The notes under the pieces were generated by a model that did no database searches, was not told where the DNA came from, and worked only from the letters and a program-made list of their open reading frames with translations. Position numbers and translations under genes: made by a program. From Patescibacteria group bacterium (GTDB taxonomy: Bacteria; Patescibacteriota; Patescibacteriia; Buchananbacterales; SURF-54), in the NCBI GenBank assembly GCA_018818885.1, contig JAHIRB010000032.1, positions 1-40,332 on the forward strand: a stretch of 40,332 nt of DNA, in the 5' to 3' direction. How positions within the stretch are numbered: the stretch's first letter is position 1; every line of letters begins with the position of its first letter. Positions 1 through 40,332 of the stretch are shown here, piece after piece.

Positions 1-1
1 A

Positions 2-147
2 GATATATTCAATCAAAAAATGACTGAGTGGCTAGTTTGGTATAATACAAAACGATTCCACTGGGGCCTTAATCTAGAGACCCCTGTGGATTATTTATTA
101 AAAAATAACTATGTGTCCAATATGTGCTGGACTAATACACTTGCTTG
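2..147 (+). CDS. Partial integrase/transposase C-terminus (rve-type), cut by window edge
   Basis: Frame 2 reads DIFNQKMTEWLVWYNTKRFHWGLNLETPVDYLLKNNYVSNMCWTNTLA*, matching the WYNTKRPHxxLxxxTPxxYL C-terminal motif of integrase-core transposases. Confidence 0.7.
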
Positions 148-462
148 ACAATTATTTAATAATCGCATATCTTATATATGCATCTCCTCAAACATCCTGC
201 ACTCTGCAAAAAAACCTACACAGACGGAAAAACCACACACAATCGTGTAGAGCGCAGGACTTCTATTTCGCACCTTGTTATTACGAGGCAACCACTGACG
301 GGACATGGCTAGATTTTGCGAAAGCATTACTTTCCATGAGCGATTGGTTGCCTCATTTTTTTTACCCTGAGCGAGCGGTGCGAGTCGAAGGGTTATCCTG
401 AAACTGTTACATGATACATGTTATATGTTTCATGTTACATGCTACGTGATACATAACTACCC

Positions 463-490
463 TTGACTAAGCACCGCAATAATGTATAAT
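463..490 (+). promoter_or_regulatory. Sigma70-like promoter (TTGACT-16-TATAAT)
   Basis: TTGACT 463-468, TATAAT 485-490, 16-nt spacer; no credible ORF follows. Confidence 0.6.
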
Positions 491-496
491 AACTAT

Positions 497-752
497 CCAC
501 GATGCGCGTGCAGGGCGCTTTCTCCGGGGCATGCCGCGAGCATGTCTTTGCGCCCTGCCCCGCATTTTTGCTCTTTTTTGGAGCGGTCATGCAGTTAACT
601 CCTGTTCGGTGTTCAGTGAAGGCCAAAAAAACCCTTCAACCAACTGCTAACCGCTCCTCTAATCTTGTGGCCAAGAACGCTTCTTACCAGGAAATCTCCA
701 CTATCACTGGAGTCCTGAGTCCTGTCGAGAGCTTCTTGGCCGCTTTTTTTAT
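497..752 (+). ncRNA. Candidate structured small RNA (unassigned)
   Basis: Three consecutive hairpin domains: 503-518/550-564; 580-586/651-657 enclosing 591-596/642-647 and 617-622/633-638; 667-677/733-743 enclosing CTCCA/TGGAG, followed by T7. Confidence 0.5.
667..752 (+). terminator. Terminator-like long hairpin followed by T7
   Basis: GTGGCCAAGAA ... TTCTTGGCCGC then TTTTTTT. Confidence 0.5.
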
Positions 753-770
753 TCTCAATTTATCTATTTG

Positions 771-872
771 TCATCCTGAACGTAAGTGAAGGATCACACA
801 TCTTCCAATAAGCATGGGGTAAGATTTCTTAAGCTCACAAAACATCAAATAACACCGGTCGAAATGACAAAT
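771..872 (-). repeat. Dispersed palindromic element, copy A
   Basis: GTCATCCTGAACG...CGGTCGAAATGAC; reverse complement aligns with 21737-21867. Confidence 0.5.
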
Positions 873-946
873 AAAAAACAGCCACAAAGCTGTTAGTTTA
901 TGTTCTCTGATATCTGATTACTGATTACTGATCCCTAATTACTAAA

Positions 947-2707
947 CTACGCATACATCCCTCCAATCTCTTTACTATAATTCTTCTCAATTGTTTTTCT
1001 TCTCAACTTCAAAGTTGGAGTGAGCTCTTCATTTTCTTGCGAAAGTTCATCTGTTAGCAAAGCAAACTTCTTAGGTAGTTCCCATTCTCCAAAATTTTCC
1101 TTGTAGCATTCAAGTCTCTCTTCATACAACTTAATCATGTCTGAATCTGTAATCAAGTTATCCGGACTTTTGGAACTTAGATTTTTTTCTTTTCTATAAT
1201 TTTTAACTTCACTCCAGTCTGGCACAATTAAAACTGTTACATATTGTTTGTCGTGTCCGATGATTACTGTTTGACTAATGAATCTATCTGTATTTAAAAC
1301 TTGTTCAATTTTTTCTGGCCAGATGTTTTTTCCAGTTTGTAAAACCATCATTTCTTTTTTGCGTCCGATGATTGTAAGATAGCCTTCATTATCTAAAAAT
1401 CCTAAATCTCCAGTGTGAAACCAACCATCTTGATCGATGACTTCACGATCTAACGATGTATAGCCTTTCATAATACCAGGACTTTTAACTAAAATTTCTT
1501 TGTCATCAGCAATTTTAATTTCTACTCCTTCAATTGCTTGCCCAACTGTTCCGTACTTGATCTTACCCTCACGATTGACTGCGATAATGGGCGAAGTTTC
1601 TGTCATACCATAACCTTCGATAATAATAATACCTACTTTATCAAAAAACTTACCCAATTTTGGATTTAGAGATGAGCCTCCAGAAATTGTCATTCTAAAT
1701 CGACCACCCAGCGCACCACGAATTTTTTTAAAAACCAAAATATCAAAAATTTTATATTGCCATGTACCTTTTTGTTGCTTTAGAGCATTTATAAATAATT
1801 TTCTTTTAAAATCTGATCCAGCTTTGACCTTATCCCAAACTGACTTATGAAATCTTTCAAAAATTCTGGGAACAGAAATTAGCATGGTTGGTTTTACTGC
1901 CTTTAAATCGTCAATTAAAGTTTTAGGGCTCTGCGCAAATGCCATACAAGCACCAGTTACTACAAAAGGAGCATAGTATCCACCAGTTCGTTCTAGAATA
2001 TGAGAAAGCGGTAGAAAAGAAAGAAATGTATCTTTAGAAAATATAGGGACTGCCTTGGTGGCAGAAATAGAGTTTGATAAAAAATTCTTATGAGTAAGAA
2101 TAACGCCGTTGGGATTACCAGTAGTGCCAGAAGTATATATGATACTTGCAATATCATCTTCTGAAAGCTTATCGCTTGCCAGTTTACTGCTTACCGCTGA
2201 TTGCTTATTTCTTCTACCTAACTCCAACACTTCATCAAATGAGAGTTGTCTGATATCGACGATATCATTCATCGGTTTAGCTAGATCAATATAGATGATT
2301 TTTTGCAAGTCTGGTAATTCTTTTTGATACAACAAAACTTTAGTAAGTTGTTCTTGATCTGAAACCACTAAAAATTTTGATCTTGAATCACGCAAAACAT
2401 GTGCAGTCAACTTGGGAGAAAAGGTTGTATGGACTGTGACCACCACAGCGCCAACTGACATTATTGCTAAGTCTGCAACTACCCACCATGGTCTATTATG
2501 TGAAAGTATTGCAACCCTATCCCCTTTCTTACATCCAAGATGTTTTAAGCCACTGGCAAAATCCTTAACTTGATTTTCTACTTCTAAAAAACTCATGGCC
2601 ATCCAGGTGTCGTCTTTTTTGTATTTCAAAGCCTGGCGCTTAGGATATTTTTGCGCAGTTTGGAAAAATTGTTGTGGTATTGTGTTTGGCATACTCTTAT
2701 TATACAT
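947..2707 (-). CDS. Long-chain fatty acid--CoA ligase (AMP-binding)
   Basis: IIYTSGTTGNPNGVILTH, GYGMTETSPI, GWFHTGDLG motifs; full length. Confidence 0.93.
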   Translation of the reverse strand: MYNKSMPNTIPQQFFQTAQKYPKRQALKYKKDDTWMAMSFLEVENQVKDFASGLKHLGCKKGDRVAILSHNRPWWVVADLAIMSVGAVVVTVHTTFSPKLTAHVLRDSRSKFLVVSDQEQLTKVLLYQKELPDLQKIIYIDLAKPMNDIVDIRQLSFDEVLELGRRNKQSAVSSKLASDKLSEDDIASIIYTSGTTGNPNGVILTHKNFLSNSISATKAVPIFSKDTFLSFLPLSHILERTGGYYAPFVVTGACMAFAQSPKTLIDDLKAVKPTMLISVPRIFERFHKSVWDKVKAGSDFKRKLFINALKQQKGTWQYKIFDILVFKKIRGALGGRFRMTISGGSSLNPKLGKFFDKVGIIIIEGYGMTETSPIIAVNREGKIKYGTVGQAIEGVEIKIADDKEILVKSPGIMKGYTSLDREVIDQDGWFHTGDLGFLDNEGYLTIIGRKKEMMVLQTGKNIWPEKIEQVLNTDRFISQTVIIGHDKQYVTVLIVPDWSEVKNYRKEKNLSSKSPDNLITDSDMIKLYEERLECYKENFGEWELPKKFALLTDELSQENEELTPTLKLRRKTIEKNYSKEIGGMYA

Positions 2708-2746
2708 AATTTTTAAAAAACTAAAACCCTTTACTACAAAAAGAAA

Positions 2747-3499
2747 TTATTGCTTAGGTAATTCAGTTTCTTTCCACAAGTATTCAAAAATATTCTTAAA
2801 CGCTCGAGCAATAACATCATTTTTGATTAATACTCCTGATGGATGCTTTTCATCAAACACAAATAACGAAATTTTTGAATCATAAATATACAACTCCATC
2901 TTTAAATCCTTAAAAAGTTTAATAAATTTCATTTCACGAAGAATATCTTTAGATCTTTTTAAATCTTCTCTTCCAACTTCTGTTTCTGCAGACAAATTTT
3001 TTACTTTTACTCCATGCTTAACTCTGGAATCAAAATAACTCTTATTAAAAAAATCACCTAAAATATCATATCCAGCTTTATAATCAGTGATTGCATAAAT
3101 CATTTGCCCTTTATTATTTTTCCAACTATCAGCATAAAGATTTTTTACTCCTTCAAATCCTTCAAAATATTTAATCTCTGAATACAAAGTATCTGGTTGA
3201 CTGATTTTTTGATTTTCCGCCCATGACATTAAATCATTTGCATCTTTTACTGTTTCTTCTTCAATTCGTTTTACCCATTGCTTGAAATCATCTAAAGAAA
3301 TCGCTTGATATATAGTAGTTTCTTCTACTGTGAATTTGGTGACTACTCCCTTAGATAGTAGTTTATCCAAAATCGGATAGAGTGTTGTTCTATTGATAAG
3401 GGTGTGTTTTGATAGTTTTCCAACAGAAGTCTTACCTAATTTGTATAAACCGGTTAATACGGTTTTTTCTTTTTCGCTTAAATTAGCTACATTTTCCAT
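2747..3499 (-). CDS. TrmB-family transcriptional regulator
   Basis: N-terminal wHTH (SEKEKTVLTGLYKLGKTSVGKLSKHTLINRTTLYPILDKLLSKGVV) plus TrmB-like effector region. Confidence 0.8.
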   Translation of the reverse strand: MENVANLSEKEKTVLTGLYKLGKTSVGKLSKHTLINRTTLYPILDKLLSKGVVTKFTVEETTIYQAISLDDFKQWVKRIEEETVKDANDLMSWAENQKISQPDTLYSEIKYFEGFEGVKNLYADSWKNNKGQMIYAITDYKAGYDILGDFFNKSYFDSRVKHGVKVKNLSAETEVGREDLKRSKDILREMKFIKLFKDLKMELYIYDSKISLFVFDEKHPSGVLIKNDVIARAFKNIFEYLWKETELPKQ

Positions 3500-3531
3500 A
3501 AATATTCACTTAATTTGTCTTATTTTACTCT

Positions 3532-3592
3532 ATTATACCATGTTGTCAAATCGTGTCAACACATTGACAATAGTAGAAATACATGATATACT
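3532..3592. promoter_or_regulatory. Divergent promoter pair with back-to-back -35 boxes
   Basis: Minus strand: TTGACA (3559-3554)-16-TATAAT (3537-3532). Plus strand: TTGACA (3564-3569)-17-TATACT (3587-3592). Confidence 0.7.
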
Positions 3593-3683
3593 GCAATGTC
3601 TTAAGCTAAATTAGGACAAAAAACAAAAAACAGAACATTGAAAACTCAATATTAAAAAACAACCAGAAAGGATTGGTGTTTAC

Positions 3684-3866
3684 ATGATCGGAATATATTT
3701 TCTTTTAGAAATTTATTTTTCAATAGGTCTGTTGTTAATCATCTTGGCAACCAAAAACATCTTCAATAAACCAAAACTGGATATAAAGGATCTTCTCTTA
3801 ATATTTATTGGCGGAGGTCTGATGTACGGTTTGTACATACTACCATTTATAGTTGAATTAAGTTAG
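3684..3866 (+). CDS. Small two-TM membrane protein
   Basis: 60 aa, hydrophobic segments; upstream AGAAAGGA SD-like sequence. Confidence 0.55.
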   Translation: MIGIYFLLEIYFSIGLLLIILATKNIFNKPKLDIKDLLLIFIGGGLMYGLYILPFIVELS

Positions 3867-3891
3867 CCATAAAATGAAAAGGAAGAAGGAA

Positions 3892-4332
3892 ATGGATAAT
3901 TCTAACTTTAGTAGAGACTGGTACAGCAAAGAAGATGCGGAGATAGAAGCACGTGACAGAAACCAGAAAGTCGACGAATTAGTATCAATGTATGCACAGT
4001 ACGAGTTTGTAAATATTCATGTACATGTCGATGAGTGGGTGTATTGCCAAGTGACTGCTAGCTGTAGTAAGCAAACTAATATTAAAGAAAAACAACAATA
4101 TTTAGTAGTGCAGATCGCTTGGGATATGTGCATATACGTATGGTTGCATAATGAATCGGGAATTGGTACTTGTGTGTGGGCCACAAAAAAACCACCTTTT
4201 AATTCTTTTGAAACAGGTGGCCAAAGCAATGAGGGGGGTATGGCTATTCTTCTAGAAATTCATGAGTTAGAAGAAATATTCAAGAAAATGAATACTGGCG
4301 AATTTCTTGAAGGGCATAATGTTCCACGATAA
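3892..4332 (+). CDS. Hypothetical protein
   Basis: ORF 3874-4332; ATG at 3892 is preceded by GGAAGAAGGAA SD-like sequence and is preferred. Confidence 0.6.
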   Translation: MDNSNFSRDWYSKEDAEIEARDRNQKVDELVSMYAQYEFVNIHVHVDEWVYCQVTASCSKQTNIKEKQQYLVVQIAWDMCIYVWLHNESGIGTCVWATKKPPFNSFETGGQSNEGGMAILLEIHELEEIFKKMNTGEFLEGHNVPR

Positions 4333-4339
4333 AAATAAT

Positions 4340-4430
4340 TGGTGGTGATTACGTTAAATCACAGTATCTGACGACTTCTATGTACTCAATTGTCACCCGC
4401 TTGCACATGAGTACAAGCGGTCGTCCACCA
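4340..4430 (+). promoter_or_regulatory. Candidate structured 5' leader with H-type pseudoknot
   Basis: TGTACTCA 4381-4388 pairs TGAGTACA 4408-4415; CCGCTT 4397-4402 in its loop pairs AAGCGG 4415-4420; TGGTGG 4340-4345 / CCACCA 4425-4430 close the unit. Confidence 0.45.
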
Positions 4431-4457
4431 CGATCCCAAATAAAAAGGAGAAGAAAA

Positions 4458-4955
4458 ATGGAAATGTACGAAAATATGGAATGGCTCGGAAGACACTACC
4501 TCGGCGCTTTCATGAGCAGACTCGTAAGTCAGCAAGATGTGAGAATGCGCGTTGAAGCTTCTGAGGCGCATTGGAACACAATATCTGCTGACTCCACAAT
4601 CTACGATTTGGGTGACATCGTAGATCGGTTCGCTCAGGCAGCCGGCATGGTTGCACTCGGGCTTGCGGATGCCGATGTGTTTGAGAGAGCAAAGTTCGTT
4701 TTTATGCAGATACTAAAGCATGAATACGATCAGCTCGAGGATAGGGCAAGGTCATACACGAAAGGGACGAGAGAACGTATGGAGAATCCCAACTCATATC
4801 CTCATCTTCTTTTTTACGAAACCCCAACCTACTCTGAGGAAGAGATCGTAAAAAACATTATGCATAGAAGGCAATGCATAGTGAACGGTCAAGACGCCTT
4901 CCTTATGAACACAATGCTGGATTTACTTGATCCCTTGGAAGGAGGTGATGAGTAA
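4458..4955 (+). CDS. Hypothetical protein
   Basis: AAAAAGGAGAAGAAAA SD directly before ATG 4458; followed by strong terminator. Confidence 0.65.
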   Translation: MEMYENMEWLGRHYLGAFMSRLVSQQDVRMRVEASEAHWNTISADSTIYDLGDIVDRFAQAAGMVALGLADADVFERAKFVFMQILKHEYDQLEDRARSYTKGTRERMENPNSYPHLLFYETPTYSEEEIVKNIMHRRQCIVNGQDAFLMNTMLDLLDPLEGGDE

Positions 4956-4977
4956 AACGTAATTTGTACATTAGCAA

Positions 4978-5027
4978 AAGCCGTTCGAGTTTGATCAAAC
5001 GATCAGACGAGAGCGGCTTCTTTTTTT
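4978..5027 (+). terminator. Rho-independent terminator
   Basis: AAGCCG ... CGGCTT with inner GTTTGATCAAAC, followed by CTTTTTTT. Confidence 0.75.
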
Positions 5028-5073
5028 GGTAACAAATTAAATGGTATTATATGTGAAATAAAAATATATCGGT

Positions 5074-5097
5074 AGGCGACATTGGCCAATGTCGCCT
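5074..5097. repeat. 24-bp perfect palindrome
   Basis: AGGCGACATTGGCCAATGTCGCCT, then GCGATTTTTT. Confidence 0.8.
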
Positions 5098-5191
5098 GCG
5101 ATTTTTTGGATCAATGAAAGGATGGGCGGCTTATTATTTTATTCAAAAAACTCCCCTATCTTTGGGAGCTTTTTTAATATTGCAGAAAGAC

Positions 5192-5358
5192 AAGAAGCTA
5201 GCGAGATCCGTACAAGTCTAATAAATTAGATCTACACGGATCGAGCCGACAAAGCAAGCTTTGCGAACCCACTAGCCCCGTAGATACTAGATGTTTAATA
5301 ACCACGGGGCTAGACAGTATCGACAATACGCTGCTTACAATTATCGCGCTAGCTTCTT
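5192..5358. ncRNA. Candidate multi-branched structured element (unassigned)
   Basis: AAGAAGCTAGCG 5192-5203 pairs perfectly with CGCTAGCTTCTT 5347-5358 and encloses GATCCGT/ACGGATC (5205-5211/5236-5242), CAAAG/CTTTG, CTAGCCCCGT/ACGGGGCTAG (5272-5281/5304-5313) and GTAT/ATAC. Confidence 0.45.
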
Positions 5359-5364
5359 ACCTTG

Positions 5365-6234
5365 CTACCGCTTTCTATGAAAAATTTCTTCTACAAAATT
5401 ATATATTTTTTTGTAAATCTCTCCCCTTCTCTCGTCTTCCATCATTGAATGAGAAAAGCTATCATTAAGCCAACAAATCTTTTTATCTTTAGAACCCAAG
5501 CAATCGTGAATCCTTAAGGCAGACTTAGGGTGGACTATTGGATCAATATCTGCTTGAATTATAAGAGTTGGTGATTTAATATCTGGCATCATCTTATTTG
5601 TTCTTTTGACAAGTCTAAAAAATTCTCTGTTTGACTTGTTAGGTATCTTAGAATAAGTTATCTCATCAATCAAGCGTGGCGCCTTTGAATTAAAGAATGC
5701 GCGTGGTTTTCTCCAATATCTTTGTAAGTATGCTTGCGAAAATGCTCGCGCCTTTCTATAATGATGAGCACGTATCCAAACAGGTGTTCCAATTGATATT
5801 ACTCCACTTATTCTTTCTGGATAATCATGTGCAAGTTTAAAAGCGATGTTGCCACCAAATGAATTTCCTAATACAAAAACTTTCTTTACTTTTTCAGAAA
5901 GTTCATCTAAAGCTTTTTCGCATGATTCAATCCAGTCTTTAGAAGTTGTTTTTTCTAAATCTTCTGGTTTTGTACCATGCCCAGCTATCAAAGGAGCATA
6001 AACACTAACACCTTTTCCCGCTAAATATTCAGCTAATTCCATAAATTGTGCTGGTGTAGAAGTAAATCCATGCAATAATAAAACCCCAACTTCTGTTGAG
6101 GGGTATATAAAAAACGGTTCAGCACCTGCCATATAGCCGTTTTTGCCGTTTTTAACTATTTTTTCAAGACGATTTTGGTATATTTTTGGGATACCAGAAT
6201 TCCTTACACGTTGTATTTGCTTAATCCAATTCAT
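5365..6234 (-). CDS. Alpha/beta-hydrolase, carboxylesterase-like
   Basis: GVLLLHGFTSTP, GNSFGG nucleophile elbow, downstream D and H. Confidence 0.85.
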   Translation of the reverse strand: MNWIKQIQRVRNSGIPKIYQNRLEKIVKNGKNGYMAGAEPFFIYPSTEVGVLLLHGFTSTPAQFMELAEYLAGKGVSVYAPLIAGHGTKPEDLEKTTSKDWIESCEKALDELSEKVKKVFVLGNSFGGNIAFKLAHDYPERISGVISIGTPVWIRAHHYRKARAFSQAYLQRYWRKPRAFFNSKAPRLIDEITYSKIPNKSNREFFRLVKRTNKMMPDIKSPTLIIQADIDPIVHPKSALRIHDCLGSKDKKICWLNDSFSHSMMEDERRGEIYKKIYNFVEEIFHRKR

Positions 6235-6526
6235 ATATTATATTGTATTTGTTTTTGTTTTAGAAATAAGTGCCAAAATTTGCTAAAAATAGCCAAATTT
6301 ATATTGTAGTTGCGTTTTCTTAGCATATTAATTAATATTACATTATAGAGTCTTTGTCAAGAGTATAAGCTGTTTAAATATAGTGTATAAACTACTAGTT
6401 TAGCTAAATTTAGCTAAATTTATGTCCCTGTAGTTTCCGCGTCCATATATATTATATTTCTGCGAATCCACCGAAATTAATTTATTAATGCTGGTGGACG
6501 ACGGATACCTGCCCGCCCTTGCCAGC

Positions 6527-6598
6527 GCCCCTATAGTTCAACGGATAGAACAAGGATCTCCTAAGTCCTAGATTTAGGTTCAATTCCTAATGGGGGCA
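6527..6598 (+). tRNA. tRNA-Arg (CCT)
   Basis: GCCCCTA/TGGGGGC acceptor stem, AGGAT-CTCCTAA-GTCCT anticodon arm, GGTTCAATTCC T-arm; no encoded CCA. Confidence 0.93.
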
Positions 6599-6643
6599 AT
6601 GGCGATGGCAGGCGGACATTAAAGTTTCTGCGCCAAAGGCGCA

Positions 6644-6706
6644 TCTCAGCCAAAGGCTGATGCGCCTCTGGAGCACGACTCTGGCGGAGATTCCTACCGG
6701 GGACAC
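6644..6706 (+). repeat. GC-rich tRNA-adjacent hairpin repeat, copy 1
   Basis: TCTCAGCCAAAGGCT...GCGCCTCTGGAG...TCTGGCGGAGATTCCTACCGGGGACA. Confidence 0.6.
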
Positions 6707-6875
6707 TATTAATACCAATTGACAGTTAACATTTGACTGTTGACCACACAGTTAAGCATAAATCACTTATATATGCATTCGTGTCATTATGCTCACATTG
6801 TCCGACTCTTAAACTACTGTAAAATTAGCTAATATTTAGTTTCTGATTAACTTATTTAGCAATTTTTACTCAATT

Positions 6876-6891
6876 CGTTCCACGTGAAACA
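6876..6891. promoter_or_regulatory. parS-like site
   Basis: CGTTCCACGTGAAACA matches parS consensus TGTTTCACGTGAAACA at 14/16. Confidence 0.5.
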
Positions 6892-6965
6892 TTAAATTGA
6901 CATAATATAAACTAGCTAATATCATTATTTGTACTTGTACCTTGTTACTTGATACTTGATCACAC

Positions 6966-7039
6966 GGGCCCGTAGTTCAGTTGGCTAGAACGCCTCCATG
7001 GCATGGAGGAGGTCAGGAGTTCGAGTCTCCTCGGGTCCA
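6966..7039 (+). tRNA. tRNA-Ala (GGC)
   Basis: GGGCCCG/CGGGTCC acceptor, CCTCC-ATGGCAT-GGAGG anticodon arm, GAGTTCGAGTCTC T-arm. Confidence 0.9.
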
Positions 7040-7051
7040 CATAATATAAGG

Positions 7052-7150
7052 TTCTCAGCCAAAGGCTTGGGCCAGAGGCCCATCCCTGCCTGAGGCAGGC
7101 AGGCGCCTCTGGAGGAGATCCGCTTCTGGCGGAAATTCCCGCTGGGTCCA
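7052..7150 (+). repeat. GC-rich tRNA-adjacent hairpin repeat, copy 2
   Basis: TTCTCAGCCAAAGGCTT...GCGCCTCTGGAG...TCTGGCGGAAATTCCCGCTGGGTCCA. Confidence 0.6.
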
Positions 7151-7169
7151 TTTATAAATAATTCAATTT

Positions 7170-7910
7170 ATGACAAAAGAGGTAGAAAATTGGTGGAATG
7201 ATGCATCTCAAAGCTTCCAAGAAGATGCTAAACATCCAACAAATGACGCGGTTTATGGCCCATGGGTACCAAATGAAAGTAAATTAAAACTTTTGGGTAA
7301 TATAAAAGGTAAGAAAATACTTGAAATTGGATGTGGTGGTGCACAATGCAGTGTATATTTTGCTAAAAAAGGCGCAAAATGTACTGGAATTGATATATCA
7401 AAAAAACAACTTAAATTTGCAAAACAACTGATTGATAAAGAAAAAATCAAAGTAAAACTAATAAAAGGGGATATCCAAACCCTAAGCAAGATAAAATCAA
7501 ATAATTATGATATTGTATTTACAGCCTATGCTTTGCAATATGTCCCAGACTTAACAAAATGTTTTAAACAGGTGAATAGAGTTTTAAAAAAAGGAGGAAT
7601 ATTTGTATTTAGCTTTGATCATCCTTTTTGGAGGATTATTGATGGCAAAACTCTCAAATTTAGAGGCAGTTACCATAAAACTGGTAAATTTAGCAGAATT
7701 GAATATTGGCACGACGCAAAACAACATAAATTTGTCATGTACTTAAGAAAGCTAAGTGATATCTATAATAGTTTAGAAGAAGCCAAATTTCATGTTGAAA
7801 AAATACTAGAACCAGTTGATTTGAACAAAAAAGAACCATTATCTAAGCTATTTCCTAAAAAATTAGTCAAATTAATTCCTACTGCGGTAATCTTTAAATC
7901 AAAAAAATAA
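7170..7910 (+). CDS. Class I SAM-dependent methyltransferase
   Basis: ILEIGCGGAQCSVYFAKKGAKCTGIDIS motif I. Confidence 0.88.
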   Translation: MTKEVENWWNDASQSFQEDAKHPTNDAVYGPWVPNESKLKLLGNIKGKKILEIGCGGAQCSVYFAKKGAKCTGIDISKKQLKFAKQLIDKEKIKVKLIKGDIQTLSKIKSNNYDIVFTAYALQYVPDLTKCFKQVNRVLKKGGIFVFSFDHPFWRIIDGKTLKFRGSYHKTGKFSRIEYWHDAKQHKFVMYLRKLSDIYNSLEEAKFHVEKILEPVDLNKKEPLSKLFPKKLVKLIPTAVIFKSKK

Positions 7911-7951
7911 TTTCAACAAACTCTTATTCAGGGTCTCAAACAACATCTCAA

Positions 7952-8521
7952 GTGAAAAAACGAGCTTACATTATTCATGGCTGGGATGGAAAACCAAACT
8001 CTAACTGGTTTCCCTGGCTTAAACAAGAACTTGAAAAGAACGATTTTGATGTTATTTTACCTCAAATGCCAGATCCAGAAGTACCAACTATTGAAAAATG
8101 GGTTGGATATTTAGATAAACTTGTAAAAAACCCAGACGAAAACACGTATTTGATAGGCCATAGCATGGGATGTCAAGCAATTATTAGATATTTAGAAAAA
8201 ATTAATACTAAAATTGGTGGTATTATTCTAGTTGCAGGTTTTTTTACACTGACCAATCTTGAAACTCAAGAAGAACAAAATATTGCTAAACCCTGGTTAG
8301 AAACTTTAATCAATTTTAAGAAAGTTAAAAACTCAACAAATCATATAATAAGTTTGTTTTCTGATAATGACCCATATGTACCAGCAGAAAACTTTGATTT
8401 ATTCAAAAATAACCTAAAGGCAGAAGTAATTGTCAAAAAGAATGCCGGACATTTTAATGAAAGTGATGGTTTTACCAAACTGCCACTTGTTTTAAAAAAA
8501 GTACTCAAAATTTCAAAATAA
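7952..8521 (+). CDS. RBBP9/YdeN-family serine hydrolase
   Basis: GTG start; AYIIHGWDGKPNSNWFPWL, LIGHSMGC, NAGHF. Confidence 0.85.
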   Translation: MKKRAYIIHGWDGKPNSNWFPWLKQELEKNDFDVILPQMPDPEVPTIEKWVGYLDKLVKNPDENTYLIGHSMGCQAIIRYLEKINTKIGGIILVAGFFTLTNLETQEEQNIAKPWLETLINFKKVKNSTNHIISLFSDNDPYVPAENFDLFKNNLKAEVIVKKNAGHFNESDGFTKLPLVLKKVLKISK

Positions 8522-8529
8522 CTTAAAAA

Positions 8530-8565
8530 AACAAAAATTGACCGATATATATGGTCTTTTTGTTT
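8530..8565. terminator. Bidirectional terminator
   Basis: AACAAAAA-TT-GACC...GGTC-TTTTTGTTT. Confidence 0.6.
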
Positions 8566-8632
8566 ACTTAAAATACTTTTTGTGTAAAGATAACTAGGAT
8601 ATTCACGCTCATAAGATAAAAAGGAGGTAGGT

Positions 8633-9001
8633 ATGAATATCAAATGCTATTTTTTGCTGCTTTGCTTGATTTTGTGTCCAACCATAGTCAATGCTGAACA
8701 AATGAATGGAACTCTTAAAATAATTACAGATCCTGAAGCAAAGAAATCTTATGTAATTGTATTAAGAGATTTTGATGCGTGGTTCATTAAAAAAAGGGGG
8801 GTAAATGAAAAAGTAACTCTGGAAACTATATCAAAAGAAAGTAAGTTGGTACTACATAAATCAGTGAAACAAAACGTCAATAATATACCCACAATTATGG
8901 TGGAATTGTTTATGAATAAAAATGCCGATTCTAATAGCAAAATTATACAAGGAGGTACGGTAAGAATAGAAAAAACAAAATACGATAAGTATATTGAATA
9001 A
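8633..9001 (+). CDS. Small secreted hypothetical protein
   Basis: AAGGAGGTAGGT-ATG; N-terminal signal peptide MNIKCYFLLLCLILCPTIVNAEQ. Confidence 0.65.
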   Translation: MNIKCYFLLLCLILCPTIVNAEQMNGTLKIITDPEAKKSYVIVLRDFDAWFIKKRGVNEKVTLETISKESKLVLHKSVKQNVNNIPTIMVELFMNKNADSNSKIIQGGTVRIEKTKYDKYIE

Positions 9002-9042
9002 TGCGCATAGATTTAAACTCTTAATCTATGCGCAATTTTTTG
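9002..9042 (+). terminator. Rho-independent terminator
   Basis: TGCGCATAGATT/AATCTATGCGCA 12-bp stem then TTTTTTG. Confidence 0.8.
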
Positions 9043-9112
9043 TTTACAATTTTTTGTACATATGATAAGAAGAAGTTAAGCACGGTAAACACAAAACTTT
9101 AGGAGGTATCTC

Positions 9113-9559
9113 ATGAACTTTAAACAAATCATTAAACAGCTACTACCGATAACTACGCTTATATTGTTTTTATTGGCAAGCGCAACTTTTGGGCAAAAAA
9201 CGGAGGAATCTGATTTTGGATGTCTTTATAAAATTGACAAGGACGGAGCGATAACAGTCGAATTTGATTTTACAATCGAAATTATTGGTAAACTTGATGG
9301 TCAAATCAAATTTGTGAAAAAATGTGTTATTCAAAAGGGCAGCAGATTATTGCCTCTCGGACGAGATTCAAAAAATTTTGAGCACTATCAATTCCTCGAA
9401 GGCCCCAACGGTAAAGAACCGCAAAACGAATGCGAAGAGTATTTACTACAACTTAAAGAATTTCCGATACATGTAAAGTTTCTTCGCAACATATTTTGTC
9501 CGAGAAATCCGGAAAAGCCAAATAAAACCACAAAAAAAATTGCTGTAGCAAGAAGCTAG
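9113..9559 (+). CDS. Small secreted hypothetical protein
   Basis: TAGGAGGTATCTC-ATG; signal peptide. Confidence 0.65.
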   Translation: MNFKQIIKQLLPITTLILFLLASATFGQKTEESDFGCLYKIDKDGAITVEFDFTIEIIGKLDGQIKFVKKCVIQKGSRLLPLGRDSKNFEHYQFLEGPNGKEPQNECEEYLLQLKEFPIHVKFLRNIFCPRNPEKPNKTTKKIAVARS

Positions 9560-9584
9560 CGGACTGTGCTACACAGTAATAATC

Positions 9585-9618
9585 GACGCGCATCATAATA
9601 CGATGCGCGTCTTAACTT
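9585..9618 (+). terminator. Terminator hairpin
   Basis: GACGCGCATC/GATGCGCGTC then TTAACTTT. Confidence 0.6.
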
Positions 9619-9685
9619 TAAAATTAATTATCGACATTAATATTCTATGGTATAATATAATAGCAGTATTTAAATTTACATAAAT

Positions 9686-10315
9686 ATGAAATCAAATAAA
9701 GGTTTTTCAAAAAACTTAATAATTATAGGTATAGCAGTTATAATATTGATTATTGTGGTTGGCTGGGCATTTTTTTATTTAAGTAAAAATAATAGCCAAC
9801 AAAATGGAAAACTTATAGGCGGTGATAAAGATGAACACGGTTGTCTTGTTGCAGCAGGATATTCTTGGTGTGAACCTAAACAAAAATGTCTTAGATCTTT
9901 TGAAGAACCATGCGAGGTAGTCTTATCCAAATTTTTTCAAGATCTTTCAGTAAAAACAAATATTAATTTTTCTCAATCAGAAAAAGCTAATTTTGTCTGG
10001 GTTAAAATTCAAAACGATAAGAAAGCTTATGTAAATGCAGCTGGTTTTAAAGTTATTGCTAATTCATTAAATAATAATGATTTTGGTAAGATTAAAAATT
10101 TTATTAAAGGAGAAAATTTTGATGAAGACCAATTAAACACTTTTACTACTACAAGTAATAGCAGTGACAGCTATATTGAGCCTAATCACAATTTAGTTTG
10201 CAAGGTAAATAGTGTTAGAACAGATTTTGATATTGATAATCCTGATACTGTACTTTCCGACGACTCAAATTCTTTAAATAATGTTACTGTTCAATGCGCT
10301 GTTATTAATGATTAA
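9686..10315 (+). CDS. Membrane-anchored hypothetical protein
   Basis: N-terminal TM helix, short Cys-containing motif, no SD. Confidence 0.6.
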   Translation: MKSNKGFSKNLIIIGIAVIILIIVVGWAFFYLSKNNSQQNGKLIGGDKDEHGCLVAAGYSWCEPKQKCLRSFEEPCEVVLSKFFQDLSVKTNINFSQSEKANFVWVKIQNDKKAYVNAAGFKVIANSLNNNDFGKIKNFIKGENFDEDQLNTFTTTSNSSDSYIEPNHNLVCKVNSVRTDFDIDNPDTVLSDDSNSLNNVTVQCAVIND

Positions 10316-10338
10316 TAGCTAACTATCATAAATATATT

Positions 10339-10372
10339 AAACAAAAATCGACTAATAAGTCTTTTTTTGTTT
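10339..10372. terminator. Bidirectional terminator
   Basis: AAACAAAAA-TC-GACT-AATA-AGTC-TTTTTTTGTTT. Confidence 0.65.
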
Positions 10373-10382
10373 AATTTTCTAC

Positions 10383-10412
10383 TTGACAAATAAACCAAAT
10401 CTAATCTAAGAT
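10383..10412 (+). promoter_or_regulatory. Promoter upstream of trxA
   Basis: TTGACA-18-TAAGAT. Confidence 0.45.
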
Positions 10413-10494
10413 TTCTGTTGAAATGCAAGTGGACAAAAACCCAATTTAAGATTATAATAAGATAGTCCTTAATTATTATTTATCAATTATTTTT

Positions 10495-10821
10495 ATGGCA
10501 GATCTAACATTTACTGATCAAAACTTTAAGGAGGAAGTATTAGATTCAAAAATACCAGTACTAGTTGATTTTTGGGCCTCATGGTGCGGACCATGCAAAA
10601 CTCAAGGTCCAATTATCGATAAGCTTGCAACAGAGTTCGAAGGAAAAGAAATAAAGATCGGTAAAATGAATGTAGAAGAAAACAACAAAACTCCAAGCCA
10701 ATATCAAGTAATGAGTATTCCAACATTAATAATATTTAAAGAGGGAAAACCAACTGACGTAATTTCTGGTGTAACTGAAATTGATATCTTAAAAAATAAA
10801 ATTGACGCTTTGTTAAAATAA
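10495..10821 (+). CDS. trxA: Thioredoxin
   Basis: DFWASWCGPCK active site, cis-Pro SIPTLIIF. Confidence 0.95.
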   Translation: MADLTFTDQNFKEEVLDSKIPVLVDFWASWCGPCKTQGPIIDKLATEFEGKEIKIGKMNVEENNKTPSQYQVMSIPTLIIFKEGKPTDVISGVTEIDILKNKIDALLK

Positions 10822-10873
10822 TTTTTTTAAAATTTAGGCGCCTTTAGTGGCGCTTTAAATTTTTTACGAAAAA

Positions 10874-11824
10874 ATGACATCCAAAAAAACAATATACGAC
10901 GTAATAGTAATAGGTGGCGGTCCTGCCGGACTTGCTGCATCTTTATATACTTCCAGAAGAACTCTAAAAACATTATTAATTACTAAGGATGTAGGGGGAC
11001 AAACAATTTTAACTACTAAGATAGAAAATTATCCTGGCATTGATTTAATTGATGGCATTACTTTGACACAAAACTTCGTAAAGCAAGCCGAAAAGCATGG
11101 CTTAGAAAACATCGGCTACGAAGTTACCAAAGTTGAAAAGTTAAATGAGCATTTTGAAGTATCCGCTAATGGTACAAAATATAAATCCCGAGCACTAATA
11201 ATTGCTTTTGGCTTGGAACACAGACATCTTGGCGTTCCTGGTGAAATTAAATTAACTGGTAGGGGAGTTTCTTATTGTGCAACTTGTGATGCACCATTAT
11301 TTAGAGGAAAAGACGTGGCAATAGTTGGTGGAGGAAACTCAGCTTTAGATGCTGCTATACTTCTTTCCAAAATTGCTAACGATGTAACTGTTATCCATCG
11401 TGCAGATGGCTTCCGCGCTGACGAAATAACTCAAGACAAAATTCGAAATTCCAAAAATATCACAACGATGATGGAAAGCCAAGTTACAGAAGTTAAAGGT
11501 GATACCACCGTAAAAAGTATAATAGTTACTAACAACAAAACTAGGAAAGAAACCGAATTATATTTGGACGGAGTTTTTATAGAAATCGGTTACGTAGCAA
11601 AAACAGAATGGCTAAAAGGTTTAGTTGATCTTAATAAACATGGAGAAGTAATTGTTGATAAAAATTCTCAAACTTCAACTGCTGGAATTTTTGCTGCCGG
11701 CGATATAACAGATATTAATCATAAACAAATCGTAATTGCCGCCGGCCAAGGTGCAACAGCCGCTTTGGAAGCCTACAAATATTTAGCAAAAATGAAAGGC
11801 ACAGAAACACCAGACTGGAATTAG
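10874..11824 (+). CDS. trxB: Thioredoxin-disulfide reductase
   Basis: GGGPAGLAASLY, CATCDAPLF active site, GIFAAGDIT. Confidence 0.95.
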   Translation: MTSKKTIYDVIVIGGGPAGLAASLYTSRRTLKTLLITKDVGGQTILTTKIENYPGIDLIDGITLTQNFVKQAEKHGLENIGYEVTKVEKLNEHFEVSANGTKYKSRALIIAFGLEHRHLGVPGEIKLTGRGVSYCATCDAPLFRGKDVAIVGGGNSALDAAILLSKIANDVTVIHRADGFRADEITQDKIRNSKNITTMMESQVTEVKGDTTVKSIIVTNNKTRKETELYLDGVFIEIGYVAKTEWLKGLVDLNKHGEVIVDKNSQTSTAGIFAAGDITDINHKQIVIAAGQGATAALEAYKYLAKMKGTETPDWN

Positions 11825-11856
11825 TTAAGCAGACAAGCTGGTAAGCAGTAAGCACA

Positions 11857-11884
11857 CCTCCGCCAAAATTGGCGGTTTTTTGTT
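11857..11884 (+). terminator. Terminator
   Basis: CCGCC-AAAATT-GGCGG-TTTTTTG. Confidence 0.7.
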
Positions 11885-11926
11885 TTACTTACTTGACTAT
11901 ATTTAATAACTAATGCAAGGTAATAT

Positions 11927-12835
11927 ATGAAGGAGGGGAACTTGATCATTTACAAAAGAAAGAGGGTGACAAAAATGGATTTAATTCCAATACAATGTCC
12001 ATACTGTCGCATTAAAGCTTCAATGAAAAGACCCGTGATGATCCCTAGTGTTAGTCCATGTCCAAAATGCGACAAGTTTGTAATGTTTTTGCTAGATAAA
12101 TTATGGAAGGTAGACCAAAAAATCATGGAGGAGCACGATTCAGAAGAAATGCCTGTTTACTTACAATCGCGTGCGCGACAAATCGTCGCTGAAAACTCAG
12201 ACTATGAAAGTTTGGAAGAAGCGATTGTCGATACAATAACCAATGCCTACAACAGTGATGAATGGGATGAAAATCCTACTGAAGTGGTTGTACAACCATC
12301 AAAGCCAAAAATATGTCCGTGTCCATATTGTGCTCATCAAACTCCCATCATTTATATGTCGGGAGACAATATTCCATTTGGTCCATGTCCAAAATGCAAA
12401 AACTATACCGCGCACTACCTTGGCAATTTGGAAAAATTAAACCAAAAAATTATGCGAGGAGGCAATACAAAAGCAATAGAAAAATACCTCAAACACCTGC
12501 CGGAGATATTACTTAGGTGTACTATAAGGAGAAAAGAAGAAAAGGAGATACTGTCACATTACCTTGGATCAAACAAAAGATTAAGTGCTTCTGAAAAGTG
12601 GGAGCTAAATATTGCTCTAGATAAAGCCAAATCAGAAGAAGCATTTCTCGAACTTTTCAAAGTCACGGATCCAAAACAAAAAAAACTGCAAGAAGCTATC
12701 AAGAAAGGAAAGTTAAGCCCTACTATTAGAGTCAAAGGCGAAAAAATTGATGCAACTTTCATTTTTTGCATGAATGTTATGATCAAAACTATTGGTATCG
12801 ATAAATTTGTCAAAGCCATACTCGATGATGAGTAA
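11927..12835 (+). CDS. Hypothetical protein with duplicated zinc ribbon
   Basis: Two CPYC...PCPKC units; true start uncertain (AGGAGGGG favours a downstream start near 11942 or 11975). Confidence 0.65.
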   Translation: MKEGNLIIYKRKRVTKMDLIPIQCPYCRIKASMKRPVMIPSVSPCPKCDKFVMFLLDKLWKVDQKIMEEHDSEEMPVYLQSRARQIVAENSDYESLEEAIVDTITNAYNSDEWDENPTEVVVQPSKPKICPCPYCAHQTPIIYMSGDNIPFGPCPKCKNYTAHYLGNLEKLNQKIMRGGNTKAIEKYLKHLPEILLRCTIRRKEEKEILSHYLGSNKRLSASEKWELNIALDKAKSEEAFLELFKVTDPKQKKLQEAIKKGKLSPTIRVKGEKIDATFIFCMNVMIKTIGIDKFVKAILDDE

Positions 12836-12857
12836 AAATAAAGGAGGAGATAAAAAT

Positions 12858-12890
12858 AGCAGAGGTGAATTACCCCTCTGCTTTTCTTTT
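12858..12890 (+). terminator. Terminator
   Basis: AGCAGAGG...CCTCTGCT then TTTCTTTTT. Confidence 0.75.
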
Positions 12891-12991
12891 TACTTGACTT
12901 ATCGACAATTTTAGGTAAAGATATTATACAGATATGTTATTGACTAATCTCAATGGTGAAAAAGCTATGCTAGAAATAAAGGAGAGGAGAC

Positions 12992-13486
12992 ATGAAAGTC
13001 TACGAAAGTGTACACATCCATTTCTGCCCAGGATGCGATAAAGAAATTTGGTTTGATACTTCTATCAAATGCGAAGAGAATTTGAAAAAAGAAATCAAAC
13101 TGATATGCCCGCATTGTCAATACCAAATATTGCGATGCAGTCGAGCCGCACTGCCATTTGCTCTTGCTGAAAGCAAAATATGCTTTATGGATATCAAAAT
13201 GGAATGTCCGTGGTGTGACGCACTACACCAAATGAGCATACTTGCAGATTGGCAAGTGCATCCGTATGTCTGTCAAAACTGCAGACAGACAACACTCATT
13301 ATCTTCGAAGACGCGATATTGATTGATTCTCAAGTAGCATCAGAATCTAGTATTGAGACTATCAGTCAATATCTGCGCGAGGTGGAACAACTACACCCAG
13401 ATATTGCCTACTGCGCTTCAATTTCAATTTCCCAGGGCAATATCTTGCGTAACAGCACAATCCAACCACAATTGGTTGCAACGTAA
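12992..13486 (+). CDS. Hypothetical protein with zinc ribbons
   Basis: HFCPGCDKEIWF..LICPHC and CPWCDALH..VCQNC pairs; AAAGGAGAGGAGAC-ATG. Confidence 0.65.
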   Translation: MKVYESVHIHFCPGCDKEIWFDTSIKCEENLKKEIKLICPHCQYQILRCSRAALPFALAESKICFMDIKMECPWCDALHQMSILADWQVHPYVCQNCRQTTLIIFEDAILIDSQVASESSIETISQYLREVEQLHPDIAYCASISISQGNILRNSTIQPQLVAT

Positions 13487-13508
13487 CATGTTTTTGGACT
13501 TTAGCCAG

Positions 13509-13545
13509 AGGCAGAAAAGCCGAACCTTTCTGCCTCCTTTTTTTA
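13509..13545 (+). terminator. Terminator
   Basis: AGGCAGAAA...TTTCTGCCT then CCTTTTTTT. Confidence 0.75.
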
Positions 13546-13654
13546 TTAAAAAAAACCTCCATTGCTGGAAGTTTAGATACTATATAAACGCCTTCAATTA
13601 TTTTGAAGTCAAAATTCTTTGTTTTTGTGCAGACAAGATGTTTCGTCCTTGACT

Positions 13655-13831
13655 TTAATGTAAAGTCTTAAGTAAGATCTCGTTCATCTCTTCCATCAGC
13701 ATCATGTCGCGTAACACTGATCTTACTTTTGGGTCTGGTGATTGATGAGCCATCTGTCGATAGCAACGAATCAACTTTTCTTCTGCCACAATTGCACGTC
13801 TTTTGGCTTTTGTTACTTCTACGTTTTTCAT
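13655..13831 (-). CDS. Small hypothetical protein
   Basis: ATG at 13831 preceded by GGGAGGG; MKNVEVTKAKRRAIVAEEKLIRCYRQ... Confidence 0.55.
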   Translation of the reverse strand: MKNVEVTKAKRRAIVAEEKLIRCYRQMAHQSPDPKVRSVLRDMMLMEEMNEILLKTLH

Positions 13832-14001
13832 ACGCCCTCCCATTTTTGTTTGGGTATTTATTTTATGTCAAAAATGACTTGTTTGTCAATGGTCTTTTGA
13901 TTTATTAAAGATGATGAATTTTGATGTTTCACGTGCTTAATCATACTTTTCCCCAAGCTTTAAACAAGTTATAATGAACACATCAACACTATTTACACAC
14001 T

Positions 14002-14613
14002 ATGCAAACACCAAATAGAATTTACGAAAATAAGCTAAAAAGAAAAGGTTTTTTAAATATTGTAGGGATTGACGAAGCAGGAAGAGGAGCCTGGGCTGGT
14101 CCAATTGTTGCTGGGGCAATTATACTACCAAAACGTTTAACATCAAAAATTAAAATCAATGATTCAAAAAAATTAACAGCTAAACAACGCCAAACTTCTT
14201 ATGACTGGTTGATAAAAAATAGTTTAAGTTGGTCAGTGGCCTCAGTTTCGCAGGAAACCATTGATAAAATTGGAATTCAAAAATCTAACATTCTTGCTTT
14301 TAAAACAGCCGTAAAGAACTTAAAAATTATTCCAGACTATATTTTAGTTGATGCGATAAATTTTAAATACAAAAAATACCAAGTTGAGCCAATTATAAAA
14401 GGTGATCAAAAAATCGTAAGTATTGCTGCTGCCTCCATCATCGCTAAAGTCTATCGAGATAACCTACTAAAAATGTTTCACAACAAACACCCTCAATACG
14501 GTTTTGACAGACACAAAGGCTATGGCACAAAAAAGCACTATGATATGATTTGTAAAAATGGAATTTGCAAACTTCACCGAAAATCCTACCACCCAATCAA
14601 AGGCTTTATGTAA
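14002..14613 (+). CDS. rnhB: Ribonuclease HII
   Basis: GIDEAGRGAWAGPIVAGAI, ILVDAI, AAASIIAKVYRD. Confidence 0.95.
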   Translation: MQTPNRIYENKLKRKGFLNIVGIDEAGRGAWAGPIVAGAIILPKRLTSKIKINDSKKLTAKQRQTSYDWLIKNSLSWSVASVSQETIDKIGIQKSNILAFKTAVKNLKIIPDYILVDAINFKYKKYQVEPIIKGDQKIVSIAAASIIAKVYRDNLLKMFHNKHPQYGFDRHKGYGTKKHYDMICKNGICKLHRKSYHPIKGFM

Positions 14614-14728
14614 ATTTATAGATATAGTATAATAAATTCAATTAACAAAGTACAAGGTACAATTAACAAATTGCTTATAAAAATGCTAACTAATTGATAC
14701 TTGTACATTGTAAATTGTAACTAAGCAT

Positions 14729-15280
14729 ATGGTTCATTTTTCAGGTAAATCACAATTAATTGATGCAGAAAAAATTTTTCAGCATCTTGACCTAGAAGAA
14801 GGGCAAAAAATTGCTGATCTTGGCTGTGGTGGTACTGGACATTTTACTATTCCTGCTGCAAGATTAGTGGGTAAAAATGGTATGGTATATGCAGTTGACA
14901 TCCTTAGATCCTTACTCAAAGAAAACGCCAGACGAGCTAGAATGTCAGGTGTAAATAATATAAAAACTATTTGGTCGAATTTAGAAATATACGGAGCTAC
15001 AAAAATACCTGCCAATAATTTGGATGTAGCCATGCTAATAAATACCATGTTTCATTCCAAACAACACGATGCCATAATGAAGGAAGCAATGAGGTTAACC
15101 AAAAAAAACGGTCGTATCTTAGTCTGCGATTGGAAAAAAGCAGCCAGCCCAATTGGGCCACCAACTATTGACAGAGTAGCCCCACAAGAGATAAAAATAA
15201 TAGCAAAGTCTTTAGACTTAAAATTAATAGAAGAATTTTCTGCTGGAAAATATCACTACGGCTTAATCTTTATTAAGTAA
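14729..15280 (+). CDS. SAM-dependent methyltransferase
   Basis: IADLGCGGTGHFTIPAARLVGKNGMVYAVDI. Confidence 0.85.
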   Translation: MVHFSGKSQLIDAEKIFQHLDLEEGQKIADLGCGGTGHFTIPAARLVGKNGMVYAVDILRSLLKENARRARMSGVNNIKTIWSNLEIYGATKIPANNLDVAMLINTMFHSKQHDAIMKEAMRLTKKNGRILVCDWKKAASPIGPPTIDRVAPQEIKIIAKSLDLKLIEEFSAGKYHYGLIFIK

Positions 15281-15688
15281 ATGAACGAATTTTTAAGACA
15301 ACTTGTCACTCCGTCGCAATTATTTACCATGCGTCCAAACCCAATCAACCTATCTACCTTTATGATGTTGGCTGGTTTTTTTATTGTTTTTGTAGCTATT
15401 GCCGCAGGATTTTTCCTTTTAGCAAGAAGAAACAAAAAAGATTATTTACTAAATAAATCATACAACAACTTTGGCGCAAACTTTTTAACCATCGGCTTGA
15501 TAGGAATTGTCTATTCATGGTTTGCTTATATTATGGTTCACGCCTTTTCTAATCGATTAATTTTTATTTTTTTGATATTGGTATTTTTAGTGTGGTTAGG
15601 TTTTATACTTCGTTTTCATTTAGTTAAAATTCCACGCGTTAAAAAACAAAGAAAAGAAAAAAATGAATTCAAAAAATACTTACCATAG
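15281..15688 (+). CDS. Integral membrane hypothetical protein
   Basis: Three hydrophobic helices, ATG immediately after upstream stop. Confidence 0.65.
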   Translation: MNEFLRQLVTPSQLFTMRPNPINLSTFMMLAGFFIVFVAIAAGFFLLARRNKKDYLLNKSYNNFGANFLTIGLIGIVYSWFAYIMVHAFSNRLIFIFLILVFLVWLGFILRFHLVKIPRVKKQRKEKNEFKKYLP

Positions 15689-15691
15689 GAA

Positions 15692-15747
15692 AACTAATAA
15701 ATACGAATGAGTAAACAAATAAGTACGAACATTCGTTTTTATTAGTT
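15692..15747. repeat. 18-bp inverted repeat in intergenic linker
   Basis: AACTAATAAATACGAATG / CATTCGTTTTTATTAGTT, 17/18 complementary. Confidence 0.75.
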
Positions 15748-15765
15748 GATAATTCGTTTAAATTA

Positions 15766-16119
15766 GTGACTTACAAACAACAACTCGGACGGCGCGGAGA
15801 AAAAATTGCCCGCCGTTTTTTGGTTGAGCGAGGATATTTGATTATGGAAACAAATTTTCATACCCGTGATGGTGAGATCGATATTATTGCATTTAAAGAT
15901 AGTAAGATTTATTTTGTAGAAGTCAAAACAAGAACTTCTGATTTTTTTGGTGGGGGTGAAGAAGCAGTTGATGAAAGAAAAATTGAAAAATTGACATTAT
16001 GCGCTCAAAAATATATTCAAATTTATAATATTGATTACATGTGGCAGATAGATTTGATATCGATACTAATTGATGAAAAGAATGCCAAGATAAAACATAT
16101 TAAAAATATTACATTCTAA
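15766..16119 (+). CDS. YraN/UPF0102 family endonuclease-like protein
   Basis: GTG start; GRRGEKIARRFL, DGEIDIIAFKD, FVEVKTRTS. Confidence 0.9.
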   Translation: MTYKQQLGRRGEKIARRFLVERGYLIMETNFHTRDGEIDIIAFKDSKIYFVEVKTRTSDFFGGGEEAVDERKIEKLTLCAQKYIQIYNIDYMWQIDLISILIDEKNAKIKHIKNITF

Positions 16120-16180
16120 ACAAAGCCGAGGCATCTTCATCCTGAGTTTAACGAAGGACTTGCCTCGGCTGCAATAAAAA

Positions 16181-16221
16181 GCGCCTGCCCCAGGAGAACC
16201 GATGTTCCCTGAGACAGGCGC
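16181..16221 (-). terminator. Terminator of minus-strand ankyrin gene
   Basis: On minus strand GCGCCTGTCTCAGGG...CCTGGGGCAGGCGC then TTTTTATT. Confidence 0.75.
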
Positions 16222-16230
16222 GATGGTTTG

Positions 16231-17133
16231 CTACATCTGTTTGCGAGTGAAGAGCTCCTCCATTTTATCACTCCAGATGTAATCTCCGGCAATATTTCCG
16301 TTATCTTCTTGACAATTCGCATCTGCTCCGTATGTGAGCAGTATATCTGCTGCCAAGACGTTATTGGCGATGACTGCATGGATCAAAGCTGTCCTGCCGA
16401 ACGGTTGTGATCTGGCATTAATGTCAGCTCCGACCCGGATCAACATGATCATAATGTTGATGTGGCCGTGCCACGCCGCACCCATTAATGGGGTTTCCCC
16501 TTCATTGCTCGAAAGATTCACGTCGGCACCTTCAGCAATTAGATACTTAACGGCATCATCGTAGCCGTAGTAAGCTGCCGTTTTCAACGCTGTCCAACCT
16601 TGATTGTCCTTATAGTTGATGTCAGCTCCTTTTTCCAACAGAAGCTTTGCGGTGGACAAATGGTTGAGTTGGACAGAGAGGCCAAGTGCTGTTGAGCCAT
16701 AATGATTTTCGCCGATCGTCAAATCAGCATCATTTTCTGCTAATATACGGACCGATTCAGTGTGGCCACTCATAGCAGCATACATCACGGCGGTGTAACC
16801 GCTTGCGTCCTGTTTGTCAATCTCGATTCTCTCGGCTTTGACGAGCACTTCGATGACTTTGTCATTACCTCTCTGTGCTGCGAGTATTAGCGCGTTATAA
16901 CCGAAATCGCCGGTCGCGTTTGGATCCACACCTTTTTCGAGCAGGTAGGATACGTCTTTGGCCATGTCTTCGGATGCGCAGAATAAAAGATTCTTTTCGG
17001 TGACTTTGGGAACCACATGCACCCCTGCCTCCGCCGGCACTATCGACATCAAAACAACGGCCATCACGAGCAATGTCAAAGCCATCAGCATTGCTTTTTT
17101 CGGGTCGAAGTACGACAACATTATAATCCACAT
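16231..17133 (-). CDS. Secreted/anchored ankyrin-repeat protein
   Basis: Multiple xxGxTALxxAAxxGxxxxVxxLLxxGAD repeats; signal peptide; AAAGGAGAAATCAA-ATG. Confidence 0.88.
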   Translation of the reverse strand: MWIIMLSYFDPKKAMLMALTLLVMAVVLMSIVPAEAGVHVVPKVTEKNLLFCASEDMAKDVSYLLEKGVDPNATGDFGYNALILAAQRGNDKVIEVLVKAERIEIDKQDASGYTAVMYAAMSGHTESVRILAENDADLTIGENHYGSTALGLSVQLNHLSTAKLLLEKGADINYKDNQGWTALKTAAYYGYDDAVKYLIAEGADVNLSSNEGETPLMGAAWHGHINIMIMLIRVGADINARSQPFGRTALIHAVIANNVLAADILLTYGADANCQEDNGNIAGDYIWSDKMEELFTRKQM

Positions 17134-17294
17134 TTGATTTCTCCTTTTGTTTTTCACTTTCCAGTTATGTTGTTTTTGTACTAATTCTACTGCTTTTTTG
17201 ATTGTTTTACCAACCTCCTTTCAAAGTACTATCATTGATTTTCAATGAATATAAGTATAGCATAAAACGCCATTTTTGTCAAACCTAAAATTCC

Positions 17295-18162
17295 GGGTAT
17301 ACCACAGCAGTTGGAACATGAGGTAAACTAGTATATAGTAATAATTAACCTAATGTTCTATGATTGCATTATTAAACCAAATCCCTAGTGAAGCTCAAAT
17401 TAAAAAACATTTAAGAAAAGTTATCTTTGGTCAGAATATGTTTTGTGTCCACTGTCGTTCTAGGAATGTTCGTCGTTTTGAAAATAGATATCGTTGTCAA
17501 AAATGTAAAAAACCTTTCTCTCTTTTATCTGGTACTTGGTTAAAAGGTATGAAAATATCTTTACGAACATTTTGGGCATTACTGTGGTGCTGGACTCAGG
17601 CTATACCAGTTAAGCAAACCCAGAAATTATGCCATGTCCATGAAAATAGTGTCTATCATTGGTTTCGAGAGTTTAGGCTTCATTTACCCCAATTTGAACC
17701 TATTTTAGAGGGTGTTGTTCAAATGGATGAAGCTTACTTTAAAAACCTATCACTCATTATGGCTAAACAGGTTGGTTCTAACAAAATAGCTCATCAAATA
17801 ATATTTAAAAACTCAGTAGATAAAAGTGAGGCTGCTAACTTTCTTTTTCAATATATTCAACCTAAGAGTCAATTACAAACTGATGGAGCAGGCATATATC
17901 GTGGTATTGATCAGTGGTGGCAAGTTAGGCATAAAAAGGATATTCATAGTAAGTGGGAATTCGAATTAACTTCTGAAATTGAAGGCATGTTTGGTAATCT
18001 AAGGACTTTCATTAGAAGAATGTATCATCATACTACACCCCAATACTTACCTGAATATGTGAGTGAATTCTGCCTTAGATTTTGCTCACCTGAAATGTTT
18101 GAAAATCCTCTAAATTATCTAAAAAAATCACTTTAAGCTGTTCCATCTGCTATGGATTACCC
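17295..18162 (+). mobile_element. Complete IS1595-family-like insertion sequence
   Basis: 24-bp TIRs GGGTATACCACAGCAGTTGGAACA / GGGTAATCCATAGCAGATGGAACA (20/24) flanked by 8-bp TSD AAAATTCC (17287-17294 and 18163-18170). Confidence 0.92.
17360..18136 (+). CDS. IS1595-family transposase (ISXO2-like)
   Basis: N-terminal zinc ribbon CVHCRSRNVRRFENRYRCQKCKKPFSLLSGT, DDE region VQMDEAYF...LQTDGAGIY. Confidence 0.92.
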   Translation: MIALLNQIPSEAQIKKHLRKVIFGQNMFCVHCRSRNVRRFENRYRCQKCKKPFSLLSGTWLKGMKISLRTFWALLWCWTQAIPVKQTQKLCHVHENSVYHWFREFRLHLPQFEPILEGVVQMDEAYFKNLSLIMAKQVGSNKIAHQIIFKNSVDKSEAANFLFQYIQPKSQLQTDGAGIYRGIDQWWQVRHKKDIHSKWEFELTSEIEGMFGNLRTFIRRMYHHTTPQYLPEYVSEFCLRFCSPEMFENPLNYLKKSL

Positions 18163-18178
18163 AAAATTCCTACATTCT

Positions 18179-18256
18179 CGTAGGTCGAGTTTCCCCGACT
18201 GTGGCGGACAGGCATACCCGACACCTGTATTTGACGCTCAAGTATAGAAACTTGAG
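18179..18256. repeat. 78-bp perfect direct repeat, copy 1
   Basis: Identical to 19572-19649. Confidence 0.95.
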
Positions 18257-18264
18257 CTACTGAG

Positions 18265-18302
18265 ATAAAAAAACGCCTGCCCGGTTTTACCCAGACAGGC
18301 AT
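18265..18302 (-). terminator. Terminator of minus-strand ankyrin gene 2
   Basis: Minus strand TGCCTGTCTGGG...CCGGGCAGGCG then TTTTTTT. Confidence 0.7.
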
Positions 18303-18326
18303 TCGTCTTTGCGACTTCCTCCGCGC

Positions 18327-18929
18327 CTACCCCATTTCCCGATATTTCTTCTTGCCTGATTCCAGGAGCGCATCGTAACTATGATAAGACGTCTTGATTG
18401 CCCAGTCCTTGGCGGTTTTTTTGAACACATCCTTGATATTAGGATTGGCGCCAGCTTGAGCTAGCAAACAGGCAGATGGTTCATTGAGACACACTACTGC
18501 GACTGCAAGTGGAGTGCTAAACAGATTATCCAAAACATCAAGTTTTGCTCCTTTATTTATTAGGAGTTTTATGACCTCTGTTCTGTTTAGCGCTGCGGCG
18601 TAATGAAGCGGGGTCCACCCGCCACTGCTTTGCGCGTTGATATTCGCTCCACGGTTTATCAATACCTTACAGATATCGACAAAACCGTGTTCAGCTGCAT
18701 AATGCAGCGCCGACTTCTCCAAATTATCAACTGTGTTTACGTCTGCATACCTCTTTACGACAACACCGAGCAATTCTTCGCCAGGAAAGTTGTTGTGCTG
18801 TTGCTTGTATTCGATGAACTCGTCCATATCCTGGTTACCAAAATTAGACGTTAAACCCATGATACTGACGATGATAACGACGACTGCCGCCGTAAAAATC
18901 ATACCTGGTGTAATGCGAATAGGTTCCAT
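18327..18929 (-). CDS. Membrane-anchored ankyrin-repeat protein
   Basis: N-terminal TM then ankyrin repeats (KSALHYAAEHGFVDICKVLINRGANINAQSSGGWTPLHYAAALN); GGAGGG SD. Confidence 0.85.
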   Translation of the reverse strand: MEPIRITPGMIFTAAVVVIIVSIMGLTSNFGNQDMDEFIEYKQQHNNFPGEELLGVVVKRYADVNTVDNLEKSALHYAAEHGFVDICKVLINRGANINAQSSGGWTPLHYAAALNRTEVIKLLINKGAKLDVLDNLFSTPLAVAVVCLNEPSACLLAQAGANPNIKDVFKKTAKDWAIKTSYHSYDALLESGKKKYREMG

Positions 18930-18947
18930 TACTTTTCCCTCCATTTC

Positions 18948-19040
18948 CTAGATTGTAGCCAAAGCATAGATTGCTAAAACAATCAACACACCCAGCACGT
19001 GCCGAATGTCGTAGAAAAACTTCTGCCAATTATTATTCAT
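18948..19040 (-). CDS. 30-aa single-TM peptide
   Basis: GGAGGCAAAAAATC-ATG; MNNNWQKFFYDIRHVLGVLIVLAIYALATI*; directly upstream of ankyrin gene 2. Confidence 0.5.
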   Translation of the reverse strand: MNNNWQKFFYDIRHVLGVLIVLAIYALATI

Positions 19041-19050
19041 GATTTTTTGC

Positions 19051-19215
19051 CTCCATTAATCTATAGAGCATGTATTTTGAAGCAACTCAATTATTGAATC
19101 ACCCATTCCAGCTTTTACATAGTCAATAGCTGTTTTCCCATCGTCATCTTGGATATTAATGTGAGTTACTAATCTTCCTCTATCGTTTCGGTGATTTACG
19201 AAGTTTTTAAGAATT
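19051..19215 (-). pseudogene. Ankyrin-repeat gene remnant
   Basis: Minus strand encodes ...ILKNFVNHRNDRGRLVTHINIQDDDGKTAIDYVKAGMGDSIIELLQNTCSID* with in-frame TGA upstream and no start codon. Confidence 0.6.
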
Positions 19216-19252
19216 ATTATTATGGAGCTTCAACTGCTTGAGTTTCTTGAGC

Positions 19253-19447
19253 CTATTTTTCTTCTTTATCTTTTCTTAATTCATATCTATAACTAGCACA
19301 TTGCATAACATGTGGGCAATTATAAAAAACACCAAATCCTCTACAAACTGCGAGATTTATGCAATCTTCTGCAGTATATCTCGGGCAAATTTCTCTATCT
19401 TTAATAAATAGATGACGTTCAATTTCATTTAGAGTTCCAGTTATCAT
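19253..19447 (-). CDS. Small Cys-rich hypothetical protein
   Basis: ACAAGGAGAAGAAAA-ATG; 64 aa with 5 Cys. Confidence 0.5.
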   Translation of the reverse strand: MITGTLNEIERHLFIKDREICPRYTAEDCINLAVCRGFGVFYNCPHVMQCASYRYELRKDKEEK

Positions 19448-19571
19448 TTTTCTTCTCCTTGTTTGGTCTTTTGATCCATTCCTTATTTAACAATTGTAGT
19501 GTGCAATTTTGATACAAAGTGCATTCTTTTTAGCTAAAAATTACGAATTTGTCAACTATTAACCGCTGTCG

Positions 19572-19649
19572 CGTAGGTCGAGTTTCCCCGACTGTGGCGG
19601 ACAGGCATACCCGACACCTGTATTTGACGCTCAAGTATAGAAACTTGAG
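19572..19649. repeat. 78-bp perfect direct repeat, copy 2
   Basis: Identical to 18179-18256. Confidence 0.95.
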
Positions 19650-19664
19650 TTACAGAATGGTGCT

Positions 19665-19730
19665 TGACAAGTTTTTTACTTTCGTTTATTATGTCTATAT
19701 TGGTAGCTTAAAGAGCTACCAGTTTTTTTC
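19665..19730 (+). promoter_or_regulatory. Promoter followed immediately by intrinsic terminator (attenuator-like leader)
   Basis: TTGACA plus AT-rich -10 (TTTATTATG), then TGGTAGCT-TAAAG-AGCTACCA-GTTTTTTT. Confidence 0.6.
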
Positions 19731-19880
19731 GGAGAAATTATGTAATGTAACGAGTAGTGATGAAGTTATGAAGTTAATGTAGTTAATGAAGAACTCTCAT
19801 TAACTACATCTCTCCATTAACTCTCGTTAACTGACCGTAACTTCCCTTAACCTAACTCACACGGCCACAGGAGAATTATA

Positions 19881-20258
19881 ATGTCTAAAAGATTTCTTGA
19901 CCTTCGAATATGGCAAGAAGGTTATGACCTTTTACTTAAAATTTACGAAATAACAACTCACTTTCCTAATCATGAAAAGTATTCTCTTACCAGCCAAATA
20001 ACAAGATCTGCCAATTCAGTGATCGCTAATATTGCTGAAAGTCATGGAAGATATTACTTTGCTGATAAAATTAGAGTGCTTTATCTTGCAAGAGCTGAAC
20101 TTGAAGAAACCCAAAGTCATTTAAGAGTTGCGTACGGTTTAAACTATATTAATAAAGAAAAATACAATCAATTATTTAATAGATATGATGGATTACGTAT
20201 TGGAATAAATATGTATATACATTCGCTACGAATAAGTAAAATGTCGAAACTACATTAA
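19881..20258 (+). CDS. Four-helix-bundle protein (23S rRNA IVP/S23 family)
   Basis: LRIWQEGYDLLLKIYEITTHFPNHEKYSLTSQITRSANSVIANIAES; ACAGGAGAATTATA-ATG. Confidence 0.88.
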   Translation: MSKRFLDLRIWQEGYDLLLKIYEITTHFPNHEKYSLTSQITRSANSVIANIAESHGRYYFADKIRVLYLARAELEETQSHLRVAYGLNYINKEKYNQLFNRYDGLRIGINMYIHSLRISKMSKLH

Positions 20259-20315
20259 CTCCATCACTCCATTAACTTAATTATCTACACTTAACTTCAC
20301 TAACCAAGCAAACAT

Positions 20316-21725
20316 ATGTCCGAAACCCAAGTGCTCGAAGCCATTAAACAAATCTGCGACGAAAAAGGCATTGCTGTTGATTCTGTATTCGAAACAATCG
20401 AAGCAGCATTAGCAGCCGCTTACCGTAAAGATTATGGTAACAAAATGCAAAACATTAAAGTTGAATTCGATAGAAAATCAACTGATTTTAAGGTGTTCGA
20501 CGAAAAAGAAGTAGTGGAAGATCAACCAGAAGAAGTGCTAGAAGAGATTGAAAAAGAGGAAAAGACTGAAAAAGACAAAAAAGATAATACTGTTAATAAG
20601 GATTCTGGGGAAGACAGTGAAGGTGTTGAAGAAAAAACAAAATTCAATCCAAAAACTCAAATTCAAATCTCTGATTCTAAAGAATTAAAAAAAGGCGCCA
20701 AGATCGGTGACATTATAAAAACCGAATTAAAAGTACCCGGCGATTTTGGCCGTATGGCAGCACAAACCGCCAAGCAAGTTATCACACAAAAAATCCGAGA
20801 AGCAGAACGCGACACCCTTTATACTGAATACAAACAAAAAGAAGGCGAAATCATAATGGCCACTGTTCAACGAAGAGAAGGACGTGTTGTTTTAATTGAT
20901 CTAGGACGGTTAACAGCTATTATGCCTTCGGAAGAACAAATCGATAGAGAGCGATACAACCCCGGCGATCACGTAAAAGTTTATATACTTTCTGTTACTC
21001 AAACTACCAAAGGTCCAGAAATAATTGTTTCGCGCTCTCACCCAAATATTGTTTCTAAACTTTTTGAACTAGAAATTCCAGAAATCGCAGCTGGCACAGT
21101 AGAAATAAAAGGCATCTCTCGAGAATCTGGTGCACGATCTAAGGTAGCAGTTTTTACCGACCAAGAGAGTATCGACCCAATTGGATCTTGCATTGGTCAA
21201 CGTGGCGCTAGAGTACATACAATTATTTCCGAACTTAAAGGTGAAAAAATTGATATAATTCTGTATGATGAAGATCCAACAGTTTTTATTAAAAATGCTC
21301 TTTCACCAGCTAAAATTTTAGAAATAAAAACTAACGAAAAAACCAAAGAAGCTTTGGCAACAGTTGCAGAAGATCAACTTTCTTTAGCTATTGGCAAAGC
21401 AGGCCAAAATGTACGGCTGGCAGCAAAACTAACTGGCTGGAAAATTGATATTGTTTCAGATAAAGGAGAAAAAGTTACAGCTGAAAGTGATATCAAAAAC
21501 GAAACTGTAGACGAAAAGCCAGAAAAGAATACAGAAAAAGACAAAAAAGTTGATATGGTTAATACAGTTGATATAGGACAGAAAGAAAAGAAAGAAAAAC
21601 CAGCAGAAAAAAAAGAAACTAAAGAAAAAGATAAAGAAGAAAAAAAAGAAAAGAAGACAATAAAAAAATCTGAAAAGAAAAAAGACAAAGATGATAAAAA
21701 AGAAAAAGACGAAAAAAAGAAATGA
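20316..21725 (+). CDS. nusA: Transcription termination/antitermination factor NusA
   Basis: NusA N-domain, S1 region, KH motifs (DPIGSCIGQRGARVHTI; AIGKAGQNVRLAAKLTGWKIDI), K/E-rich tail. Confidence 0.93.
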   Translation: MSETQVLEAIKQICDEKGIAVDSVFETIEAALAAAYRKDYGNKMQNIKVEFDRKSTDFKVFDEKEVVEDQPEEVLEEIEKEEKTEKDKKDNTVNKDSGEDSEGVEEKTKFNPKTQIQISDSKELKKGAKIGDIIKTELKVPGDFGRMAAQTAKQVITQKIREAERDTLYTEYKQKEGEIIMATVQRREGRVVLIDLGRLTAIMPSEEQIDRERYNPGDHVKVYILSVTQTTKGPEIIVSRSHPNIVSKLFELEIPEIAAGTVEIKGISRESGARSKVAVFTDQESIDPIGSCIGQRGARVHTIISELKGEKIDIILYDEDPTVFIKNALSPAKILEIKTNEKTKEALATVAEDQLSLAIGKAGQNVRLAAKLTGWKIDIVSDKGEKVTAESDIKNETVDEKPEKNTEKDKKVDMVNTVDIGQKEKKEKPAEKKETKEKDKEEKKEKKTIKKSEKKKDKDDKKEKDEKKK

Positions 21726-21736
21726 TTCTCCCCCAT

Positions 21737-21867
21737 TTGTCATTTCGACCGATGTTTTGTTTATTTCAAGCGAGCGGAGAAATCTCACACCAAACGTATA
21801 TTGTATAGTATGAGATCCTTCCCCCGTACAAACACTTTTGGCGTTCTACGGGGTCAAGATGACAAAT
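21737..21867 (+). repeat. Dispersed palindromic element, copy B
   Basis: TTTGTCATTTCGACCG...AGAAATCT...GAGATCCTTC...GGGGTCAAGATGACAAA; aligns with reverse complement of 771-872. Confidence 0.6.
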
Positions 21868-21899
21868 AGAATAAACATAATAACTAATAACACAAAACT

Positions 21900-23870
21900 A
21901 TGCCCTTAGAATTCTGGTCTATAATTATTGCGGTTTTAGGACTAGCATATGCAGGCTACTTAGCATACACCATTAAAAAACAACCAGTGGTTGACGAAAA
22001 AGCAAAAGAAATCGCCAAATACATTCACGATGGTTCAATGGCATTTTTGAATAAAGAGTATAAGATCCTCTTTATTTTTGTTGTTATAATAGCAATTTTG
22101 ATTGGAATATTTTTGAGTCCAAAAACCGCTATTGTCTTTATAGCCGGTGCAATCTTTTCTGTCATTGCTGGCAACATTGGCATGCGCATTGCTACCATGG
22201 CAAATGTTAGAACTGCCGAGGCTGTAAAAAAAGATTTGTTTGCTGGCTTACGCGTTGCTTTTTCTTCTGGATCTGTAATGGGACTTTCTGTTGTTTCGTT
22301 AGGACTACTTGGTGTTTCTTTAGCTTATATTATATTTAAAGACCCTCAAATTATATACGGCTTTGGTTTTGGAGCAAGTTCTGTTGCTTTATTTGCCAGA
22401 GTGGGAGGCGGAATTTACACCAAGGCTGCCGATGTTGGAGCTGACTTAGTTGGAAAAGTAGAAGCCGGTATTCCAGAAGACGACCCAAGAAACCCAGCTA
22501 CTATTGCAGATAATGTTGGTGATAATGTTGGTGATGTTGCAGGCATGGGTGCAGATTTATTTGAAAGTTATGTTGATTCAATTATTGCTGCCATGGCATT
22601 AGGACTTTTGGGTAAGTTGACCTTTGGTGAAAACGCAGTACTACTACCAATGCTTTTAGCAGCTACTGGAATTATTGCTGCACTACTTGGAAACTTTGTT
22701 GTAAGGGCAATGAAAAAAGGAAAACCTCACAAAATTTTAAATTATGGTATTTGGTCTTCTGCCATTATTATGGCACTAGCTGCGTATCCATTGATTAACT
22801 ATATTATTCCAAACAATACTGGAGTTTATTGGGCACTTTTAACTGGTCTTGTTTCTGGAATTGTAATTGGTATGGCTACTGAATATTTTACTTCGGACGC
22901 CAACAAACCAACTCAAGCAGTTTCGAATGCCTCAAAAACAGGGGCAGCTACAAATATTATTGCTGGTCTTGCCTTGGGCATGATTAGTACCTGGGTGCCT
23001 GTAGCAGCTGTTTGTGTTGCTATATTTTTATCTTTTAAATTTGCTGGACTATTTGGAATTGCCATAGCTTCTGTTGGAATGCTTTCTACTCTAGGCATAA
23101 CTTTGGCTACAGATACTTACGGTCCAGTTGCAGATAATGCTGCGGGTATTGCAGAAATGGCAGGCATGGGGCAAGAAACAAGAGAGCGTGCAGAAGAACT
23201 AGATGCAGTCGGCAACACAACTGCTGCCATTGGAAAAGGTTTTGCCATTGGTTCTGCTGCATTAACTGCTTTAGTTTTAATGGTTTCGTTTGGGCAAGCC
23301 GTAAATTTGAATACTGTAAACTTGTTAAGCTCTAATGTTTTAATAGGATTATTTATTGGGGGACTACTACCATGTATTTTTTCTGCTATGACAATGAAAT
23401 CTGTAGGTAAAGCAGCTATGCAAATGGTAGAAGAAGTAAGAAGACAATTTAAAGAAATCCCTGGCATTATGGAAGGCACAGCAAAGCCAGATTATAAAAA
23501 ATGTGTTGATATCTCTACAGCTGCAGCTTTGCAACAAATGATACTGCCAGGAATTATCGCAGTTGCCGCACCAGTGCTTGTTGGATTTATACTAGGAACA
23601 GAAAGTTTAGTTGGACTGTTAGCTGGTTCGCTAGTAACTGGATTTTTGTTAGCAGTAATTATGGCTAACGCCGGTGGTGCCTGGGACAATGCAAAAAAAT
23701 ATATTGAAAAAGGTAATTTAGGTGGTAAGGGATCAGACCCACACAAAGCAGCTGTAGTTGGTGATACTGTTGGCGATCCGTTTAAAGATACTTCCGGACC
23801 AGCTTTAAATATTTTAATTAAGTTAATGGCAATAGTTTCGCTGGTAATTGCTCCATTATTAATACTATAA
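21900..23870 (+). CDS. hppA: Membrane-bound ion-translocating pyrophosphatase
   Basis: [67 protein letters not shown] resembles the K+-dependent signature. Confidence 0.96.
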
Positions 23871-23892
23871 ATTAACAATTAACTTTAAATTT

Positions 23893-24183
23893 ATGGAAAC
23901 TGAACCACATCTATCTGAGGAAGATTTGGCTACTGAAAAAGTCGAATTAACAGGTAATGCAAAATTTGAAAGTGTAGCTTATTCTATTAGCCAAGAAGGG
24001 GAAGAATATGTCATAAGACGTGACCTCAACCTTCTTCCAGGAGTAGAAGAAAACGATGCAACAAAAGAACGGGAAGAACTATTAGACAACCTGCCAACCT
24101 TGCCACTTGATAGAACTAACCATCCATCTTTAAAAGCAGCTAAAAAAGCTCTAGAAGAAATCATTGCAGAGCATGATTACTAA
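23893..24183 (+). CDS. Hypothetical protein
   Basis: 96-aa acidic ORF, downstream of hppA. Confidence 0.5.
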   Translation: METEPHLSEEDLATEKVELTGNAKFESVAYSISQEGEEYVIRRDLNLLPGVEENDATKEREELLDNLPTLPLDRTNHPSLKAAKKALEEIIAEHDY

Positions 24184-24211
24184 ACGATAACAATATTAAA
24201 CAATATAATTT

Positions 24212-24361
24212 ATGCAAGAAGAAAAAATTAAACCAGAAGATTTAGATGAAACAGCACGAGAAGCCATGAATCCAGAAAAAGAAGAACAAGGTGCAGAATT
24301 TGATTTAACTCAACAAGAGGATGAAGAAGAAAAAAGTGTAGAAGATAAAGAAACATTATAA
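24212..24361 (+). CDS. Small acidic hypothetical protein
   Basis: MQEEKIKPEDLDETAREAMNPEKEEQGAEFDLTQQEDEEEKSVEDKETL*, followed by a terminator. Confidence 0.5.
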   Translation: MQEEKIKPEDLDETAREAMNPEKEEQGAEFDLTQQEDEEEKSVEDKETL

Positions 24362-24380
24362 TAATTTACACAAACATAAT

Positions 24381-24408
24381 ACCCTCGCTAAACGGCGGGG
24401 GTTTTTGT
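24381..24408 (+). terminator. Terminator
   Basis: CCCTCGC-TAAACG-GCGGGGG-TTTTTG. Confidence 0.65.
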
Positions 24409-24420
24409 ATAAAAGAAAAA

Positions 24421-25642
24421 GCTCCAACAACGGTGCATACCTGCAGACATCTCTGCTAAGTAGCGGTGTTGTTGGGTTACCGTTTCATTTTGAGTTGGTA
24501 TTTTTGGATAATTTCAGACATTGATGTCTGTTTTTTGATTGTCATTTCTAGAGAACATTTGTGGTTTAACTTTTTGAATTTGCCTTCGCAACCAGTGAAT
24601 GGCTTGATTCTCCTTCTAATCAAATAAGCGTTAAGCCATCTCTCGGCCGAAGCAAAAGACTTGAATCCCTTGATACTCTTAAGCCTGGCATTTAGATGAG
24701 AATTAAACAGTTCAATTAAATTAATGTCATTAGGACAATTAGGTATCTTCTTGTAGATAAAAAGGTTTTGCCTTCTTTTCCAAATATCCATGATAATTGT
24801 TTGCCTAACAACATCTTTTCTGGCACTACCAACAATAAAATCTCTCAGCACAACTGAGAGTTTTTTAGATTCTTCATTTTTATCGAACAAACGTCTTTTT
24901 AGATCCTCAAAGAATCTTAAATGATGATTTGAGGTTCTTACTTCTAATTTTTGTCTAATGTTTTCTAAATAATGAGTATGGCAAAGTTGTATCTTAGCCT
25001 TAGGATAATGATAATTTAAGGCTGGTTTTAGCGAAAAAAGTACATCATCACAAACAACTATCCTTAGGGGGTAATTAATTGTCTTAATCAATCTAAAAAA
25101 CCTTCTAAAAGCTTCAGCGCTTTCAGAAGGGGCTAAAACTCCTACTGGTATGTCATGAGTCAAATAATCAATACCATAAATAAATGGTATCTTTTTTTCA
25201 TAGCCTTTGACTTTAACGAATTTGCCATCAACGACTAAAATGCCACAAAATCTATTACAATTTTTAAGAGTAAGGTAAGTGTTATCTGGCAAGTTATCCA
25301 TTTCTTTTCTTACTCTTCTGTACGTCTGGGCATTTGATAGATTATGTTCAAAAGCTAAATCACGGATTGGTATGCCATCGATATGAGGAATCCAAAAAAC
25401 AGGCTCCTTACGCCTGTGATCAATTGAGAAACAATGTCGGCAATTTTTGCAAAAATATCTTTTTCTGCCTTTTTGACTGCCCCACTTAATAGTTTTTTCA
25501 CTCTTACATTTTTTACAATGTGGATTACGTTTTTTTTGTCATTTTATTCAAATTAACTAGTTAAAGTATTAAATTAGATCTAAGATTAGCATAGAAATCA
25601 AGGTTTAACCAACTCAAAATGAAACGGTATCTGTTGTTGGAG
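24421..25642 (-). mobile_element. Insertion sequence with long imperfect terminal inverted repeats
   Basis: GCTCCAACAAC at 24421 and GTTGTTGGAGC near 25642; ACCGTTTCATTTTGAGTTGGT near the left end is repeated inverted at 25605-25626. Confidence 0.7.
24477..25542 (-). CDS. DDE/MULE-type transposase, N-terminus out of frame with its ATG at an A8 run
   Basis: Main frame continues upstream of 25301: KRNPHCKKCKSEKTIKWGSQKGRKRYFCKNCRHCFSIDHRRKEPVFWIPHIDG; ATG 25542-25540 reads MTKKT* unless one A is skipped. Confidence 0.75.
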
Positions 25643-25647
25643 CTTGA

Positions 25648-25884
25648 CTATGAATCGATGGAGTTGTCCGAACGTCGGACACTTTGTAATTTCGGCCGCA
25701 TTCGCACGATCGGGTTTTCCCACATCAGGGGATCGACCTTATATGAGGCCGGACCGATTTCCTTGCCTGGGATATCATTTATGCCCGGGCTACCCCAGAC
25801 ACCATGGCGTGCGGCGCTTAACGGCTCGTAGGCGACGATTACCTCGCCTGCGCGATCATCTGGGTCTCTTTGTTGGGAGGCCAT
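25648..25884 (-). CDS. Hypothetical protein
   Basis: 78 aa, GGGGAGGTAGGCGAAGAAG-ATG; GC-rich relative to surroundings. Confidence 0.5.
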   Translation of the reverse strand: MASQQRDPDDRAGEVIVAYEPLSAARHGVWGSPGINDIPGKEIGPASYKVDPLMWENPIVRMRPKLQSVRRSDNSIDS

Positions 25885-26090
25885 CTTCTTCGCCTACCTC
25901 CCCGGCTTACCCAGATGTATTTGTCCCGAAAACCTCGGAACAACCCCATCGAAATCAATGTTCAAAAACATATATAAAACACTAGCATATCAATTAAATA
26001 ATGTCAAGCAACCTGATATAACACCTGATATAAAAAAGAAGTGCCGGCATAGTGACAGTCAATCGTTGGATAAACTAACTCCGATTGTAG

Positions 26091-26342
26091 TCAACTAATG
26101 CCGGCCAGGCTTTTGAGATTTCTCTTTTCTGAAAAATTCCCTCCATTCGAGGTTCGTCGTGCTGTGTCTTTGCGCTCTCCATCGCTTCGTACTGTATTGT
26201 TAATACGGCCGTGCACGGTCTTGATAGCGTCGAATGGACGCATCCCAATTACGATGTTGAGTCGCGTGACTGTTTCAGAAATGATAATCTCAATTACCCT
26301 AGGAAGTGGCTGGTTTGGTCTAGACAAATCCTTTTCCAGCAT
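26091..26342 (-). CDS. Hypothetical protein
   Basis: 83 aa; followed on minus strand by GCCGGCAT/ATGCCGGC hairpin and T run. Confidence 0.4.
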   Translation of the reverse strand: MLEKDLSRPNQPLPRVIEIIISETVTRLNIVIGMRPFDAIKTVHGRINNTVRSDGERKDTARRTSNGGNFSEKRNLKSLAGIS

Positions 26343-26652
26343 TTTATATCAAACTTAAAAAAATGTCAAGTCTTCATTAATTAGAAATAAAATATAGGCG
26401 ACGCACCGGAGAGACACGCCGCCCGAGGAAAGTGAAGATATGAAGAGAAGTATGGATAAAGTGATAGTGATCATGTCACGCTGGACAACACACATTTAAA
26501 GTGCTCACCATTTACCCCATAAACCTTCATATTTCAAAAATAATCATATGCCAAAATTATAATAATGTCAAGAGTAATAATAAGTTTCTTTTCAAAATAA
26601 CATTTGAATGTTAAAATTATGATAGATTAATTTATCTAAAACAAATAAAAAT

Positions 26653-27045
26653 ATGAAAACAAAATCAGCCATTTTTATCGATGACGAACCACTCATTTTA
26701 GAAATCTATAAAAAGGAATTCGAAAAACACGGTTACAAAGTCTATACTACAACCAAGGCTGCAAAGGGCTTAGAGTTGATAAAAAAGCATCAACCAAATA
26801 TCGCTTTTATCGATATTATCATGCCTACAATGGACGGCTTTTCTTTACTAAAAAGAATCAACTCAAACCCAAAATTACAATCAACTGCTTTGATTGTTTT
26901 AACTAATATTGATTCCCCAGACGCACGTAGAAAATGCTCGCAACTAGGTTGCGTTTACTTTTTAGTAAAACCACTTCACGAACCAAAAGACGTAGTAAAA
27001 CTGGCCAATCAAGTTATAGCCGCACAAAAAACTGTAAAAAAGTAG
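26653..27045 (+). CDS. Response regulator receiver (CheY-like)
   Basis: FIDDEP, IAFIDIIMPTMDGF, VLTN, LVKP. Confidence 0.92.
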   Translation: MKTKSAIFIDDEPLILEIYKKEFEKHGYKVYTTTKAAKGLELIKKHQPNIAFIDIIMPTMDGFSLLKRINSNPKLQSTALIVLTNIDSPDARRKCSQLGCVYFLVKPLHEPKDVVKLANQVIAAQKTVKK

Positions 27046-27199
27046 AGTTGACTTAGTACCATTACTTTGATAGACTAATTAAGTCTTTTTTTTATTTGAG
27101 TTAATTTAGTGATTGTAGTTATTGTAGAGATTATAGTTAACTTTATTTTCTCAAATAACTCTAATCTCTTTAATCAACTATATTTAACTATACTTCCCC

Positions 27200-28483
27200 A
27201 TGCAAATTTCAACAGAAAATCTACCCAAAGGACAACTTAAAATTACAATAGAACTTACTACCGACGAACTCAAGCCCCACTTAGAACGGGCGGCTTTTTT
27301 AATTTCAAAAGAATCAAAGTTTGACGGCTTTAGACCAGGCAAAGCTCCATATGACGTTGTAGTAAAAAATGTTGGACAAGAAAAAGTTTTACAAGAAGCA
27401 ATTGAGCCAGCAGTACAAAAAACCTTTGTAAAAGCTATTAATGACAAAAAAATAATTACAGTCGGCTCCCCGCAAATTGATATTATAAAAATGGCACCAA
27501 ACAACCCTTTTATTTATACTGCTACTGTAAGCCTTTTACCAAAAGTAGAAATGGGTGACTACAAAAATATCAAAATTAAAGAAAAAGAAGTAAATGTCTC
27601 AGATGACGAATTAGACAAAGCTCTCAAAAATCTAGCAAAGATGCGACACACAGAGGCACTGGTTGACCGCGCCATAAAAAAAGACGACAAGGTAGAAATA
27701 AACTTTAAATCGTTTTTAGAAAAAATCCCTGTGGAAGGCGGCGCTCAAGAAAAATTTCCACTAGTTGTTGGCGAAAATACTTTTATTCCAGGTTTTGAAG
27801 ACCAATTGATTGGTATGAAAGCAGGACAAGAAAAAAAATTTCAACTTAGGTTTCCAAAAGAATATCACGATAAAAATTTATCAGATAAGCTAGTTGATTT
27901 CGAAATTATAGTAAATGCGGTATATGAAGTTAAACTACCCCAGCTTAATGACGACTTTGCAAAAGGTATTGGAAATTTTAAAAATATCGAAGAACTAAAA
28001 ACACAACTTAAGGATAACTTAAAGCACGAGGCTAAGCACAAGGAAGAACGTAGAGTAGAAGAAGAAATGATTCAAAGCCTAATTAAAATTGCTAAGTTTG
28101 ACGACATCCCAGAACTGCTTATCAATAATGAACTGCAAAAAATGATAGCAGAACTAGAACAAAACATCAAAAATCAAGGCATGAATTTCGAAGACTACTT
28201 AAATCACATAAAGAAAAAACGCGATGATCTTATGATCGATTTTGCTCCCCAAGCAATCGAAAGAATAAAAAGTGCATTAATTGTTCGCCAAGTAGCACAA
28301 GATCAAAAAATCGAAGTTACGGATAATGATATTGATGAAGAAATTAAAAGGCTAGAAACTGCCTATGCTGGAAACGAAGAATTAAAAAAACAAATTCAAA
28401 GCCCTCATTATAAAGACTACTTAAAAAATATGCTGGCCTCGAAGAAAACTTTAGACTCTTTAAAAAAACAAATTGTAAAATAA
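27200..28483 (+). CDS. tig: Trigger factor
   Basis: FDGFRPGKAPYDVV ribosome-binding signature, PPIase-like middle, C-terminal helical region. Confidence 0.93.
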   Translation: MQISTENLPKGQLKITIELTTDELKPHLERAAFLISKESKFDGFRPGKAPYDVVVKNVGQEKVLQEAIEPAVQKTFVKAINDKKIITVGSPQIDIIKMAPNNPFIYTATVSLLPKVEMGDYKNIKIKEKEVNVSDDELDKALKNLAKMRHTEALVDRAIKKDDKVEINFKSFLEKIPVEGGAQEKFPLVVGENTFIPGFEDQLIGMKAGQEKKFQLRFPKEYHDKNLSDKLVDFEIIVNAVYEVKLPQLNDDFAKGIGNFKNIEELKTQLKDNLKHEAKHKEERRVEEEMIQSLIKIAKFDDIPELLINNELQKMIAELEQNIKNQGMNFEDYLNHIKKKRDDLMIDFAPQAIERIKSALIVRQVAQDQKIEVTDNDIDEEIKRLETAYAGNEELKKQIQSPHYKDYLKNMLASKKTLDSLKKQIVK

Positions 28484-28582
28484 ATAGAGATAGCAGTTAA
28501 TTGTAGAGATTATAGTTAATAGTTATTAGAGTTTTCTAAAATCTCAATAGTTTCTATAATAACTATAATCAACAAAACAATT

Positions 28583-29257
28583 ATGACAAACGAAGTTTTG
28601 TTTATACTAATGACCTTAGTAATTTTAACTTTTGTTTTGGTTGCATTTCGCTTGGGAAAAAATTGGCTGATTGGTTTGATTGCAGCTTTAGCAGTACTAA
28701 TGAATATTTTTGTTATTAAAGGCATGTATTTATTTGGTCTTGCAGCTACTGGTGGAAATGTTTTATACGCTTCAATTTTTCTTTCTACTGACCTACTTTC
28801 CGAACATTACGGAAAAAAACAAGCTAACCTAGCGGTACGGGTTGGTTTTTTTGTTTCCATTTTTTTCTTGATCACCTCGCAACTAATCATCAAGTTTGTT
28901 CCTGCTGACTATGACATTGCGCAAGAAGCTATGATAACATTATTTACTTTGGCTCCACGGATTGTATTTGGGTCATTGACTGCTTATATAATTTCGCAGC
29001 ATTTAGATATTTGGTCTTTTGAAAAAATTAAGAAAATGACCAAGGGTAAACATTTATGGCTCAGAAATAATGGTTCTACCATGACATCGCAATTGATTGA
29101 TTCCATTATATTTACCTTGATAGCTTTTTGGGGAGTTTACCCAAATCTGTTACAATTAATATTGTTTACTTATTTGATTAAGATTATAGTTGCAGCAATA
29201 GATACACCGTTTATTTATCTTTCAAAATACTTAAAACCTAAGGAATTAGAACAATAA
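28583..29257 (+). CDS. Queuosine precursor transporter (VUT/YhhQ family)
   Basis: DLLSEHYGKKQANLAVRVGF; RNNGSTMTSQLIDSIIFTLIAFWG. Confidence 0.88.
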   Translation: MTNEVLFILMTLVILTFVLVAFRLGKNWLIGLIAALAVLMNIFVIKGMYLFGLAATGGNVLYASIFLSTDLLSEHYGKKQANLAVRVGFFVSIFFLITSQLIIKFVPADYDIAQEAMITLFTLAPRIVFGSLTAYIISQHLDIWSFEKIKKMTKGKHLWLRNNGSTMTSQLIDSIIFTLIAFWGVYPNLLQLILFTYLIKIIVAAIDTPFIYLSKYLKPKELEQ

Positions 29258-29258
29258 T

Positions 29259-30041
29259 ATGAAATTGACTATACTTGGCTCTAGCAGTGCCTCACCAAAT
29301 CCTACAAGAACAAGTCCTGGCTACATACTAGAAGTCGGCAAAGATCAAATTTTACTTGATAGCGGTAGTGGTGTTGCGCAAAAAATAATACAGGCAAAAT
29401 ATGATTTGCTAAAAATTAGATACTTTTTTTATACTCACACACATGCTGACCACGTAACTGATTTACCATATATTCTTTTTACCTCTCGCTGGAAATACAG
29501 AAAAATGCCATTAACTATTTTAGGTCCAAAAAAATTTAAAAACTTTTTTAGTATAATAGAAAAAACTTTTGCTCCTAGATTGCGCAAATATAAAGTTAAC
29601 GTAGTAGAAATGACCAATGCAGAAAAAAAATTCCTAGGATTTAAAGTTGTTACTAAAAAAATGTCTCATAGTGGCAAAATGTTTGTCCCTTATGCCATCG
29701 GATATAGAATAGAAAGTAAGAATAAAGTGTTTGTCTATGCAGGTGATACAGCGTACTGCAAAAATCTAATCGAATTAGCAAAAGATGCGGATTGTCTTCT
29801 TATCGAAGGAGGGATTCCTGAAAATAGTAAAAAAACTGGACACTTCAAACCATCAGATGCTACAAAAATTGCAGAAAATGCTGGGGTAAAAAAATTAGTC
29901 TTAACCCACTTCTCATTAGAAGCAGATAATTACGACATGAAAAAGCAAGCAAAAAAATACTTCAAAGGCCCAATAATATTAGCTAAGGACTTAATGAAAA
30001 TAAATATATGGCCCGATAGTGAACCCGTAAATATTAAATAA
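29259..30041 (+). CDS. MBL-fold hydrolase (RNase Z-like)
   Basis: THTHADHVTDLPY, YAGDTAY, LTHFS. Confidence 0.9.
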   Translation: MKLTILGSSSASPNPTRTSPGYILEVGKDQILLDSGSGVAQKIIQAKYDLLKIRYFFYTHTHADHVTDLPYILFTSRWKYRKMPLTILGPKKFKNFFSIIEKTFAPRLRKYKVNVVEMTNAEKKFLGFKVVTKKMSHSGKMFVPYAIGYRIESKNKVFVYAGDTAYCKNLIELAKDADCLLIEGGIPENSKKTGHFKPSDATKIAENAGVKKLVLTHFSLEADNYDMKKQAKKYFKGPIILAKDLMKINIWPDSEPVNIK

Positions 30042-30120
30042 CACTGTTTGGTTATCAGATAAAACAAAATCATTAAATGTTAATAATTATCAGAACCCAT
30101 ATACGGGTCTACTACCGGTT

Positions 30121-30621
30121 ATGAAAATTGCAATAATTTCCGACTCTCACGACAACATAACTAACATCTACAAATTTTTAGACTACGCAAAAAAACAAAA
30201 TGTAGAAATGATTATCCATTGCGGTGATGTTTGCGCGCCATCAGTTCTAAAAGAACTTGGTGACAAATTTGGTGGACAGATTCATCTTGTCTACGGTAAT
30301 GTTGACGGTGACAAAGTGATGATGGAAAAAATCGCCCAAAGCTTTAACCACTTTACTATCCATGGTGAGATTGGGAAAGTTGATGTAGACGGAAAAAAAA
30401 TTGTTTTGACTCATTTTCTAGAAACAGCCCGGGAACTTGCAGAAACCGGAAAATACAATTATGTCTTCTATGGACATAACCATAAACCTTGGCAAGAGCT
30501 TGTGGGTAACACTCAATTGATAAATCCAGGGACTTTAGCTGGTCTTTTTGCCAAAGCCACGTTTGCTTTGTGGGATACTAAAGACCGAGAACCAAAATTA
30601 ATTCTGCTTGAACAAATATAA
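30121..30621 (+). CDS. YfcE-family metallophosphoesterase
   Basis: IISDSHDN, HCGDV, GNVDGD, YGHNHKP, INPGTL. Confidence 0.92.
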   Translation: MKIAIISDSHDNITNIYKFLDYAKKQNVEMIIHCGDVCAPSVLKELGDKFGGQIHLVYGNVDGDKVMMEKIAQSFNHFTIHGEIGKVDVDGKKIVLTHFLETARELAETGKYNYVFYGHNHKPWQELVGNTQLINPGTLAGLFAKATFALWDTKDREPKLILLEQI

Positions 30622-30626
30622 ACCAT

Positions 30627-30686
30627 CAAGGCGCGAAGACCTTGCCTACCCGGTTGGGTAGGTCGGGTGCTACTGCCCGTCTTAGT
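30627..30686. repeat. REP doublet (REPIN-like) upstream of RAYT
   Basis: Inverted GTAG-headed hairpins: CAAGGCGCGAAGACCTTGCCTAC and GTAGGTCGGGTGCTACTGCCCGTC. Confidence 0.7.
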
Positions 30687-30755
30687 AGGCAGAGACCCTT
30701 GACCCAGCCCAAAACGTAATATATTATATTAACACGGCGTAGAGGAAATACCTTT

Positions 30756-31334
30756 ATGTCGTTACCAAAATACAACGATCTTGCGTATTCGCATTTCGTC
30801 ACAACCAAAACGTTTAATAACCAGAAAATCTTTAAAGAAGATGATTGTTGTCAGATTCTATTTGATAATATCAAATTCTATCAACGTAAGTTCAAACTTG
30901 ATTTGATCGCTTGGGTTATTATGCCCAATCATCTGCATATGATTATCTGGTGGAATGCTGACAAAAACCCAAAATTGACTATTTCAAAAATAATGCATGG
31001 GATTAAGTGGCATTCTGCTAAAGAAATTTCCAAATATTTATTGAACCGGCAAGGCGCTATGGCCTTGCCTACCCAGCTGGAAGGATTAAATAAAAATATT
31101 TCTACCCAACCGGGTAGGTCGGGCGCAACTGCCCGACCCAAAAGATTAAAAATCTGGCAACCTGGTTTCTACGATTTTAATATCTACTCCGACCATAAAC
31201 TCGAAGAAAAAATCAATTACATACACCACAACCCCGTAAAAGCTAATTTAACCAAACTACCCGAAAATTATAAATGGTCGTCTTATAAATTATTTAAACA
31301 AAATGAAAAATTTTATACAAAAAACTGCGCATGA
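30756..31334 (+). CDS. REP-associated tyrosine transposase (RAYT, Y1_Tnp)
   Basis: AWVIMPNHLHMIIWW HUH motif; WQPGFYDFNI; INYIHHNPVKANL. Confidence 0.9.
   Translation: MSLPKYNDLAYSHFVTTKTFNNQKIFKEDDCCQILFDNIKFYQRKFKLDLIAWVIMPNHLHMIIWWNADKNPKLTISKIMHGIKWHSAKEISKYLLNRQGAMALPTQLEGLNKNISTQPGRSGATARPKRLKIWQPGFYDFNIYSDHKLEEKINYIHHNPVKANLTKLPENYKWSSYKLFKQNEKFYTKNCA
31048..31137. repeat. REP hairpins inside the RAYT CDS
   Basis: GGCAAGG-CGCTATGG-CCTTGCC-TAC (31048-31071) and CTACCC-AACCG-GGTAG / GTAG-GTCGGGC-GCAACT-GCCCGAC (31102-31137). Confidence 0.85.
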
Positions 31335-32064
31335 GGCGGGAAAAGAAATTTTAAAACAATTTCGTAAAAAACAAAATTATAACTTTAAACGTCCTAGCGA
31401 GGTTGTTACTCAAGCTGATTTAAAATCAGATAAAATCATTACTTCTGCTATACAAAAAAAATTTCCTTCCCATCAAATTATATCTGAAGAAAGCAAACCA
31501 AAAAAAACTAAATCAGACTATCAATGGATTATTGATCCAATTGACGGGACTACAAATTTTATTTTAGGCTTGCCCTTATTTTGTGTCATGATTGCTCTAT
31601 CCTACAAAGGAACAATTACTCATGGTTTAGAATATTTTCCTACTTCAAAAAAAACATATTATGCTGAATTAGGTAAAGGCGCCACTCTCAATAACAAAAA
31701 AATAAAAGTTTCAGATAAGACTGATCTAAAACAATGCTTTTTGACTTTAAATCATGCAAAAGATGCGCAGGGCAGGAATAAGCAATTTGCCATACACAAA
31801 AAATCAAAAGAATTAAAATATATAGTTAAAGATCTTGGTTGTGCCGGCGTTGTATTTGCGATGTTAGCTTCTGGCAAAATAGATGGCAATATGTCTTGGT
31901 GGAATTTACCATGGGATCTTGCCGCAGGCAGTTTACTTGTTAAAGAAGCTGGGGGTAAAATTACTGATTACGAAAATAAACCTTGGACTCTAGAGAGTAA
32001 AAATATATTAGCTACCAACGGAAAAATTCATAATAAATTGTTAAAGCTTATCAAGAATGCCTGA
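31303..32064 (+). CDS. Inositol monophosphatase family protein
   Basis: WIIDPIDGTTNFILGLPLFCVMIAL; WWNLPWDLAAGSLLVKEAGG. Confidence 0.93.
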   Translation: MKNFIQKTAHEAGKEILKQFRKKQNYNFKRPSEVVTQADLKSDKIITSAIQKKFPSHQIISEESKPKKTKSDYQWIIDPIDGTTNFILGLPLFCVMIALSYKGTITHGLEYFPTSKKTYYAELGKGATLNNKKIKVSDKTDLKQCFLTLNHAKDAQGRNKQFAIHKKSKELKYIVKDLGCAGVVFAMLASGKIDGNMSWWNLPWDLAAGSLLVKEAGGKITDYENKPWTLESKNILATNGKIHNKLLKLIKNA

Positions 32065-32290
32065 TGAAATATTATTAAATATCAAAGTCCGTCTTAATGC
32101 AATGGAATCAAAAGTAGTAGAAAAAAATCCTAGCTTTTGGAAAGTTGATATTTCAGAATTACCAATCAAGGGAAGAGCAAACAGGGAACTTATTAGTTTA
32201 CTTGCCTCTGAATTCAAAGTTCCAAAATCAAATATTGCAATAATTAGAGGTTTAAAAGCAAAAGAAAAACTAGTCAGAATAATTCGATAA
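32057..32290 (+). CDS. DUF167/YggU family protein
   Basis: KVDISELPIKGRANRELISLLASEFKVPKSNIAIIRGLKAKEKLVRI. Confidence 0.85.
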   Translation: MPDEILLNIKVRLNAMESKVVEKNPSFWKVDISELPIKGRANRELISLLASEFKVPKSNIAIIRGLKAKEKLVRIIR

Positions 32291-32311
32291 ACAAATTAAA
32301 ATAACTTAATT

Positions 32312-32338
32312 AAAACCGCTTAAATATGCGGTTTTTTG
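32312..32338 (+). terminator. Terminator
   Basis: AAAACCGC...GCGGTTTTTT. Confidence 0.8.
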
Positions 32339-32358
32339 TTATTATTACCTAATAATAC

Positions 32359-32387
32359 TTGACAAATTATTCAAAATATGATAAGAT
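32359..32387 (+). promoter_or_regulatory. Sigma70-like promoter of the large structured RNA
   Basis: TTGACA 32359-32364, 17-nt spacer, TAAGAT 32382-32387. Confidence 0.7.
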
Positions 32388-32393
32388 TTTATG

Positions 32394-32960
32394 TTTAGTC
32401 AAAAAATGATTGGACATTATTTCCTCCCCCTCGGGATCAGGGGAAAGAACCTAGGGGAATAGCAGGCACAGTGTCAAAGCACAGTGTTAAATTTGATTCA
32501 TCCGATAAATTCATTATCATTCGGAAATCAAAGACCTGCTATTCCCCGGGCTAATTTTCATAACCAAATGCTCAAAAGTCTGCAGACAACCTCCCTAAGC
32601 TAGTTGTGCTAGCAAAGACTGGAGGGTCTGTCCAAACTTTTTGGACTCGGTGCCTGTGGAATCTTGGATAGTAGGACAAATTAATTTGTACCTTTAATTA
32701 TCCCCTATATGGGGATCCTCCTTTCCCTACTATCCAGAATTCTGCAGGCACGACAAGCATGGGGTGTAATCACTTAGGATAATTCTGGCCTCGGCTCGAA
32801 TCATCCAAGAGACTACACCTTTGTCTGCAGACTTGTGAGCATCAAAAAACAACCATTTTCTATTTTATAACGCTATCAGAAAGAATCAAGAAACAGTTAC
32901 GATTAAGACAAAAATCAAAAATTGACTGAAAACTTATAAAATAGAAAATGGTTGTTTTTT
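32394..32960 (+). ncRNA. Large ornate structured RNA candidate (unassigned)
   Basis: Helices: 32454-32466/32535-32547 (13 bp perfect); 32568-32589/32821-32842 (21/22); 32651-32676/32726-32751 (26 positions, G.U tolerant); plus many local hairpins; no ORF. Confidence 0.7.
32844..32960. repeat. 27-bp perfect inverted repeat with 63-nt loop
   Basis: AAAAAACAACCATTTTCTATTTTATAA (32844-32870) / TTATAAAATAGAAAATGGTTGTTTTTT (32934-32960). Confidence 0.95.
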
Positions 32961-32987
32961 AGATTTAGCTAATGTTGATAACTTTTA

Positions 32988-33075
32988 TTGACTTTTTTAA
33001 AATAGTATGTTATTATAAATACAAGATCACAAAGAAATTTGTGATTACCCCCCCCACAAAGGGGTTTTTTATTTG
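32988..33075 (+). promoter_or_regulatory. Promoter and attenuator-like leader with C8 tract
   Basis: TTGACT-17-TATTAT; then ATCACAAA-GAAA-TTTGTGAT and C8-ACAAA-GGGG-TTTTTT. Confidence 0.6.
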
Positions 33076-33121
33076 AAAAAAATATTAATATATATACTAA
33101 AAATCAATAAAAACAAGATCA

Positions 33122-34516
33122 ATGATTAAAAACAAAGACGAAGAATTTTTTGCAATTACTTTAGGTTTAGCCTTATTCCTTGGAATATTACTATTGTTCC
33201 AAGGAGTTTTGGGTATAGGACCATTGGCTGTACGGGCAGTGGATTTACCAGATTTAGCAATAACTGAAATGCGTTTTGTACAAATAGCAAATCAAAATTT
33301 AGATGAATTAGATGAAACAAACAAACTACTTTATGAAACAATTACGGTGGTTGAGCAAAACCTTTGTACTGATTCCGACGATGGATTAGATTATAATACT
33401 AAGGGTACTGCAAACAAAGGTTCTTCCTCAATGACTGACCATTGTTATAGTGACGGTAGCAACAAAATGTATGAAAAATATTGTGACTCTAATGGGGAAA
33501 TAAAAGCCGAAACCTATAACTGTCCATTTGGTTGTAATGATGGAGCATGCTTAGCTCAAGGAGAAGAACCACCAGCACAAGAACCAGAAAATTGCGTTGA
33601 TACAGATGGAGGTACTGATTATTATACTAAGGGAACCGCAACTAAAGGATCTAGTTCGGTAACTGATTATTGTGCGGAGGATGGAACAATCTTACACGAA
33701 AAATATTGTGATTCTGGTGGAAACATGAAAGCAAAAACCTATAATTGTGACAATGGTTGTAGCAATGGTGCATGTTTAAACCAAAACCAAAACATGGAAC
33801 AAACTCAAGAACAAACCCAAGAACGAGCTGGCTCTTCAAGTGAATCTTTAGAGTATCAAGCCTTAAAACAAAAGATTGCCAGATTGCAATTACAAATTTC
33901 ACAATTAGAGCAACAAGTTGTTGAATTGGAAAAAGGTTTACTTTCTAGAATTGACACCGCCTTAACTAATAGGCTTAGGGGACGAATTCTACTTCAAGTA
34001 GAAAATAATGGGGAAGCTTGGTATGTAGATAAAAGTACATTAAAGAAATTCTACCTTAAAGATGGTACTTCAGCCTACAATGCTTTACAAGCTTTTGGCC
34101 TAGGTATAACAAATGCTGACTTAGCTAAAATTCCTATTGGCATAGAAGACAGGGCAGAGGTATTAGATACAGATGGTGACGGTTTAGATGATAAATTGGA
34201 AGAAGCTTTAGGAACAGATATAAATGATATAGATTCAGATGATGATGGACATGATGATGGAAAAGAAGTAAAATCTGGCTATAATCCAAAAGGTGATGGA
34301 TTATATAATTATCAATTCTCCTTTGTAGACGCAAACGGTCTGCGTGGAAAAATATTACTGCAAGTTGAATCTCGCGGTGAGGCTTGGTACGTACATCCAG
34401 AAAATGGAAAACGCTACTACATGAAAGATGGGGCTCTAGCTTATCAGATTATGAGATTTTTATCACTTGGCATAACTAATGAAGACTTGAGAAAAATTGA
34501 TGTTGGCGAGTTCTAG
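33122..34516 (+). CDS. Secreted Cys-rich surface protein with two tandem domain duplications and Ca-binding Asp repeats
   Basis: N-terminal TM/signal; TKGTAxKGSSSxTDxC...EKYCDSxGxxKAxTYNC units twice; GRILLQVExxGEAWYV units twice; DTDGDGLDD...DSDDDGHDDGKE. Confidence 0.8.
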   Translation: MIKNKDEEFFAITLGLALFLGILLLFQGVLGIGPLAVRAVDLPDLAITEMRFVQIANQNLDELDETNKLLYETITVVEQNLCTDSDDGLDYNTKGTANKGSSSMTDHCYSDGSNKMYEKYCDSNGEIKAETYNCPFGCNDGACLAQGEEPPAQEPENCVDTDGGTDYYTKGTATKGSSSVTDYCAEDGTILHEKYCDSGGNMKAKTYNCDNGCSNGACLNQNQNMEQTQEQTQERAGSSSESLEYQALKQKIARLQLQISQLEQQVVELEKGLLSRIDTALTNRLRGRILLQVENNGEAWYVDKSTLKKFYLKDGTSAYNALQAFGLGITNADLAKIPIGIEDRAEVLDTDGDGLDDKLEEALGTDINDIDSDDDGHDDGKEVKSGYNPKGDGLYNYQFSFVDANGLRGKILLQVESRGEAWYVHPENGKRYYMKDGALAYQIMRFLSLGITNEDLRKIDVGEF

Positions 34517-34536
34517 CTAACAAATTATTTAATACT

Positions 34537-34686
34537 ATGTTTTTTAATAAAGATGATGAAATTTTAATGTTTAGTGCCGCGCTACTTTTCGTTGTGCTAA
34601 TGATTTTTAGCTTCCCTAACGTTTTTGGTTTAAAAACAACTATGGTTAAAGCAACCGAAATCCCTACTTCCCTTTCTGATTATTAA
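34537..34686 (+). CDS. 49-aa single-TM peptide
   Basis: MFFNKDDEILMFSAALLFVVLMIFSFPNVFGLKTTMVKATEIPTSLSDY*; resembles the N-terminus of the preceding protein. Confidence 0.55.
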   Translation: MFFNKDDEILMFSAALLFVVLMIFSFPNVFGLKTTMVKATEIPTSLSDY

Positions 34687-34703
34687 TAATTATTATACAA
34701 ATT

Positions 34704-37700
34704 ATGTATTCGTCAAACTCACTTAAGGTGAATAAACTAATAATATTTAGCTTAACGTTGTTGTTAGTATTTTCGTATTTTTTGTTAGTACCAGTGAATG
34801 CTGCAGAAGTTACATCTTGCGGTACTACAATTACCGAAGATACTACCTTGACACAAAACCTAACCAGCGGTGGTGAAGATTGTATCACCATAGGCGGTAA
34901 CAACATAACCTTAGATTGTGCTGGATTTTCTATCTCTGGAGCCGGGAGTGGTAATGGCATCTACATGCATACGAAAACTGGAGTGACCATACAAAACTGT
35001 ACCATCAGCAATTTTACTGATGGTATTTATAGTTTATTTGGTTCATACACAGCAGACTCTAACACATTTCAAAATAATATTGAGGGAGGTATTGACGCTA
35101 GATATGGTGGAGGTGTGACAATAACAAATAATACTTTTAATAATAATACTTCCTACGGAATATATCATAGCAGTCTTGATATAAGCACTATTTCAAATAA
35201 TACAATTACAAACAATACTGACTGGGGATTGTATTTAAGCAGTTCAACAAACATTACTGCAACAGGCAACACTATAACTAATAATGAATATGGATTTTTA
35301 ACAATCAATGGAGTTTTTACCGCATCAAATAATGATATCTCAAATAATACAATAAATATCAGAAGTACCTGGACAGCTGCAAGCCCAACTAACCCAACTA
35401 TCACAAATAACTATTGGGGCACTACTTCGTGTAATGATATAGAGGGAAAATTACAAGGTGTTGATGTCACCTTAACTTATGAACCATTTTTGGATACAGA
35501 AAATGGCAACCCAATGGAGTGCCCAACAGATACGGTCGGAAGTAATACTACCGATCTAACAGAGGAAGAACCACAAGCGCCCGTAAGCGCAGTACCAATT
35601 ACTGGCTGCAGTACTATTATTGAGGATTCTGTTTTAACACAAGACATAAATAGCAGTGAAGGGAATTGTATTATAATAGATGCAAGCAACGTAATCTTAG
35701 ATTGTAACAACCATACAATAACCGGACCTGGATCAAACTACGGTGTTTATATCGCACACCAAACAGGTGTGACCGTACAAAATTGCACAATTAGTAATTT
35801 CACTGATGGTATTTATTCTTTAGCATCATCTTTTACTTCTGACACAAATACATTTCAAAATAATATTGAAGGTGGTATTGATGCACGTTACTCGGGAAAT
35901 TTTACAATAGCAAATAATACTTTTGGAAATAACGGCACATATGGCATTTATCATAGTGGTGTTGATGTCAGCACAATTACTAACAATACTATCACGAACA
36001 ATCCATGGGGAGTTTATCTTAGCAATACAACTAACGTTACAGCTTCTGATAATACGATAACTGGAGGTGACTATGGTTTTTTAACAACTAATTCAACTTA
36101 TACTGCAAATAATAACGATATTTATAATAACACATTTAATATTCGCCATGTTTGGAATGCAGAAAATCCTGTTGACCCAAAAATTTCACTTAATTATTGG
36201 GGCTCAATTGATTGCAATGAAATACAAAGTAAACTTTCTCCAGAAAGTTTGGCTTTTGATCCTTATTTAGGATCTGACGGAACACAATTAACTTGCGAAA
36301 CAGAAGTTGAATGTACTGATTTGGATGACGATGGTTATAGTGTTGAAGGAGGTGCTTGTGGTGTGCTTGATTGTAATGATGATAATTCAAAAATTAATCC
36401 GAGCATTGAAGAAATTTGTAATAATATTGATGACGACTGTGATGGAGAAATTGACGAGGAAGAAGTCTGTGGTTCAATTGTTGAAGTAAAAAAAATGTTA
36501 CTTGATGGTGAATGGCAATATCAAGAAGTTGAAACTTTAGCTTACCCTGCACCAACTGCAGGTTGGCAAACAATATCTGTTCCAAGTTATTTAGAAGGAT
36601 ACACTGGCGAAAAAGTTTGGTATAAAAAAACTTTCAACGTAACAGAAATTGCACCATTAATGAATCTAAATTTTAGTGGTGTAAAATATGATGCACAAAT
36701 TTATTTAAATGATCAATTCGTTGGTAGCAATTTGGGCGGATATGAACCTTTTAAATTTGAAATTTCTGATTATCTTGTCCTAGGAAAAAATACATTGTAT
36801 GTAGGAGTAACAGATTGGACTGCCACTTTTAACGAACAAGTTGACATGAGTCAGGCTAAAAATAAATTTGATGCAGTTAATTATCCGATTGATGTTGTTA
36901 CTAGTGCGGTTGGAAATTATTATTACTACTATGGTATTTGGGATAGCGTATATTTAGAATCATATCCAGAAGCATACATCGACAATGTATTTATCCAAAC
37001 ATCTTACAGAAAAAATAAAATTACTGTTTCTTTAGACCTAACAAATGATTCTAGAAATACAAAATTCATATCAGTACATAACAATATTTTAGACGTTAAC
37101 GGTAACGTCGTAAAAACATTAAGAGAACAAGTATTTGAACTAAAAAGTAGTACAACAAAAAAAATAATATTAACTGAGCGATGGGACGATCCAATATACT
37201 GGTCACCGGACAATCCTTATCTATACACACTTCAAACTCAAATTGTCGGAACTATTACCGGCGACACACTTAACGAAATCAATACTAAATTTGGTTTTAG
37301 AGAGTTTTGGGCTAAAGGAATAAATTTTTACCTTAATGGCATTAAAACAAAAGTTTTTGGATCCTCTACCCCACCACCAACTAAAGATTTATCTAGGGAA
37401 CAAATTACTGAAATACTTACCAACATAAAAAACGGAAACAACAATACTTTTAGATTACACAACCAGCCTTGGCCACAAGAATGGTACGAGGTAGCAGATG
37501 AAATAGGATTATTAACCGTAATGGAAAGCGCATACTTCTGCAATTCATCAAAAAACTATGATTACGAAGATCCTATTTTTTGGGAAAACTATAGAACACA
37601 CCTTCAAAAAAATATTGATAAACTAAAAAACCATCCATCTATTGTATTCTGGAGCATGGAAAACGAACTACTCCACTGCATAGGTCCAAGCCACTCATAT

Positions 37701-40196
37701 ATAGAACAAGACTTAGCTGATCTTGTACCATTTGTCAAAGATATAGATCCTACCCGTCTGGTTTACTTTGAAGCTGATTTAGATCCAATGGGTGCAGCTG
37801 ATGTAATTGGTTTGCACTATCCTAATGAATTTCCTGCAAATTACGATTTTCCAAATACTGCAAGTTGGATTGATGGACCAGTAAACAGACCCTACATGTA
37901 TATTGACGGCTGGGAGTGGCAAAAAGATAAACCTTTATATATTGGCGAGTTTGGATGGGTCTATGATCTACGTAATGATCCATATGCAATTTTGTTTGGT
38001 GATGCTGCTTATAACGACCCTCAATATTACCGTGGCAATACTTTTCAATCAAGTTATTATAGAAATTTAGCGCGTGCAGAAATATTTGAAATGCAAATCC
38101 AAGCCTACAGAGAAAGAAATGTATCTGCAATTGCACCTTGGAGTATTTTTGACGATGCAAGTATACCGCTTCGTGATGAGTTAGATTTAAACTTACCAGA
38201 TAACTTGTTATACGATACAGTAAAACGCACTTTTGAACCAATTAGATTTTTTATTAAGAATTACGATAAAACTTTCTTTAGCAAACAAAAGGTTAGAAGA
38301 GATATAGTTGTACACAACGATGTTGCGCAAGACTCTAATTTAACTTTTGTATGGCGTTTCAATGGATCGCAAGACCAACGTACAGATAATTTGAATCCAG
38401 GGCAAAAGAAAAATTTTAGTTTTACCATACAAATGCCGGAGGTTTCACAAAAAACCCTAATTGATCTAGAAATGAAATTATATAAAGATTCAGAAATGAT
38501 ATTTTCCGAAACAAAAACTTATAGTGTCTTTCCAAAAGAGAAAGTAAATATTTCTGAATATAAAATCGGTTTGTATGATCCGCTTCTTGCTAATTATACA
38601 ATGTTAAAAAACAGTAATATTAAATATGAATTTGTTGATAGCTTAGAAGATGTTGCATCTGATTTAGATATTCTAATTATCGGCGCATATTCTCTAAACC
38701 AAGAAACATCAATTGACATCAACGCTCTTAATCTATTAGTTGAAAACGGTCTAAATGTTTTAGTTTTAGAACAACAATATCTACCCCAAGGTTTTGGTCT
38801 AGAACTCGATGATGCACCTGCAACCATGTCATTTAAGCGAGCAACGGATAGTACCATATTTAATGGACTTTCCGACGAAGATCTAAAATTTTGGCGAGGT
38901 GATAACTATATCATTAATAAAAATATCATAAACCCAATGTTTGGCAATCTAAAGGTTATCGTTGATAGCGGAAACATTAACGGTTTAGTTTATTCACCAA
39001 TACTCGAAATTCCAAAAAATCAAGGAAAGTATATTTTTAGCCAACTTGTAGTTGGGCAAAAATACTACGTCGAGCCAGTTGCTAGAAAACTATTCCAAAA
39101 TTTAGTTAGTTCTTCTTTGGAGAACAAAAATCCATTTATAGATTTGGGGGTAATGACCGATGATAGTAATTTAATTGGGTACTTAAACCAAAACCAAGTA
39201 AGCTATTCACACATCAGTACTGATGTCGATTTAAGTAATTACGAAGTTATATTAATTAGCGGCTCAAACAACATGTGGAATACCATTGTTGATAATATCA
39301 ATGCATTGAATTTCTATGTTGCCACTGGCGGTAAACTAGTACTACATAATCTAAGCGAAAATAATTACAATAATTTATCCGAATTGATCGCAAGTGACTA
39401 TATTGCAAACGACGTTCAAATGTATCCAGTCTTTATCAACGACGTTAACGATCTAAATTCTGGTTTAAGTAATTATGATTTGCATTGGCTAAAAAATTAT
39501 CAAGTTAAACAAGATACATACAATACAGTGCTTGTTGAAAATTTTGACCTCGCGAATTATCAAACAATCGAGGCAGAAGATTTCTTAACCAGAACTCAGC
39601 ATACAAAAAATCAAAATGGGAGAATTCTAATTTATGTTAATGGTTACATAGAAGAAAATATAAACTTTGAGACAGGAGAAACTCTACCACACACCTTTGG
39701 CATTTCTGCTATGGGAACCCAAGCTGGCAGCATATATCCGATCATGGTTGTAAAGTTAGATGGTTTCGAAGTCAATCGCTTTTATATAGATAGTGATGAT
39801 TGGAGCACGTATACATTTACAACGAATGTTGACCCTGGTGAACATACATTAAGAATCGAATTTATCAATTACGCCAATGTCGATGGCACCAACAGACATC
39901 TTTATTTAGATAAGCTAATGTTTGGAGAAAAAATTAATGAAGATAATGTTGTACTCCTTACACGTCCTGGCGCTTTAGCTCAGATAAATAAAGAAATAGG
40001 CTCAATAATTATTGATAATATTAAATGGGATACAGAAACTGATAATCCTGAAAGAGCAAATAATTATATCTCAAATTTATTGACAAATCTAAATATTAGA
40101 ATGGGGGATGTTCCCAAACCACCTGTCGTTATTACTCAATGCGGAACTACTATTACCGAAAATGCTGTACTCACTTCCGATTTAACAAGTGCCTAG
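34704..40196 (+). CDS. Giant secreted multidomain protein: two NosD-like beta-helix modules, MopE-type motif, glycoside hydrolase family 2 core, CBM-like C-terminus
   Basis: Signal peptide; repeated TITEDTTLTQNLTSGGEDCITIGGNNITLDC; DLDDDGYSVEGGACGVLDCNDDNSKINPSIEEICNNIDDDCDGEIDEEE; HPSIVFWSMENELLH and PLYIGEFGWVYDL. Confidence 0.88.
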   Translation: MYSSNSLKVNKLIIFSLTLLLVFSYFLLVPVNAAEVTSCGTTITEDTTLTQNLTSGGEDCITIGGNNITLDCAGFSISGAGSGNGIYMHTKTGVTIQNCTISNFTDGIYSLFGSYTADSNTFQNNIEGGIDARYGGGVTITNNTFNNNTSYGIYHSSLDISTISNNTITNNTDWGLYLSSSTNITATGNTITNNEYGFLTINGVFTASNNDISNNTINIRSTWTAASPTNPTITNNYWGTTSCNDIEGKLQGVDVTLTYEPFLDTENGNPMECPTDTVGSNTTDLTEEEPQAPVSAVPITGCSTIIEDSVLTQDINSSEGNCIIIDASNVILDCNNHTITGPGSNYGVYIAHQTGVTVQNCTISNFTDGIYSLASSFTSDTNTFQNNIEGGIDARYSGNFTIANNTFGNNGTYGIYHSGVDVSTITNNTITNNPWGVYLSNTTNVTASDNTITGGDYGFLTTNSTYTANNNDIYNNTFNIRHVWNAENPVDPKISLNYWGSIDCNEIQSKLSPESLAFDPYLGSDGTQLTCETEVECTDLDDDGYSVEGGACGVLDCNDDNSKINPSIEEICNNIDDDCDGEIDEEEVCGSIVEVKKMLLDGEWQYQEVETLAYPAPTAGWQTISVPSYLEGYTGEKVWYKKTFNVTEIAPLMNLNFSGVKYDAQIYLNDQFVGSNLGGYEPFKFEISDYLVLGKNTLYVGVTDWTATFNEQVDMSQAKNKFDAVNYPIDVVTSAVGNYYYYYGIWDSVYLESYPEAYIDNVFIQTSYRKNKITVSLDLTNDSRNTKFISVHNNILDVNGNVVKTLREQVFELKSSTTKKIILTERWDDPIYWSPDNPYLYTLQTQIVGTITGDTLNEINTKFGFREFWAKGINFYLNGIKTKVFGSSTPPPTKDLSREQITEILTNIKNGNNNTFRLHNQPWPQEWYEVADEIGLLTVMESAYFCNSSKNYDYEDPIFWENYRTHLQKNIDKLKNHPSIVFWSMENELLHCIGPSHSYIEQDLADLVPFVKDIDPTRLVYFEADLDPMGAADVIGLHYPNEFPANYDFPNTASWIDGPVNRPYMYIDGWEWQKDKPLYIGEFGWVYDLRNDPYAILFGDAAYNDPQYYRGNTFQSSYYRNLARAEIFEMQIQAYRERNVSAIAPWSIFDDASIPLRDELDLNLPDNLLYDTVKRTFEPIRFFIKNYDKTFFSKQKVRRDIVVHNDVAQDSNLTFVWRFNGSQDQRTDNLNPGQKKNFSFTIQMPEVSQKTLIDLEMKLYKDSEMIFSETKTYSVFPKEKVNISEYKIGLYDPLLANYTMLKNSNIKYEFVDSLEDVASDLDILIIGAYSLNQETSIDINALNLLVENGLNVLVLEQQYLPQGFGLELDDAPATMSFKRATDSTIFNGLSDEDLKFWRGDNYIINKNIINPMFGNLKVIVDSGNINGLVYSPILEIPKNQGKYIFSQLVVGQKYYVEPVARKLFQNLVSSSLENKNPFIDLGVMTDDSNLIGYLNQNQVSYSHISTDVDLSNYEVILISGSNNMWNTIVDNINALNFYVATGGKLVLHNLSENNYNNLSELIASDYIANDVQMYPVFINDVNDLNSGLSNYDLHWLKNYQVKQDTYNTVLVENFDLANYQTIEAEDFLTRTQHTKNQNGRILIYVNGYIEENINFETGETLPHTFGISAMGTQAGSIYPIMVVKLDGFEVNRFYIDSDDWSTYTFTTNVDPGEHTLRIEFINYANVDGTNRHLYLDKLMFGEKINEDNVVLLTRPGALAQINKEIGSIIIDNIKWDTETDNPERANNYISNLLTNLNIRMGDVPKPPVVITQCGTTITENAVLTSDLTSA

Positions 40197-40332
40197 ATTC
40201 GCATTTGAAACCGAACACTTGTAAAATAAAATTAGGATTTTAATTAAATAAAATAGTATAATGAAAAAAAAGAAAGAAGTTTGCTCATTTAAATAAAAAT
40301 GATAGAAATGAAATTAGCATTCTTTTAAGTAA

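Follow-up and report, generated by a model that had tools for sequence, protein, structure and literature searches.

Comparison with described RNAs and terminators

Small RNAs encoded between bacterial genes have their own promoter, stable hairpins, a rho-independent terminator and no coding potential. At the level of sequence, bp 497–750 of the window (the whole 40,332 bp stretch analyzed, contig JAHIRB010000032.1 of the Patescibacteria assembly GCA_018818885.1) has this make-up of a stand-alone bacterial small RNA gene, with its own putative promoter and terminator and no apparent coding sequence; unlike such RNAs, it is an orphan that has no sequence or structure match in Rfam. Rho-independent terminators consist of a G+C-rich stem and a U-tract, a description that fits the third of its three hairpins and the seven T's that follow it, and a U-tract is also found after the first hairpin. 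Their loops are 3–8 nt long, however, whereas here the outer stems enclose ∼40–55 nt with nested stems (∼55 nt in hairpin 3), and three hairpins lie in a row with a promoter-like site in front. 6S RNA is a single long hairpin with a central bubble, whereas 497–750 has three separate hairpins and no Rfam match. With regard to tmRNA and tRNA, ARAGORN finds only tRNA-Arg and tRNA-Ala near 6.5–7 kb, and with regard to retron ncRNAs, there is no reverse transcriptase among the adjoining open reading frames examined (transposase end, AMP-binding ligase and TrmB-like regulator). A literature search on small RNAs of this lineage found nothing. We regard bp 497–750, with about even confidence, as a lineage-specific stand-alone small noncoding RNA gene of this Patescibacteria genome; it is an ordinary, unconfirmed small RNA candidate whose function is unproven. 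Were it transcribed, it would add an orphan small RNA to a bacterial lineage in which few regulatory RNAs are known.

Layout of the element

The features of the element and of the repeat that flanks it are as follows.

363–454, + strand: flanking repeat, a REP-like palindrome plus 14 bp tandem repeats (TGTTACATGATACATG...), ending 8 bp before the −35 box
463–490, + strand: promoter-like site, TTGACT-16-TATAAT, 11 of 12 matches
497–750, + strand: transcript of ∼254 nt predicted from sequence, starting 7 nt past the −10 box and ending at the T7 tract
501–567, + strand: hairpin 1, outer stem GATGCG/CGCATT, inner stem GCAGGGCGC/GCGCCCTGC with a nested hairpin; MFE −36.9, z −3.3
565–579, + strand: interrupted U-tract TTTTTGCTCTTTTTT after hairpin 1, a possible early terminator as read from the sequence
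580–658, + strand: hairpin 2, GGAGCGGT.../...ACCGCTCC, with two inner hairpins, one of which has the loop CCAAAAAAAC; MFE −29.2, z −5.0
666–743, + strand: hairpin 3, GTGGCCAAGAA/TTCTTGGCCGC with an inner nested stem, the outer arm of a compound terminator; MFE −36.0, z −5.6
744–750, + strand: T7 tract

The original prediction was of a TTGACT-16-TATAAT promoter, three consecutive hairpin domains, a T7 and a transcript of ∼250 nt, and each of these is found in the sequence. The promoter-like site is of the sigma-70 type and ranks best of the seven such matches in bp 1–1500, and the unit 497–750 is also recovered by a promoter-to-terminator scan. A point absent from that prediction is that hairpin 1 appears to be terminator-like as well, because its own U-tract follows it. 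The U-tracts after hairpins 1 and 3 are present on the + strand only, which is the direction of the promoter; hairpin 2 has none.

If this layout is read as a gene, RNA polymerase would initiate near bp 497 from the 463–490 promoter, some transcripts would stop in the interrupted U-tract past hairpin 1 to give an RNA of ∼75–83 nt, and the remaining ones should reach the compound terminator of hairpin 3 and T7 to give the ∼254 nt form. This stable untranslated RNA might act on targets in trans, with base-pairing of exposed loops, such as the A-rich loop of hairpin 2, as the most likely mode; this last step is hardly more than a guess.

Folding stability and similar structures in the genome

The predicted fold of bp 491–753 has a free energy of −103.8 kcal/mol, compared with a mean of −72.7 for dinucleotide-shuffled sequences (z −6.3; none of 200 shuffles is as good). 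The MFE and centroid structures each contain all three hairpins, and every hairpin, when folded singly, beats its own shuffles (z values in the list above). When 260 nt overlapping windows are taken across the whole 40 kb, seven outscore the best one of the 491–753 region, and more stable ones lie at 16.0, 32.6–32.8, 6.4, 5.1, 24.4 and 13.2 kb. Values of z ≤ −6 occur in 6.5% of the sampled intergenic windows of this genome (∼280 kb; with 10 shuffles per window the individual values are rough), whereas 140 kb from two relatives contain no such window. The three hairpins are real, yet not unusual for this genome.

Long compound terminator-like hairpins with loops of at least 25 nt are common as well, with 15 in the ∼289 kb of stretches sampled from the 1.35 Mb genome versus none in block-shuffled sequence. 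One of the 15 is a tRNA with its tail, one lies directly upstream of the element at 285–363, and three are on contig C41, two shortly after protein genes. With so many stable hairpins between genes and so many long compound terminators in this genome, the z-score alone is weak evidence, and folding z-scores are in general a poor guide here.

The same layout is seen at bp 166,054–166,250 of contig C34 (L082:6054–6250), where a promoter, a hairpin, T6, a second, branched hairpin and T7 stand alone between two genes that are both on the opposite strand. It differs from 497–750 in its unrelated sequence and in having two hairpins rather than three, and it has no significant homolog in the order at E ≤ 0.001 (there is one 25 nt match at E ∼0.01). 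Pairs of a promoter with a stem and U-tract number eight, against a shuffle mean of 1.2, in a count that includes tRNA and ordinary-gene cases. The other candidate of the original prediction, at 145–363, likewise consists of a promoter, a hairpin and a compound terminator. There is a slim chance, in our estimate, that 180–363, 497–750 and the C34 unit encode stand-alone RNAs, each with a promoter, compound hairpin and terminator, that evolve rapidly and together form a lineage-specific regulatory or defense class with a common architecture but no common sequence.

Search for relatives

Two results that the original prediction named as contrary to it, an Rfam match and protein homologs of ORF 502–789, did not appear in the searches made. 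Rfam 15 gives no family match at gathering or relaxed thresholds, and the best hit near 491–753 is at chance level (Atu_L1, 13.9 bits versus 60). DNA searches of its own genome, the genus, the order (up to 11 same-order genomes) and 380 genomes of the phylum return only the locus itself; the hairpin stretch occurs once in its own genome and is thus not a repeat. Searches that included phages and plasmids give nothing past chance matches of 16–38 nt, and exact 20–22-mers of each hairpin are absent from IMG/VR. A covariance model built from the single sequence, the search proposed in the original prediction, likewise recovers only the locus itself among 95 genomes of the class and 10 of the order (next best 6.5 bits, E 6.6). 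The structured-RNA interpretation is partly supported: the anatomy fits a stand-alone RNA, but conservation lends it no positive support, and since no genome searched contains a relative there is no covariation support for the structure.

As a positive control, the same DNA search finds the structured stretch at 32.4–32.85 kb of the window in nine of ten same-order genomes. The method thus detects conserved RNAs at such distances, and 497–750 shows no conservation of this kind. With one genome in the genus and two in the family, an RNA of recent origin would have escaped these searches.

Genomic surroundings

The element lies between the 3′ ends of a + strand transposase remnant and a − strand acyl-CoA ligase gene. 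Bp 1–139 belong to an integrase-core transposase insertion, of which they form the 3′ end; it is repeated on several contigs, and the copies diverge at bp 139. Five such copies (window 1–139 and those in L054, L056, L058 and L059) have the common right end ...GGACTAATACA, and several appear by eye to end within a few bases upstream of a promoter-like site, which may reflect a preference of the element for −35 regions. The REP-like palindrome and 14 bp repeats are also present on contig C41 (L060:1501–1594); in both places they have a compound terminator on one side and a promoter-like site with CTTGACT on the other, and on C41 a small membrane-protein gene comes next. A MITE-like palindromic element (CATACCGGGCAGTAGAAATTC... 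/ ...CCCGGTAGTGATCCCGTAAA) is present in two copies, at L078:1705–1950 and L079:13360–13600.

The genes downstream, both on the − strand, encode an AMP-binding (acyl-CoA) ligase (947–2707) and a TrmB-like regulator (2747–3499). Relatives of the ligase are 48–59% identical, and the sequence downstream of them is unrelated, with no similar hairpin cluster seen there by eye; a scan of GTDB contigs with the ligase gives nothing closer than a Patescibacteria MAG at 51%.

Possible explanations

Two open reading frames overlap the element, 502–789 (+) and 435–626 (−), and the original prediction took them to be by-products of the hairpins. That their frames are open is the one point for a protein-coding gene here. 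Neither has a Pfam match or a homolog in same-order genomes (nor, for 502–789, in phages), and so the protein reading was rejected for both; 502–789, moreover, has no Shine–Dalgarno-like sequence just before its ATG at 502, and its frame spans the three hairpins as well as the T7. A coding gene is thus very improbable. The main rival, more plausible if still unlikely, is a promoter followed by stacked compound transcription terminators, acting as an insulator in the space between the transposase remnant (+ strand) and the ligase gene (− strand), where mobile DNA has accumulated. Hairpins 1 and 3 would then halt + strand transcription, any RNA being a by-product. The position between two 3′ ends and the U-tract on each of these hairpins agree with this, and it retains a real share of the probability because this genome has other long compound terminators, including that at 285–363 and the three on C41. 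It is poorly matched by hairpin 2, which has no U-tract, and by the − strand, which none serves; nor would a pure insulator need the strong promoter that directly precedes hairpin 1, with no intervening gene.

The element could also be a decayed remnant, either a small gene that has lost its coding part and kept its promoter and 3′ hairpin terminator, or palindromic mobile DNA. The gap does hold a transposase end (1–139) and the palindrome with its tandem repeats (352–454), all repeated elsewhere in the genome, and a repeat of this kind on C41 precedes a promoter-like site and a small membrane-protein gene; but the hairpin stretch itself is single copy, and its hairpins are well formed rather than decaying, and we consider such an origin rather improbable. 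A small RNA gene is favored over the terminator array because of the promoter directly before hairpin 1, the lack of a U-tract on hairpin 2, and the second unit on C34. The near-consensus promoter, the stable fold, the + strand U-tracts, the lack of a protein match or Shine–Dalgarno-like sequence and the excess of promoter–terminator pairs also speak for a small RNA; the lack of a relative in the genomes searched and the similar stability of much of this genome's intergenic DNA speak against it.

Other structured sequences

At 32,359–32,860 of the window (+ strand) a promoter-like site is followed by a ∼450 nt strongly folded stretch, the one used as the positive control above, whose DNA homologs are 69–75% identical over 100–200 nt. 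Neither it nor its relatives match Rfam; it probably represents a real conserved and undescribed RNA, and is of more interest than 497–750. A long, nearly perfect inverted repeat (AAAAAACAACCATTTTCTATTTTATAA...) occupies 32,843–32,961 and has a T-run at its end; a chance Rfam match to MIR6288 is located there. A large multibranched hairpin at 5190–5364, closed by AAGAAGCTAGCG/CGCTAGCTTCTT, lies directly past the stop codon of the − strand gene 5365–6234 and resembles a compound terminator. Bp 6540–9173 of L086, on contig C41, contain a cluster of small membrane-protein-like open reading frames with promoters and compound terminators between them.

Follow-up and report, generated by a model that had tools for sequence, protein, structure and literature searches.

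A class-wide structured RNA family of Patescibacteria outside Rfam 15, with a near-invariant unpaired strand

Is the stretch without open reading frames that follows a DUF167 gene in a Patescibacteria genome an RNA gene, and if so, on which strand, over what length and with what role? The window analyzed here is a stretch of 40,332 nt (contig JAHIRB010000032.1, positions 1-40,332, GenBank assembly GCA_018818885.1) from a bacterium of the order Buchananbacterales. A first-pass annotation, made from the sequence, read this stretch as a large, ornate structured RNA of approximately 560 nt with its own promoter, an undescribed or lineage-specific class located next to a surface-protein locus.

The promoter can be read directly in the sequence, with TTGACA at 32359-32364, TAAGAT at 32382-32387 and a 17-nt spacing, and the interval 32291-33121 (from the DUF167 gene to 33122) is, as proposed, without any ORF of at least 60 aa. 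The three long helices that had been listed, i.e., hairpin (a), P1 and P4, as well as the small hairpins, can be recognized in the sequence and are also part of the fold of minimum energy (Table 1). The energy of this fold is -218.6 kcal/mol (z = -12.8; equal stability in 0 of 100 shuffles), although the z-score owes a part of its value to an AT-rich repeat that the annotation overlooked. The reverse strand of the locus also folds well; therefore, the strand is not assignable from the folding energy alone.

Homologs were found by nucleotide search in 20 of 56 genomes of relatives (the window's own included), and the matches were concentrated on window positions 32717-32841. The first alignment, of 21 copies and not fitted to a model, has a consensus of 27 pairs; 92.4% of its cells are paired and 19 of the 27 pairs show changes in both partners, a level that none of 500 shuffles reached, and pairing falls to 50% when the partner is shifted by a single column. 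The covariance model of the 91-nt core (R1) was derived from this alignment. A larger alignment of 102 copies, to be read with the caveat that it was fitted to the model, has 91.3% of pair cells paired and changes in both partners of 21 of the 27 pairs (none of 500 shuffles equalled this), with 552 doubly changed cells compared to 176 in shuffles; its pairing likewise collapses after a shift by one column, and RNAalifold recovers the same architecture from it. In these diverged homologs, the covariation exceeds that of both shuffles and slides, as expected of a new structured RNA family.

The core model also distinguishes the strands, scoring 74.6 bits on the plus strand of the locus and 18.2 bits on the minus strand, and near-invariant G.U pairs (in 93 and 99 of 102 sequences) are compatible with the plus strand only. 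The covariation thus depends on G.U pairs of one strand; the first-pass annotation had likewise taken tolerance of G.U pairs as a sign of RNA rather than of a DNA palindrome. The stretch of approximately 560 nt is indeed structured, whereas the conserved unit is narrower and includes 32568-32842 only; this unit is a real non-coding RNA gene on the plus strand. Neither hairpin (a) nor the 27-bp inverted repeat that directly follows the RNA was seen in the relatives inspected, for hairpin (a) including L005 of the same family. The repeat, also overlooked by the annotation, has a 63-nt loop and is present as a single copy in the genome. Hairpin (a) was considered as a second copy of the core and rejected (best model score 3.6 bits).

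Table 1. Features of the RNA locus (window coordinates)
Feature	Positions	Strand	Basis
Sigma70-type promoter, TTGACA-17-TAAGAT	32359-32387	+	seen in sequence
5' hairpin (a) (32454-32466/32535-32547), window-specific, between promoter and conserved RNA	32454-32547	+	13-bp stem in fold
P1 5' strand, closing helix; partner 32821-32842	32568-32589	+	forms in 11/11 large forms compared
P3 branch (CCTCC..GGAGG), UUGUG loop, found in the window's order	32588-32627	+	fold, large-form folds, alignment A2
Hairpin GTCCAAA-CTT-TTTGGAC, window-specific	32630-32646	+	fold; other rows of alignment A2 gapped
P4 arm (GTGCCTGTGG../..CTGCAGGCAC), 32651-32676/32726-32751, with inner loops	32651-32751	+	fold; also in large-form relatives
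CCTCCTTTC, common to several large forms	32717-32725	+	folds, alignment A2
Conserved core (model R1), family-defining	32740-32832	+	74.6 bits; 338/384 class genomes; covariation
Near-invariant unpaired strand CGACAAGCAY, here CGACAAGCAT	32751-32760	+	almost constant in 100 class copies of alignment A3
P1 3' strand; partner 32568-32589	32821-32842	+	as for P1 5' strand
27-bp perfect inverted repeat (32844-32870/32934-32960), TTTTTT at end, possible terminator	32844-32960	+	fold; local
Possible terminator CCCC-ACAAA-GGGG-TTTTTT	33052-33070	+	read from sequence, putative

In most relatives, the RNA is a single hairpin of about 150 nt, several of them ending in a U-run terminator, and the promoter of this minimal form is mostly located about 65-95 nt upstream of the core. 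In several of the minimal copies inspected (e.g., L023, L048, L050, L053 and L061), the basal helix continues into a closing stem that resembles a terminator and has a U-run. Helix 1 terminates in an invariant CA:UG, the unpaired CGACAAGCAY lies opposite a single U, helix 2 carries the near-invariant G.U pairs, and the apical knob is GGC-loop-GCUCGA. The unpaired strand is almost constant in the 100 class copies of alignment A3, while the flanking helices vary. An alternative CAAG/CUUG pairing is possible; judging from the aligned sequences, both the helix 2 changes and the compensatory ones in helix 1 speak for the structure described here.

In the window's order, the same core is embedded in a multi-branch fold of about 275 nt (the large form), in which helix 1 is divided: the 3' half pairs with a distal 5' strand to form P1, the 5' half pairs with P4, and branch P3 is added. 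The outer P1 is formed by differing sequences in the large forms compared, and P4 is reduced to a plain hairpin in L200. UUUGUACCUUU and CCUCCUUUC inside P4 are common to several large forms; both CCUCCUUUC and CCTCCTTTC resemble the anti-Shine-Dalgarno tail of 16S rRNA. The description as large and ornate thus applies to the window's order and has to be limited to it, because most relatives have the hairpin of about 150 nt. In L007 and L018, extra copies of P1 arms (TCTGCAGACTTCTGAGCAGATT and similar) occur some 120 nt downstream of the core; recombination through the palindromic arms may have left them behind. A leader containing TTGAAAA is found upstream of P1 in L006, L011 and L012, and it resembles the boxA leaders of rRNA, a candidate likeness.

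Of 384 sampled class genomes, 338 had a match to model R1, in nearly all cases a single copy; two or three copies were found in a few families, and about 12% of the sampled class genomes had no copy detectable with the stricter filters used. Two loci of family f37 (L015 and L046) have a tandem pair of cores about 215-225 nt apart, and other members of f37 have two or three matches. In a sample of 384 genomes from the phylum, 32 had a match, 30 in the class and two outside it, and the complete genome G388 (785,860 bp), from elsewhere in the phylum, had no credible R1 match anywhere. The two matches outside the class have a shortened loop without CGACAAGCAY, indicating that this strand is not required everywhere. 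An exact-pattern scan of 85,462 genomes of named species yielded 56 loci, all of them, by label, in Patescibacteria groups or in bacteria that are uncultured or unnamed. Among the groups are Falkow-, Magasanik-, Uhr-, Kerfeld-, Komeili- and Buchananbacteria, which belong to class ABY1 in GTDB.

None of the 4227 families of Rfam 15 reached its gathering score in the RNA region of the window, the RNA had no match at the gathering threshold in 20 homologous loci either, and permissive scans of the window region and three homologs gave sub-threshold matches only. A match to MIR6288, far below threshold, falls on the local 27-bp repeat and was rejected. The family lies outside Rfam 15; in the literature searched, which covers the field in part, no paper could be recognized as describing this RNA, and we claim no priority over any report elsewhere. 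The lack of an Rfam match, the very strong covariation and the class-wide homologs support the initial suggestion of an undescribed, lineage-specific class of non-coding RNA.

Comparison to known large or housekeeping RNAs leads to the same result. RNase P RNA and tmRNA share a housekeeping-type distribution with the family; however, neither gave a covariance match at the window locus, and both are present elsewhere in the same genome (contigs C3 and C13). OLE, ROOL and GOLLD are, like the window form, multi-branch, stand-alone RNAs whose function is not known, but none of them had a covariance match in the all-Rfam scans of the window and 20 homologous loci, and the family differs from them in its small core and in being cellular, class-wide and single-copy. 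A viral origin was also rejected: the RNA pattern is absent from viral contigs. Covariance scans agree with the annotation, which saw no hallmarks of RNase P RNA, tmRNA, SRP RNA or 6S RNA at the locus. The small SRP RNA and 6S RNA (RF00013) were not found in the window's own genome, and it should be noted that the sensitivity of the RF00013 search is limited, since RF00013 was detected in only 5 of the 14 reference genomes used as a control.

The gene organization would fit an independent transcript. A promoter matching the consensus at 10 or more of 12 positions is located upstream of the RNA in 82 of 103 distinct loci (11 in shuffled sequences, 6 on the opposite side), and a U-run of at least five occurs within 100 nt downstream in 86 of the 103 (27 in shuffled sequences). 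A VanW gene (PF04294 with PG_binding_4) adjoins the RNA in 84 of 108 distinct loci, mostly downstream and convergent (about 70 convergent). The other flank is variable, with genes for ClpP, DUF167, DHH phosphoesterase, RuvB-like or RNase J-like proteins (the last three named from reading of the sequences), and in about 12 loci the RNA has the reverse orientation between an unchanged pair of neighbours. In L077, L084, L103, L106, L112, L118, L129, L136 and others, it was apparently flipped in place between the vanW and clpP sides. The two matches outside the class have the same layout, and the adjoining sequence reads by eye like a VanW C-terminus. An ortholog beside vanW in another lineage was looked for and rejected; in G388, vanW adjoins another gene, with no RNA there. 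The window RNA itself has no adjoining VanW gene, and the same is true for Falkowbacteria and others. The 464-aa protein downstream of the window RNA had no Pfam match, and a protein of 1830 aa at 34704-40196 contains right-handed beta-helix, glycosyl hydrolase family 2 and CBM60 domains. The proposed link to a surface-protein locus did not survive, because the recurring neighbour elsewhere is the VanW gene.

What, then, would such an RNA do? First in our order of preference, and somewhat probable given the sequence comparisons, is a constitutive, trans-acting RNA of a ribonucleoprotein (RNP) that presents CGACAAGCAY to one conserved partner. The RNA would be transcribed constitutively from its own promoter-like sequence and would act in trans, with the helices serving as a scaffold that presents the unpaired strand and the apical GGC..GCUCGA knob to the partner, which is most likely a protein. 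Extra arms would have split the basal helix in the window's order, resulting in the multi-branch form of about 275 nt around the same core. A loop that stays nearly constant while the helices drift suggests one conserved partner rather than many mRNA targets, and the variable flank together with the inversion of the RNA argues against control in cis. Conversely, the approximately 12% of class genomes without a detectable copy and the loss of CGACAAGCAY from the two matches outside the class count against an RNP RNA, and VanW, adjacent in 84 of 108 loci, may point to a local connection that an RNP RNA leaves unexplained. As to a broader version, in which a near-universal housekeeping RNP RNA of the whole class has a breadth there like that of 6S or SRP RNA and its order-level variants grew from a simple hairpin to a large multi-branch RNA, we consider the case evenly balanced.

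It is rare for a stand-alone structured RNA to be retained across nearly all of a bacterial class, and those that are mostly belong to core machinery. A single copy in most members of the class, the RNA's own promoter and a near-constant loop of ten letters indicate that it probably does a basic job not yet studied, and an almost invariant loop in a single-copy RNA of ultra-small, gene-poor bacteria suggests a basic function that was missed. The lack of cultures for most of these organisms and of an Rfam model for the RNA would explain why it was overlooked. The claim of novelty concerns the RNA family and is not extended to the mechanism. The model and the coordinates make the family testable now in existing metatranscriptomes.

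Second, and in our opinion unlikely, is a base-pairing regulatory small RNA, with CGACAAGCAY as a seed for mRNAs containing RUGCUUGUCG. In the folds, stable helices flank the exposed strand, a terminator is present, and the complement of the strand starts with RUG, resembling a start codon. However, not one RUGCUUGUCG was found in 458 kb of class loci once the RNA itself was set aside, shorter words show no clear enrichment, and a seed this constant over nearly a hundred families would be unusual for a small RNA with multiple targets. The constancy of the loop and the lack of a clear excess of complementary sites in these 458 kb of class DNA favour an RNP RNA. Separately, a search for the loop complement at the RNase P and tmRNA loci and among adjacent genes gave only loose words and no exact 10-nt site.

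Third, and less probable again, the RNA could be a functional analogue or an extreme derivative of 6S RNA, in which RNA polymerase would bind the central loop of a long hairpin. Both are single-copy, stand-alone hairpin RNAs with a central unpaired region; the minimal form, a single hairpin of about 150 nt, has its own promoter, and RF00013 was not found in the genome. Nevertheless, the loop of the family is one-sided (10 nt versus 1 nt in the consensus) and not the two-sided central bubble of 6S RNA, the conserved sequence is different, and no 6S match was obtained even at permissive thresholds.

The adjacency of VanW, apparently shared by the matches outside the class as read from their sequences, could also mean a cis element or shared terminator of vanW rather than an independent RNA. 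We regard this as quite improbable: the promoter of the RNA points into the RNA, about 12 loci carry the RNA in inverted orientation relative to vanW, and the window, Falkowbacteria and others have no vanW there.

A replacement of SRP RNA is more doubtful still. Bacterial SRP RNA (RF00169) resembles the family in being a long hairpin of about the same size whose internal loop is conserved, and no SRP RNA was found in 58 genomes of the class; yet the window RNA has no RF00169 match, and the family has neither the GGAA tetraloop nor the AGCAG loop. The signal recognition particle as a whole appears to be absent from the sampled Patescibacteria. The Ffh M domain was detected in one of 384 phylum genomes, on a small and possibly foreign contig, but in none of the other 383; no convincing SRP GTPase was seen in 26 relatives, and tblastn for SRP GTPase/Ffh found none in the complete genome G388 (L160-L199), while the Ffh/SRP protein controls were detected in 14 of 14. 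Ffh was not found in the genomes carrying the family either, so that an SRP-type RNA would have no Ffh to bind. The loss of SRP is phylum-wide whereas the RNA is limited to the class; the coincidence is therefore not specific, and we reject this replacement.

A DNA-level element with dyad symmetry, such as a recombination or replication site, is scarcely credible despite the palindromic CTGCAG arms and the flips of orientation between the same neighbours, given that the covariation depends on G.U pairs on one strand and that a promoter and a U-run are present.
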